A stretch of DNA of 44,451 nucleotides, from contig CANFSB010000011.1 in NCBI GenBank assembly GCA_947449495.1, positions 1 to 44,451 on the forward strand, written 5' to 3'. A program made the position numbers and the translations under genes. Positions 1 through 44,451 of this stretch are shown piece by piece; position 1 is the first letter of the stretch, and every line of letters begins with the position of its first letter. The stretch comes from Pseudomonadota bacterium. GTDB taxonomy: Bacteria; Pseudomonadota; Gammaproteobacteria; Steroidobacterales; Steroidobacteraceae. The notes under the pieces were generated by a model. That model had not been told where the DNA came from. It saw nothing but the letters and a program-made list of their open reading frames with translations, and did no database searches.

Positions 1-1
1 C

Positions 2-1273
2 CGTACGGTCATTGGTTCGGGCTCGCCCAACAAGGCCGGCAGCAACAAGACCCACGGCGAGCCGCTGGGCGCCGCCGAGGTCGAGGCCACCCGCAAGCAC
101 ATCGGCTGGAACCATCCTCCCTTCGAGATTCCGGTCGACATCCGTGCCGACTGGGATCAGCGCACGGCCGGTGCCGTAGCGCAGCAGGCCTGGCAGGGCC
201 TGTTTGACCGCTATGCCGCCGCTCATCCGGAGCTGGCCGCCGAGCTGACCCGGCGTCTGTCGGGCGCCTTGCCGGCCGACTGGCCCACAGTGCTGTCGAC
301 TCTTGGTCAAAAGGTCGCCGCGCAGACCGCGCCACAAGCCACGCGCCAGTCGTCGCAGCTGGCGCTGGATGCACTTGGTCCGCATCTGGGTGAGCTGGTC
401 GGCGGTTCAGCCGACCTGACCGGCTCCAACAACACCTTCCGTAAAGACTCACGTGCGGTCACCGCTGAGGACGCCAGCGGCAACTACGTCAACTACGGAG
501 TGCGCGAATTCGCCATGACGGCCATGATGAATGGCATGGCGCTGCATGGTGGTTTTCATCCCTATGCGGGCACCTTTCTGGTGTTCTCGGACTACGCGCG
601 CAATGCGGTACGGCTGGCTGCCCTCATGCGCCAGCCAGTGGTGCTGGTCTATACCCACGATTCCATCGGTCTGGGTGAGGACGGCCCCACCCACCAGCCG
701 GTCGAGCATGTGTCCAGCCTGCGCCTGATGCCCAACCTCGACGTGTGGCGTCCTTGCGATGCGGCGGAAACCGCTGCTGCTTGGGTGTCTGCTATCGAGC
801 GCAAGGACGGCCCCAGCACGCTGGTGCTGACCCGCCAAGCGCTGCCGCAGCAGCCGCGTACGCCGGCGCAGCAGGCTGCCATGGCGCGTGGTGGCTACGT
901 GCTGGTCGATTGCGACGGCACGCCCGAACTGATTGTGATGGCCACCGGCTCTGAAGTGGCCTTGGCCGTCGATGCCGCCGCTGCTGTGGCTGCTACAGGT
1001 CGCCGGGTGCGCGTGGTCTCTCTGCCCTGCATCGAGGCCTTCGACCGTCAGGACGCAGCCTGGCGCGAGTCTGTGCTGCCGTCAGCCGTCACTCGTCGCG
1101 TGGCCATTGAAGCCGGCAGCACCGGTTTGTGGTGGCGGTTTGTGGGCACCAACGGTCGGGTTCTGGGTTTGGATCAGTTCGGCGCCTCGGGTAAGGCGGC
1201 GGACTTGTTCCGTCATTTCGGTCTCACAACCGAACATCTGCAGCGAACAATCGTAGAATTGCTGAGTCACTGA
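2..1273 (+). CDS. tkt: Transketolase, C-terminal 423 residues (5' end outside window)
   Basis: Thiamine-diphosphate enzyme that moves two-carbon ketol units between sugar phosphates in the pentose phosphate pathway. The reading frame is open from base 2, so the N-terminal cofactor domain lies mostly upstream. The first visible residues carry the family stretch [10 protein letters not shown]...HGEPLG. The middle domain shows GSADLTGSN and NYGVREFAM, whose Glu is the residue that activates the thiamine ring in this family, then [10 protein letters not shown] and [15 protein letters not shown]. The C-terminal domain follows to a TGA at 1271-1273. It lies 17 bases before gap and probably shares its transcript, tying the pentose phosphate shunt to lower glycolysis. 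Nothing looks broken; it is partial only because the window starts inside it. Confidence 0.97.
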
Positions 1274-1290
1274 CAGCGAGGTTTCATTTC

Positions 1291-2304
1291 ATGGCGATCA
1301 AGGTTGGCATCAATGGGTACGGCCGCATCGGCCGCAACATCCTGCGCGCGTTGTATGAGTCGGGTCGTACCGGCGACATTCAGGTGGTCGCCATCAACGA
1401 CTTGGGTGACGCCAACGTCAATGCCCATCTCACGCGCTACGACACAGCGCATGGCCGCTTCAATGCCGACGTGTCGGTCGACGGCGACTCTATGGTCATC
1501 AACGGTGACCGCATCCGCGTGCTGTCGCAGCGCGATCCGTCCAAGCTGCCGTGGGGCGAGCTGGGCGTGGACATCGTGTTCGAGTGCACCGGTATCTTCA
1601 CCAGCAAGGCCAAGGCTTCGGCCCATCTGGCCGGCGGCGCCAAAAAGGTGCTCATCTCGGCGCCGGGTGGTTCCGATGTGGATGCCACTGTGGTCTATGG
1701 TGTGAATCACGATGTGCTGTCGTCGGCGCACACAGTGGTGTCCAATGCGTCCTGCACCACCAATTGCCTGGCTCCGCTGGCCAAGGTGCTGCACGACGCC
1801 ATCGGCATCAAGCATGGCTTGATGACCACTATCCACGCCTATACCAACGACCAAGTGCTCACCGACGTCTATCACGAGGACTTGCGCCGTGCGCGCTCGG
1901 CCACGATGTCGATGATCCCCACCAAGACTGGCGCCGCCGCGGCCGTGGGTCTGGTGCTGCCGCAGCTCAAGGGTAAGCTCGATGGCTTTGCCATCCGCGT
2001 GCCGACCATCAACGTGTCCATGGTCGACCTCACCTTCACGGCCAACCGTGAGACCACTGCCGATGAGATCACTGCATTGGTCAAGGCTGCTGCTGCCGGT
2101 CCGCTCAAGGGCGTGCTGGCTTGCACCAACGCACCGCTGGTGTCGATCGATTACAACCACGACCCGGCCTCATCGACCTATGACGCCACGCTCACCAAGG
2201 TGATCGACGGCACTATCGTCAAGGTCTGCTCGTGGTACGACAACGAGTGGGGCTTCTCCAACCGCATGCTCGACACGGCGATGGCTTGGTCAAAGGCCCG
2301 CTGA
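1291..2304 (+). CDS. gap: Glyceraldehyde-3-phosphate dehydrogenase, type I
   Basis: Cytosolic enzyme that oxidises and phosphorylates glyceraldehyde 3-phosphate to 1,3-bisphosphoglycerate. The 337-residue product has the usual length. It opens with the Rossmann motif [10 protein letters not shown], has AINDLGD at the nucleotide-binding strand, and carries the active-site stretch [10 protein letters not shown] with Cys155 as nucleophile. The C-terminal signature [12 protein letters not shown] is intact. The ATG at 1291 follows AGCGAGG in the tkt-gap gap. A possible -10 (TAGAAT, 1254-1259) lies inside the end of tkt without a convincing -35, so an internal promoter is only a guess. It is followed one base later by pgk, so the two are surely co-transcribed. 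Coenzyme choice (NAD or NADP) was not settled from the sequence. Confidence 0.98.
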
Positions 2305-2305
2305 G

Positions 2306-3484
2306 ATGACCGTGTTGCAGATGGCACAGCTCGACTTGTCGGGCAAGCGCGTGATGATCCGTGAGGACCTCAACGTACCTATTCAGGGCGGCGAGGTGGT
2401 CAGCGATGCGCGTATCCGCGCGGCATTGCCGACCATCCGTTTGGCCTTGGACAAGGGCGCGCGCGTCATTCTGCTCTCGCATCTGGGTCGACCCACCGAA
2501 GGTAACTTCGATCCGGCGTTGTCGCTTGCACCGGTTGCAGCGCGACTGTCGGCCCTGTTGGGCCGCAGCGTGCCGCTGCTCAAGCACTGGCTCGATGGCG
2601 TCGATGTCGAGCCCGGCCAAGTGGTGTTGTGCGAAAACGTGCGCTTCAACAAGGGCGAGAAAAAAGACGACGAGACCTTGTCGCGGCGCATGGCTGCGCT
2701 GTGTGATGTGTTTGTCATGGATGCGTTTGGCACGGCGCATCGCGCCGAGGCCAGCACCCACGGTGTGGCCCGTTATGCGCCGGTGGCCGCTGCCGGTCCG
2801 CTGCTCATGGGTGAGCTTGAGGCACTTGAGCGCGCGCTGCTGAGCCCCAAGCGTCCACTGGTGGCCATCGTCGCCGGCTCCAAGGTCAGCACCAAACTCA
2901 CGATCCTCGAAGCCTTGCTCGAGAAGGTCGACCGGCTGATCGTCGGCGGCGGCATTGCCAACACCTTCCTGGCTGCCACGGGTGTGGCGGTCGGCAAGTC
3001 GCTGTGCGAAGTCGATCAACTGGAGACTTGCCGTCGCCTGTTGTCGCGCGCGCACGAGCGTGGTGCTGATATTCCATTGCCCACCGATGTGGTCACTGCC
3101 AAAGAGTTTGCGGCCACGGCGCATGCCGATGTGCGCGGCGTTCATGATGTCGCTGCAGATGATCTGATCCTCGACATTGGCCCCGACACCGCAGAACGTC
3201 TGGCGCGCATCATCAGTGAAGCCGGTACGGTGTTGTGGAACGGTCCGGTCGGCGTGTTTGAGTTCGACCAGTTCGGTGAAGGCACGCGCGCCATTGCCAG
3301 TGCCATCGCCAGCAGCAAGGCGTTCTCGCTTGCCGGCGGCGGCGACACGCTGGCGGCCATCGAAAAATACGGTGTCGAAGACGGCATCTCCTACATTTCC
3401 ACGGGTGGTGGCGCTTTCCTCGAGTTCGTCGAGGGTAAGAAGCTGCCGGCGGTTGCGGTCCTCGAGGACCGCGCAGTCCAGTAA
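2306..3484 (+). CDS. pgk: Phosphoglycerate kinase
   Basis: Transfers phosphate from 1,3-bisphosphoglycerate to ADP, the step after GAPDH. The product has 392 residues, normal for bacterial Pgk. Near the N-terminus is REDLNVP, where many homologues have RVDLNVP, followed by SHLGRP for substrate binding. The nucleotide-binding half shows [17 protein letters not shown] and GGGDTLAAI. The start ATG at 2306 lies one base past the gap stop (TGAGATG), which points to coupled translation. The gene ends 45 bases before pyk. A long open frame on the opposite strand across this gene and pyk is a codon-bias artefact. Confidence 0.98.
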
Positions 3485-3529
3485 GAGACCCCAGACAGCA
3501 CCCCCGCGGGTGCCAAGTGAGCAGCATAG

Positions 3530-4960
3530 ATGTTCAGGCGTACCAAAATTGTGGCCACTCTCGGACCGGCCACCGATGATCCGGCAGTATTGCGCGGCAT
3601 GATTGAGGCAGGCCTTGATATGGCCCGCATCAACTTCTCGCATGGCACGCGCGAGGACATGCGCCGTCGCATCGTGCAGGTGCGTGAGGCAGCAGCAGAG
3701 GTCGGTCGTCCCGTGGGCATTCTTGCCGATCTGGCAGGGCCCAAAATTCGCATCGAGAGTTTTTCTCAGGGCCGCATTCATCTGGCAGAGGGCCAGGAGT
3801 TTGCACTCGATACCAGCCTCGATCCGTCGGCTGGTAATGAGCGCGAAGTGGGCTGCGCCTACAAAGATTTGCCTCGTGACGTGAAGTCCGGTGACTCGCT
3901 GCTGCTGGCCGACGGCTTCATCGTGCTCGATGTCCTCAGCGTTGCCGGCACTCGCATTGAGTGCGTCACGCGCATCGGTGGCGAGCTGTCCAATCGCAAA
4001 GGTGTCAATCGCCAAGGCGGTGGTTTGTCAGCGCCGGCGTTGACCGACAAAGACCTTGAGGACATCAAGTTCGCCGCCGAGATGGCGGTCGATTATGTGG
4101 CGGTGTCGTTTGCTCGCGATGCGGCCGATATCCGTCGTGCTCAGTCAGAGCTGCGCAAGTGGCGCGGCAAGGCGCATGTGGTTGCCAAGATCGAACGTCA
4201 CGAGGCCATCGAAAATCTCGCGCAGATCCTTGCCGTCACCGATGCGGTGATGGTGGCGCGCGGTGATCTGGGCGTTGAGATGGGTTATGCAGAGCTCACG
4301 GGTCTGCAGAAGACCATCATCCCGCAGGCACTGGCAGCCAATCGAGTCGTGATCACTGCCACACAGATGATGGAGTCCATGATCAATAGCCCGGTGCCCA
4401 CCCGCGCCGAGGTCAGCGACGTAGCCAACGCAGTGCTCGATGGCACCGATGCGGTGATGCTGTCGGCCGAGACGGCCGCGGGTAAGTTCCCGATCAAGGC
4501 CGTGCAGGCCATGAACGACGTGATTCTGGGTGCCGAGAAATACGAGCTGGGCAATCCCGGCAGTGTGCGTACCGAGGGCGAGTTCCAGAACACCGAGGAA
4601 GCGATCGCCAAGGCGGTGATGTACACCGCCAATCACCTGCGCGTACGGGCCATCGTGGCGCTCACGGAGTCGGGCCTGACGCCGTTGTGGATGTCACGTA
4701 TCCGTGTCGACATTCCGGTGTATGCGTTCACGCGCCAAGAGAGTACGCGCGGTCGCGTTACGCTATATCGCGGCGTCTATCCGGTGTTGTTCGATGTCAC
4801 CCACACAGTGCCTGATCAGACTCAGCAGGCGATCTTTGATCGCTTGCTGGATGCGGGGATTGTCGATGTGGGTGACCAGATCATTCTCACCAAGGGTGAT
4901 TTGTCTGGTGTTCAAGGTGGCACCAATTCGCTGCAGATCCTGCGCGTGGTGCGCCGCTGA
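3530..4960 (+). CDS. pyk: Pyruvate kinase
   Basis: Makes pyruvate and ATP from phosphoenolpyruvate, closing this glycolytic cluster. The 476-residue protein starts MFRRTKIVATLGPATDD and continues with ARINFSHG and ADLAGPKIR, resembling E. coli PykA more than PykF. The signature region has VVAKIERHEAI, VMVARGDLGVE (metal site) and ITATQMMESM. The B domain is inserted after PKIR and the C-terminal regulatory domain is complete. The ATG at 3530 sits about 11 bases after GTGAGCAG, an acceptable ribosome site. A perfect 10-base inverted repeat follows the stop, and the next gene is convergent, so the operon probably ends here. No fructose-bisphosphate aldolase gene follows within the window. Confidence 0.97.
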   Translation: MFRRTKIVATLGPATDDPAVLRGMIEAGLDMARINFSHGTREDMRRRIVQVREAAAEVGRPVGILADLAGPKIRIESFSQGRIHLAEGQEFALDTSLDPSAGNEREVGCAYKDLPRDVKSGDSLLLADGFIVLDVLSVAGTRIECVTRIGGELSNRKGVNRQGGGLSAPALTDKDLEDIKFAAEMAVDYVAVSFARDAADIRRAQSELRKWRGKAHVVAKIERHEAIENLAQILAVTDAVMVARGDLGVEMGYAELTGLQKTIIPQALAANRVVITATQMMESMINSPVPTRAEVSDVANAVLDGTDAVMLSAETAAGKFPIKAVQAMNDVILGAEKYELGNPGSVRTEGEFQNTEEAIAKAVMYTANHLRVRAIVALTESGLTPLWMSRIRVDIPVYAFTRQESTRGRVTLYRGVYPVLFDVTHTVPDQTQQAIFDRLLDAGIVDVGDQIILTKGDLSGVQGGTNSLQILRVVRR

Positions 4961-4969
4961 GGGCGACTA

Positions 4970-4993
4970 GGGCCGGCGCTTGTGCGCCGGCCC
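4970..4993. terminator. Perfect 10-bp hairpin between convergent pyk and peroxiredoxin genes
   Basis: GGGCCGGCGC, loop TTGT, then GCGCCGGCCC gives ten uninterrupted GC pairs between two convergent stop codons. There is no T-run on either side, so it is not a classical intrinsic terminator. It may block read-through or protect 3' ends. Confidence 0.55.
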
Positions 4994-5008
4994 GTCTACT
5001 AGGGGTGA

Positions 5009-5614
5009 TCAGCCCTTGGTCTTGGCGGAACCCTTGAGCGTTTCGATGTCCGCCAGCAGCTCCTTCGAGTGGCCTTCCGGCTTGACCTTCTCGTAGTGGC
5101 GCACGATGCGGCCCTGCGGATCGATCAGGAAGGTGTCGCGGCGCGCGATGGTCATCGGGCCGAAGCTGGTCAGCACACCGTAACGCGTGGCTACTTCCTT
5201 GTTGGCATCGGCCAGCAGCGAGAACGGCAGACCATGCTTGTCAGCAAAAGCCTTGTGCGAGTCGACGTCGTCAACGCTTACACCCAGCACGACGGCGCCA
5301 GCCTTACGGAAGGCAAACACATCGTCGCGGAACTCACAGGCCTCGGTGGTGCAGCCAGGGGTCTGATCCTTCGGGTAGAAGTACAGCACGACCCATTTGC
5401 CGCGCTGCTCTTCCAGGCTGACCCACTTGCCAGTCTGGTCCTGCAGGCGGATGGCCGGTGCCAGCGCGCCAACAGCCGGTGCAGTGGCATTGGCTGTGGG
5501 CAGGTCGGCGGCCACGGCTGTGACGGTGTTGATGCTGGCGGCGCCGATCAAGGCGGCGGCAGCGGCTACAGCAAACTTGCGCAGTGTTGTGCGATGAGCG
5601 GAGCATGAACGCAT
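5009..5614 (-). CDS. Exported thioredoxin-dependent peroxiredoxin, PrxQ/BCP type
   Basis: Thiol peroxidase that reduces hydrogen peroxide and organic hydroperoxides. The 201-residue product begins with a Sec-type signal (RTTLRKF, then an alanine-rich hydrophobic run to about residue 36, with AVAAD as a plausible cleavage zone). The thioredoxin fold follows: VLYFYPKDQTPGCTTEAC contains the peroxidatic Cys88 and the resolving Cys93 five residues later, as in PrxQ/BCP enzymes, and FLIDPQGRIV matches the family. E. coli BCP has no signal peptide, so export to the periplasm is the notable feature. It diverges from the patatin-like gene; the start codons are 54 bases apart if the ATG chosen for that gene is right. 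Confidence 0.93.
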   Translation of the reverse strand: MRSCSAHRTTLRKFAVAAAAALIGAASINTVTAVAADLPTANATAPAVGALAPAIRLQDQTGKWVSLEEQRGKWVVLYFYPKDQTPGCTTEACEFRDDVFAFRKAGAVVLGVSVDDVDSHKAFADKHGLPFSLLADANKEVATRYGVLTSFGPMTIARRDTFLIDPQGRIVRHYEKVKPEGHSKELLADIETLKGSAKTKG

Positions 5615-5668
5615 GATGTGTTCCCCAGCGGGCCAAGACGGCCCGGTCTTGATGGCAATAGTAGCGGC

Positions 5669-6889
5669 ATGCTGATCAACCCGTCATCCCGTCCACAGGT
5701 TCCAGGTCTGGTTCTGACCGGCGGCGGCGCGCGCGCGGCGTATCAAGCCGGGGTCCTCAAGGGTCTTTCCCAGTTGCTGCCGCAATCGGCCAACCCGTTC
5801 CGCGTCATCGTCGGCACCTCGGCCGGAGCGGTGTCGGCGGCTGTCATTGCCACCCATGCCCACCGTTGGCACGCCGCGGTGGCCGAAATCGAGCGAGTCT
5901 GGGCGGGCTTTCACGTCGATCAGGTGTTTGAAGTGGGTGCCTGGCCCATGCTCAAAGCCGGTCTGCATTGGCTCACCTCGCTGGCCAGCGGGGGTTGGCT
6001 GCTCGATCCGCCGCAGTCCTTGCTGTCCAACCGGCCGCTGCGCCGATTGCTGCAGCACAGCATCGCTTGGCAGGGGCTGCAGCGTGGCTTGGCGCGCGGC
6101 GATTTGGATGCGCTGGCGCTGTGTGCCAGTGGTTACAGCAGTGGCAAGTCAGTGGCGTATTTTGCTGCTGATGCAGGGGTCGAGGAATGGACGCGTCGAC
6201 AGCACGTGGGTCGTCGCGCCGCGTTGACCTTGGATCATCTGATGGCCAGCTTGGCTGTGCCGCTGCTGTTTCCGCCGCAGCAACTCGATGGTGAGTTTCA
6301 TGGCGACGGGGCCATGCGCCAGTTGGCGCCGCTGAGTCCCGCAGCCCATCTGGGCGCCACACGATTGCTGATCATCGGAGTGCGCTCGAGTCGGGAGCGC
6401 GAGGTCGCACCGCTGCAAACAGCACCACCGGGACCTGCGCAATTGCTCGGCTATGCGCTGGACAACCTGTTCATGGATCAGATCTATGCCGATCAACAAC
6501 AGATGCAGCGCGTCAATTTGCTGGTGCGTCATGCACCGCAGGCCGTGCCGGGTGCGCGTCATGTGGACACACTGTTGATGCAGCCCAGCCAAGACCCGGC
6601 AGCCATTGCGCAGCGCCATATCAGTTGCTTGCCGCGCAGCTTGCGGGCGTTCTTGCGTGTCGGCGGCGCGCGCGGCGCACGCGGTGCACGCTTGGCCAGT
6701 TACCTGATGTTTGAAGCGCCCTACACGCAGGAGCTGATCGCGCTGGGCTACCGAGATGCGTTGGCGCGCGGCCCCGAGTTGGTCGCGTTTCTGACCGGGG
6801 CTGACTTAGGTGAGGAAGATGGTGCCCAAGCCCAGCAGCGTGGCGAAGCCGATACAGTCGGTGAACGTAGTGAGGATCACGCCGGCTGA
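5669..6889 (+). CDS. Patatin-like phospholipase
   Basis: Predicted serine lipid acyl hydrolase of the patatin/RssA type. With the ATG at 5669 it has 406 residues. The oxyanion loop GGGARAAYQAG covers residues 18-28, the nucleophile elbow GTSAG has Ser51, and the catalytic Asp is in DGA at 213-215, so the Ser-Asp dyad is complete. There is no signal peptide, suggesting a cytosolic or membrane-associated enzyme. The frame stays open to a GTG at 5618, but that start would abut the divergent peroxiredoxin start and family similarity begins only after 5669; no strong ribosome site supports either start. Its last 28 codons lie antisense to the end of mgtE. The lipid substrate is unknown. Confidence 0.9.
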   Translation: MLINPSSRPQVPGLVLTGGGARAAYQAGVLKGLSQLLPQSANPFRVIVGTSAGAVSAAVIATHAHRWHAAVAEIERVWAGFHVDQVFEVGAWPMLKAGLHWLTSLASGGWLLDPPQSLLSNRPLRRLLQHSIAWQGLQRGLARGDLDALALCASGYSSGKSVAYFAADAGVEEWTRRQHVGRRAALTLDHLMASLAVPLLFPPQQLDGEFHGDGAMRQLAPLSPAAHLGATRLLIIGVRSSREREVAPLQTAPPGPAQLLGYALDNLFMDQIYADQQQMQRVNLLVRHAPQAVPGARHVDTLLMQPSQDPAAIAQRHISCLPRSLRAFLRVGGARGARGARLASYLMFEAPYTQELIALGYRDALARGPELVAFLTGADLGEEDGAQAQQRGEADTVGERSEDHAG

Positions 6890-8182
6890 CAGCGCCGGAT
6901 CGATACGTAAGCGTCGCAGTGTCAGCGGCACCAGTACGCCCACCGAGGCAGCGGCCAGCAGGTTCACGACCATTGCAGTGCCGATGATGATCGACAGCTT
7001 GGTGCCACCGATCCACGCGGCAGTGGACAAGCCCACCACCAGCGCCATCAACATGCCGTTGATCATGCCGACGCCCATTTCGCGCATCAGCAGCCAGCGC
7101 GCATCGCTCCATTGCACCTGTCCCAGCGCAATGCCGCGAATGATGAGCGTGACAGTCTGTGTGCCGGCAATGCCGCCCATGCTGGCCACGATCGGCATCA
7201 GCACAGCCAGTGCAGCAACCTTTTCGATAGTGCCCTCGAAGGCGGCGACCACGAACGACGCTAAAAACGCGGTAGCCAGGTTGATGGCCAACCAGATAAC
7301 GCGACGACGTGTGGAGGGCATCACGGCCGCGAACACATCTTCTTCGTCGCGCAGACCCGCACCGGCCATGATTTCGTGCGCGGCTTCTTCGCTGATCACG
7401 TCGACCACGTCATCGACTGTGATGCGACCCAGCAGCAGGCCGTCGTCATCGACCACAGCAGTGGAGACCAGATCGCGAGCTTGGAACAGCTGCGCCACTT
7501 CGTTGGCTGGTGTGCCAGGGGCAAGTCGTACGGCTTCTGAGTCAAGGCTCTCGCCCACCAAGCGTTCCGGGTCTTCGGTCAGCAAGCGTGACAGCGTGAC
7601 AGTGCCCAGAAAGCGGTCCCCGCGATCCACAACGAACAGACGGTCGGTGCGTTCCGGCAGTTCGCCGCGCATGCGCAGATAGCGCAGCACGACTTCAATC
7701 GACACGTCTGCACGCACGCTGACCGTGTCGGTGCTCATCAGACTGCCGGCGGTATCGTCCGCCCAGGACAGCATGCGGTTGAGTCGTTCGCGATCGAGCT
7801 GGTCCATGTTGCGCAGCAGTTGCTGCGTGACCGTCTCGGGAAGGCTGTCGATCAGATCGGCCAGATCCTCCACTTCCATGCTCTCGGCGGCTGCAGCCAG
7901 CTCTTCGGGATCCATGTCGCTGATGAGCTCATCGCGCACGTCGTCACTGAGCTCGACCAGCACGTCGCCATCGATTTCAGGTTCGGTCAGCTCCCAAAGA
8001 AACTCGCGGCGGCGCGGCGGCAGCGATTCGAGCAGTTGGGCAATCTCGGCTGGATGCATCGTGGCGACCAGCCGCTGCGCTGCACGCACCGCACCCTCGT
8101 CCAGCGCTTCGCGCAGGGCGGCGACGCGCGCGGCCTTTTCGGGGCGCGTGGCTTCGGACTTGATGTCGTCGTGAGTGCTCAT
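6806..8182 (-). CDS. mgtE: Magnesium transporter/channel MgtE
   Basis: Inner-membrane Mg2+ channel gated by cytosolic Mg2+. The 458 residues divide into an N-terminal superhelical domain (about 1-130, rich in acidic repeats such as LLESLPPRRRE and DLIDSLPET), two CBS domains (about 135-260, with DRFLGTVTLSRLL and GLLLGRITVDDVVDVI), and five membrane helices (about 285-458). The pore region shows MPIVASMGGIAGTQ, and the last helix has TTFTDCIGFATLLG with the conserved Asp. The ATG at 8182 overlaps the ETF-QO stop by four bases, so the two are one transcript. The end runs 84 bases into the convergent lipase gene. Mg2+ is the family substrate; Co2+ passage is also known in this family. Confidence 0.96.
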   Translation of the reverse strand: MSTHDDIKSEATRPEKAARVAALREALDEGAVRAAQRLVATMHPAEIAQLLESLPPRRREFLWELTEPEIDGDVLVELSDDVRDELISDMDPEELAAAAESMEVEDLADLIDSLPETVTQQLLRNMDQLDRERLNRMLSWADDTAGSLMSTDTVSVRADVSIEVVLRYLRMRGELPERTDRLFVVDRGDRFLGTVTLSRLLTEDPERLVGESLDSEAVRLAPGTPANEVAQLFQARDLVSTAVVDDDGLLLGRITVDDVVDVISEEAAHEIMAGAGLRDEEDVFAAVMPSTRRRVIWLAINLATAFLASFVVAAFEGTIEKVAALAVLMPIVASMGGIAGTQTVTLIIRGIALGQVQWSDARWLLMREMGVGMINGMLMALVVGLSTAAWIGGTKLSIIIGTAMVVNLLAAASVGVLVPLTLRRLRIDPALSAGVILTTFTDCIGFATLLGLGTIFLT

Positions 8183-9789
8183 AATCCTGCGTAGTTTGGA
8201 CCGGATCCGCCTTCAGGTGTGATCCAGGTGATCTGAGCATAGGGGTCTTTGATGTCACAGGCCTTGCAGTGCACGCAATTGGCTGCGTTGATCTGCAGAC
8301 GCTTGCCACCGCTGCCATCGTCGATCATCTCGTACACACCGGCCGGGCAGAAGCGTGTGCAAGGGTTGCCGTACTCGGTGGCGCAGCGCGTGGCGCAGAT
8401 CTGTGTATCGGCTACCTTCAGATGCGCCGGTTGGCGCTCATCGTGCTGCGTCGATGCAAAGAACACCGACGCCGTGCGATCACGAGGCGCCAGATCGCGC
8501 TCTACCCACCCGCGATCGGGCGAGCTGAAGTCATCAAGCTTGCCCAGTGCAGTGTTGCTGCTGTTGCGCAGTGTCCAAGGACTGCGGCCGCCAACCAATG
8601 TTTCGAAGGCTGCATTAGCAAGGCCTGCCCACAGGCCACCTTTGAACCCGGGCTTGATGTTGCGCACTTGATGTAGCTCGCGGCCACCAGGGGATGCGCG
8701 CCAGCGTGCATCAAAGCCCGCACTGCTGCCGTGTTCGATCAAGTGCTCGGCGGCCAGCATGCCGCTGCGCAGTGCCTGGTGAACACCTTTGATCTTGGGA
8801 AAGTTGAGTGTGCCGCCGGCATCGCCGGCCAGCAGTGCACCGGGCATATCCAGCTTGGGCATGGACTGCCAGCCGCCTGCCGCAATGGTGCGTGCACCGG
8901 CACCGAGTAACTGCCCGCCTTCAAGCAGCGCTTTTACTGAAGGGTGATGCTTGAACTGCTGAAAGGCTTCGAAGGGCGAGAAACGCGGATCTTGATAGTC
9001 CAGGCCGGCAACAAAGCCGATGTACACACGGTCCTGATCCAAGTGATAGATAAAACTGCCGCCATAGGTGGCGCTGTCCAGCGGCCAACCCAGTGAGTGC
9101 TGCACCAATCCTGGTTGCACGCGACCTGGCGGCAGTTGCCACAGCTCTTTCATGCCCAGCGCATAGGTCTGCGGCGAGCAGTCGCGATCCAACCTGTAAT
9201 GGGCAATGAGTGTTTTGCTCAGGCTGCCGCGGCAGCCCTCAGCCAGCACGGTGGTGCGGGCGCGGATCTCGGGGCCGGGAGTAAAGTCCGGCCCGGGCGT
9301 GCCGTCGTGTTGCAGCCCCATGTCGCCGATGCACACACCAGCCACCGAGTCGTCGTCATTGAACAGCACGCGCGCACCGGCAAAGCCGGCGAAGACATCG
9401 ACCCCCAGCGCTTCTGCAGCGGCGGCCATCTGCGGCATCAGCAGACCCAGCGACACGATGAGATTGCCGTGGTTGTTCTGCTGCGGCGGCACAGGCAGTG
9501 ACCACTGGCCTTTGCGAGTGAGCAGACGCAGTTCGTCGCGGGTGACCGGCACACAGGTGGCGGGCGGGTTGTCGCGCCATTGCGGCAACAGCGCATCTAA
9601 GGGACCTGGCTCGATGACCGCACCGGAGAGCGTGTGGCTGCCGATGGCGGCGGCCTTCTCTAGAACGCAGACCGACAGCTCGGGCTGCAGTTGCTTTAGA
9701 CGGATGGCGCAGGCAAGGCCGGCGGGGCCTGCGCCCACAACCAGCACGTCGTACTCCATCACGTCGCGTTCGATATCAGCGGTGCTCAT
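8179..9789 (-). CDS. Electron transfer flavoprotein-ubiquinone oxidoreductase
   Basis: Membrane-associated FAD and 4Fe-4S enzyme that passes electrons from reduced ETF (fatty-acid and amino-acid oxidation) to ubiquinone. The 536-residue protein begins with the dinucleotide fold DVLVVGAGPAGLACA and has LEKAAAIGSHTLSGAV, typical of ETF-QO. The middle shows LLAGDAGGTLNFPKIKG, and the C-terminus carries the cluster motif region CTRFCPAGVYE plus NCVHCKACDIKDP. The normal length is about 540-600. Translation could also begin at the Met at residue 11, nearer the FAD fold. No etfA or etfB is in the window. It is translationally coupled to mgtE, which does not suggest a shared function. Confidence 0.96.
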   Translation of the reverse strand: MSTADIERDVMEYDVLVVGAGPAGLACAIRLKQLQPELSVCVLEKAAAIGSHTLSGAVIEPGPLDALLPQWRDNPPATCVPVTRDELRLLTRKGQWSLPVPPQQNNHGNLIVSLGLLMPQMAAAAEALGVDVFAGFAGARVLFNDDDSVAGVCIGDMGLQHDGTPGPDFTPGPEIRARTTVLAEGCRGSLSKTLIAHYRLDRDCSPQTYALGMKELWQLPPGRVQPGLVQHSLGWPLDSATYGGSFIYHLDQDRVYIGFVAGLDYQDPRFSPFEAFQQFKHHPSVKALLEGGQLLGAGARTIAAGGWQSMPKLDMPGALLAGDAGGTLNFPKIKGVHQALRSGMLAAEHLIEHGSSAGFDARWRASPGGRELHQVRNIKPGFKGGLWAGLANAAFETLVGGRSPWTLRNSSNTALGKLDDFSSPDRGWVERDLAPRDRTASVFFASTQHDERQPAHLKVADTQICATRCATEYGNPCTRFCPAGVYEMIDDGSGGKRLQINAANCVHCKACDIKDPYAQITWITPEGGSGPNYAGL

Positions 9790-9827
9790 TGCGCCATGAT
9801 AAACGCTGTGCCGCCGAGCGGCGCGAT

Positions 9828-10586
9828 TCAGGGTGCCAGATCGGGTTCGCCTAATCGTTCGAGAATGGCGCTGCGTGCTGCTTGGCGCAGATTCGAGACG
9901 GCGGCCGCGTCATCGGCTGCGGGCACTGGCAGTGTCGGCAGCAATTCGACTTCGATCACCCCCGGATAGGCCAGTCCGCGATGCAGTTGCAGCGCTTGAC
10001 GGGTGCCGCGGATGACAGCAGGGGCGACTGGGCAACCGGCGCGCACTGCTGCGACAAATGCGCCGGCATGGAAGCGCAGCAGTCCCGGGGTGTCTTCAAA
10101 CGTGCCCTCTGGAAAGAACGCTAGCGAGGCACCTGATGCTGCGGTACGCAGCACGCGACGCGCATCACGGGCGCTGCCCTGGCCGCGACCTCTGTCCACA
10201 AACTCTGCTCCGATGCGCCGCAGCAGCAGACCTGCCAGTGGCACGTCGTTCATCTCTCGTTTGATGACGAAGCCAAAGCGCGCTGGCAGCGCTGCCTGCA
10301 TCACCATGCCGTCGAGGTAGCTGGCATGGTTGGCCACGACGACACAGGGACCCTCTGGCAGCCGTTCCGGGTGCAGCAGTCGCAGGCGCAGGCCTGCCAA
10401 CGCCATGAAACCGCGGGCGCCGGTGCGCACCAGCGCCCGACGCCGCCGCAGCGATACGGGCAACAAGGCAGCCAGCAGTGTCAGCAAAGCCATGCCCAAA
10501 AACAGGCTGCCGGCATAGGCGGTGTAGGCTATTGCCAGCGGCAGCGGTAGACGGGCTGTTGCGGGAGAGTCGATTGAGAGGCCCAA
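9828..10586 (-). CDS. 1-acyl-sn-glycerol-3-phosphate acyltransferase-like protein (PlsC family)
   Basis: Predicted membrane acyltransferase that adds a second acyl chain to lysophosphatidate or a related lysolipid. The 252-residue protein has a hydrophobic N-terminal segment (about residues 14-45). The catalytic NHASYLDG motif (HX4D form) follows, then IGAEFVDRG and the acyl-acceptor motif FPEGTFE. Block IV appears as VAPAVIRGTR. It lies 38 bases upstream of the ETF-QO gene on the same strand and may lead that leftward operon. Several paralogous families share these motifs (PlsC, ornithine-lipid OlsA and others), so substrate is not certain and no gene symbol is given. The upstream 121-base gap to divergent xerD has no clear promoter. 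Confidence 0.9.
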   Translation of the reverse strand: MGLSIDSPATARLPLPLAIAYTAYAGSLFLGMALLTLLAALLPVSLRRRRALVRTGARGFMALAGLRLRLLHPERLPEGPCVVVANHASYLDGMVMQAALPARFGFVIKREMNDVPLAGLLLRRIGAEFVDRGRGQGSARDARRVLRTAASGASLAFFPEGTFEDTPGLLRFHAGAFVAAVRAGCPVAPAVIRGTRQALQLHRGLAYPGVIEVELLPTLPVPAADDAAAVSNLRQAARSAILERLGEPDLAP

Positions 10587-10707
10587 GATGTGCGCGAGTT
10601 CTCTTTGTAAGAAAGTGCTGTGGTCCGGTTGTGATTCGGGTCACGCAGACGGTGTTGGGTACTGACCATACTGCGAACATGTACTTTCAGCCAATCGAGA
10701 GCAGCAC

Positions 10708-11643
10708 GTGGCACTTCCCCTAGTCGCAGTGGATCCGGTTACGCCTGGGGCGGACGGGGTCGATGCCATCGTGGCCCGCTTCCTGGACGCCGTGTGGATG
10801 GAGCGCGGTTTGTCGCCCAATACGCTGTCTGCCTACCGGGCAGACCTGGTGGCGCTGTCACGCTTTCTGGCTCGAACTGATGCCCACATTGAGACGGCCA
10901 GTCGCGCTGATGTGCTGGGCTTTGTGGCTTGGCGTGCAGAATCCGGTGCGCAGCCGCGCTCCACTGCTCGGCAGTTGTCCTCTTTCCGGCGCTTTTATCG
11001 CTACATGACCCGTGAGGGTTTGCGTCGCGATGATCCGACCACGCAGATTGCGATGCCCAAGATCGGTCGTTCCTTGCCGCGTTCGCTGTCTGAAGAAGAA
11101 GTTGAATCGCTGCTCAACGCGCCGGTGGTGCTGGATCCGCTGGGCAGTCGCGATCGCGCGATGCTCGAATTGCTCTATGCCACTGGCTTGCGCGTGTCGG
11201 AGCTGGTGAGCCTCAAGTACAACCAGCTCAACCTCAACCAGGGCGTGATTCGCATACTGGGAAAAGGCAATCGCGAGCGCTTGATACCGCTGGGTGACGA
11301 GGCCATGCGCTGCCTGCGTGACTTTCTCGCGGTCGGTCGCGGCGAGATTTTGCTCGAACGCACTACCGAATATCTGTTTCCGACCCGTCGTGGTGATCGC
11401 ATGACGCGTCAGGCGTTCTGGCACATCATCAAACGCTACGCGGCCAAGTCCGGCATCAACCGTGACCTGTCGCCGCACACGCTGCGCCATGCATTTGCGA
11501 CGCACCTGCTCAATCACGGTGCTGATCTGCGTGTCGTGCAGATGCTGTTGGGTCACAGCGATCTGTCGACCACTCAGATCTACACGCATGTTGCGCGTGA
11601 GCGCTTGAAGGACATGCACGGCAAGCATCACCCGCGCGGATGA
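10708..11643 (+). CDS. xerD: Tyrosine recombinase XerD
   Basis: Works with XerC at the dif site to resolve chromosome dimers. The 311-residue protein has the N-terminal core-binding domain (ERGLSPNTLSAYRADL) and a complete catalytic set: Arg162 (ATGLRVSEL), Lys186 (GKGNRER), His257 and Arg260 (SPHTLRHAF), His283 and the nucleophile Tyr292 (QIYTH). The C-terminal tail KHHPRG resembles E. coli XerD (QHHPRA), favouring XerD over XerC. The start is GTG at 10708; no better ATG lies in frame nearby. Its stop overlaps dsbC by four bases, the same xerD-dsbC neighbourhood as in E. coli, although recJ does not follow here. Confidence 0.97.
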   Translation: MALPLVAVDPVTPGADGVDAIVARFLDAVWMERGLSPNTLSAYRADLVALSRFLARTDAHIETASRADVLGFVAWRAESGAQPRSTARQLSSFRRFYRYMTREGLRRDDPTTQIAMPKIGRSLPRSLSEEEVESLLNAPVVLDPLGSRDRAMLELLYATGLRVSELVSLKYNQLNLNQGVIRILGKGNRERLIPLGDEAMRCLRDFLAVGRGEILLERTTEYLFPTRRGDRMTRQAFWHIIKRYAAKSGINRDLSPHTLRHAFATHLLNHGADLRVVQMLLGHSDLSTTQIYTHVARERLKDMHGKHHPRG

Positions 11644-12392
11644 AGCGCGCACTGTACTTGCTGTTGTTGGCGCTGTTGCCGCTGTCTGGCACAGCGCTGG
11701 ATCATCCTCCTGCATCGCAGCCGGTTGGCGTGGATCCTCGCGCCGGTATCGCTGCGCACATTCCCGGCGCGCACACAGAAAACCTGCGGCCGACGGCAGT
11801 GCCGGGCATATGGGAGCTGACGCGCGGCGCTGAGGTCTCTTACGTCACAGCCGATGGCAAATACATGTTCGGCGGCGATCTGTACAAGGTCGCCAGCAGC
11901 GGTGAGATGCCCAATCTCAGTGAGGCGCGGCGTCGTGAAGTGCGCGCCCACACGCTGGAGTCATTGGACGAGTCCGACATGATCGTGTTTGGCCCCAAGA
12001 GCGCGCCCTATACCGTCACGGTGTTTACTGATGTGGACTGCCAGTGGTGCCGTCGGTTGCACAGCCAGATTCCCGACTACAACCGCCTTGGCGTGCGACT
12101 GCGCTATGCGGCTTGGCCGCGCTCCGGGCCGGCCAGCGACTCGTGGATCCGTGCGCAAGTGGTGTGGTGTGCGCCGGATCGCGGCGATGCCTTCAGCCGC
12201 GCCCAGCCTGGCCAGATGCTCAAAGGTTCGGTGTGCAACACCAACCCGGTGCAGCGTCAGTGGAAGCTGGGCAAGGACATTGGCGTGCGGGGCACACCAT
12301 CGCTGGTGATGCCCGATGGCGAGATCGTCAACGGCTATATGCAGCCCAAGGATTTGCTCAAGCACCTGCAGCGGGCCACCGCGGCCCGCTGA
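11640..12392 (+). CDS. dsbC: Periplasmic thiol:disulfide isomerase DsbC
   Basis: Reshuffles wrong disulfides in periplasmic proteins and is kept reduced by DsbD. The 250-residue product starts with a signal peptide (MKRALYLLLLALLPLSGTA). An N-terminal dimerisation region includes GIWELTRGAEVSYVTADGKY, and FGGDLYKV leads into the linker. The thioredoxin fold has VFTDVDCQWCRRLH with active Cys134 and Cys137; the pair is CQWC where E. coli has CGYC. Two more cysteines (VVWCAPDR and GSVCNTN) correspond to the structural disulfide, and GTPSLV holds the cis-proline. The ATG at 11640 overlaps the xerD stop (ATGA), so translation is coupled. Confidence 0.95.
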   Translation: MKRALYLLLLALLPLSGTALDHPPASQPVGVDPRAGIAAHIPGAHTENLRPTAVPGIWELTRGAEVSYVTADGKYMFGGDLYKVASSGEMPNLSEARRREVRAHTLESLDESDMIVFGPKSAPYTVTVFTDVDCQWCRRLHSQIPDYNRLGVRLRYAAWPRSGPASDSWIRAQVVWCAPDRGDAFSRAQPGQMLKGSVCNTNPVQRQWKLGKDIGVRGTPSLVMPDGEIVNGYMQPKDLLKHLQRATAAR

Positions 12393-12402
12393 CTTTGCGC
12401 GC

Positions 12403-12726
12403 TTAGCGCTGCAGCAGCTCGCGCTTGCCGGGCTTGTCTTTCCACTCTTCGGCGTCTGCCGGAGCGGGCTTCTTCTCGGTGATCACCGGCCATTTCTTGG
12501 CCAGTTGTGCATTGATCTCCAGGAAATCATCCTGACCGGCAGGCACTTCGTCCTCGGAGAAGATGGCCCCTGCCGGGCACTCGGGCTCACACAGCGTGCA
12601 ATCGATGCATTCATCCGGGTCGATGACCAAAAAGTTGGGGCCCTCGTGGAAGCAATCCACCGGGCACACCTCGACACAGTCCATGAACTTGCACTTGATG
12701 CAATTTTCGGTGACGACAAACGTCAT
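12403..12726 (-). CDS. fdxA: Seven-iron ferredoxin FdxA
   Basis: Small cytosolic electron carrier with one 3Fe-4S and one 4Fe-4S cluster, of the Azotobacter ferredoxin I type. The 107 residues begin [17 protein letters not shown] and contain [12 protein letters not shown] followed by [18 protein letters not shown], giving the full cysteine set expected in this family. The C-terminal half (from about residue 60) is the acidic and lysine-rich tail usual for these ferredoxins. It is convergent with dsbC, with only ten bases between stops. The NUDIX gene lies 71 bases upstream on the same strand, and an inverted repeat sits in that gap. The partner enzymes are not shown by the context. Confidence 0.96.
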
Positions 12727-12747
12727 GCGCAGCCCTCTGATTCGATA

Positions 12748-12770
12748 GGGGTCAATTGTGCCATGACCCC
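12748..12770. promoter_or_regulatory. Inverted repeat upstream of fdxA
   Basis: GGGGTCA, nine bases, then TGACCCC lies 21 bases before the fdxA start on the leftward strand. It could be an operator, a 5' leader hairpin, or a weak terminator for the NUDIX gene. No T-run follows on the leftward strand. Seven pairs could arise by chance at this GC content. Confidence 0.3.
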
Positions 12771-12797
12771 GCGGCGGACGTGAAATGACCGCGACTG

Positions 12798-13355
12798 TCA
12801 GTCGCTGCTGGGCCGGCGCGGCAGGCTAGTGACATGCGGGATGTCGCGGCCGGCGGCCCGGTCCTCCAGAAACCGCTCTAGGGCATAGATCGTGGACTGA
12901 AAGGCGATATCAGCCCACGGGATATCGGCTGCCTCGACCAAGGCGGTCTCAAGGCTCTCTGGGCCGGCGCTGTGTGCCGGCGTGAGCAACCGGCCGCGGA
13001 AAAACACATGCACCTGCTGCGCCTCGGGAATGCTGATCAGCGCCAGCAATGACCCGATTTGTACGTGTGCTAAGGCTTCTTCATGGGTTTCGCGCGCGGC
13101 GCCTTGTTCCAATGATTCGCCGTTTTCCATAAAGCCGGCGGGGACGGTCCAGTAGCCCAGTCGCGGTTCGATGGCGCGGCGGCAGATCAGGATGCGGCCA
13201 TCATCGGCTTGCGGCACGCAGCCCACCACAACGCGCGGGTTTTGATAGTGAACGGTGCCGCAGGTGTCGCACAGCACCCGCGGCAATTGATCACCCTCGG
13301 GGATGCGGATGACGGTGCGGTCACCGCAGTGACTGCAAAAAAGCATGCTGCTCAT
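12798..13355 (-). CDS. NUDIX hydrolase with N-terminal zinc ribbon
   Basis: Predicted pyrophosphohydrolase of nucleoside-diphosphate compounds. The 185-residue product has a CxxC...CxxC ribbon at the N-terminus (FCSHCG and LCDTCG), then [12 protein letters not shown], an arrangement shared with plant NUDT23 FAD/ADP-ribose pyrophosphatases. The NUDIX box reads [16 protein letters not shown] then THEEAL: the glycine, the first Glu, the RE pair and the EE pair are all in register, but the late Gly of the consensus is Leu here. The metal-binding glutamates are kept, so activity is likely. It diverges from the GGDEF/EAL gene. FAD, ADP-ribose or NADH as substrate is a family-based guess. Confidence 0.9.
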
Positions 13356-13403
13356 GTCCAGAGATTAGCAGGTGGCTCAGTCGCTGAGACCTGGATCACG
13401 CCG

Positions 13404-13421
13404 GTGGCAAGGGCTTGCCAC
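13404..13421. promoter_or_regulatory. Inverted repeat before the GGDEF/EAL ATG
   Basis: GTGGCAAG, two bases, then CTTGCCAC forms an eight-base perfect inverted repeat 13 bases before the ATG at 13435. It is followed by TATGCT (13423-13428), a possible -10. It might be an operator if translation starts at 13435; it would be coding if the upstream GTG at 13372 is used. Confidence 0.3.
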
Positions 13422-13434
13422 TTATGCTGACTGC

Positions 13435-15588
13435 ATGACCGCAGCTACACCTCTCGCCAGCATTGGTTTTTGTGATCGCTATGGTGCCTTAGCACAGGCC
13501 TTGGACCCGCGGGTGCTGGGCCTGGTATTGGCCGGCCCGCAACTGCAGCGTACTGCCGCCTGGGGCAGTGCGCCCCTTTCTGTGGATTCGTTGCTGCAGG
13601 CCACGGGATGGGCAGTCGCGGTGCCGTTGCACGATGCGCTGATCAGCCAACGGCTCGACGCTCAGCACTGGGTGGTTCTGCGGCCCTTGTTGTCTGCATC
13701 GCAGCAGTTGCTCGGTGCTGTAGCAGTGGTCCTGCCTGTCGCAGAGTCGGCGGCCATCGCCGACCTGTTGTTGCGTCTGACACCTGCCCTGGACTGCATG
13801 AGCCAAGAGTTGCAATGCGTCGAGCTGGCTGCGCACGAAGTTGAGCAAATGCTCCTGTCGCCGTTGTTAGCCAATGCCGATACGTTGGCTGATGCCAGCA
13901 CGCTGGAGTCGCTACTTGATGCGGGCTTGGCTGCCAGTGGCAGTCAATACGCGATGCTGCGGGTGCCTGCGCGCGGTATCACTTTGTGTAGGCAATCGCT
14001 GAGCCGGCTCGCTCCGGCGGTTTCGCTGGAAGTGGCAGATTTGGCCAACCGGCTCGATGGCTTGTGCGGCACCTTGCAGCGTCCGCTGTTGATCGATCCC
14101 TCGCAGACCGGTGCGCATGCTGCGCATTGCAGACTGCGTGTGCTGGCGCTGGATTGCTGTGACGGCAAAGTGGCCGCTGTGGTGGCCTATCTTGCGCCAC
14201 TGACTGCCGCTGAACCCTCGGTCACCCAACTGTTGTCGCTGGGGCTTGGTGCTACGGCCATGGCGCGGCGTTTGGAGGCCGGTTTTGATCGTGCTACCGG
14301 CTTGCTCAACCGGCAGGGCCTGGAAGAGCAACTCAAACGCGAGCCGTTGGGTAAGGGCAGTTTGTTGTTGCTTGATTTGGATCGATTGCAATCGGTCAAC
14401 GAACTGTACGGCTTTGAGGCCGGCGACCAGATGATCGTGCAGGTTGCCCGCGTACTGCAGTCCGTAGACGTTGCGCCAGATGCCTGCGTGGCGCGGTTGT
14501 TTGGCGGTTGCTTTGCAGTGCTGTTGCCTTGGGCCGATGCGTCCGCGGCCTATTCACTGGCCGAAAAACTGATGGATGCAGTGGCTGCATTGCCGGTGTC
14601 GGGTGTCAGTGGCGGTGGCTTGTCGGCCAGTTGCGGTATTGCCGAGACACGCAATCTCAGCACCCATCTGGACAAAGCCTTTGTGTCGGCAGAGCTGGTG
14701 CTCAAACTGGCCAAGGAGCGCGGTCGAGGCCGCGCTGAGGTGCACGTCTCCGAAGACTCGCTAATCATCCGCCGGCACGAAGAAGTCTTTGCCGCGGCCG
14801 ATTTGCGTGCCGCGCTGCGTACCGGCGAGATGCTGCTGTACGGGCAAAAAATAGTCTCGTTACACGAAGCCGATGCGCCGGTTAGTTACGAGTTGCTGCT
14901 GCGCATGCGTGATACGCAGGGCAATGTGCATTCAGCCAAAGATTTTATTGATGCTGCGCAGCGCTATCAGCTGCTGCCCGAGATCGACCGCTATGTGTTT
15001 GATCGAGCCATGGAGCTGCTCACGCCGCACCGGCTGCTGGTGGGTCGCCGCCGCGTGGGGTTCTCGATCAACATCTGCGGCGGGTCGCTGTGTGATCCCG
15101 CGTTCATCGATCATGTGGTGGCGCAGGTCAAGCGCGTACGCCTACCGGCACGACTGATTACGCTGGAGGTCACCGAGCAGGTGGCCGTGTCAGACCTGAA
15201 GTGGGCCGCGCAGATGATGCAGCGGCTGCGGGATGCCGGCTGCGGCGTGGCGCTGGATGACTTTGGTACCGGCGCCAACTCGCTGGCTTATCTGCGCACG
15301 CTGCCAGTCACGCGCATCAAGATCGATGGCACTTTTGTGCGGGACCTGCTGACCGACCCGCGTTCCGAAGCGGCCGTCCGCGGCGTCACGCAGCTGGCCC
15401 AGGCTTTTCGCCTGGACACTGTGGCGGAGTTTGTTGAGGACGCGGCGCAGGCCGAAAAGCTGCGCCAGATCGGCGTGGAGCGCGGCCAAGGACACTACTT
15501 TGGCAAACCCGGGCCGCTTGAGTTATTGCTCCAAGAGCTTGAGGCCTGCGAGGAAGCCGAGCTACAGGAGCTGCTGGCGCCGGGTTGA
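13435..15588 (+). CDS. GGDEF/EAL protein, probable cyclic-di-GMP phosphodiesterase
   Basis: From the ATG at 13435 the product has 717 residues; a GTG at 13372 would add 21 and neither start has a strong ribosome site. The first 270 residues match nothing I can name and have no clear membrane segment. A GGDEF domain begins at FDRATGLLNRQGL, but its signature is GGCFA (357-361), so cyclase activity should be lost. The EAL domain keeps the key residues: Glu486 in YELLLR (variant EAL), INICGGS, LEVTEQ, DDFGTG (608-613), IKIDGTF, AEFVED and RGQGHYFG. Hydrolysis of cyclic di-GMP is therefore likely, with the dead GGDEF possibly a GTP sensor as in some relatives. The input signal is unknown. Confidence 0.92.
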   Translation: MTAATPLASIGFCDRYGALAQALDPRVLGLVLAGPQLQRTAAWGSAPLSVDSLLQATGWAVAVPLHDALISQRLDAQHWVVLRPLLSASQQLLGAVAVVLPVAESAAIADLLLRLTPALDCMSQELQCVELAAHEVEQMLLSPLLANADTLADASTLESLLDAGLAASGSQYAMLRVPARGITLCRQSLSRLAPAVSLEVADLANRLDGLCGTLQRPLLIDPSQTGAHAAHCRLRVLALDCCDGKVAAVVAYLAPLTAAEPSVTQLLSLGLGATAMARRLEAGFDRATGLLNRQGLEEQLKREPLGKGSLLLLDLDRLQSVNELYGFEAGDQMIVQVARVLQSVDVAPDACVARLFGGCFAVLLPWADASAAYSLAEKLMDAVAALPVSGVSGGGLSASCGIAETRNLSTHLDKAFVSAELVLKLAKERGRGRAEVHVSEDSLIIRRHEEVFAAADLRAALRTGEMLLYGQKIVSLHEADAPVSYELLLRMRDTQGNVHSAKDFIDAAQRYQLLPEIDRYVFDRAMELLTPHRLLVGRRRVGFSINICGGSLCDPAFIDHVVAQVKRVRLPARLITLEVTEQVAVSDLKWAAQMMQRLRDAGCGVALDDFGTGANSLAYLRTLPVTRIKIDGTFVRDLLTDPRSEAAVRGVTQLAQAFRLDTVAEFVEDAAQAEKLRQIGVERGQGHYFGKPGPLELLLQELEACEEAELQELLAPG

Positions 15589-15641
15589 GGGACTACCCTG
15601 AAGTGTTGCGCTAGGTTGATCCTGCATAGCATTACGCCACG

Positions 15642-16037
15642 CTAGTTCTTCAGCGTAGAGAGATAGGCGATCACGTCCGCCCGCTGCTGCGCATCGGGAA
15701 GCATGCCGATCATCGCCGTGCCTGGCGCCTTGGCGTCCGGGTTGAGCAGCCATTCGTTCAGGGTCGCGGCGCTCCAGATCACACCGTATTTCTTCAGGTT
15801 CTCGCTGGGGCCCAGCAGGCTCTTGCCAGTGCCAGCCTTGCGCCCCACGACACCGAAGAGACTGGGTCCCACCATTGCGGTGTCTTCTGCGGTCACCCCG
15901 TGGCAGGCCACGCAGCCGGAATTATTGAATAACTCTTTGCCCGTCTCGGCGTTGCCCGTGATGTCGGCGGCGAAAGCGAGCGCGGCGGTCAGCAGGGCGG
16001 CCAGCGCGGACAGGCCGATGGTTCGGATCGCGGGCAT
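15642..16037 (-). CDS. Small periplasmic class I cytochrome c
   Basis: Single-haem electron carrier. With ATG at 16037 the product has 131 residues: a signal peptide (MPAIRTIGLSALAALLTAAL, cleaved near AFAAD), then GNAETGKELFNNSGCVACHG with the haem motif CVACH. After it come MVGPSLFGVVGRKAG and PGTAMIGMLPDAQQRADVIAYL, which hold the likely Met ligand, as in cytochrome c2/c550-like proteins. An ATG 48 bases further upstream is in frame but would put a polar stretch before the signal peptide. It diverges from the G8 protein gene across a 226-base AT-rich gap. The redox partner cannot be told from context. Confidence 0.93.
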   Translation of the reverse strand: MPAIRTIGLSALAALLTAALAFAADITGNAETGKELFNNSGCVACHGVTAEDTAMVGPSLFGVVGRKAGTGKSLLGPSENLKKYGVIWSAATLNEWLLNPDAKAPGTAMIGMLPDAQQRADVIAYLSTLKN

Positions 16038-16145
16038 GGACTTGGTGTCTCCGGTATACGACGGCCGAAAAACTGCGACAACCATAGCGCTTCAAGTAAA
16101 GCATACCGCCCCGAGGAGCTCGCGGCATATGCACCGGTCTGGCGC

Positions 16146-16174
16146 TTGACAAAATATGTACTTCGCCTTATCAA
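16146..16174 (+). promoter_or_regulatory. Sigma-70-type promoter upstream of the G8 protein gene
   Basis: A consensus -35 (TTGACA, 16146-16151), a 17-base spacer and TATCAA (16169-16174, four of six matches) lie in an AT-rich stretch unlike the surrounding GC-rich sequence. The start codon is 89 bases downstream. A second AT-rich block (TATATAAAAT near 16230) could be an alternative -10 without a good -35. Confidence 0.55.
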
Positions 16175-16262
16175 TGAAAATTCAATGATCTAAGAATCTT
16201 GGGGTTGCCACTAAGCGCGCTTCAAGTCGATATATAAAATAAAAAATTGAGGGGTTGATGCC

Positions 16263-18947
16263 GTGAGCAGACACTACCGAGCGTTTTTTGCCTTGACGGT
16301 TTCAACCGTCCTCCTCGTCGGCGCAGTCGTTGTCGTTACAGCGGCAGAGTCGCCGTCGGTTAGTCGCTGGTCTGATCCTGGCACTTGGCCAAACCGCAAG
16401 GTGCCCATCGCAGGCGACAAGGTCACCATCGGGCGCGACAAGGATGTGATCCTCGACGTCAGTCCGCCGGCGCTGGGTGGTCTGTCCATCGACGGCAAAC
16501 TGACCTTCGCGGACAACGCCGAGTTGGAACTGACCACTGAGTGGATCATGTTGCACGGTGAGCTGGCGATAGGCACCGAAGCCAAACCCTACACGGGCAA
16601 AGCGACTATTACGCTGACCGACAACGTCAAAGCCGAAAACGTCATGGGTGGTATGGGCGACCGCGGCATCATGCTTTCGGGCGGCACATTAAACCTGCAC
16701 GGTGACCGCACTAATGCGTGGACCAAGCTGTCCGCTACAGCAGCGGCAGGCGCTACCTCTATTCAGCTATTGGACGCGTCGAGCTGGCGCGTCGGCGATG
16801 AGATTGTCCTGGCATCCACGGACTTTGATCCGCGTCAGGCAGAGCGTCGAACTATTGCCGCCATTAGCGGCAACATGGTCACGCTCGACACCAAACTCGA
16901 CTACATGCACTACGGCAAGGTCACCTTCGACATCGATCAGCGCGGTGAGGTGGGGCTGCTGACGCGCAACATAAAGATTCAAGCCTCATCCGATGCGGCA
17001 CAGTCATTCTTCGGTGGCCACATTATGGCCATGCCTTCGAGTCACATGTATGTCGAAGGCGTCGAGCTCAACCGCATGGGCCAGAACCTGACGCTTGCCC
17101 GCTATCCCATTCACTGGCACTTGGTCGGTGAAGGCAAGGGCCAGTACATCCGTAACGCGGCCATCCACGACACTTTCAATCGCTGCGTGACGGTGCACGG
17201 CACCAACAACCTGCAGGTGCAGAACAACGTCACCTACAACACCGTGGGTCACTGCTTCTTCATGGAAGACGGCATCGAGACTGGCAATCAGTTTGTCCAT
17301 AACTTGGCAATCCAGACCAAGTGCCACACATCCAAGCCTTGCGACCCGACCAACCTTGCCCCCTTCGGCGCGACGGCCGGCACGAACTTTAATCTGACGG
17401 GACAAGACTCCAAGGATGTCCTGATCCCTTCGGATAACACGGTGTCTTCTTTCTGGATCACCAATCCAGACAACACCTATCGCGACAACGTCGCAGCGGG
17501 TTCCGACTCGACCGGTTTCTGGTTGGCCTTCCCTGAGCATCCGATGGGGCAGTTTGAAGGCACGGATATCAGCAAAGCCACTTGGCCACGCCGCACCAAG
17601 GTGCGTGAGTTCAAGGGCAACACGGCGCATTCAAACTTTGATGGTTTCATGGGCGACCGCGCCCCCAGAGCCGATGGCCATTTCGCCGTCGGTGGGTTTA
17701 TTTCCCTCGTCAATCCCGCTGACGCCAATAGCGATCAAGTGGAGTCGGTCGTTGAGGATTACACCGGCTACAAGAACCGCAACAGCGGCATTTGGGCTCG
17801 CGGTGAGTTTCGCCTCTACAAGAACCTGAAGATGGCCGATAACGGTATCGGCTTCACGCAAGCATCCGCCAACTCAGGGCGTTCACTTTATACGTCACGG
17901 GTGGTCGATTCGCGTTTCGTGGGCGAGACCCAGAACATCGGCAACCCCACAACGGCTGCAGAAAAGAAGGCGGGCCGCAGCTTGCCGCACCCCGAGGTCG
18001 CAGATTTCCCGATCCGTGCTTACGAGTTCTACGATTACCATCACGAACTCGATAACAACACCTTCGTGAACTACCAGGACAACGCCACTCGCAAGACCGG
18101 AGCGATCTCTTACCTGCTGTTCACCAGTTTCGGTATGAGCTCCAACAACACCGTGCAGCGCTCGACGTTCATCAACGCCAAGCCGGTGTATTTCCCGCCG
18201 ATCGACAATCGTTGGAGCAACGATGATTACGGCAATACGGTCTATAAGACCGCGGTGTTTAACGATAAGGACGGCACCATTACCGGCGTTCGCAATTCCT
18301 ACATCGTCATGAATGGCGGCATCGACGCAGATAAAGCCTGCGATCCCCGGCCCACTTGGAACGCCGTGGTGTGCAAGGGCGATATTGGTCGTATGAATGT
18401 TGGCGGTGGTGGTGGTGCGGCCGGGTTCGGCGGCGGTGGTGGCGGTGGCGGTCCTGGTGCCGCAGCAGCCGGTCCCGGTGCTGCTGCTGCTGGTGCTGGT
18501 GCAGCTGCTGGCGCTCCCAGGGCCGCTGTTGCTACACCTGTTGTCTTTGCCATTGCTCCTGGTGGTGGTCGCATCAGAGGCACACGCGCAGCTGTAGTGG
18601 CGCCGCCAGTTGTTCTGAGCCGCAATGGTAAGGAGTTCACTGCCAACGGTGAAACCAATGTGCGTGCGGGCAGCGAATACAAGGTGACCACCGAAAGACC
18701 CTCTGTGAGCATCAGCCTCAGAGAGTTGGATGCCGGCTCTTGGGTGATGTTCGAGCTGCCTGGATTCACCACGGCATCGTTAGGCGATGCGCAGGTCAGC
18801 TTAGATGCGCTGCGCGCTGCCAGCACCACGTCGTACTACAAGGGCAACGGTGCGCTTTGGGTCAAGCTCGTCTCTAGTGGAGACATCCTTGGCAGCGGCC
18901 CCGCTAAAGGCCCCAGTGGTGGGGCCAGTCTTCAGGTCAGTCGATAA
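16263..18947 (+). CDS. Secreted G8-domain/beta-helix protein, CEMIP/TMEM2-like
   Basis: The 894-residue product starts at GTG 16263, eight bases after GAGGGG. A signal peptide or anchor spans about residues 6-28. A G8 domain follows (about 33-150; WSDPGTWPN and PIAGDKVTIG, with Trp36 and Trp42). A right-handed beta-helix comes next, with stretches closely like animal CEMIP/TMEM2: RYPIHWHL (280-287), TFNRCVTVHGT (304-314) and GHCFFMEDGIE (329-339). A Gly/Ala-rich linker (about 714-752) leads to a C-terminal beta-rich part containing ALWVKL. In vertebrates this family takes part in hyaluronan breakdown; the bacterial substrate is unknown. The gene has its own promoter and a terminator, and a large TonB-dependent receptor follows. 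Confidence 0.85.
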   Translation: MSRHYRAFFALTVSTVLLVGAVVVVTAAESPSVSRWSDPGTWPNRKVPIAGDKVTIGRDKDVILDVSPPALGGLSIDGKLTFADNAELELTTEWIMLHGELAIGTEAKPYTGKATITLTDNVKAENVMGGMGDRGIMLSGGTLNLHGDRTNAWTKLSATAAAGATSIQLLDASSWRVGDEIVLASTDFDPRQAERRTIAAISGNMVTLDTKLDYMHYGKVTFDIDQRGEVGLLTRNIKIQASSDAAQSFFGGHIMAMPSSHMYVEGVELNRMGQNLTLARYPIHWHLVGEGKGQYIRNAAIHDTFNRCVTVHGTNNLQVQNNVTYNTVGHCFFMEDGIETGNQFVHNLAIQTKCHTSKPCDPTNLAPFGATAGTNFNLTGQDSKDVLIPSDNTVSSFWITNPDNTYRDNVAAGSDSTGFWLAFPEHPMGQFEGTDISKATWPRRTKVREFKGNTAHSNFDGFMGDRAPRADGHFAVGGFISLVNPADANSDQVESVVEDYTGYKNRNSGIWARGEFRLYKNLKMADNGIGFTQASANSGRSLYTSRVVDSRFVGETQNIGNPTTAAEKKAGRSLPHPEVADFPIRAYEFYDYHHELDNNTFVNYQDNATRKTGAISYLLFTSFGMSSNNTVQRSTFINAKPVYFPPIDNRWSNDDYGNTVYKTAVFNDKDGTITGVRNSYIVMNGGIDADKACDPRPTWNAVVCKGDIGRMNVGGGGGAAGFGGGGGGGGPGAAAAGPGAAAAGAGAAAGAPRAAVATPVVFAIAPGGGRIRGTRAAVVAPPVVLSRNGKEFTANGETNVRAGSEYKVTTERPSVSISLRELDAGSWVMFELPGFTTASLGDAQVSLDALRAASTTSYYKGNGALWVKLVSSGDILGSGPAKGPSGGASLQVSR
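18402..18518 (+). repeat. Gly/Ala-coding low-complexity tract
   Basis: Imperfect GGT/GGC and GCT/GCA triplets encode a Gly-run, then a PGAAAAG-type repeat (about residues 714-752 of the G8 protein). It separates the beta-helix from the C-terminal part and probably acts as a flexible linker. Such tracts are prone to length change by slippage. Confidence 0.85.
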
Positions 18948-18967
18948 GTTCTTAATGGACTGAAACA

Positions 18968-18999
18968 CCTCCGGCTTCAGGCCGGGGGTTTTTGTTTTT
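18968..18999 (+). terminator. Rho-independent terminator after the G8 protein gene
   Basis: CCTCCGGC, loop TTCAG, GCCGGGGG forms eight pairs (one G-T), followed by TTTTTGTTTTT. It lies 20 bases past the G8 stop codon and before the receptor gene, so the two probably have separate transcripts. Confidence 0.88.
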
Positions 19000-19042
19000 C
19001 CTTGAACCTTTGAGTGGTGCGCCAAAACCATAACAACAGCGC

Positions 19043-19064
19043 ACTTGGCTCTTCTTTACCAAGT
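19043..19064 (+). promoter_or_regulatory. Short inverted repeat before the first TonB-dependent receptor
   Basis: ACTTGG, ten bases, then CCAAGT ends two bases before the ribosome site AGGGGTGG of the receptor. It could be an mRNA hairpin affecting initiation or a small operator. Six pairs are weak evidence. Confidence 0.25.
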
Positions 19065-19076
19065 TTAGGGGTGGGT

Positions 19077-22000
19077 ATGAAAAATTCATTACAACAGTCG
19101 TCTGTACGTGCGGTGGTTGCCGCGATTCTGACTATCGCCGGGGGCGGCGTATCACAAGTCATGGCTGCGGAAGAGGTCACGCTCAGCGAGATCGTCGTGA
19201 CTGGTTCTCGCATTCTGCGCCGTGACGCCCAAGCCAACAGCCCGCTGATCACGGTAGATGCTGTAGACCTTGAAACTCGCGCCGGTCTGAACGTCGAGTC
19301 GTATCTAAACCAGTTGCCCAACTACAACCCGGCCGTCACGCCTGAGACGGGCGCTACGTCCGTGGGATTCTCGGCGATCGCTACGTCCGGCATTTCCACA
19401 GTGTCGCTGCGCGGCTTCGGCTCCAACCGCAGCTTAGTGCTGGCCGATGGCCGTCGCGTCACGCCGGTGAACGCACTGATGCAAGTGGATACCAATAGCA
19501 TCCCGTCCTCGATGATTAAGAGCGTGGAGATTATTTCTGGAGGCGCTTCGGCCACCTATGGCGCAGATGCCATCGGCGGCGTGACCAACTTCATTTTGAA
19601 TCGTGACTATGAGGGTCTGAAGATGGATGGCCAGTACGGTCTGGCCGGAGTAGGCGATGGTCAGGAGATGCGTTTTTCGTTGATGGGTGGTGGCAAGCTC
19701 GACAGTGGCCGTGGTCGCGTGACCTTCGGCGCCGAGTACTATGATCGTGAGGGCGCGTACGAAAAGAACCGCCGTTTCTATACTGACGCTTGGGCAGATC
19801 CCGGTACTCCCAGCAACTTCCTCGGTTTCTTCATGGGCCCTAGTGATTACTACACGGGCACCAACCTGCAAACCACTAACGTGGGCGGAAGTGCCGGCGC
19901 GACAATCCTGGCTAACATCGTTAACTCGCAGGGTCGCGACCCCAATGCCAACACGGGTGTTTTCGCGTATCCCGGCACCGGCGCCAACGCCAGCATCCGC
20001 TTTCTGAGTAATGGCCGCATCTTCCTGCCAGCCGGAAACAACGCATCAACGTTTGATAAGAGCCTCATCGACGGCTCTAACTACGCTTATGTGACTGCCT
20101 ATGACAATACCTACTGCAACACTCAGGCGTGCGCCACCGCTGGCACTAAATTGGCTCCAGTGATTCAGAATCTAAAGTTCAACGAGACGGGTCGTTACTC
20201 CAGTTCTCCGCAGACTCGCTTTTCGTTCATGAGTACGCTCGGTTACGACATCACAGACAAGGTGCACTTCAAAGCCAGCGGCCGTTTCGCCCAGAGCCAT
20301 ACAGAAACGTATCTGGGCAGGAATACCTTGATCAACGGATGGGAAGCGACGGTTCCGTATAACGCCGCAACCGATAGCCCGATCAATCCGACGCTAACGT
20401 TGACGCCGACGATCGTTACGCAAATTGCGCAGGGTGGGCTCGTCGTTCCGGCCGCATACGCCAATCCGAATTTCATCGCTCATGGTGCCAAAGGCGCTCA
20501 GCATCCGGTCACGCCGCAGCTGGCGATGTTGTTGAACAGCCGCACAGGGACCACGGCCCTGAAGACCTGCGCTGTCGGCGTTACAACCAACTGTTACAAC
20601 CCGCTGACTGCAGGATGGGTCACTGAAGTCTTTCAGTACAACGGCTTTGATCAGCGTCGCACGGACAACCTGCTGACCAATTGGACGGTCGATGCCGGCG
20701 TGACGTTGGACTTGCCGGTGAAGGACTGGACGGCTGAAGTGTATGTTTCACGCGGCGAAAGCGTGACCGCCGCACAGACCTTTGGCAGCGTATCGCTGGA
20801 GCGCTGGCGCGCGGTGGTGCAAAGCCCTGACTACGGCTACAACAGCACCTTCCGCAGCAACTTGAGTAGTAGCAACAGCGGCTTCAACTCAGTTGCCACT
20901 CCCTGCACCACGGGCTTCTACGGCACCATCTTCAATGGCGGTGCCGCAGCTTCAGCCGACTGCTTGTATGCGGTGGAGGCTGTGATGCAGGAAAGCACGA
21001 CGACGCAGCAAGACGTCTTAGAGTTGAACTTGCAAGGCGGCTTGTTCAACACGTGGGCAGGCGAAGTGCGCGCTGCGGCCGGTTATCAGTCCCGCCGTAA
21101 TGCCGCGCAGTTTACCCCGGACATTCTGCAATCTTCGGCCTCTATCCTCGATCAGGCTGTCGGCATCTCGCCCACGGGCTACATGTATGCCCAGACGAAG
21201 GCGCATGAATACTATGCAGAGGCGCTGGTCCCGGTCCTTCAGGATTCCTTCGTTAAGAAGGTTGAGTTGGAGTTGGGCGCTCGATTCTCTGAATACAGCC
21301 TGACCGACCACACACTGACCTGGAAGGCATTGGCCAACGTAGAGATCACCGACCGCATCCGGTTTCGCGGCGGGTATAACCGCGCGACGCGTGCGCCGAA
21401 TCTGGGTGAGATGTTCCTACCGCAGCAGCAGGGCGGTCCGGGGGCTGCCTCTGCTTACGGTGATCCGTGCAGTTTGCGGTCCAACTCGCCCTTTGGCGCC
21501 GGTGGTGCGTTTACTGTGGCGAACGCAACGCAGCTGCTCTACGACGTCTTTGCGGGTTCCAAGACGCCGACACTTGCGGCCGGCCAGACAGCGGCTGGCG
21601 CAGAGAGCGCGCGCTTGATCTGCGTGGCGCAGATGGATGCGCTGAATGCTAATCCGCTTAGTGGCACTGCCTACACTTACTACAACACTCAGGCGCAGAC
21701 CGTGACCGGTAACTCCGGCTTTAACAATCAGCGCGGCAGTACGGCTCTGGGATCCGAGGTGGCAGGCACGATGACGGCAGGTCTAGTGTTCCAGTCTCCG
21801 TTTGAAAATCCCTGGCTGCGCAACATTACGACGACAGTGGACTGGTACAAGATCGACATCAGCGATGTGATCCTGCAGTACTCGGCCACCTACGCCCAGT
21901 ACATGTGCTATGGCTCCGTGCTGGTGACCACTGCCGCCGAGGCCAAGGCTCAGGCGGACTCACTGGGATGCCAGGGCGTTCCGCGCTCCGCAGATACGGG

Positions 22001-22733
22001 TGTGGGTCAGAGTACGCTGCTGTCTTACTCCAATCAGGGTGCAGTGAGCACCTCGGGCGTGGACTTCACACTCAACTGGCGTGCACGGCTGGACGATCTG
22101 GGCCTAGGCAATATTCCCGGCGGTTTGTCGTTCGGCGTGCAGGGCTCGCTGCTCCAGTCCTACAAGACCAAGGCGTCGAAGGCCGACTTCGATCCGTGGA
22201 TCGAGTGGAAGGGTTCATTGGGACCGACTCTGAGCGGGTTCAACGGCGGCGCCTATAAGTTTCGTCTGCTCTCCAACGTGGGCTACAACTTGAACGGCTT
22301 CAGCGCCAGTCTGCGGTGGCGGCATCTGCCGCCGGTGATATCGGCCGGCGACGCAAGCCTGGCGGCTACCATCGCGCACGACGAGAATGTTGTCGCGTCG
22401 GGCAAGGGTGTGTTGCTCAGTTATGTGCCGTCTTCGGCTCAAGCAATAGATTCATACGACACGTTTGACCTGTCAGCCTCTTGGAACATTAACCAGACGA
22501 TTTCGCTACGTGCGGGTATCGACAATCTGCTCGATAAGCAACCAGTGCTCACGACTGTGTCGAACGGGTTCCCGCAGGGCACGGATCTAAAGGGGCTATG
22601 CACCGGCCTGGTGGCGGGTTGCACAGCCCCCACGTCGTACTCTCTGCCCAACGCAGGTATGGGCACCACAAACACGGGGTTTTACGATGTGATGGGACGC
22701 CGCTTCTTCATCGCGGCGAAGCTCAACTTCTGA
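19077..22733 (+). CDS. Large TonB-dependent outer-membrane receptor
   Basis: Predicted outer-membrane beta-barrel that imports a substrate using TonB energy. With ATG 19077, just after AGGGGTGGGT, the product has 1218 residues. A signal peptide ends near VMAAEE. A TonB-box-like stretch and plug start follow (LSEIVVTGSRI), then VSLRGFGSNRSLVLADGRRV and GGASATYGADAIGGVTNFIL, typical of the large receptors common in sphingomonads, caulobacters and xanthomonads. The barrel fills the rest, with NRATRAPNLGEMF, and ends in GRRFFIAAKLNF, a terminal Phe as expected for BAM-assembled barrels. Its position after the G8 protein suggests, but does not prove, uptake of a product released by that protein. 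Substrate unknown. Confidence 0.94.
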   Translation: MKNSLQQSSVRAVVAAILTIAGGGVSQVMAAEEVTLSEIVVTGSRILRRDAQANSPLITVDAVDLETRAGLNVESYLNQLPNYNPAVTPETGATSVGFSAIATSGISTVSLRGFGSNRSLVLADGRRVTPVNALMQVDTNSIPSSMIKSVEIISGGASATYGADAIGGVTNFILNRDYEGLKMDGQYGLAGVGDGQEMRFSLMGGGKLDSGRGRVTFGAEYYDREGAYEKNRRFYTDAWADPGTPSNFLGFFMGPSDYYTGTNLQTTNVGGSAGATILANIVNSQGRDPNANTGVFAYPGTGANASIRFLSNGRIFLPAGNNASTFDKSLIDGSNYAYVTAYDNTYCNTQACATAGTKLAPVIQNLKFNETGRYSSSPQTRFSFMSTLGYDITDKVHFKASGRFAQSHTETYLGRNTLINGWEATVPYNAATDSPINPTLTLTPTIVTQIAQGGLVVPAAYANPNFIAHGAKGAQHPVTPQLAMLLNSRTGTTALKTCAVGVTTNCYNPLTAGWVTEVFQYNGFDQRRTDNLLTNWTVDAGVTLDLPVKDWTAEVYVSRGESVTAAQTFGSVSLERWRAVVQSPDYGYNSTFRSNLSSSNSGFNSVATPCTTGFYGTIFNGGAAASADCLYAVEAVMQESTTTQQDVLELNLQGGLFNTWAGEVRAAAGYQSRRNAAQFTPDILQSSASILDQAVGISPTGYMYAQTKAHEYYAEALVPVLQDSFVKKVELELGARFSEYSLTDHTLTWKALANVEITDRIRFRGGYNRATRAPNLGEMFLPQQQGGPGAASAYGDPCSLRSNSPFGAGGAFTVANATQLLYDVFAGSKTPTLAAGQTAAGAESARLICVAQMDALNANPLSGTAYTYYNTQAQTVTGNSGFNNQRGSTALGSEVAGTMTAGLVFQSPFENPWLRNITTTVDWYKIDISDVILQYSATYAQYMCYGSVLVTTAAEAKAQADSLGCQGVPRSADTGVGQSTLLSYSNQGAVSTSGVDFTLNWRARLDDLGLGNIPGGLSFGVQGSLLQSYKTKASKADFDPWIEWKGSLGPTLSGFNGGAYKFRLLSNVGYNLNGFSASLRWRHLPPVISAGDASLAATIAHDENVVASGKGVLLSYVPSSAQAIDSYDTFDLSASWNINQTISLRAGIDNLLDKQPVLTTVSNGFPQGTDLKGLCTGLVAGCTAPTSYSLPNAGMGTTNTGFYDVMGRRFFIAAKLNF

Positions 22734-22765
22734 TATGCGCCCAAATCAGTAAGGTCCCTAAACGA

Positions 22766-22798
22766 AAAAGCCGCCCCTGACTGCTCAGGGGCGGCTTT
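22766..22798. terminator. Bidirectional terminator between receptor and tRNA-Leu
   Basis: An 11-base GC-rich stem (GCCGCCCCTGA / TCAGGGGCGGC, loop CTGC), flanked by AAAA before and TTT after, serves both strands. It ends the receptor transcript rightward and, with five T's, the tRNA transcript leftward. Confidence 0.9.
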
Positions 22799-22803
22799 CG
22801 AAT

Positions 22804-22890
22804 TGGTGCCGGTGGTCGGAGTCGAACCGACACATGGTTTCCCATGGCAGATTTTGAGTCTGCTGCGTCTACCAGTTTCGCCACACCGGC
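22804..22890 (-). tRNA. tRNA-Leu (anticodon CAA)
   Basis: The leftward strand folds as an 87-base leucine tRNA with encoded CCA: acceptor GCCGGTG/CACCGGC, D-arm with GGTAGACGC, anticodon arm GCAGA-CTCAAAA-TCTGC with CAA reading UUG codons, a long variable arm (CATGGGAAACCATG) and T-arm GTCGGTTCGACTCCGAC. The long variable arm confirms a class II tRNA. Spurious open frames cross it on the same strand. Confidence 0.97.
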
Positions 22891-22903
22891 GCGAAGGGTG
22901 CAG

Positions 22904-22933
22904 ATGTTAAGCACTTTCCGGGGCTGTCGGGAA
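22904..22933 (-). promoter_or_regulatory. Possible promoter of tRNA-Leu
   Basis: On the leftward strand TAACAT (22904-22909) is a possible -10 placed about 14 bases before the tRNA 5' end. TTCCCG lies 18 bases further upstream as a weak -35. Placement is sensible but the match is poor. Confidence 0.3.
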
Positions 22934-23009
22934 TCTTTCGTTGCGTTCAATGTCTAGTGCTTTAGACCTGTTAACGTTTACTTCGCCGAAATTACTTGGA
23001 GCACCTGCC

Positions 23010-23666
23010 ATGAAGCACGTTTTTCTGCCCGTGATTGCCGCGCTGCTGACGCTGCCCGCGCACGCCCAGACTCCCCCGGCTGGTGCCGTTAAAGGCCCCA
23101 TGGTGATTACGGTTCCTGCGCCGGCCGATGGCTCCAGCCCGCAGCGTGAAATTCGCATCGTGACCGCCACGGGCGAGGGTGGCGACGAGCGCGTGGTCAC
23201 CCGTCGCATCATTCGCAATGCCATGGGCCCGCAGGGCGCGGTGCTCACCGAGGATGTCGCTGGGATGGCGCCCGGCGGCCCCCGTCCGCCCGGTATGGGC
23301 CAGATGATGATGATGATGCGCAAGCCCGCGCTGGGTCTGGAACTGGCCACGCTCTCGCCGCGCCTGGGAAGCTATTTTGGTGCCAAGTCTGGCGTGCTGG
23401 TTGTGCACACCGACAACGCGTCACTCAAGATTGAGGACGGCGACATCATCACCGCGATCGACGGGCGTCAGCCCACCACGGCACAGCAGGCACAGCGCAT
23501 TTTGGGCAGCTACGCCGGTGGCGAGAAGATCGGCTTGAAGCTGGTGCGCGACCGCAAGCCGCTGTCGGTGGACGTGGTGATGCCCGAGCCGCCCAAGATG
23601 CTCGAGATCAACGTTGAGCACAACGGTCCGCACGGCAACGTTGCTCCGGCCCCCAAGGCCCCCTAA
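23010..23666 (+). CDS. Exported PDZ-domain protein
   Basis: With ATG 23010, eight bases after GGAG, the product has 218 residues. A signal peptide (MKHVFLPVIAALLTLPAHA) leads to a low-complexity proline-rich region, then a run of five methionines (23304-23318) in GMGQMMMMMRK. A single PDZ domain follows (about 110-195): GLELATLSPRLGSYFG, GVLVVHTDNAS and DGDIITAIDGRQPTT. No protease domain is present, unlike DegP/DegS, so it is probably a periplasmic adaptor or peptide-binding protein; the function is not known. It ends 12 bases before queA and may share that transcript. Longer in-frame starts upstream have no ribosome site and lack a signal peptide. Confidence 0.82.
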   Translation: MKHVFLPVIAALLTLPAHAQTPPAGAVKGPMVITVPAPADGSSPQREIRIVTATGEGGDERVVTRRIIRNAMGPQGAVLTEDVAGMAPGGPRPPGMGQMMMMMRKPALGLELATLSPRLGSYFGAKSGVLVVHTDNASLKIEDGDIITAIDGRQPTTAQQAQRILGSYAGGEKIGLKLVRDRKPLSVDVVMPEPPKMLEINVEHNGPHGNVAPAPKAP

Positions 23667-23678
23667 CATCCGCGGCCC

Positions 23679-24716
23679 GTGCGCCGCTCAGACTTCACCT
23701 TCACACTGCCGCCGGACCTGATCGCTCAGGTCCCGCTGGCCGAGCGTTCGGCCAGTCGGTTGCTGCTGCTCGACGGCAGCAGCGGTGCGCTGCAGGACCG
23801 GCAGTTCGCCGAGCTGCCGGCGCTGCTCGATCCCCGCGATCTGCTGATCTTCAACGACACCCGTGTGGTGCCGGCGCGCGTGTTTGGCAGCAAACCCACT
23901 GGCGGGCGCGTCGAACTGTTTTTGGAGCGTGCCATCGGCGAGCGTCGTGCGCTGGTACAGATGCGCGCCAGCAAAGCGATCCAGTCAGGTCTGCAGATCA
24001 CCACGCCGGGTGGCCCGGTGACGGTCATCGGCAAGCAAGAGGACCTGTGGGAAATCGAACTGCCGTGCGAGGTGATGGCGTTTTTTGAGGCACAGGGCCA
24101 GATGCCGCTGCCGCCCTATATCTCGCGTACCGCAGACGACAACGATCGTGAGCGCTACCAAAGCCTGTTTGCGCGCGTGCCCGGCGCTGTGGCTGCGCCC
24201 ACTGCCAGCCTGCATTTTGACCAAGCGCTGGTGCAGGCGTTGGCAGATCGCGGTGTGCCCACGGCTCGCGTCACCCTGCATGTCGGTGCGGGCACCTTTC
24301 AACCCCTGCGCGTGGATGATCTGTCCCAACATGTCATGCACGCCGAGCGCTACAGCGTCGACGCGACGTTGCTCGACGCGGTGGCTGCATGCCGCGCGCG
24401 CGGCGGCCGGGTAGTGGCGGTGGGCACCACCGTAGCGCGCGCACTCGAATCGGCTGCCGCCGGGGGCAGCTTGTGCGCCGGTAGCGGGGACACGCGGCTG
24501 TTTATTACTCCCGGTTATCGGTTCCGGGTGGTTGATGCGCTGGTCACTAACTTTCACCTACCCGAGTCCACGTTGCTGATGCTGGTGTCGGCGTTTGCCG
24601 GCCGTAAGGCGGTGCTGGCAGCCTATGCCCACGCCGTGCAGCAGCGTTACCGATTCTTCAGTTATGGGGACGCCATGTTGGTGTTGCCCTGCGAAACGGC
24701 GCGCACCACGGATTGA
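23679..24716 (+). CDS. queA: S-adenosylmethionine:tRNA ribosyltransferase-isomerase
   Basis: Builds epoxyqueuosine in tRNA by moving the ribosyl part of S-adenosylmethionine onto preQ1. The 345-residue product matches QueA through its length: RRSDFTFTLPPDLIAQ at the start, FNDTRVVPARVFG, GGRVELFLER, PPYISR, VAAPTASLHF, LHVGAGTFQPLR and TNFHLPESTLLMLVSAFAG near the end. The start is GTG at 23679. In many gammaproteobacteria tgt follows at once; here a three-gene insert of about 4.4 kb lies between them. Confidence 0.97.
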   Translation: MRRSDFTFTLPPDLIAQVPLAERSASRLLLLDGSSGALQDRQFAELPALLDPRDLLIFNDTRVVPARVFGSKPTGGRVELFLERAIGERRALVQMRASKAIQSGLQITTPGGPVTVIGKQEDLWEIELPCEVMAFFEAQGQMPLPPYISRTADDNDRERYQSLFARVPGAVAAPTASLHFDQALVQALADRGVPTARVTLHVGAGTFQPLRVDDLSQHVMHAERYSVDATLLDAVAACRARGGRVVAVGTTVARALESAAAGGSLCAGSGDTRLFITPGYRFRVVDALVTNFHLPESTLLMLVSAFAGRKAVLAAYAHAVQQRYRFFSYGDAMLVLPCETARTTD

Positions 24717-24787
24717 CACTTCACGAAGCAGCCCGTCATTCTGAACGTTGCGGCTCGTAACCGCGGTGTTTGATCAACGGGGGGTTT

Positions 24788-25549
24788 ATGCTGTCACGGC
24801 GTTGTCTGGCCTTGTTCCTTGCCTCTGCCTTACTGGCATTGCCTGCCCACTCAGCCCGCCTGCCCGATTTTGAAGGCGTGTGGCAGAACCTCAGCGGTAT
24901 TCACATCGACCGCTTTTCCGGCACCTTCGAAGTCGACCCGGTAGGCAAGAACTCTTTCAAACCTGCTGCGCCGCCCTATACGCCCGAGTATGCCGCGCGC
25001 TATGCCAAGGTTACCGAGGCGCACGCGCGCGGCGAGCCCATCAACGATCCCACCGCTACGTGCCTGTGGCCGGGTGTGCCGCGCGTCATCTGGAACCCGT
25101 ACCCGCTCGAAATCATGATTTCCCAGGGCGGCAAGCGCGTCACGATGGTCCATGAATACATGAGCCAGGTGCGGCAGATCCATGCTGATGGCCGCGGCCA
25201 TCCGGACGACGTGGAAGACTCTTACAACGGCCACACCATCGGTCATTGGGAAGGGCAGACGCTGGTGATGGATACCGTTGCACTGCGTGCCGACACCATG
25301 CTGCAGAACACTGGCATGCCGCACAGCGATCAGCTTACCGTGCGGGAGCGCTGGCGCTTGCGCGAGCCGGATCTGCTCGAGGCCGAGATTACGATGATCG
25401 ACCCCAAGGCTTTCACTAAGCCCTATGTCACAACGCGCCTGTACCGGCGCCACCGTGATTGGTCGATCAGCGATTACGTGTGTGAAGAGAACAATCGCGA
25501 GCGCAGCGTCAATGGCGTTACCAAACAGGTCATGCCACAACAGAAATAG
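24788..25549 (+). CDS. Exported protein of unrecognised family, copy A
   Basis: I do not recognise a named function. The 253-residue product (ATG 24788 after a G-run; a TTG six codons upstream is less likely) has a signal peptide ending near LPAHSA. The mature protein opens DFEGVWQN and carries TPEYAARY, DPTATCLWPGVPR, RQIHADGRGHP, YNGHTIGHWEG, LVMDT, MPHSDQ, RERW, DPKAFTKP and YVCEENNRE. These blocks recur in the same order in copy B after the receptor, so the two are paralogues. Two conserved cysteines (TCLWPG and YVCEEN) could form a disulfide. It is probably periplasmic and tied to the neighbouring receptor. Similar genes near such receptors occur, to my recollection, in sphingomonads and Steroidobacter relatives. 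Confidence 0.8.
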   Translation: MLSRRCLALFLASALLALPAHSARLPDFEGVWQNLSGIHIDRFSGTFEVDPVGKNSFKPAAPPYTPEYAARYAKVTEAHARGEPINDPTATCLWPGVPRVIWNPYPLEIMISQGGKRVTMVHEYMSQVRQIHADGRGHPDDVEDSYNGHTIGHWEGQTLVMDTVALRADTMLQNTGMPHSDQLTVRERWRLREPDLLEAEITMIDPKAFTKPYVTTRLYRRHRDWSISDYVCEENNRERSVNGVTKQVMPQQK

Positions 25550-25554
25550 CAGTA

Positions 25555-25568
25555 GGCCGACGTCGGCC
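25555..25568. promoter_or_regulatory. Perfect 14-bp palindrome before the second receptor gene
   Basis: GGCCGACGTCGGCC reads the same on both strands, with no loop, and lies 17 bases before the receptor ATG. A gapless palindrome suits a dimeric regulator better than a terminator, which needs a loop. It sits between copy A and the receptor. No regulator gene lies beside it. Confidence 0.4.
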
Positions 25569-25585
25569 ATCAATGGGGGTTGAGT

Positions 25586-28306
25586 ATGAAAGGCAGCAAG
25601 AAGACTCGCCGGGAACTTATCGCCATCGCTTCGCTGGGCAGTGTGCTCAGTGCGGTGCCCGTCAGTGCTTGGTCACAGCAGGCTGGCAGCGATGATGTGT
25701 TGGGCGAGATCGTAGTCACCGCGACGCGTCAGTCCACCACGGTCAATCGTGTCGCCATCTCCATGACGGCAGTCACTGCCGAGACCATTGAGAAGCAAGG
25801 CCTCAAAGATGTGCAGGACCTGGCGCGCAGCGTGCCGTCACTGAACTTCAAGCGCGGTGGTGGTGAGGGCAACCCGTCCATCTCCATCCGTGGCATCGGT
25901 TCCACGCTAGGTTCGCCCACCACCGGTGTGTATCTGGATGATGTGCCGATCCAAAAGCGCGATACCAACGGCGCTGTGACCGGTAACGGCTCGCCTTTCC
26001 CGATGCTCTATGACCTGGGGCGTGTGGAGGTGCTGCGCGGTCCGCAGGGCACGCTGTACGGCGGCTCTGCACAAGGCGGCGCTATCCGTTTTATTACGCC
26101 GACGCCCAGTCTTACAGATGTGAGTGCCAGCGTTCGCGCTGAAGCCTCGACGCTGTCGGGTGGTAGCGCGGGTTATGAGTTGGGCATGGCGATGGGCGGT
26201 CCGCTGATCGACGATAAGGTCGGCGTGCGTGCCAGCTATTTCAAGCGTCGTCAGGGCGGTTATCTGGACCACGTGTCGTTCTATACGGGTCAGGAGTTTG
26301 CTAAAGACAGCAACTGGCGTGAGGGCGAGGCCGGTCGCGTCACGTTCCTGGTCAATGTCAGTGATGCCGTGCAGATCACCCCTGCGGTGTACTTCTCGCA
26401 CGAGTACTTCAACAACAACGACGTGTACTACCGCGACATTCCGCAGCTCACCTATGCAGCGGGCATCTTTACCAATCGCGGCACGACGCAAAGCGGCGTG
26501 GCTTACGACTTCCCCGATACGGTGTTTGCCGGTGGCACTTTCGGGCCGTACAACTACTACGGCAAGTACAAAACCTTCCAGGGTTACTACCCCAACACCA
26601 CCACCGCCGAGCTGGTGACTTCACCTCGCACCGGCGAGACCTTGCTACCGTCACTGACCTTCGACTTGAAGCTCGGTGGCTTCGCCTCACTCAAGTCGGT
26701 TACTTCGTATCTGTCGGATCGCACCTGGGGCTATACCGCAGGTACCAGCTTGGGTCATCGCGCGCAGGTGCTGCCAACCACCACCAACTCGCAGTTCGTG
26801 CGCAGTGGTTCGGTGGGCACCAGTTGCGCCGGTGCAGCGACCTCCTCAATTACCGATGACGGTGTCTGCCGTGCGCCTATCAGTGGCGGTATCGGCACCA
26901 CGGTGTTGTTCATTCCGGGCTTCCCGCAGCGGCAGGGGGCACTTAACTATTCGTTTGGTCGCCGCGCCATTACCCAAGAGTTTCGCTTGCAGTCAACGCC
27001 CGACAGCGGCCGCCTCGATTGGCTGGCGGGTTTGTTCTTTACCGATGCCAGTTACAAGCAACGGCTGATCGAACCGGGCAACGAGGAGCAAAGCTCCATC
27101 TTCCTGCGCGGCGTGGGCGAGGAGTGGTTTATGGGCACGGTCAACGTCGATAACAACGGCATTCCGTTGCCGGTCGGCGTGGCGGGCAATCACTCGTATC
27201 GTGACCAGACCACCAAGGAGCGCGAGTTGGCAGCCTTTGGTGAGGCCAGCTACAAACTTACCGACACACTCAAGGCCACCGCCGGCATCCGCTATTCCAA
27301 GATGGATGTCAGCTATCTGCAGTACACCGGTGCGTCGGTGTTCGGTAACACACTGGGCTTTGTGGGCACGCCGGCCTCGCCGGCGCGCATCACCTCGCCC
27401 ACGGCTGGTCATCCGTTCCCCAATCAGCCCGGCGACCCGTACTACAACGTGGTCGATGGCAAGCAAAATGAAAAGCCCGTGTCTCCCAAGCTGGGCTTGT
27501 CCTGGCAGGCCACCCCCGGTGATCTGCTGTATGCGACCTACAGCACCGGCTATCGTCCGGGCGGCGTGAACCAGCCGGCTCCTCCGGGCAACTGCGCCCC
27601 CACGCTGGCGGCGCTGGGCATCACCAGCACGCCGCTCGACTTCAAGTCTGACAAAGTCATCAGCTATGAAGTCGGTGCCAAGAACCGCATCCTGGGTATG
27701 CAGATCAATACCTCGGCGTTCTATATCGACTGGAAGAACCCGCAGATCAGCCAGCGTCTGACGCAGTGCGGCCATACCTACGTAGACAACGCCGGCGCTG
27801 CGGTCAGCAAGGGCTTTGACGTGCAGGTGTCTGGTCGTCTGGCACAGCTGAGCCTGCAGGCTGCGGTGGCCTATACCGATGCGCGTTACACCGAAACAGT
27901 GCTCACCACCGTGCCCGCCGGCGTTACGCCGCAGGTGCTGGTGTATGAGGGCGATTCATTGGGCGCGCCCAAGTGGCAGCTGAGTCTGGGCGCGCAGTAC
28001 GACTTTAAGTTGGCAGACCGGCCGGCCTTTGTGCGTGCCGATTACCAGTACGCCACCGATTACCTGCGTACTACCGGCCCTGGCACGGTCAGCTATCAGG
28101 CAGTGGTCTATCAGGGCGATGCGTCGCGCAATCTCAATGCCCGCATGGGCATTCTGCTCAATACTGTCGAAGCATCGGTGTTTGCCAGCAACCTCACCAA
28201 CGAATCGACGGTGCTGGGTATCGGTAACACCTCGCCATCGACTATCGTTACCGAGACGGCCGTGCGCCCGCGTGAAGTGGGCGTCACACTGTCTTATCGT
28301 CATTGA
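25586..28306 (+). CDS. TonB-dependent outer-membrane receptor
   Basis: Predicted importer of 906 residues from ATG 25586, seven bases after GGGGG. A signal peptide ends near SAWSQQ. The plug follows: LGEIVVTATRQ as TonB box region, LARSVPSLNF, ISIRGIGS, GVYLDDVPIQK, RVEVLRGPQGTLYGGSAQGG. The barrel contains NHSYRDQTTKEREL and YSTGYRPGGVNQP. It differs clearly in sequence from the receptor at 19077. The protein ends VGVTLSYRH, so the usual last aromatic residue is replaced by His. Enclosed by two paralogous exported proteins, it looks like the transport part of a small uptake cassette; the substrate cannot be told. Confidence 0.94.
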   Translation: MKGSKKTRRELIAIASLGSVLSAVPVSAWSQQAGSDDVLGEIVVTATRQSTTVNRVAISMTAVTAETIEKQGLKDVQDLARSVPSLNFKRGGGEGNPSISIRGIGSTLGSPTTGVYLDDVPIQKRDTNGAVTGNGSPFPMLYDLGRVEVLRGPQGTLYGGSAQGGAIRFITPTPSLTDVSASVRAEASTLSGGSAGYELGMAMGGPLIDDKVGVRASYFKRRQGGYLDHVSFYTGQEFAKDSNWREGEAGRVTFLVNVSDAVQITPAVYFSHEYFNNNDVYYRDIPQLTYAAGIFTNRGTTQSGVAYDFPDTVFAGGTFGPYNYYGKYKTFQGYYPNTTTAELVTSPRTGETLLPSLTFDLKLGGFASLKSVTSYLSDRTWGYTAGTSLGHRAQVLPTTTNSQFVRSGSVGTSCAGAATSSITDDGVCRAPISGGIGTTVLFIPGFPQRQGALNYSFGRRAITQEFRLQSTPDSGRLDWLAGLFFTDASYKQRLIEPGNEEQSSIFLRGVGEEWFMGTVNVDNNGIPLPVGVAGNHSYRDQTTKERELAAFGEASYKLTDTLKATAGIRYSKMDVSYLQYTGASVFGNTLGFVGTPASPARITSPTAGHPFPNQPGDPYYNVVDGKQNEKPVSPKLGLSWQATPGDLLYATYSTGYRPGGVNQPAPPGNCAPTLAALGITSTPLDFKSDKVISYEVGAKNRILGMQINTSAFYIDWKNPQISQRLTQCGHTYVDNAGAAVSKGFDVQVSGRLAQLSLQAAVAYTDARYTETVLTTVPAGVTPQVLVYEGDSLGAPKWQLSLGAQYDFKLADRPAFVRADYQYATDYLRTTGPGTVSYQAVVYQGDASRNLNARMGILLNTVEASVFASNLTNESTVLGIGNTSPSTIVTETAVRPREVGVTLSYRH

Positions 28307-28322
28307 GCCCGGGGGGGCATTC

Positions 28323-30379
<2,057 letters not shown>

Positions 30380-30439
30380 CGCTCGCTCTTTTCGGGGGTC
30401 CCGCCGTGGGTGGGCCGCAATCCTAGAGGTACAGCCACC

Positions 30440-30769
30440 ATGTCCTTGTTCATTTCCGACGCCCATGCCCAAGCCGCAGGCGCCCCTCCGGGCGGCGCTA
30501 CTGGTCAGTTGCTTATCCTCGGCGTATTCGTGGTCGTGTTTTATTTCCTGCTGATCCGTCCGCAGCAAAAACGCGCCAAGGAGCACCAGGCCATGCTGTC
30601 CAAGCTGGCCGCAGGCGATGAAGTGGCCACTGCCGGCGGCATTCTGGCCAAGGTGATTGAGGTGGGCGAGGCGTTCGTCACGCTTGAAATCGCCGATGGC
30701 GTCCATATCAAGGTGCAAAGGGGGCAGGTGACTACCCTCGTCCCTAAAGGCACATACAAGAGCGCCTGA
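30440..30769 (+). CDS. yajC: Sec translocase auxiliary subunit YajC
   Basis: Small inner-membrane partner of SecDF. The 109-residue product from ATG 30440 has a short Ala/Gly-rich N-terminus, one membrane helix (LLILGVFVVVFYFLLI, about residues 24-39), then RPQQKRAKEHQAML and GDEVATAGGILAKV, all typical of YajC. It ends five bases before secD. RBS-like AGAGGT precedes the start by several bases. Confidence 0.97.
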   Translation: MSLFISDAHAQAAGAPPGGATGQLLILGVFVVVFYFLLIRPQQKRAKEHQAMLSKLAAGDEVATAGGILAKVIEVGEAFVTLEIADGVHIKVQRGQVTTLVPKGTYKSA

Positions 30770-30774
30770 CACGA

Positions 30775-32646
30775 ATGCTTGACTACGCGCGCTGGAAATA
30801 CGCCCTCGTCTCGATAGTGCTGTTGGTGTCGCTGCTGTTCGCAGCGCCCAACTTCTTCGGCGAGGACCCCGCTCTGCAGGTTGCCCGCAAGGACCGTGCA
30901 GCCATCGATGTAGCCGGACAAGCGGCCGTCGAGACCTTTCTGCGCGAGCAGAAGGTGGATTTCTCGCGCTCGTACTTGGACAAGGGCCGCCTGATGGTGC
31001 GCTTTGCCGGTGTCGCGCAGCAGTTGCAGGCGCGCGATGCAGTCAACGAGGGGTTGGCGACTAATTATGTGTCGGCGCTGGCGCGCGCCTCGCGTGCCCC
31101 CGAGTTCTTCCGTTCGATAGGCCTGCGTGCCATGCCGCTGGGTCTGGACCTGCGCGGCGGCTTGCACCTGCTATATCAAGTGGACGTCAACGGCGCAGTG
31201 ACGCAGCTGCTCGACAGCTACGAGCAGGATTTCCGTCGTGCGCTCACCGCGCAAAAACTGCCGTTTAACGACGTGAGCAGCTTTGCCTCGCAAGGCAAAG
31301 TGGTCGACTCGTTGCGCATCACGCTGCCGGCAGGCGCCGACACTGCCACAGTACGTGCTGCGTTGGTCAAGGTCGCGGCTGATCTGACTTACACCGTGTC
31401 GGGCGATGCTCAGGCACCGCTCATTACAGCGTCAATGTCCGCCATTCAGCTGCGTCAGCGTCAGGACGATGCGATACAGCAGAACATCGTCACGCTGCGC
31501 AATCGCGTCAACGAACTGGGCGTGTCCGAGCCCATCGTGCAACGCCAAGGCGTTGATCGCGTAGTGGTGCAGTTGCCCGGCGTGCAGAACTCTGCCGAGG
31601 TCAAAGACATCCTGGGCAAGGTAGCCACCCTCGAGTTCCGTCTGACCGATACGCAGAACAACCCACTAGAGGCGGCGCAGCGCGGTCGTGCGCCCTTGGG
31701 TTCTAAGCTGTATTTCCATCGTGACAACCAGCGGCCCACGCTGCTCAAGCGCGAAGTGATCGCCACGGGCGATCAGCTGGTCGGCGCCACATCCGGCGCC
31801 TCGCAGGATGGTCCGCAGGTGTCGGTGCGTTTGGATGCTCGCGCCGGCGACGAAATGCTGCGCGTGACCCGCGCCAACATTGGCAAGCCGATGGCGGTGG
31901 TCTTCATCGAGAAGCGCCGCGAGATCACCGAGGTTGATGGTCAGAAGGTCGAGCGCGATGTCACTACGCAAGAAGTGATCAGCGAGGCCACCATCCGTGG
32001 TGTGTTCGGCAATCAGTTTCAGATCACAGGGCTGACACAGTCTGAATCGCGTGAACTGGCACTGCTGATGCGTTCAGGTCAGTTGGCTGCACCGCTGTTT
32101 ATTGTGGAAGAGCGCGCCATCGGCCCAAGCCTGGGTCAGGCCAGCATCGAGATGGGCGTCAATGCACTGCTTATCGGTATGGTCGGCGTGTTCGTGTTCA
32201 TGATCATCTACTACAAGGTCTTCGGCGTGGTGGCATCGGTGGTGCTGCTGGCCAACGTAGTGCTGCTGACAGCGCTGTTGTCGATGATGGGCGCGGCGCT
32301 CTCGCTGCCGGGCATCGCGGGCATTTTGCTCACCGTCGGTATGGCGGTGGACGCCAACGTGCTTATTTATGAGCGCATCCGTGAAGAATTGCGTAATGGC
32401 GTCTCGCCGCAGACATCGATCCGCGCGGGCTTTGAAAAGGCGCTGTCTGCCATCGCCGACTCCAACGTCACCACCTTCATCGCTGGGTTGGTGCTGTGGG
32501 TGTTTGGTACCGGCGCCATCCGCGGCTTTGCGGTTGTGCTCACGCTGGGCATTGCCACGTCGATGTTCACGTCGGTCATGGGCAGTCGCGCACTGATCAC
32601 TCTCATCTACGGCGGCAGCAAGCGTCCCGCACGCCTGCACATTTAA
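30775..32646 (+). CDS. secD: Protein translocase subunit SecD
   Basis: Uses the proton gradient to pull exported proteins through SecYEG. The 623 residues begin with a first membrane helix (ALVSIVLLVSLLFAAPNFF). A large periplasmic domain follows, with GLDLRGGLHLLYQVD, LRNRVNELGVSEPIVQRQG and VVQLPGV, then IVEERAIGPSLGQ before the last five helices. VGMAVDANVLIYERIREE in helix 4 holds the conserved Asp for proton flow. It is followed by secF after 12 bases. Confidence 0.98.
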   Translation: MLDYARWKYALVSIVLLVSLLFAAPNFFGEDPALQVARKDRAAIDVAGQAAVETFLREQKVDFSRSYLDKGRLMVRFAGVAQQLQARDAVNEGLATNYVSALARASRAPEFFRSIGLRAMPLGLDLRGGLHLLYQVDVNGAVTQLLDSYEQDFRRALTAQKLPFNDVSSFASQGKVVDSLRITLPAGADTATVRAALVKVAADLTYTVSGDAQAPLITASMSAIQLRQRQDDAIQQNIVTLRNRVNELGVSEPIVQRQGVDRVVVQLPGVQNSAEVKDILGKVATLEFRLTDTQNNPLEAAQRGRAPLGSKLYFHRDNQRPTLLKREVIATGDQLVGATSGASQDGPQVSVRLDARAGDEMLRVTRANIGKPMAVVFIEKRREITEVDGQKVERDVTTQEVISEATIRGVFGNQFQITGLTQSESRELALLMRSGQLAAPLFIVEERAIGPSLGQASIEMGVNALLIGMVGVFVFMIIYYKVFGVVASVVLLANVVLLTALLSMMGAALSLPGIAGILLTVGMAVDANVLIYERIREELRNGVSPQTSIRAGFEKALSAIADSNVTTFIAGLVLWVFGTGAIRGFAVVLTLGIATSMFTSVMGSRALITLIYGGSKRPARLHI

Positions 32647-32658
32647 GGAACCACGCAG

Positions 32659-33597
32659 ATGGAATTCTTCAGCAAGGCGAGCAACTTCCCGTTCATGGCC
32701 ACGCGCAAGCTGTGGTACGGGCTGTCCATCGCACTGATGGTGGTGTCGTTCGCGTCGTTTTTTGCGCGTGGACTGAACCTGGCCATCGACTTCACCGGTG
32801 GTGTGAGCATCGAAGCCAGCTTCCCCGGCACGGCCAACCTTGACGCCATCCGTGCAGGCCTTGAGCACGCCGGCTACACAGAGCCTTCGGTGCAGAACTT
32901 CGGTTCCTCGCGCGAAGTGGCCGTGCGTCTGCCGCCGGATCCTAAGCACTCAGGTGCCGAAATTCGCGCAACGGTCGAAGCTGTAATGAAGCAGATTGAC
33001 CCGGGCGCCACTATCGAGCGACTGGATGTAGTGGGCCCGCAGGTCGGTGATGAGCTGCGCAATAGTGCCATCTGGGCGCTGTCGATCACGCTGCTGCTGG
33101 TGTTTTTGTATATCGCGCTGCGCTTTCACACTTGGCGCCTGTCGCTCGGTGCCATCCTGGCCGTGATTCACGACCCCATTCTGGTGCTGGGCGTGTTCTC
33201 GTTGACCTCTACGCCTTTTGACTTGGCGGTAGTGGCGGCCATTCTGGCTGTGGTTGGCTACTCGCTCAACGACACCATCATTGTGTTCGATCGCATCCGC
33301 GAGCGCTTTGAGGCGAATCGCCGTCTGGCACCTGCGGTGGCGCTGGATCAGTCCATCAACCAGACGCTCTCGCGCACCATCATGACCAAGCTGGTCACGC
33401 TGATCGTGGTGGTGGCGTTGTTGTTCCTCGGCGGTCCGGTGCTGCGCGGCTTCTCTGAGGCGCTGCTGATCGGCATTCTGGCCGGTACCTATTCGTCGAT
33501 CTATATCTCGGCGTCGATTGCCTTGGATTGCGGGCTCAAGGCCGAACATGTGTTCCCAGTGGTCACTGATCGCAAGGCCGCGGACAGTCTGCCTTGA
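32659..33597 (+). CDS. secF: Protein translocase subunit SecF
   Basis: Partner of SecD. The 312-residue protein has helix 1 (LSIALMVVSFASFFARG), GLNLAIDFTGGVSIEA, then the short periplasmic domain with VQNFGSSREVAVRLP and IERLDVVGPQVGDELR. The last five helices include VVGYSLNDTIIVFDRIRE with the conserved Asp and RTIMTKLVTLIVVVALLFLGG. The stop overlaps the TTG start of the TerC gene by four bases. Confidence 0.98.
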   Translation: MEFFSKASNFPFMATRKLWYGLSIALMVVSFASFFARGLNLAIDFTGGVSIEASFPGTANLDAIRAGLEHAGYTEPSVQNFGSSREVAVRLPPDPKHSGAEIRATVEAVMKQIDPGATIERLDVVGPQVGDELRNSAIWALSITLLLVFLYIALRFHTWRLSLGAILAVIHDPILVLGVFSLTSTPFDLAVVAAILAVVGYSLNDTIIVFDRIRERFEANRRLAPAVALDQSINQTLSRTIMTKLVTLIVVVALLFLGGPVLRGFSEALLIGILAGTYSSIYISASIALDCGLKAEHVFPVVTDRKAADSLP

Positions 33598-34334
33598 GTA
33601 TCTTGGAGCTACTGGCAGACCCGGCGGCGTGGATCGCGTTTGCCACGTTGTCTTTGCTCGAGATCGTGCTGGGTATCGACAACATCATCTTCATTTCGAT
33701 ACTTGTGGGGCGTCTGCCGCCAGAGCGTCGCCACAAGGCCAGGATCGTCGGTCTGTCATTGGCCATGATCACGCGTGTGGCCTTGCTGTTCTCTATCGTG
33801 TGGCTGATGCGCCTGACGCAGCCGTGGTTCGAGTTGGCCGGCAAGGGCTTTTCTGGCCGAGACATTATTTTGTTTGTGGGCGGTCTGTTTCTGGTCATCA
33901 AGAGCGCGATGGAAATTCATCACATGCTCGAAGGTGCTGCAGACACGCGCAAGACCCGCACCTTCAGCAACTTTGTGGTCATCGTGGTGCAGATCGCCAT
34001 CATTGATATCGTGTTCTCGCTCGACTCGGTGTTCACCGCCGTGGGTTTGGCCAGTCCCGATCAGGTGCCGGTGATGGTTGCGGCCATCATCGTGGCAGTG
34101 CTGGTGATGATGGTGGTCTCGGGCAGCATTTCTGACTTTGTCGAGCGACACCCCACCGTCAAGGTGCTGGCGCTGGCCTTTTTGATACTGGTGGGTGGTG
34201 CGCTGATGGGTGAGGGCCTTGCCGTGCACGTGCACAAGGGCTTCCTGTACACCGCCATGGCCTTCTCGGTAGCAGTAGAGATGGTCAACTTGCGGCTACG
34301 CAAATTGTTGGCTCATCGGGGCCATCATCACTGA
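33594..34334 (+). CDS. TerC-family integral membrane protein
   Basis: Membrane protein of 246 residues in the TerC/Alx family. The family is linked to tellurite resistance and to manganese export at the Sec machinery in other bacteria. Two hallmark helices are visible: LLEIVLGIDNIIFISIL and IDIVFSLDSVFTAVGL, each with the paired acidic residue likely to bind the cation. About seven helices are predicted, with a polar loop holding MLEGAADTRKTRTF. It starts at TTG 33594, overlapping secF (TTGA), so it is coupled to SecF; no ATG lies nearby. The Sec link fits a role of TerC proteins in metallating exported proteins, but the ion is not shown here. Confidence 0.92.
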   Translation: MSILELLADPAAWIAFATLSLLEIVLGIDNIIFISILVGRLPPERRHKARIVGLSLAMITRVALLFSIVWLMRLTQPWFELAGKGFSGRDIILFVGGLFLVIKSAMEIHHMLEGAADTRKTRTFSNFVVIVVQIAIIDIVFSLDSVFTAVGLASPDQVPVMVAAIIVAVLVMMVVSGSISDFVERHPTVKVLALAFLILVGGALMGEGLAVHVHKGFLYTAMAFSVAVEMVNLRLRKLLAHRGHHH

Positions 34335-34363
34335 AGCTATGGGCATCCCTGCGGTTTGCTGCC

Positions 34364-34369
34364 TACAAT
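34364..34369 (+). promoter_or_regulatory. Possible -10 of the amino-acid permease gene
   Basis: TACAAT (five of six matches) lies 25 bases before the ATG, giving a short leader with AGGGAG as ribosome site. The hexamer 17 bases upstream (GGGCAT) is a poor -35. Confidence 0.4.
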
Positions 34370-34394
34370 CGGGCGCTAACCACAGGGAGACCCC

Positions 34395-35831
34395 ATGAAC
34401 TGGCGAATCAAGCCGCTTGACCTGATCCTCGCGACCGCCGAGAAGAAAGGCCTCAAACGCCAGTTAGGCGCGTTTCAACTGACCATGCTGGGCATCGGTG
34501 CCGTCATCGGTACCGGCATCTTCGTGCTCACATCCGTAGCAGCCAACAAGGCCGGCCCGGGCATGATGTGGTCGTTCATCATCGCCGGCGTGGTGTGCCT
34601 GCTCGCCGCACTCATTTACGCCGAAATTGCCTCGATGGTGCCGGTCTCCGGCTCCGCCTATACCTACTCTTACGCAGTGCTGGGCGAAGTCATCGCTTGG
34701 ATGGTGGGCTGGGCCCTCATTCTCGAATACGCGGTCGCCGCTGGTGCGGTGGCCGTGGGCTGGGCCGGTTACGTCAACGGCTTTCTGGCCAGCATCGGTC
34801 ACAGCCTGCCGGCGTTTCTGACCGCAGGACCTGCTGACACCATCACGCTGGCCGATGGCACCAAGGCCGCAGGCGGCTTCAACCTGGTGGCCTTCCTGGT
34901 CTCGGCATTTGTTACCTGGATTCTCGTGGTGGGCACCTCGCACAGCGCGCGCTTCACCTCGGTGCTGGTCGCCGTGAAGATCATCGCGCTGACAGTGTTT
35001 GTTGTGATCGCGCTGCCGGCAGTGAATTCGGCCAATTTTGAGCCGATGCTGCCCAACGGCTGGGGCACGCCGCTGTCGGGTGTAGGCGTGCTGGGTGCTG
35101 CGGCGTCCATCTTCTTTGCCTATGTGGGCTTTGATGCCGTCTCTACGGCCGCCGAAGAAACCCGCGATCCCAACCGCAACATCCCCATCGGCCTGATCGG
35201 CTCGTTGGTCGTGTGCACCATCTTCTACCTGTTCGTGGCCTATGCCGCGGTCGGTGCAGTGGGCGCGCAGCCTGGCGGCGCTCTGTCAGAGTCCAAGGAA
35301 CCGCTGGCCTTTGTGCTGCGCCAGCTGGGTTGGCCGCAGGTGGGTAACTGGGTGGCTGCCGCTGCCATCATCGCGCTGCCTTCGGTGGTGCTGATGATGA
35401 TGTTCGGTCAGACCCGCATCCTCTTCACCATGTCCCGCGATGGTCTGATGCCCGACGTGCTGTCCAAGGTGCATCCGCGCTTCCACACGCCGCATGTGGT
35501 CACCATCGTCACCGGCGTGGCTGTGGCGCTGTTTGCTGCCATCTTCCCGGTGGGCATGCTGGCCGACATCTCCAACTCGGGCACGCTGTTCGCGTTCTTC
35601 GTGGTGTCGCTGGGCGTGATGATCCTTCGGGTGCGCAGCCCCGAGCGCAAGCGCGTATTCCGCACGCCGCTAATTTGGGTGGTGGGGCCGCTGGCGATGG
35701 CCGGTTGCGCGTTGCTGTTCGTCAGCTTGGGCAGCTACACCATCAAGCTGTTTTTGATCTGGGCGGTGATTGGCTTGGTGCTGTATGCACTCTATGGCCG
35801 CAACCGCAGCCACTTGCGCGACAGCAAGTGA
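34395..35831 (+). CDS. APC-superfamily amino-acid permease (CAT type)
   Basis: Inner-membrane amino-acid transporter of 478 residues. The N-terminus reads KRQLGAFQLTMLGIGAVIGTGIFVL, with the GIG...GTGIF unwound-helix motif that binds substrate in this superfamily. Further marks are AEIASMVPVSGSAYTYSYAVLGE, FFAYVGFDAVSTAAEETRDPNRNIP and FGQTRILFTMSRDGLMPD. Twelve to thirteen helices are predicted. These features match the cationic amino-acid (YfnA/CAT) group, but specificity cannot be read from sequence. It starts at ATG 34395 after AGGGAGACCCC and is convergent with suhB, with a hairpin at the joint. Confidence 0.93.
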   Translation: MNWRIKPLDLILATAEKKGLKRQLGAFQLTMLGIGAVIGTGIFVLTSVAANKAGPGMMWSFIIAGVVCLLAALIYAEIASMVPVSGSAYTYSYAVLGEVIAWMVGWALILEYAVAAGAVAVGWAGYVNGFLASIGHSLPAFLTAGPADTITLADGTKAAGGFNLVAFLVSAFVTWILVVGTSHSARFTSVLVAVKIIALTVFVVIALPAVNSANFEPMLPNGWGTPLSGVGVLGAAASIFFAYVGFDAVSTAAEETRDPNRNIPIGLIGSLVVCTIFYLFVAYAAVGAVGAQPGGALSESKEPLAFVLRQLGWPQVGNWVAAAAIIALPSVVLMMMFGQTRILFTMSRDGLMPDVLSKVHPRFHTPHVVTIVTGVAVALFAAIFPVGMLADISNSGTLFAFFVVSLGVMILRVRSPERKRVFRTPLIWVVGPLAMAGCALLFVSLGSYTIKLFLIWAVIGLVLYALYGRNRSHLRDSK

Positions 35832-35839
35832 CTCAAAGG

Positions 35840-35863
35840 CACCGCCGGCATCAGCCGGCGGTG
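35840..35863. terminator. Perfect hairpin between permease and suhB
   Basis: CACCGCCGGC, loop ATCA, GCCGGCGGTG is a perfect ten-base stem between two convergent genes. The loop contains the suhB stop codon (TGA on the leftward strand), so the stem overlaps the end of suhB. The rightward side has only GTCGTCTT after it. Confidence 0.6.
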
Positions 35864-36732
35864 TCGTCTTCGGCGGCTGATTTGATCAATGAAGCGGCCC
35901 GGGCGGCCGCTTCGCGATGCGCCTGTTCGATGGCTGCTTCGCGCAGATCTGAAGGCAGCAGTGGCGCAAATGACTCGACCAGCGCCATGAACACCCGCGG
36001 GTTGCCGGCAATGATGTTGCCGTTCTGACGGTATTCACCGCCGTCCAAAGTGCCCACCAAACCACCGGCTTCGCGCACCAGCAAGGTGCCAGCCGCGGTG
36101 TCCCAGGGCTTGAGGCCGATCTCAAAGAATCCGTCGGTGCGGCCGGCCGCCACATAGGCCAGATCCAGCGCTGCAGCGCCGGGTCGCCGCACGCCGGCTG
36201 CTTTGATCATGACGCTGCGCAACATGGCCATGTAAGGGTCCAAGTGCTGCAGGTTCTCGCTATAGGGGAAGCCCGTGCCGATGAGCGACCCTTCGAGGGT
36301 GCGCTGCTTACTGACACGCAGGCGCTTACTCTCAAGGTAGGCACCGCCACCGCGCGACGCGGTGAAGATCTCTTGCAGCATCGGGTCGTAGATGACCGCG
36401 TGTTCGATGGTGTCGCGCACCTGGCAGGCGATCGACACGCAGAACTGCGGAAAGCCGTGCATGAAATTGGTGGTGCCATCGAGCGGGTCGATGATCCAAG
36501 TCGTGTCGGAGTTGCCGCTAGCACCGCTCTCTTCGGCCAGAAAGGCATGGTGCGGATAGGCCGTATGCAGGATGTTGATGATCTCTGCTTCGGCCGAGCG
36601 GTCGATGCTGGTGACGAAGTCGTTGAGGCCCTTATTGGCCACCTCGACACCTTCAAATCGGGTCAGGCCCCGGACTATTAGGTCGCCGGCGCGGCGCGCG
36701 GCGCGCACCGCAGTATTAACGAATGGATGCAT
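35851..36732 (-). CDS. suhB: Inositol monophosphatase family protein SuhB
   Basis: Mg2+/Li+-sensitive phosphatase of inositol phosphates; E. coli SuhB also takes part in rRNA antitermination. The 293-residue product starts MHPFVNTAVRAARRAGDLI and carries FLAEESGASG, WIIDPLDGTTNFMHG (metal-binding Asp residues) and KPWDTAAGTLLVREAGG. All catalytic positions appear intact. It is about 25 residues longer than E. coli SuhB because of a charged, Ala-rich C-terminal tail. It diverges from trmJ, as in E. coli, with start codons 71 bases apart. Confidence 0.96.
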   Translation of the reverse strand: MHPFVNTAVRAARRAGDLIVRGLTRFEGVEVANKGLNDFVTSIDRSAEAEIINILHTAYPHHAFLAEESGASGNSDTTWIIDPLDGTTNFMHGFPQFCVSIACQVRDTIEHAVIYDPMLQEIFTASRGGGAYLESKRLRVSKQRTLEGSLIGTGFPYSENLQHLDPYMAMLRSVMIKAAGVRRPGAAALDLAYVAAGRTDGFFEIGLKPWDTAAGTLLVREAGGLVGTLDGGEYRQNGNIIAGNPRVFMALVESFAPLLPSDLREAAIEQAHREAAARAASLIKSAAEDDTAG

Positions 36733-36768
36733 GATTGAAGCGGGGCCGTGGCTCGGGACTGCGGGCGC

Positions 36769-36774
36769 TAGAAT
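36769..36774. promoter_or_regulatory. Possible divergent -10 between suhB and trmJ
   Basis: GCTAGAATACC holds TAGAAT for rightward trmJ and, shifted two bases, TATTCT for leftward suhB. Neither has a convincing -35, so this is only a candidate. Confidence 0.3.
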
Positions 36775-36803
36775 ACCAGACCCGCCACCGACCCCTGCCG
36801 CCG

Positions 36804-37565
36804 ATGCACAACTTGCCTATTCGATTTGTTCTGGTCGACACCAGCCACCCCGGCAACATCGGTGCCGTGGCACGCGCTATGAAGAACATGGCGCTGTCTG
36901 ATCTGGTGTTGGTCAATCCCAAGGACTACCCCAGCGACGAGGCTACCGCGCGCGCCTCCGGTGCCGATGACGTGCTGGCCGCCGCCCGCGTGGTGGCAAC
37001 ACTGGAAGAGGCCCTGGCTGATTGCCGCTTTGTAGTGGCCACCACAGCTCGCGAGCGTGATCAGAACTTCCGGGTGATCGATGCGCGCAGCGCTGCGCTG
37101 CAGTTGGTCGATGAAGCGCGTGCTGTGGATGCCGATGCAGTAGTGGCTGTGGTGTTTGGCACCGAGCGATTTGGCCTGACCAACCAGCAGTTGTCGCAGG
37201 CCAATGCGTTGCTGTGCATTCCCGCCAACCAGGACTATGCATCGCTCAACATTGCCATGGCCGCGCAGCTCATCGGTTACGAGATCTATATGGCGCGGCG
37301 GGCGGTAGAGGGTGTGCCGCCGGCGCGAGCGCGTGAGGTACCGCTGGCTGCCTCGGCAGATTTGGAGCGCTTCTATGCGCATCTGCAGCAGGTTATGGAT
37401 GAAGTCGGGTTTCGCGATCGCACGCAAAGTGGTCTGCATCTGATGAACCGTATCCGCCGCCTGTTCGGCAGGGCCGAGCCCGACATCAACGAGGTCAATA
37501 TCCTGCGTGGCCTGCTCACTGCTGTTCAAAAGCGCCGGCGTCGTGCCGGTCAGCACAACGCCTGA
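36804..37565 (+). CDS. trmJ: tRNA (cytidine/uridine-2'-O-)-methyltransferase TrmJ
   Basis: SPOUT-fold enzyme that methylates the ribose of position 32 in certain tRNAs. From ATG 36804 it has 253 residues; the in-frame region upstream lacks similarity. Motifs: IRFVLVDTSHPGNIGAVARA with the conserved Arg, MALSDLVLVNPKDYP, AVVFGTERFGLTN (knot) and IPANQDYASLNIAMAAQL. The C-terminal part is helical and Arg-rich. It lies 12 bases before the cysteine desulfurase, as the E. coli trmJ lies before the isc genes, but iscR is not between them. Confidence 0.96.
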   Translation: MHNLPIRFVLVDTSHPGNIGAVARAMKNMALSDLVLVNPKDYPSDEATARASGADDVLAAARVVATLEEALADCRFVVATTARERDQNFRVIDARSAALQLVDEARAVDADAVVAVVFGTERFGLTNQQLSQANALLCIPANQDYASLNIAMAAQLIGYEIYMARRAVEGVPPARAREVPLAASADLERFYAHLQQVMDEVGFRDRTQSGLHLMNRIRRLFGRAEPDINEVNILRGLLTAVQKRRRRAGQHNA

Positions 37566-37577
37566 CGGGGTTGCCTC

Positions 37578-39056
37578 ATGACTGCCACACCGGTGTATTT
37601 GGATCACGCTGCCACCACGCCAGTAGATGCGCGCGTTGCGACGGCCATGGCCGAGGTGCTGTCTGCGGGTCTGGGCAATCCGGCTTCCACGCATCCGCCC
37701 GGACGCGCCGCAGCGGCACGGGTGGCGCGCGCACGTGAGCAGGTGGGCGCCCTGATCGGCGCTGCTGCTGCCGATATTGTCTTTACCTCAGGGGCCACCG
37801 AGGCCAACGCGCTGGCGATTCTGGGGCATGTGCGCGGTCAGCCGGCCGAGCGGCGCAGCAAGGGCCACGTGCTGGCGCTGGCAACCGATCACAAAGCCAT
37901 TCTGGGACCCGTACAGCGGCTCGCTGACGAGGGGCTGGCCGTTACGCGCCTGGTGCCCGCTCGCGACGGCGTGCTGTCTGCAGATGCGCTGGCGGCGGCT
38001 CTGCGACCCGGCACCCTGCTGGTGAGTCTGGTGCACGTCAACAGCGAGACCGGCGTGGCGCAGGACCTGCCGGCGTTGGCGGCGGTCTGTCGTGAGCGCG
38101 GCGTGGCGCTGCACGTGGATGCGGCCCAGTCGGCCGGCAAGCTGCCGCTGGATGTGCAGGGCATCGATTACCTGTCGCTGACGGCGCATAAGTTTGGCGG
38201 ACCGCAGGGCGTGGGTGCGCTTTATGTGGCACCGGCCCGGCGCGTCACGCTGCAAGCGCAGCAGGTCGGCGGCGGTCAGGAGCGCGGCCTGCGTGCCGGT
38301 ACGCTGCCCACGCACCAGATCGTGGGCATGGGACTGGCCTGCGAACTTGCCCGCAGCGGGCGCGACGCATTGGCTGCGCACCTGCAGTCGCTACGCCAGC
38401 GGTTATGGCACGGCCTGGCCGACCTGCCCGGCGTGCTGCTCAACGGTCATGCGCAGCAGCGGGCGCCGGGCATCCTCAACCTGTCGTTTGAAGATGTGGA
38501 GGGTGAGAGCCTGCTGGCCGGTCTGCCCGAGCTGGCGGTGGCCACCGGCTCGGCCTGCAACTCCAGCAGTGGCGAGCCCTCCTATGTGCTGCGGGCGCTG
38601 GGGCGCGACACACAGCTGGCGCAGGCCTCGCTGCGCATGAGTCTGGGCGCTACCAGCACCGAGCAGGATGTCGACACCGCCATCGCCGCAGTGCGCCGCG
38701 AGCTGACACGCCTGCGGGCCTTGTCACCGGGCCTGCCGCCGCCGGTGGCCGACTGGCAGGCCCAGGGCTGGCGGGTGTTGCAGGGTGAGGCCGGCGAGCG
38801 CCGTCTGGGCACTTGGCTGCGGCTGCTGCTGGCCGTAGAGGGCGATAGGGTGGTGGCGGCGCGGTTTCAGGCTTATGGCTGTCCGCACACGCTGTCGGCC
38901 TGCCGCACGCTGGTTGGCGCGTTGCCAGGGCAGGGCCGCAGCACGCCGCGTGGTTCCCCGCCCGACTGGCTGGCACAGTCGGGCGCACCGACCGACAAGC
39001 TGGGGCGTATGCTGCTGCTCGAAGATGCCTTGCAGGCCGCGCTGTCTGCCTGGTGA
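37578..39056 (+). CDS. iscS: IscS-type cysteine desulfurase fused to a degenerate IscU-like domain
   Basis: PLP enzyme that takes sulfur from cysteine for iron-sulfur clusters and tRNA thiolation. The 492-residue product is about 90 longer than E. coli IscS. Residues 1-385 are a normal desulfurase: YLDHAATTPVDARV, TSGATEANALAIL, LHVDAAQSAGK, TAHKFGG with PLP Lys205, and GSACNSSSGEPSYVL with catalytic Cys327. The last 100 residues align with IscU: GERRLGTWLRLL (406-417), AYGCPHTLSA (432-441) and KLGRMLLLEDALQAAL (474-489). IscU Cys63 matches Cys435, but Cys37 matches Leu410, Asp39 matches Thr412 and Cys106 matches Arg477. A cluster cannot be held in the IscU way; sulfur relay or docking is possible. 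iscA follows 30 bases later. Confidence 0.9.
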   Translation: MTATPVYLDHAATTPVDARVATAMAEVLSAGLGNPASTHPPGRAAAARVARAREQVGALIGAAAADIVFTSGATEANALAILGHVRGQPAERRSKGHVLALATDHKAILGPVQRLADEGLAVTRLVPARDGVLSADALAAALRPGTLLVSLVHVNSETGVAQDLPALAAVCRERGVALHVDAAQSAGKLPLDVQGIDYLSLTAHKFGGPQGVGALYVAPARRVTLQAQQVGGGQERGLRAGTLPTHQIVGMGLACELARSGRDALAAHLQSLRQRLWHGLADLPGVLLNGHAQQRAPGILNLSFEDVEGESLLAGLPELAVATGSACNSSSGEPSYVLRALGRDTQLAQASLRMSLGATSTEQDVDTAIAAVRRELTRLRALSPGLPPPVADWQAQGWRVLQGEAGERRLGTWLRLLLAVEGDRVVAARFQAYGCPHTLSACRTLVGALPGQGRSTPRGSPPDWLAQSGAPTDKLGRMLLLEDALQAALSAW

Positions 39057-39086
39057 ACCAAATCCACTGACCGGAGTCCCATTCGC

Positions 39087-39410
39087 ATGGCCATTTCACT
39101 GACCCCTGCTGCTGCTGACCGCATCCGCAGCTTTCTTGTCTCGCGAGGCAAGGGCGTGGGTTTGCGGTTGGGCGTGCGCACTACAGGTTGCTCGGGCTAC
39201 GCCTACGTCATCGACTACGCCGACGAGATTGCGGCGGCTGACCAGGTGTTTGAGGACCAGGGCGTCAAGGTGCTGGTTGATCCCGAAAGCCTTAAGTACA
39301 TCGATGGCACCACGGTCGATTTTGTCCGCCAAGGTCTGGGCGAGTCGTTTCGCTTCATCAACCCCAAGGTGCAGGGTGAATGTGGCTGTGGTGAAAGCTT
39401 CAGCGTCTGA
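39087..39410 (+). CDS. iscA: Iron-sulfur cluster assembly protein IscA
   Basis: A-type carrier that receives and delivers iron-sulfur clusters. The 107-residue product begins [17 protein letters not shown] and has the three family cysteines: [15 protein letters not shown] and ECGCGESF at the C-terminus. [19 protein letters not shown] is typical. It follows the desulfurase fusion after 30 bases and probably shares its transcript. No iscU, hscB, hscA or fdx follows; ndk is next. Assignment as IscA rather than ErpA or SufA rests mainly on this context. Confidence 0.93.
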
Positions 39411-39457
39411 CCTTAAATGGTAGACTTCGGCCCTTTTTCCCAGCTGGAGTCCTGAAA

Positions 39458-39886
39458 ATGGCGTTAGAGCACACCCTGTCCATCATCAAGCCCGACGGCG
39501 TTGCCGCCAACCTGATCGGCCAAGTCTATGGCCGCTTCGAGAAGGCCGGTCTGCGCATCGTCGCTGCCCGCATGCTGCAACTGTCCAAGGCCGAGGCCGA
39601 GGCGTTCTACGGCGTGCACAAGGCTCGTCCGTTCTTCAACGACCTGGTCGCCTACATGATCTCCGGTCCGGTGTTGGCTTCGGTGCTCGAAGGCGAGAAC
39701 GCCGTGCTGACGCATCGCGACATCATGGGTGCCACCGACCCCAAGAAGGCCGCGCCGGGCACCATCCGCGCTGATCTGGCCGAGAGCATCGAGCACAACG
39801 TCGTGCACGGTTCGGATTCGGCCGAGAACGCCGCTGTCGAGATCGCGTTCTTCTTCCGCGCGATCGAGATCTGCCCGCGCGCCTGA
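39458..39886 (+). CDS. ndk: Nucleoside diphosphate kinase
   Basis: Transfers the gamma-phosphate among nucleoside triphosphates through a phospho-histidine. The 142-residue product has the typical start [13 protein letters not shown] and the active stretch [12 protein letters not shown] with His117. Length and motifs match E. coli Ndk (143 residues). The ATG at 39458 follows GGAG by eight bases. The stop shares one base with the rlmN start (TGATG), so translation is coupled, as in the E. coli order ndk-rlmN. Confidence 0.98.
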
Positions 39887-41007
39887 TGACCGACACCCGC
39901 GTCAACCTGCTGGGGCTGACCCGTCCGCAGCTCGAGGCTTGGGTCCTCGAGCGTGGCGGCAAGCCCTTTCGTGCGCGCCAGTTGTTCCACTGGCTGTACA
40001 AGCGCGGCGAGACGCAGTTCGAGGCTATGACCGACCTCGCCAAGGCTTTCCGGCAACAGCTGGAAGCCGAGGCCGAGGTGCGGTTGCCGCAGGTCGTCAC
40101 GCGGCAGGATGCCGCTGACGGCACCATCAAGTGGATGCTGCGTGCCGATGACACGCAGGCCTTCGAGATGGTCTACATCCCCGACGGCACGCGCAGCACG
40201 CTGTGCATCTCGTCGCAGGTGGGCTGTGCCATGGATTGCAGCTTCTGCTCCACAGCGCAGCAGGGCTTCAATCGCAACCTGACTGCCGCCGAAATCGTCG
40301 GCCAAGTGTTTCTTGCCCAGAAAGAACTCGGCTTTGAGGCAGGCGATAACCGTCTCATCAGCAACGTAGTGTTTATGGGCATGGGCGAGCCGCTGGCCAA
40401 TTTCCGCAACGTAGTGCCTGCACTGCGCATCATGCTCGATGATCTGGGCTTCGATTTCTCGCGCCGGCGTCTGACACTGTCGACCAGCGGACTGGTACCG
40501 CAAATCTACAAGCTCGCCGAAGAGACCAATGTGGCGCTGGCCGTGTCGCTGCATGCGCCCGATGACGAGCTGCGCAGTCAGTTGGTGCCCATCAACCGGC
40601 TGCATCCGATTGCCGAGTTGTTGCAGGCTTGCTGGCATTACATCGATGAACAAAACGGCCGCAGCGTCACGTTCGAATATGTGCTGCTCGATGGCATCAA
40701 TGATTCGCCCGCGCAGGCGCGGGCATTGGCCAAGCTGCTCAAGGGGCATCCGGCCAAGGTCAATCTCATCCCTTTCAATCCGTTCCCCGGGACGCAGTAC
40801 CGCAGGTCGCGTCCTGAGTCGATCAAAGCCTTCCTCGACCAAGTGCTCAAGGGTGGTGTCATGGCTACTGTGCGACGCACACGCGGCGATGACATCGATG
40901 CCGCCTGCGGCCAGTTGGTCGGGCGCGTCATCGATCGCACCACCTCGCGTCTGGGTAATCGCAACATTGCGGTGGTGGTTGAGAACAGTGTCGAGTCCGT
41001 GTCATGA
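39886..41007 (+). CDS. rlmN: 23S rRNA/tRNA adenine-C2 methyltransferase RlmN
   Basis: Radical SAM enzyme that methylates A2503 of 23S rRNA and A37 of some tRNAs. The 373-residue product contains the cluster motif GCAMDCSFCSTAQQG with Cys114, Cys118 and Cys121, the accessory FMGMGEPLANF, LSTSGLVPQI, and the methyl-carrying Cys341 in DIDAACGQL. The N-terminal part has FRARQLFHWLYKRG. It overlaps the ndk stop by one base and the pilF start by four. Confidence 0.98.
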   Translation: MTDTRVNLLGLTRPQLEAWVLERGGKPFRARQLFHWLYKRGETQFEAMTDLAKAFRQQLEAEAEVRLPQVVTRQDAADGTIKWMLRADDTQAFEMVYIPDGTRSTLCISSQVGCAMDCSFCSTAQQGFNRNLTAAEIVGQVFLAQKELGFEAGDNRLISNVVFMGMGEPLANFRNVVPALRIMLDDLGFDFSRRRLTLSTSGLVPQIYKLAEETNVALAVSLHAPDDELRSQLVPINRLHPIAELLQACWHYIDEQNGRSVTFEYVLLDGINDSPAQARALAKLLKGHPAKVNLIPFNPFPGTQYRRSRPESIKAFLDQVLKGGVMATVRRTRGDDIDAACGQLVGRVIDRTTSRLGNRNIAVVVENSVESVS

Positions 41008-41768
41008 AGTCGCTGCTGGCGCTGGGTTGTGCGTTGCTGCTGAGCGGCTGTGTGGCCACCGGCGGCACATCGGGTCGAACCACATCTGCCAAAGATGCCG
41101 CCAAGGCCAACGTGCAACTGGGCGTGGCCTATATGCAGCAGGGGCAGTTGGCGCTGGCCAAAGACAAGCTCGAGCGCGCAGCCAAGCAGGATCCGCGCGG
41201 TGCCGAAGTGCATACAGCGTTGGCGTACCTCAATGAACGGCTTGATAGACCCGCTGAGGCCGAGGGCGAATATCGCTTGGCCTTGAAGCTGTCACCGGGT
41301 AATTCCGAAGTCGGCAACAATTTCGCTGTCTTCCTATGCCGCACTGGCAAGGTTGACGATGCGCTCAAGCAGTTTGAATCCGCGACGCGTGATCGGCTCT
41401 ACACCACGCCTTGGGCCGCGTTCACCAACGCCGGTGTGTGCCTGCGCTCGGTGGGTCGTGGTGGTGAGGCGATCCCGCTGCTGCAACAGGCGATCAGCAT
41501 CCGTCCCAATTACACGCCGGCTGTTTACGAACTGGCCGATCTGCAACTGGAGTTGGGATCACCGGGGGTGGCAGGTCAGGTTGTTGATCGCTATCTGGCC
41601 CTGGGCTTGATTGCACCCGATGTGTTGCTGCTGGGCGTGCGCGCTGCGATGGCGCGTGAAGAGCGCCAAACTGCGATGGCGCTGGCAACCCGCCTCAAGC
41701 GCGAGTTCCCCAATTCGCCTGAATTGCGACAGGTGTCCACGCTGTTGGGTGAGGGCGTACAGCCATGA
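41004..41768 (+). CDS. pilF: Type IV pilus biogenesis lipoprotein PilF/PilW
   Basis: Outer-membrane lipoprotein pilotin that helps place the PilQ secretin. The 254-residue product starts with a lipoprotein signal (MKSLLALGCALLLSGC; Cys16 in LLSGC), then TPR repeats: ANVQLGVAYMQQGQLALAKDKLERA, EVHTALAYLNERLD, and later AVYELADLQLELGSPG. Its place between rlmN and rodZ matches the PilF position in E. coli and Pseudomonas. The ATG overlaps the rlmN stop, and its own stop overlaps rodZ. It implies that type IV pili are present, although no other pil gene lies here. Confidence 0.93.
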   Translation: MKSLLALGCALLLSGCVATGGTSGRTTSAKDAAKANVQLGVAYMQQGQLALAKDKLERAAKQDPRGAEVHTALAYLNERLDRPAEAEGEYRLALKLSPGNSEVGNNFAVFLCRTGKVDDALKQFESATRDRLYTTPWAAFTNAGVCLRSVGRGGEAIPLLQQAISIRPNYTPAVYELADLQLELGSPGVAGQVVDRYLALGLIAPDVLLLGVRAAMAREERQTAMALATRLKREFPNSPELRQVSTLLGEGVQP

Positions 41769-42256
41769 CCAATACTCAGCAGTCTGCTGCGCAGGCGCAG
41801 CTCGAGGGTCTGGTGCTGTTTGCCACACCCAGCGCACCGGATCCGGCCGAGGCCGCGCCGGCGCCCAGCACGCACGGTGGTCAGCTCTCTGCCGCGCGGC
41901 TGCGCAAGGGCATCAGCCTGCAGAAGGTGTCCGAGCATCTGCGTTTAAGTATCGAAGCCATTGAGGCCCTCGAGGCCGATCGTCACGACGAGTTGGGTCC
42001 GCAGGTCTATGTGCGCGGGCATCTGCGTCGCTATGCCGATTTTCTGGGTGAGACACTCGCGCAGCCTCAGGATGCTTCGGCAGATCTATCGCATGACCAC
42101 GAGTTGGGCGGGCAGCGCAGCTTCATGTCGCCACTGGTGCGCGTGCGCACCGGACGCGGACCACAGTTGTCGTTGCAGCGGGCACTGTTGATCGCAGTGG
42201 CTGTGCTGGCAGTTCTTATTACCGTTGGCCTGCTCGCGCAGCCGGCGCTTTCCTGA
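41765..42256 (+). CDS. rodZ: Short RodZ-like protein: HTH domain plus membrane helix
   Basis: RodZ links the MreB cytoskeleton to the cell wall machinery. The 163-residue product has a helix-turn-helix domain (LSAARLRKGISLQKVSEHL, then RLSIEAIEALEADR and VYVRGHLRRYADFLG, about 41-100), a basic stretch (VRVRTGRG) and one membrane helix (LLIAVAVLAVLITVGLL, about 141-157). The protein stops six residues later. E. coli RodZ has 337 residues, including a periplasmic C-terminal domain, which is missing here. The ATG overlaps the pilF stop by four bases. hisS starts 30 bases on; ispG, which sits here in E. coli, is absent. The HTH and membrane anchor could still serve MreB, since that half does the binding. 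Confidence 0.85.
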   Translation: MTNTQQSAAQAQLEGLVLFATPSAPDPAEAAPAPSTHGGQLSAARLRKGISLQKVSEHLRLSIEAIEALEADRHDELGPQVYVRGHLRRYADFLGETLAQPQDASADLSHDHELGGQRSFMSPLVRVRTGRGPQLSLQRALLIAVAVLAVLITVGLLAQPALS

Positions 42257-42286
42257 TTGCTGCGGTTTTGAGGGTTGCATAGCGTC

Positions 42287-43594
42287 ATGGCCGAAAACAC
42301 CTTTGCAGTGCAGTCTGTCCGGGGCATGAACGATGTGTTGCCAACCCAGGTGGCTGGTTGGCAGCGCTTGGAGCGCGTGACGCGCGAACTGTTCACGGCC
42401 TATGGTTTTGAAGAATTGCGTGTGCCCATCGTCGAGCACACTGCGCTGTTCAAGCGCGCCATCGGTGAATACACCGACATCGTCGAAAAAGAGATGTACA
42501 CCTTCACCGATTCCGGTGGCGACAGTCTTACGCTGCGTCCTGAAGCTACGGCCGGTGTGGTGCGTGCGGCGATCAGCAACGGCCTGCTGCGCGGTGCGCG
42601 CCTGAAGCTGTGGACCAGTGGCCCGATGTTCCGCCACGAGCGCCCGCAAAAGGGCCGCTATCGTCAGTTTCATCAGATAGACGTAGAGGCCATCGGCTTT
42701 GCCGGGCCCGATATCGACGCCGAGCTCATTGGTCTTACGGCACGCTTGTGGCGCCAGCTGGGCATCACCCGCGTCAAGCTCAAGCTCAATTCGCTGGGCA
42801 CGGCACAGGCGCGTCGCGTCTATCGCGAGAAGCTGGTCGAATATTTCCGTGGCCACGAGTCGCTGCTCGATGCCGACAGCCGTCGCCGGCTCGAAGGCAA
42901 TCCGCTGCGTATCCTGGACAGCAAGAACCCCGACATGCAGGCCTTGGTGGCCGCTGCGCCGCTGCTCACCGATCACTTGGACAGCGAATCACGCGAGCAT
43001 TTTGACGGGCTGTGCGCCATGCTGGCCGGCATGGGCATCGACTACGTGATTGATCCGCGTCTGGTGCGCGGTCTCGATTACTACTCGCGCACCGTGTTCG
43101 AATGGGTCACCGATGCGCTGGGCGCACAAGACGCCGTCTGCTCCGGTGGTCGCTATGACGACCTTATTCCGCAGCTCGGTGGTGAGGCACAGCCGGCCAT
43201 CGGCTTTGCGATGGGTATCGAGCGCGTGGTCGAGTTGATGGGCCAAGCCGGTGCAGGCGATGCGCCGCTTGCGCCTCATGTCTACATCATCGCCAGCGGT
43301 GAACGTGCGCAGCGCACCGCGCTAGCGCTGGCTGAGCGCTTGCGCGATGACCTGCCCTCGCTGCGGTTCCAGAGCAATATGGGCGGCGGCAATTTTAAGG
43401 CGCAGTTCCGGCGCGCCGATCGCAGTGGAGCGTCGCTGGCGCTGATACTGGGAGATACGGAACTCGAACGTGGTGTGGCTTCGCTCAAGTCGCTGCGCGA
43501 CGAGTCAGGCCAAACCCAATGGCCGCTGCCCGACTTGGCAGCGCGCATCCCGGCCATCCTTGCGGATCTGGCCGGCCCTACTGAAGCAGGCTGA
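42287..43594 (+). CDS. hisS: Histidyl-tRNA synthetase
   Basis: Class II synthetase charging tRNA-His. From ATG 42287 it has 435 residues; a TTG four codons upstream is less likely. Motifs: VRGMNDVLP, LRPEATAGVVRA, motif 2 FRHERPQKGRYRQFHQIDVE, the histidine site RGLDYYSRTVFEW and motif 3 AIGFAMGIERV. The C-terminal anticodon domain (HVYIIASGERA, FQSNMGGGNFKAQFRRAD) is complete. It precedes yfgM by 15 bases in the usual gammaproteobacterial order. Confidence 0.98.
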   Translation: MAENTFAVQSVRGMNDVLPTQVAGWQRLERVTRELFTAYGFEELRVPIVEHTALFKRAIGEYTDIVEKEMYTFTDSGGDSLTLRPEATAGVVRAAISNGLLRGARLKLWTSGPMFRHERPQKGRYRQFHQIDVEAIGFAGPDIDAELIGLTARLWRQLGITRVKLKLNSLGTAQARRVYREKLVEYFRGHESLLDADSRRRLEGNPLRILDSKNPDMQALVAAAPLLTDHLDSESREHFDGLCAMLAGMGIDYVIDPRLVRGLDYYSRTVFEWVTDALGAQDAVCSGGRYDDLIPQLGGEAQPAIGFAMGIERVVELMGQAGAGDAPLAPHVYIIASGERAQRTALALAERLRDDLPSLRFQSNMGGGNFKAQFRRADRSGASLALILGDTELERGVASLKSLRDESGQTQWPLPDLAARIPAILADLAGPTEAG

Positions 43595-43609
43595 CGGGAG
43601 AGACTCACA

Positions 43610-44308
43610 GTGGATTTGCTCGGCGACGAACAGGATCAGTGGGAAGCCCTTAAGGGCTGGCTGCGGCACAATGGCATGGCGCTGGTCGCCGGTCTGTTGC
43701 TGGGAACTATCGGCTTGTTTGGCTGGCGCTGGTGGCAAGACCATCAAGTGCAGCAACAGCAGGGCAGCACCACTGCTTATGAGGCATTGCTGCAATCCTT
43801 CGACAACCCCGATAAGGACGCTGCCGGCAAAACCTTCGACAGCTTCATCAAAGTGCATGCCGACTCCGCCTATGGCCCTGCAGCGCGCTTGGCCTATGCG
43901 CGGTTGCTGGTGGAGCGCAACGAACTCGACAAAGCACTGCCGCAGTTATCTGAGGTGGCTACCAAGGCTGCAGACGAGCAGTTGCGACTGGTAGCGCGCT
44001 TGCGTCTGGCACGCGTGCAACTTGCCCTGGGCAAGCACGACGAGGCGCTGGCCACCTTGGGCACGCTTCCCGAAGGTGCGTTCAAATCCGCTTATGCCGA
44101 AGTAAAGGGCGATGTGCTGCTGGCCAAGGGTGACCAGGCTGGCGCAGTGGCTCAGTTTCAGGCGGCGCAGACTTCGCGCCAGGCCAGCGATGCCGCGCTG
44201 GGTGGGCAGGCCGGTCGTGAAGACCTGCTGGCTCTCAAGCTTCACGATCTGTCGGCTGTGGCCGCGGCACCCGCCGCGACCGATGCACCCGCAAAGGCCA
44301 CACCATGA
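43610..44308 (+). CDS. yfgM: YfgM family inner-membrane TPR protein
   Basis: Ancillary SecYEG-associated protein thought to work with periplasmic chaperones. The 232-residue product from GTG 43610 (after GGGAGAG) has the family start EDQWEALKGWLRHNG, one membrane helix (about residues 21-40, ending GWRWWQDHQ), then a TPR-like periplasmic region with AYEALLQS, GPAARLAYARLLVERNELDKA and LRLARVQLALGKHDEALATL. The tail is Ala/Pro-rich. It overlaps the bamB start by four bases (ATGA). Confidence 0.94.
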   Translation: MDLLGDEQDQWEALKGWLRHNGMALVAGLLLGTIGLFGWRWWQDHQVQQQQGSTTAYEALLQSFDNPDKDAAGKTFDSFIKVHADSAYGPAARLAYARLLVERNELDKALPQLSEVATKAADEQLRLVARLRLARVQLALGKHDEALATLGTLPEGAFKSAYAEVKGDVLLAKGDQAGAVAQFQAAQTSRQASDAALGGQAGREDLLALKLHDLSAVAAAPAATDAPAKATP

Positions 44309-44451
44309 TGCACAGCGTTCGTCCTTCCAGCCGCTTCGGTTTTGCCGCCGTGCTGCTGCTGTCTTTGGCATTGATCGGCGGTTGCGAAACGGTCGATAAG
44401 GCCGACAAGCCTGCCAAGCTGACCAAGATCAAACAAACCGTGCCGCTGCAA
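44305..44451 (+). CDS. bamB: Outer-membrane assembly lipoprotein BamB, first 49 residues
   Basis: Start of a lipoprotein cut by the window end. Two ATG codons (44305 and 44308) are adjacent; 44305 gives a four-base overlap with yfgM. The signal sequence has SRFGFAAVLLLSLALIGGC with lipobox LIGGC at about residue 27, followed by a Lys-rich linker. Only the signal and linker are visible, so the name BamB rests on the hisS-yfgM-bamB order. The propeller repeats lie outside. Confidence 0.75.
   Translation, partial: MMHSVRPSSRFGFAAVLLLSLALIGGCETVDKADKPAKLTKIKQTVPLQ

Follow-up and report, generated by a model that had tools for sequence, protein, structure and literature searches.

A degenerate IscU domain fused to or encoded beside the cysteine desulfurase IscS in Steroidobacteraceae and related bacteria: a candidate metal-free sulfur acceptor

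SufU is a zinc-dependent sulfurtransferase in which an IscU fold acts as the desulfurase-bound sulfur acceptor of the SUF system, and SufE and CsdE, the acceptors of SufS and CsdA, have an IscU-like core that works with one cysteine and without metal. For SufE, a persulfide pocket has been described (PMC12803347). In E. coli, Lys103 of the scaffold IscU contacts IscS, the K103E substitution abolishes binding of IscU to IscS, and C63 and C106 of IscU lie about 4 A apart (PMC2854127); a disulfide between IscS C328 and IscU C63 is reported (Kato 2002, as cited in PMC2854127), and human complexes show a spacing of 3.4-3.8 A between the donor cysteine and the C63 equivalent (PMC11021402). In tRNA thiolation, TusA accepts the persulfide of IscS (PMC2854127, PMC11784392), and two tRNA thiolations were down to about 5% when Trp45 of E. 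coli IscS was replaced by Arg (PMC2854127). ISC and SUF are mentioned as mutually exclusive in Gammaproteobacteria (PMC10631705), and class II ribonucleotide reductases carry a fused IscU-like domain, mostly without ligand cysteines (PMC9669993).

The window analysed here, a stretch of 44,451 nucleotides from a genome of the family Steroidobacteraceae, carries an open reading frame in which IscS is continued by a degenerate IscU domain, here called IscU* (Table 1). A sequence-only reading of this DNA had supposed that such a fusion might be unremarked, and indeed no title or abstract opening listed in searches of an open-licence library deals with this protein or with any fusion of IscS to IscU, while exact phrases for such a fusion found no match in open-licence full text. 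In E. coli, too, the genes from ndk to hisS come after the isc region, there with extra genes between and ispG before hisS, and the locus of the window corresponds to the E. coli isc region minus iscR, hscB, hscA, fdx and iscX. Since the gene order matches that of the E. coli isc region, the domain is iscU in its own place. In the part 41765-42275, ispG (in E. coli between rodZ and hisS) is not present between the rodZ-like gene and hisS, and the rodZ-like protein has a length of only 163 aa. No hscB, hscA, fdx, iscX or iscR gene was seen in 163 locus stretches, of which many are short; iscA was found in the same stretch in 158, with its Cys positions visible in 157 and the remaining one (L231) cut by the stretch end.

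Table 1. Features of the fusion locus, in positions of the window
Feature	Position	Strand	Basis or remark
suhB-like inositol monophosphatase, divergent	35851..36732	-	Inositol_P; placed as in E. coli isc locus
trmJ-like methyltransferase, upstream neighbour	36735..37565	+	SpoU_methylase; placed as in E. coli isc locus
IscS-IscU* fusion ORF	37578-39056	+	492 aa
IscS cysteine desulfurase part, residues 1-384	37578..38729	+	Pfam/NCBIfam, 3lvm structural match, catalytic residues
Arg43 at E. coli IscS Trp45 position (TusA/ThiI docking)	37704..37706	+	alignment column, codon checked
Catalytic Cys327 of IscS part	38556-38558	+	codon checked
Linker replacing E. coli IscS C-terminal tail and first IscU helix	38730..38771	+	comparison with E. 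coli IscS tail; model
Degenerate IscU domain (IscU*), residues 399-491	38772..39050	+	NifU_N, family profile, predicted fold
Leu410 at IscU Cys37	38805..38807	+	alignment, codon checked
Thr412 at IscU Asp39	38811..38813	+	alignment, codon checked
Cys435 at IscU Cys63, motif GCPH; sole ligand retained	38880..38882	+	alignment, codon checked
Lys474 at IscU Lys103 (E. coli IscS contact)	38997..38999	+	alignment, codon checked
Arg477 at IscU Cys106	39006..39008	+	alignment, codon checked
iscA, A-type carrier, next gene downstream	39087..39410	+	NCBIfam IscA 152.2 bits, above cut-off
ndk, rlmN, TPR protein (pilW-like), HTH protein (rodZ-like), hisS	39458..43594	+	Pfam; E. coli order

The IscS part matched Aminotran_5 of Pfam (E 3.4e-69) and two IscS models of NCBIfam (E 5.4e-127 and 1.4e-123), both below the curated equivalog cut-offs (for one of them 412.9 bits vs 643.2). 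Equivalents of His104, Lys206 (the PLP lysine) and Cys328 were present in all 104 aligned IscS sequences, including the protein of the window, which combines these desulfurase residues with an IscS-type sequence. Its structural match to E. coli IscS (3lvm) reached Z 55.1 with an rmsd of 2.5 over 384 residues, tied with other IscS/NFS1 entries. The AlphaFold2 model of the full-length fusion (pLDDT 95.8, pTM 0.92) places a helix at 391-395 and then a strand at 399-407 at the junction of linker and domain. As the structure search with this model listed only desulfurase-type chains, the IscU* domain was modelled separately. The C-terminal tail of IscS is shorter than in E. coli: in the 18 loci with separate genes that were read first, IscS has 381-395 aa between the beginning of the match and the stop codon, vs 404; this length was taken from the stop positions, the alignment gaps at IscS columns 387-391 being in part local alignments that end early.

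The C-terminal region had been aligned to IscU by the sequence-only reading, with profile searches and structure prediction proposed as checks, and both led back to IscU. The domain piece alone matched NifU_N with 24 bits (E 4.6e-5), barely above the Pfam cut-off of 22, and within the whole protein the score was 20.3 bits, below it; searched against Pfam with E values up to 10, the piece gave no other match and no SufE. A family profile of 43 relatives (A1) gave a far clearer result against E. coli IscU in the PDB (2kqk; E 6.4e-14, 55 bits, IscU residues 23-124) than against SufU (24 bits). Its members matched NifU_N in 32 and the iscU model TIGR01999 in 31 of the 43 cases (E 1e-3), and the SufU-type model SUF_scaf_2 in three. 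The AlphaFold2 model of the domain alone had a pLDDT of 95.2 and a pTM of 0.86; the first ten Foldseek matches were all ISCU/IscU chains (TM 0.79-0.84 by query length), and the best structural matches were to ISCU (8pk8_D, Z 14.8, rmsd 1.8, 97 residues aligned; E. coli IscU 3lvl_A, Z 12.9, rmsd 2.2, 97 aligned). Nothing in a viral structure library matched at E 0.001. Profile and predicted fold together confirm the observation that residues 399-491 form an IscU-type domain that has lost its ligands. An origin from SufU was ruled out, because IscU scores far higher and the domain occupies the place of iscU in the locus. The first IscU helix is absent in the clade of the window; the idea that all fused forms lack it proved wrong, since L024, L025, L026, L028 and L061 are among the fused forms that have it.

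The residues that the sequence-only reading had assigned to the IscU ligands (Leu410, Thr412, Cys435, Arg477) and to the catalytic position (Cys327) were exact in alignment and codons. Its claims that three of four ligands are lost and that Cys435 alone is kept and conserved in close homologues also held in a set of 109 distinct relatives (47 fused, 62 separate), where C37, D39 and C106 were retained in none and C63 in 107. In the same set residue 106 is Arg in 101 and Lys in 4 (R/K in 105/109), residue 64 is Pro in 108 in place of Gly, residue 105 is Gly in 97 in place of His, and position 103 is Lys in 101 and Arg in 6. In the two sequences without C63, K103 is altered too (Q, R), and R106 is gone in one. 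The same ligand losses recur throughout the 109 relatives and are thus not due to chance; IscU* keeps one member of the metal and cluster ligand set C37, D39, C63 and C106. In one respect the sequence-only reading needs amending: stand-alone genes beside iscS (62 of the 109 rows) show the same losses and the fusion state changed repeatedly, so the loss is independent of fusion.

The suggestion that the arrangement is widespread in related genera was borne out. The first 54 loci comprised 36 fused and 18 separate forms, some loci being copies of one species; 11 of the 18 separate genes share 4 bases with the end of iscS (script-chosen start codon), one lies after a 5-base gap and the others overlap or abut. 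All 60 further family regions contained the gene with an open frame, 14 fused and 46 separate, most of these regions having been preselected by an iscS or NifU_N match and the last batch partly by iscS alone. Altogether loci were read in 90 of the 100 family genomes (30 from the first set, 60 from the further regions), and every one of these 90 genomes has the gene, fused or adjacent. A private fusion or assembly accident was ruled out by these loci together with named MAGs; the domain of L028 (family genome G004) is identical to that of L042, a Steroidobacteraceae MAG. An order-wide profile search gave matches in 112 of 117 genomes (89/89 good ones), an upper bound for IscU* because scores below about 58 bits overlap with canonical IscU (L134, 57.2 bits). 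Of 40 order loci inspected, 39 were degenerate and one encoded a canonical IscU (L281, genome G526). On the IscS tree, built without rows L057, L202, L210, L219 and L253, the fused or separate state requires 12 gains or losses, no fewer than 7 of them on starred branches. All the branches that diverge earliest carry separate genes, suggesting fusion to be the derived state.

Several side observations were made during this survey. Two records titled Acinetobacter phage (CAKLQH020000011.1 and CAKLQF020000009.1) carry iscS beside a NifU-like gene; despite their titles, they may represent contigs from bacteria. In Alteromonas sp. a30 (L046) the genes run trmJ-iscR-iscS-ndk, and the interval from iscS to ndk contains neither an iscU nor an iscA match. 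In L275 and L284, on early branches of the order, IscU* retains a Cys at 106 besides Cys63; judged by sequence, these look like an intermediate stage in which C37 and D39 are gone and C106 not yet. Other degenerate IscUs stand alone beside iscS in the class: L131, L132 and L140 have C106 without C63, L133 and L144 have both, and L142 has neither.

The docking face of IscS is altered as well. The column of Trp45 holds Trp in 19/19 canonical IscS controls, which were the analyst's choice among the loci in hand, vs 0/101 in the family set (78 with Arg), 1/36 in the order set and 1/13 in other degenerate loci; the hub surface for TusA and ThiI, as defined by Trp45, is absent from the protein of the window. 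TusA was found in 14/100 family genomes (7/70 good ones) vs 288/369 class genomes; the 86 family genomes in which it was not found, some of them incomplete, include that of the window, where MnmA is present. In those 14 genomes, and in G265, G170, G300 and G349 outside the family, TusA coexists with IscU*, so strict replacement of TusA by IscU* is unsupported. None of the 100 family genomes had HscB above the cut-off; 36 weaker matches spanned roughly the initial third of the profile, the pattern expected of J-domain proteins. In the genome of the window no HscA was above the cut-off. The domain of the window has only P100 and K103 of the LPPVK motif, and the HscA/HscB chaperone route acting on this motif was not found. 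The same genome encodes a SUF operon with a SUF regulator gene, sufB, sufC, sufD (207 bits, under the cut-off of 222), sufS and a true sufU, and its only two NifU_N genes are the fusion and sufU. Among the family genomes, 98/100 have a NifU_N match, with a strong one away from the isc locus in 92 by hand count; the best-scoring 30 of these 92 all contain CGD, GC and a third Cys under a strict pattern.

The best explanation for these results, to which a probability of roughly 45% is given, is that the C-terminal domain is a repurposed IscU, a metal-free sulfur acceptor with a single cysteine that is docked on its own IscS and, in the protein of the window, covalently tied to it. The relatives share this altered scaffold, whether as a neighbouring gene or as a fused domain, which suggests conversion to a sulfur carrier and not abandonment to decay. 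For such a pair we infer docking, persulfide transfer, a client and a position of Arg477 beside Cys435. The metal site would have been lost once SUF built the clusters, and sulfur uptake from IscS would have gone on. Cys327 would make a persulfide from cysteine, and the mobile IscS loop would reach the site on IscU*, which Lys474 and the native docking face would keep in place. Sulfur would then move to Cys435, predicted at a helix start, and the Cys435 persulfide would be passed to a downstream acceptor. The distance of about 4 A between C63 and residue 106 in IscU suggests that Arg477, which replaces Cys106, lies next to Cys435, where it might stabilise a thiolate or a persulfide. Fusion would render the separate docking helix, gone in the clade of the window, dispensable.

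Likely candidates for the client would be MnmA (tRNA 2-thiolation), given the missing TusA and the lost TusA-docking Trp of IscS, or the neighbouring IscA. In vitro, IscS together with MnmA is sufficient, and B. subtilis works without a carrier (PMC11784392), so that a TusA-less cell may need no substitute. A wider proposal is doubtful: after SUF takeover, ISC would have been rebuilt across the order as a two-part sulfur-delivery enzyme, IscU becoming a third kind of sulfur carrier with IscU fold (metal-free, with Cys-Pro and Arg) and IscS giving up its TusA face, and the pair, repeatedly fused, would replace the TusA relay for tRNA 2-thiolation.

The main rival is a docking subunit, in which IscU* would fill the IscU site of IscS in a structural or regulatory role, setting its activity or excluding acceptors, with Cys435 incidental or redox-sensing; this possibility is judged to be on the unlikely side. 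E. coli IscU and TusA compete for IscS and alter its activity (PMC11302665), and the confident whole-chain model and the 12 changes of fusion state agree with such a role. It is also consistent with retention of the domain without C63 in 14 of 163 rows of a wider set (order and class), including the fused L020, L277, L278 and L289. The same set, in which C37 is kept in 0, D39 in 5 and C106 in 7 sequences, also provides evidence against it: K/R103 is present in 147/149 sequences with C63 and absent in 9/14 without it, although a pure mimic should retain Lys103 in the latter. The association (Fisher 5.8e-10, without tree correction; the canonical IscU L281 was removed before the count) was not seen between C63 and the control columns P100, D112 and A113. 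After tree correction, on a tree without rows L057, L202, L210, L253, L259 and L280, six supported independent pairs were left, of which four agree, none disagrees and two tie (p 0.125), so that this test is underpowered. Five rows without C63 keep K/R103, and three of these (L131, L132, L140) have Cys at 106. As read from these sequences, retention of C63 together with the IscS-contact Lys103 favours the sulfur acceptor over a docking mimic, which would also leave C63 in 107/109 and Arg106 in 101/109 relatives unexplained.

Some points speak against the acceptor. Human ISCU2 Cys95, equivalent to Cys63, was not persulfidated even without Cys138 in the presence of iron (PMC11021402); Cys95 held iron there, and IscU* should not bind iron. 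The 14 rows that keep the domain without C63 count against it as well, as does the shortened IscS tail, which in E. coli contributes to the contact with IscU.

Improbable is a reduced Fe-S route, by which IscS-IscU* would hand sulfur, or a cluster held partly on Cys327 and Cys435, to an IscA scaffold. It would fit the presence of iscA in nearly all loci and the ability of an NFS1 cysteine to substitute an ISCU ligand in human complexes (PMC11021402), but D39, whose equivalent is essential in ISCU2 according to the same source, is gone in 109/109 relatives, no genome of the 100 has HscB above the cut-off and the SUF operon is present.

Selection on the domain was estimated from 20 pairs, some repeating a species: dN/dS was 0.10-0.38 in 19, one being without a value, and 0.04-0.21 for IscS in the same pairs, the domain being higher in 17/19, with 0.38 in the nearest pair on few changes. 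Decay, by which IscU became dispensable after SUF takeover and a remnant rides along with iscS, is very improbable: it would account for the lost ligands and accessory genes, the joint absence of C63, K/R103 and R/K106 in 8/163 rows, the further degenerate IscUs in other families and the higher dN/dS of the domain, but the frame is open in all 60 extra regions, and the new near-invariant residues P64, G105 and R106 and the dN/dS of 0.10-0.38 contradict simple decay. Of the interpretation in the sequence-only reading, which had set an acceptor, a docking mimic and a decaying fusion side by side, the homology, the losses and the spread remain; simple decay becomes very improbable, and co-retention of C63 and Lys103 favours the acceptor over the mimic.

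Genomes with iscS, iscA and a gene of IscU type are easily taken to have a working ISC system; in this order that would be misleading, should the ligand loss have the meaning it suggests. The protein also offers a natural covalent IscS-IscU pair and a natural single-cysteine IscU, in which an acceptor role of Cys63 is accessible without the other ligands. If it is true that IscU* stands in for TusA, a new tRNA thiolation route would be at hand.

Compared with the described systems, IscU* shares with the IscU/ISCU scaffold the fold, the alignable length, the iscS-iscA position, the docking Lys103 and Cys63, but it differs by the loss of C37, D39, C106 and H105, by a family without HscB above the cut-off and, in the protein of the window, by the absence of the first helix. 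Unlike SufU, it has lost the zinc ligand positions and shows a weak SufU profile match (24 vs 55 bits) outside the SufU sequence class, and a true SufU coexists in the genome. The IscU-like domain of ribonucleotide reductases is similarly an IscU fold, ligand-poor and fused to another enzyme, but its host enzyme is different and a Cys63-Arg106-Lys103 set is not mentioned in the parts of that source considered here (PMC9669993). TusA and, as proposed, IscU* are both sulfur acceptors of IscS, but TusA binds another IscS face and was not found in the genome of the window. SufE and CsdE have the IscU-like core, the single cysteine and, as proposed, the lack of metal in common with IscU*, which differs in having no SufE match in Pfam (piece searched at E up to 10), in its partner IscS and in its derivation from IscU by position and sequence. 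On the best reading, the logic would be that of SufE on SufS, but built from IscU.
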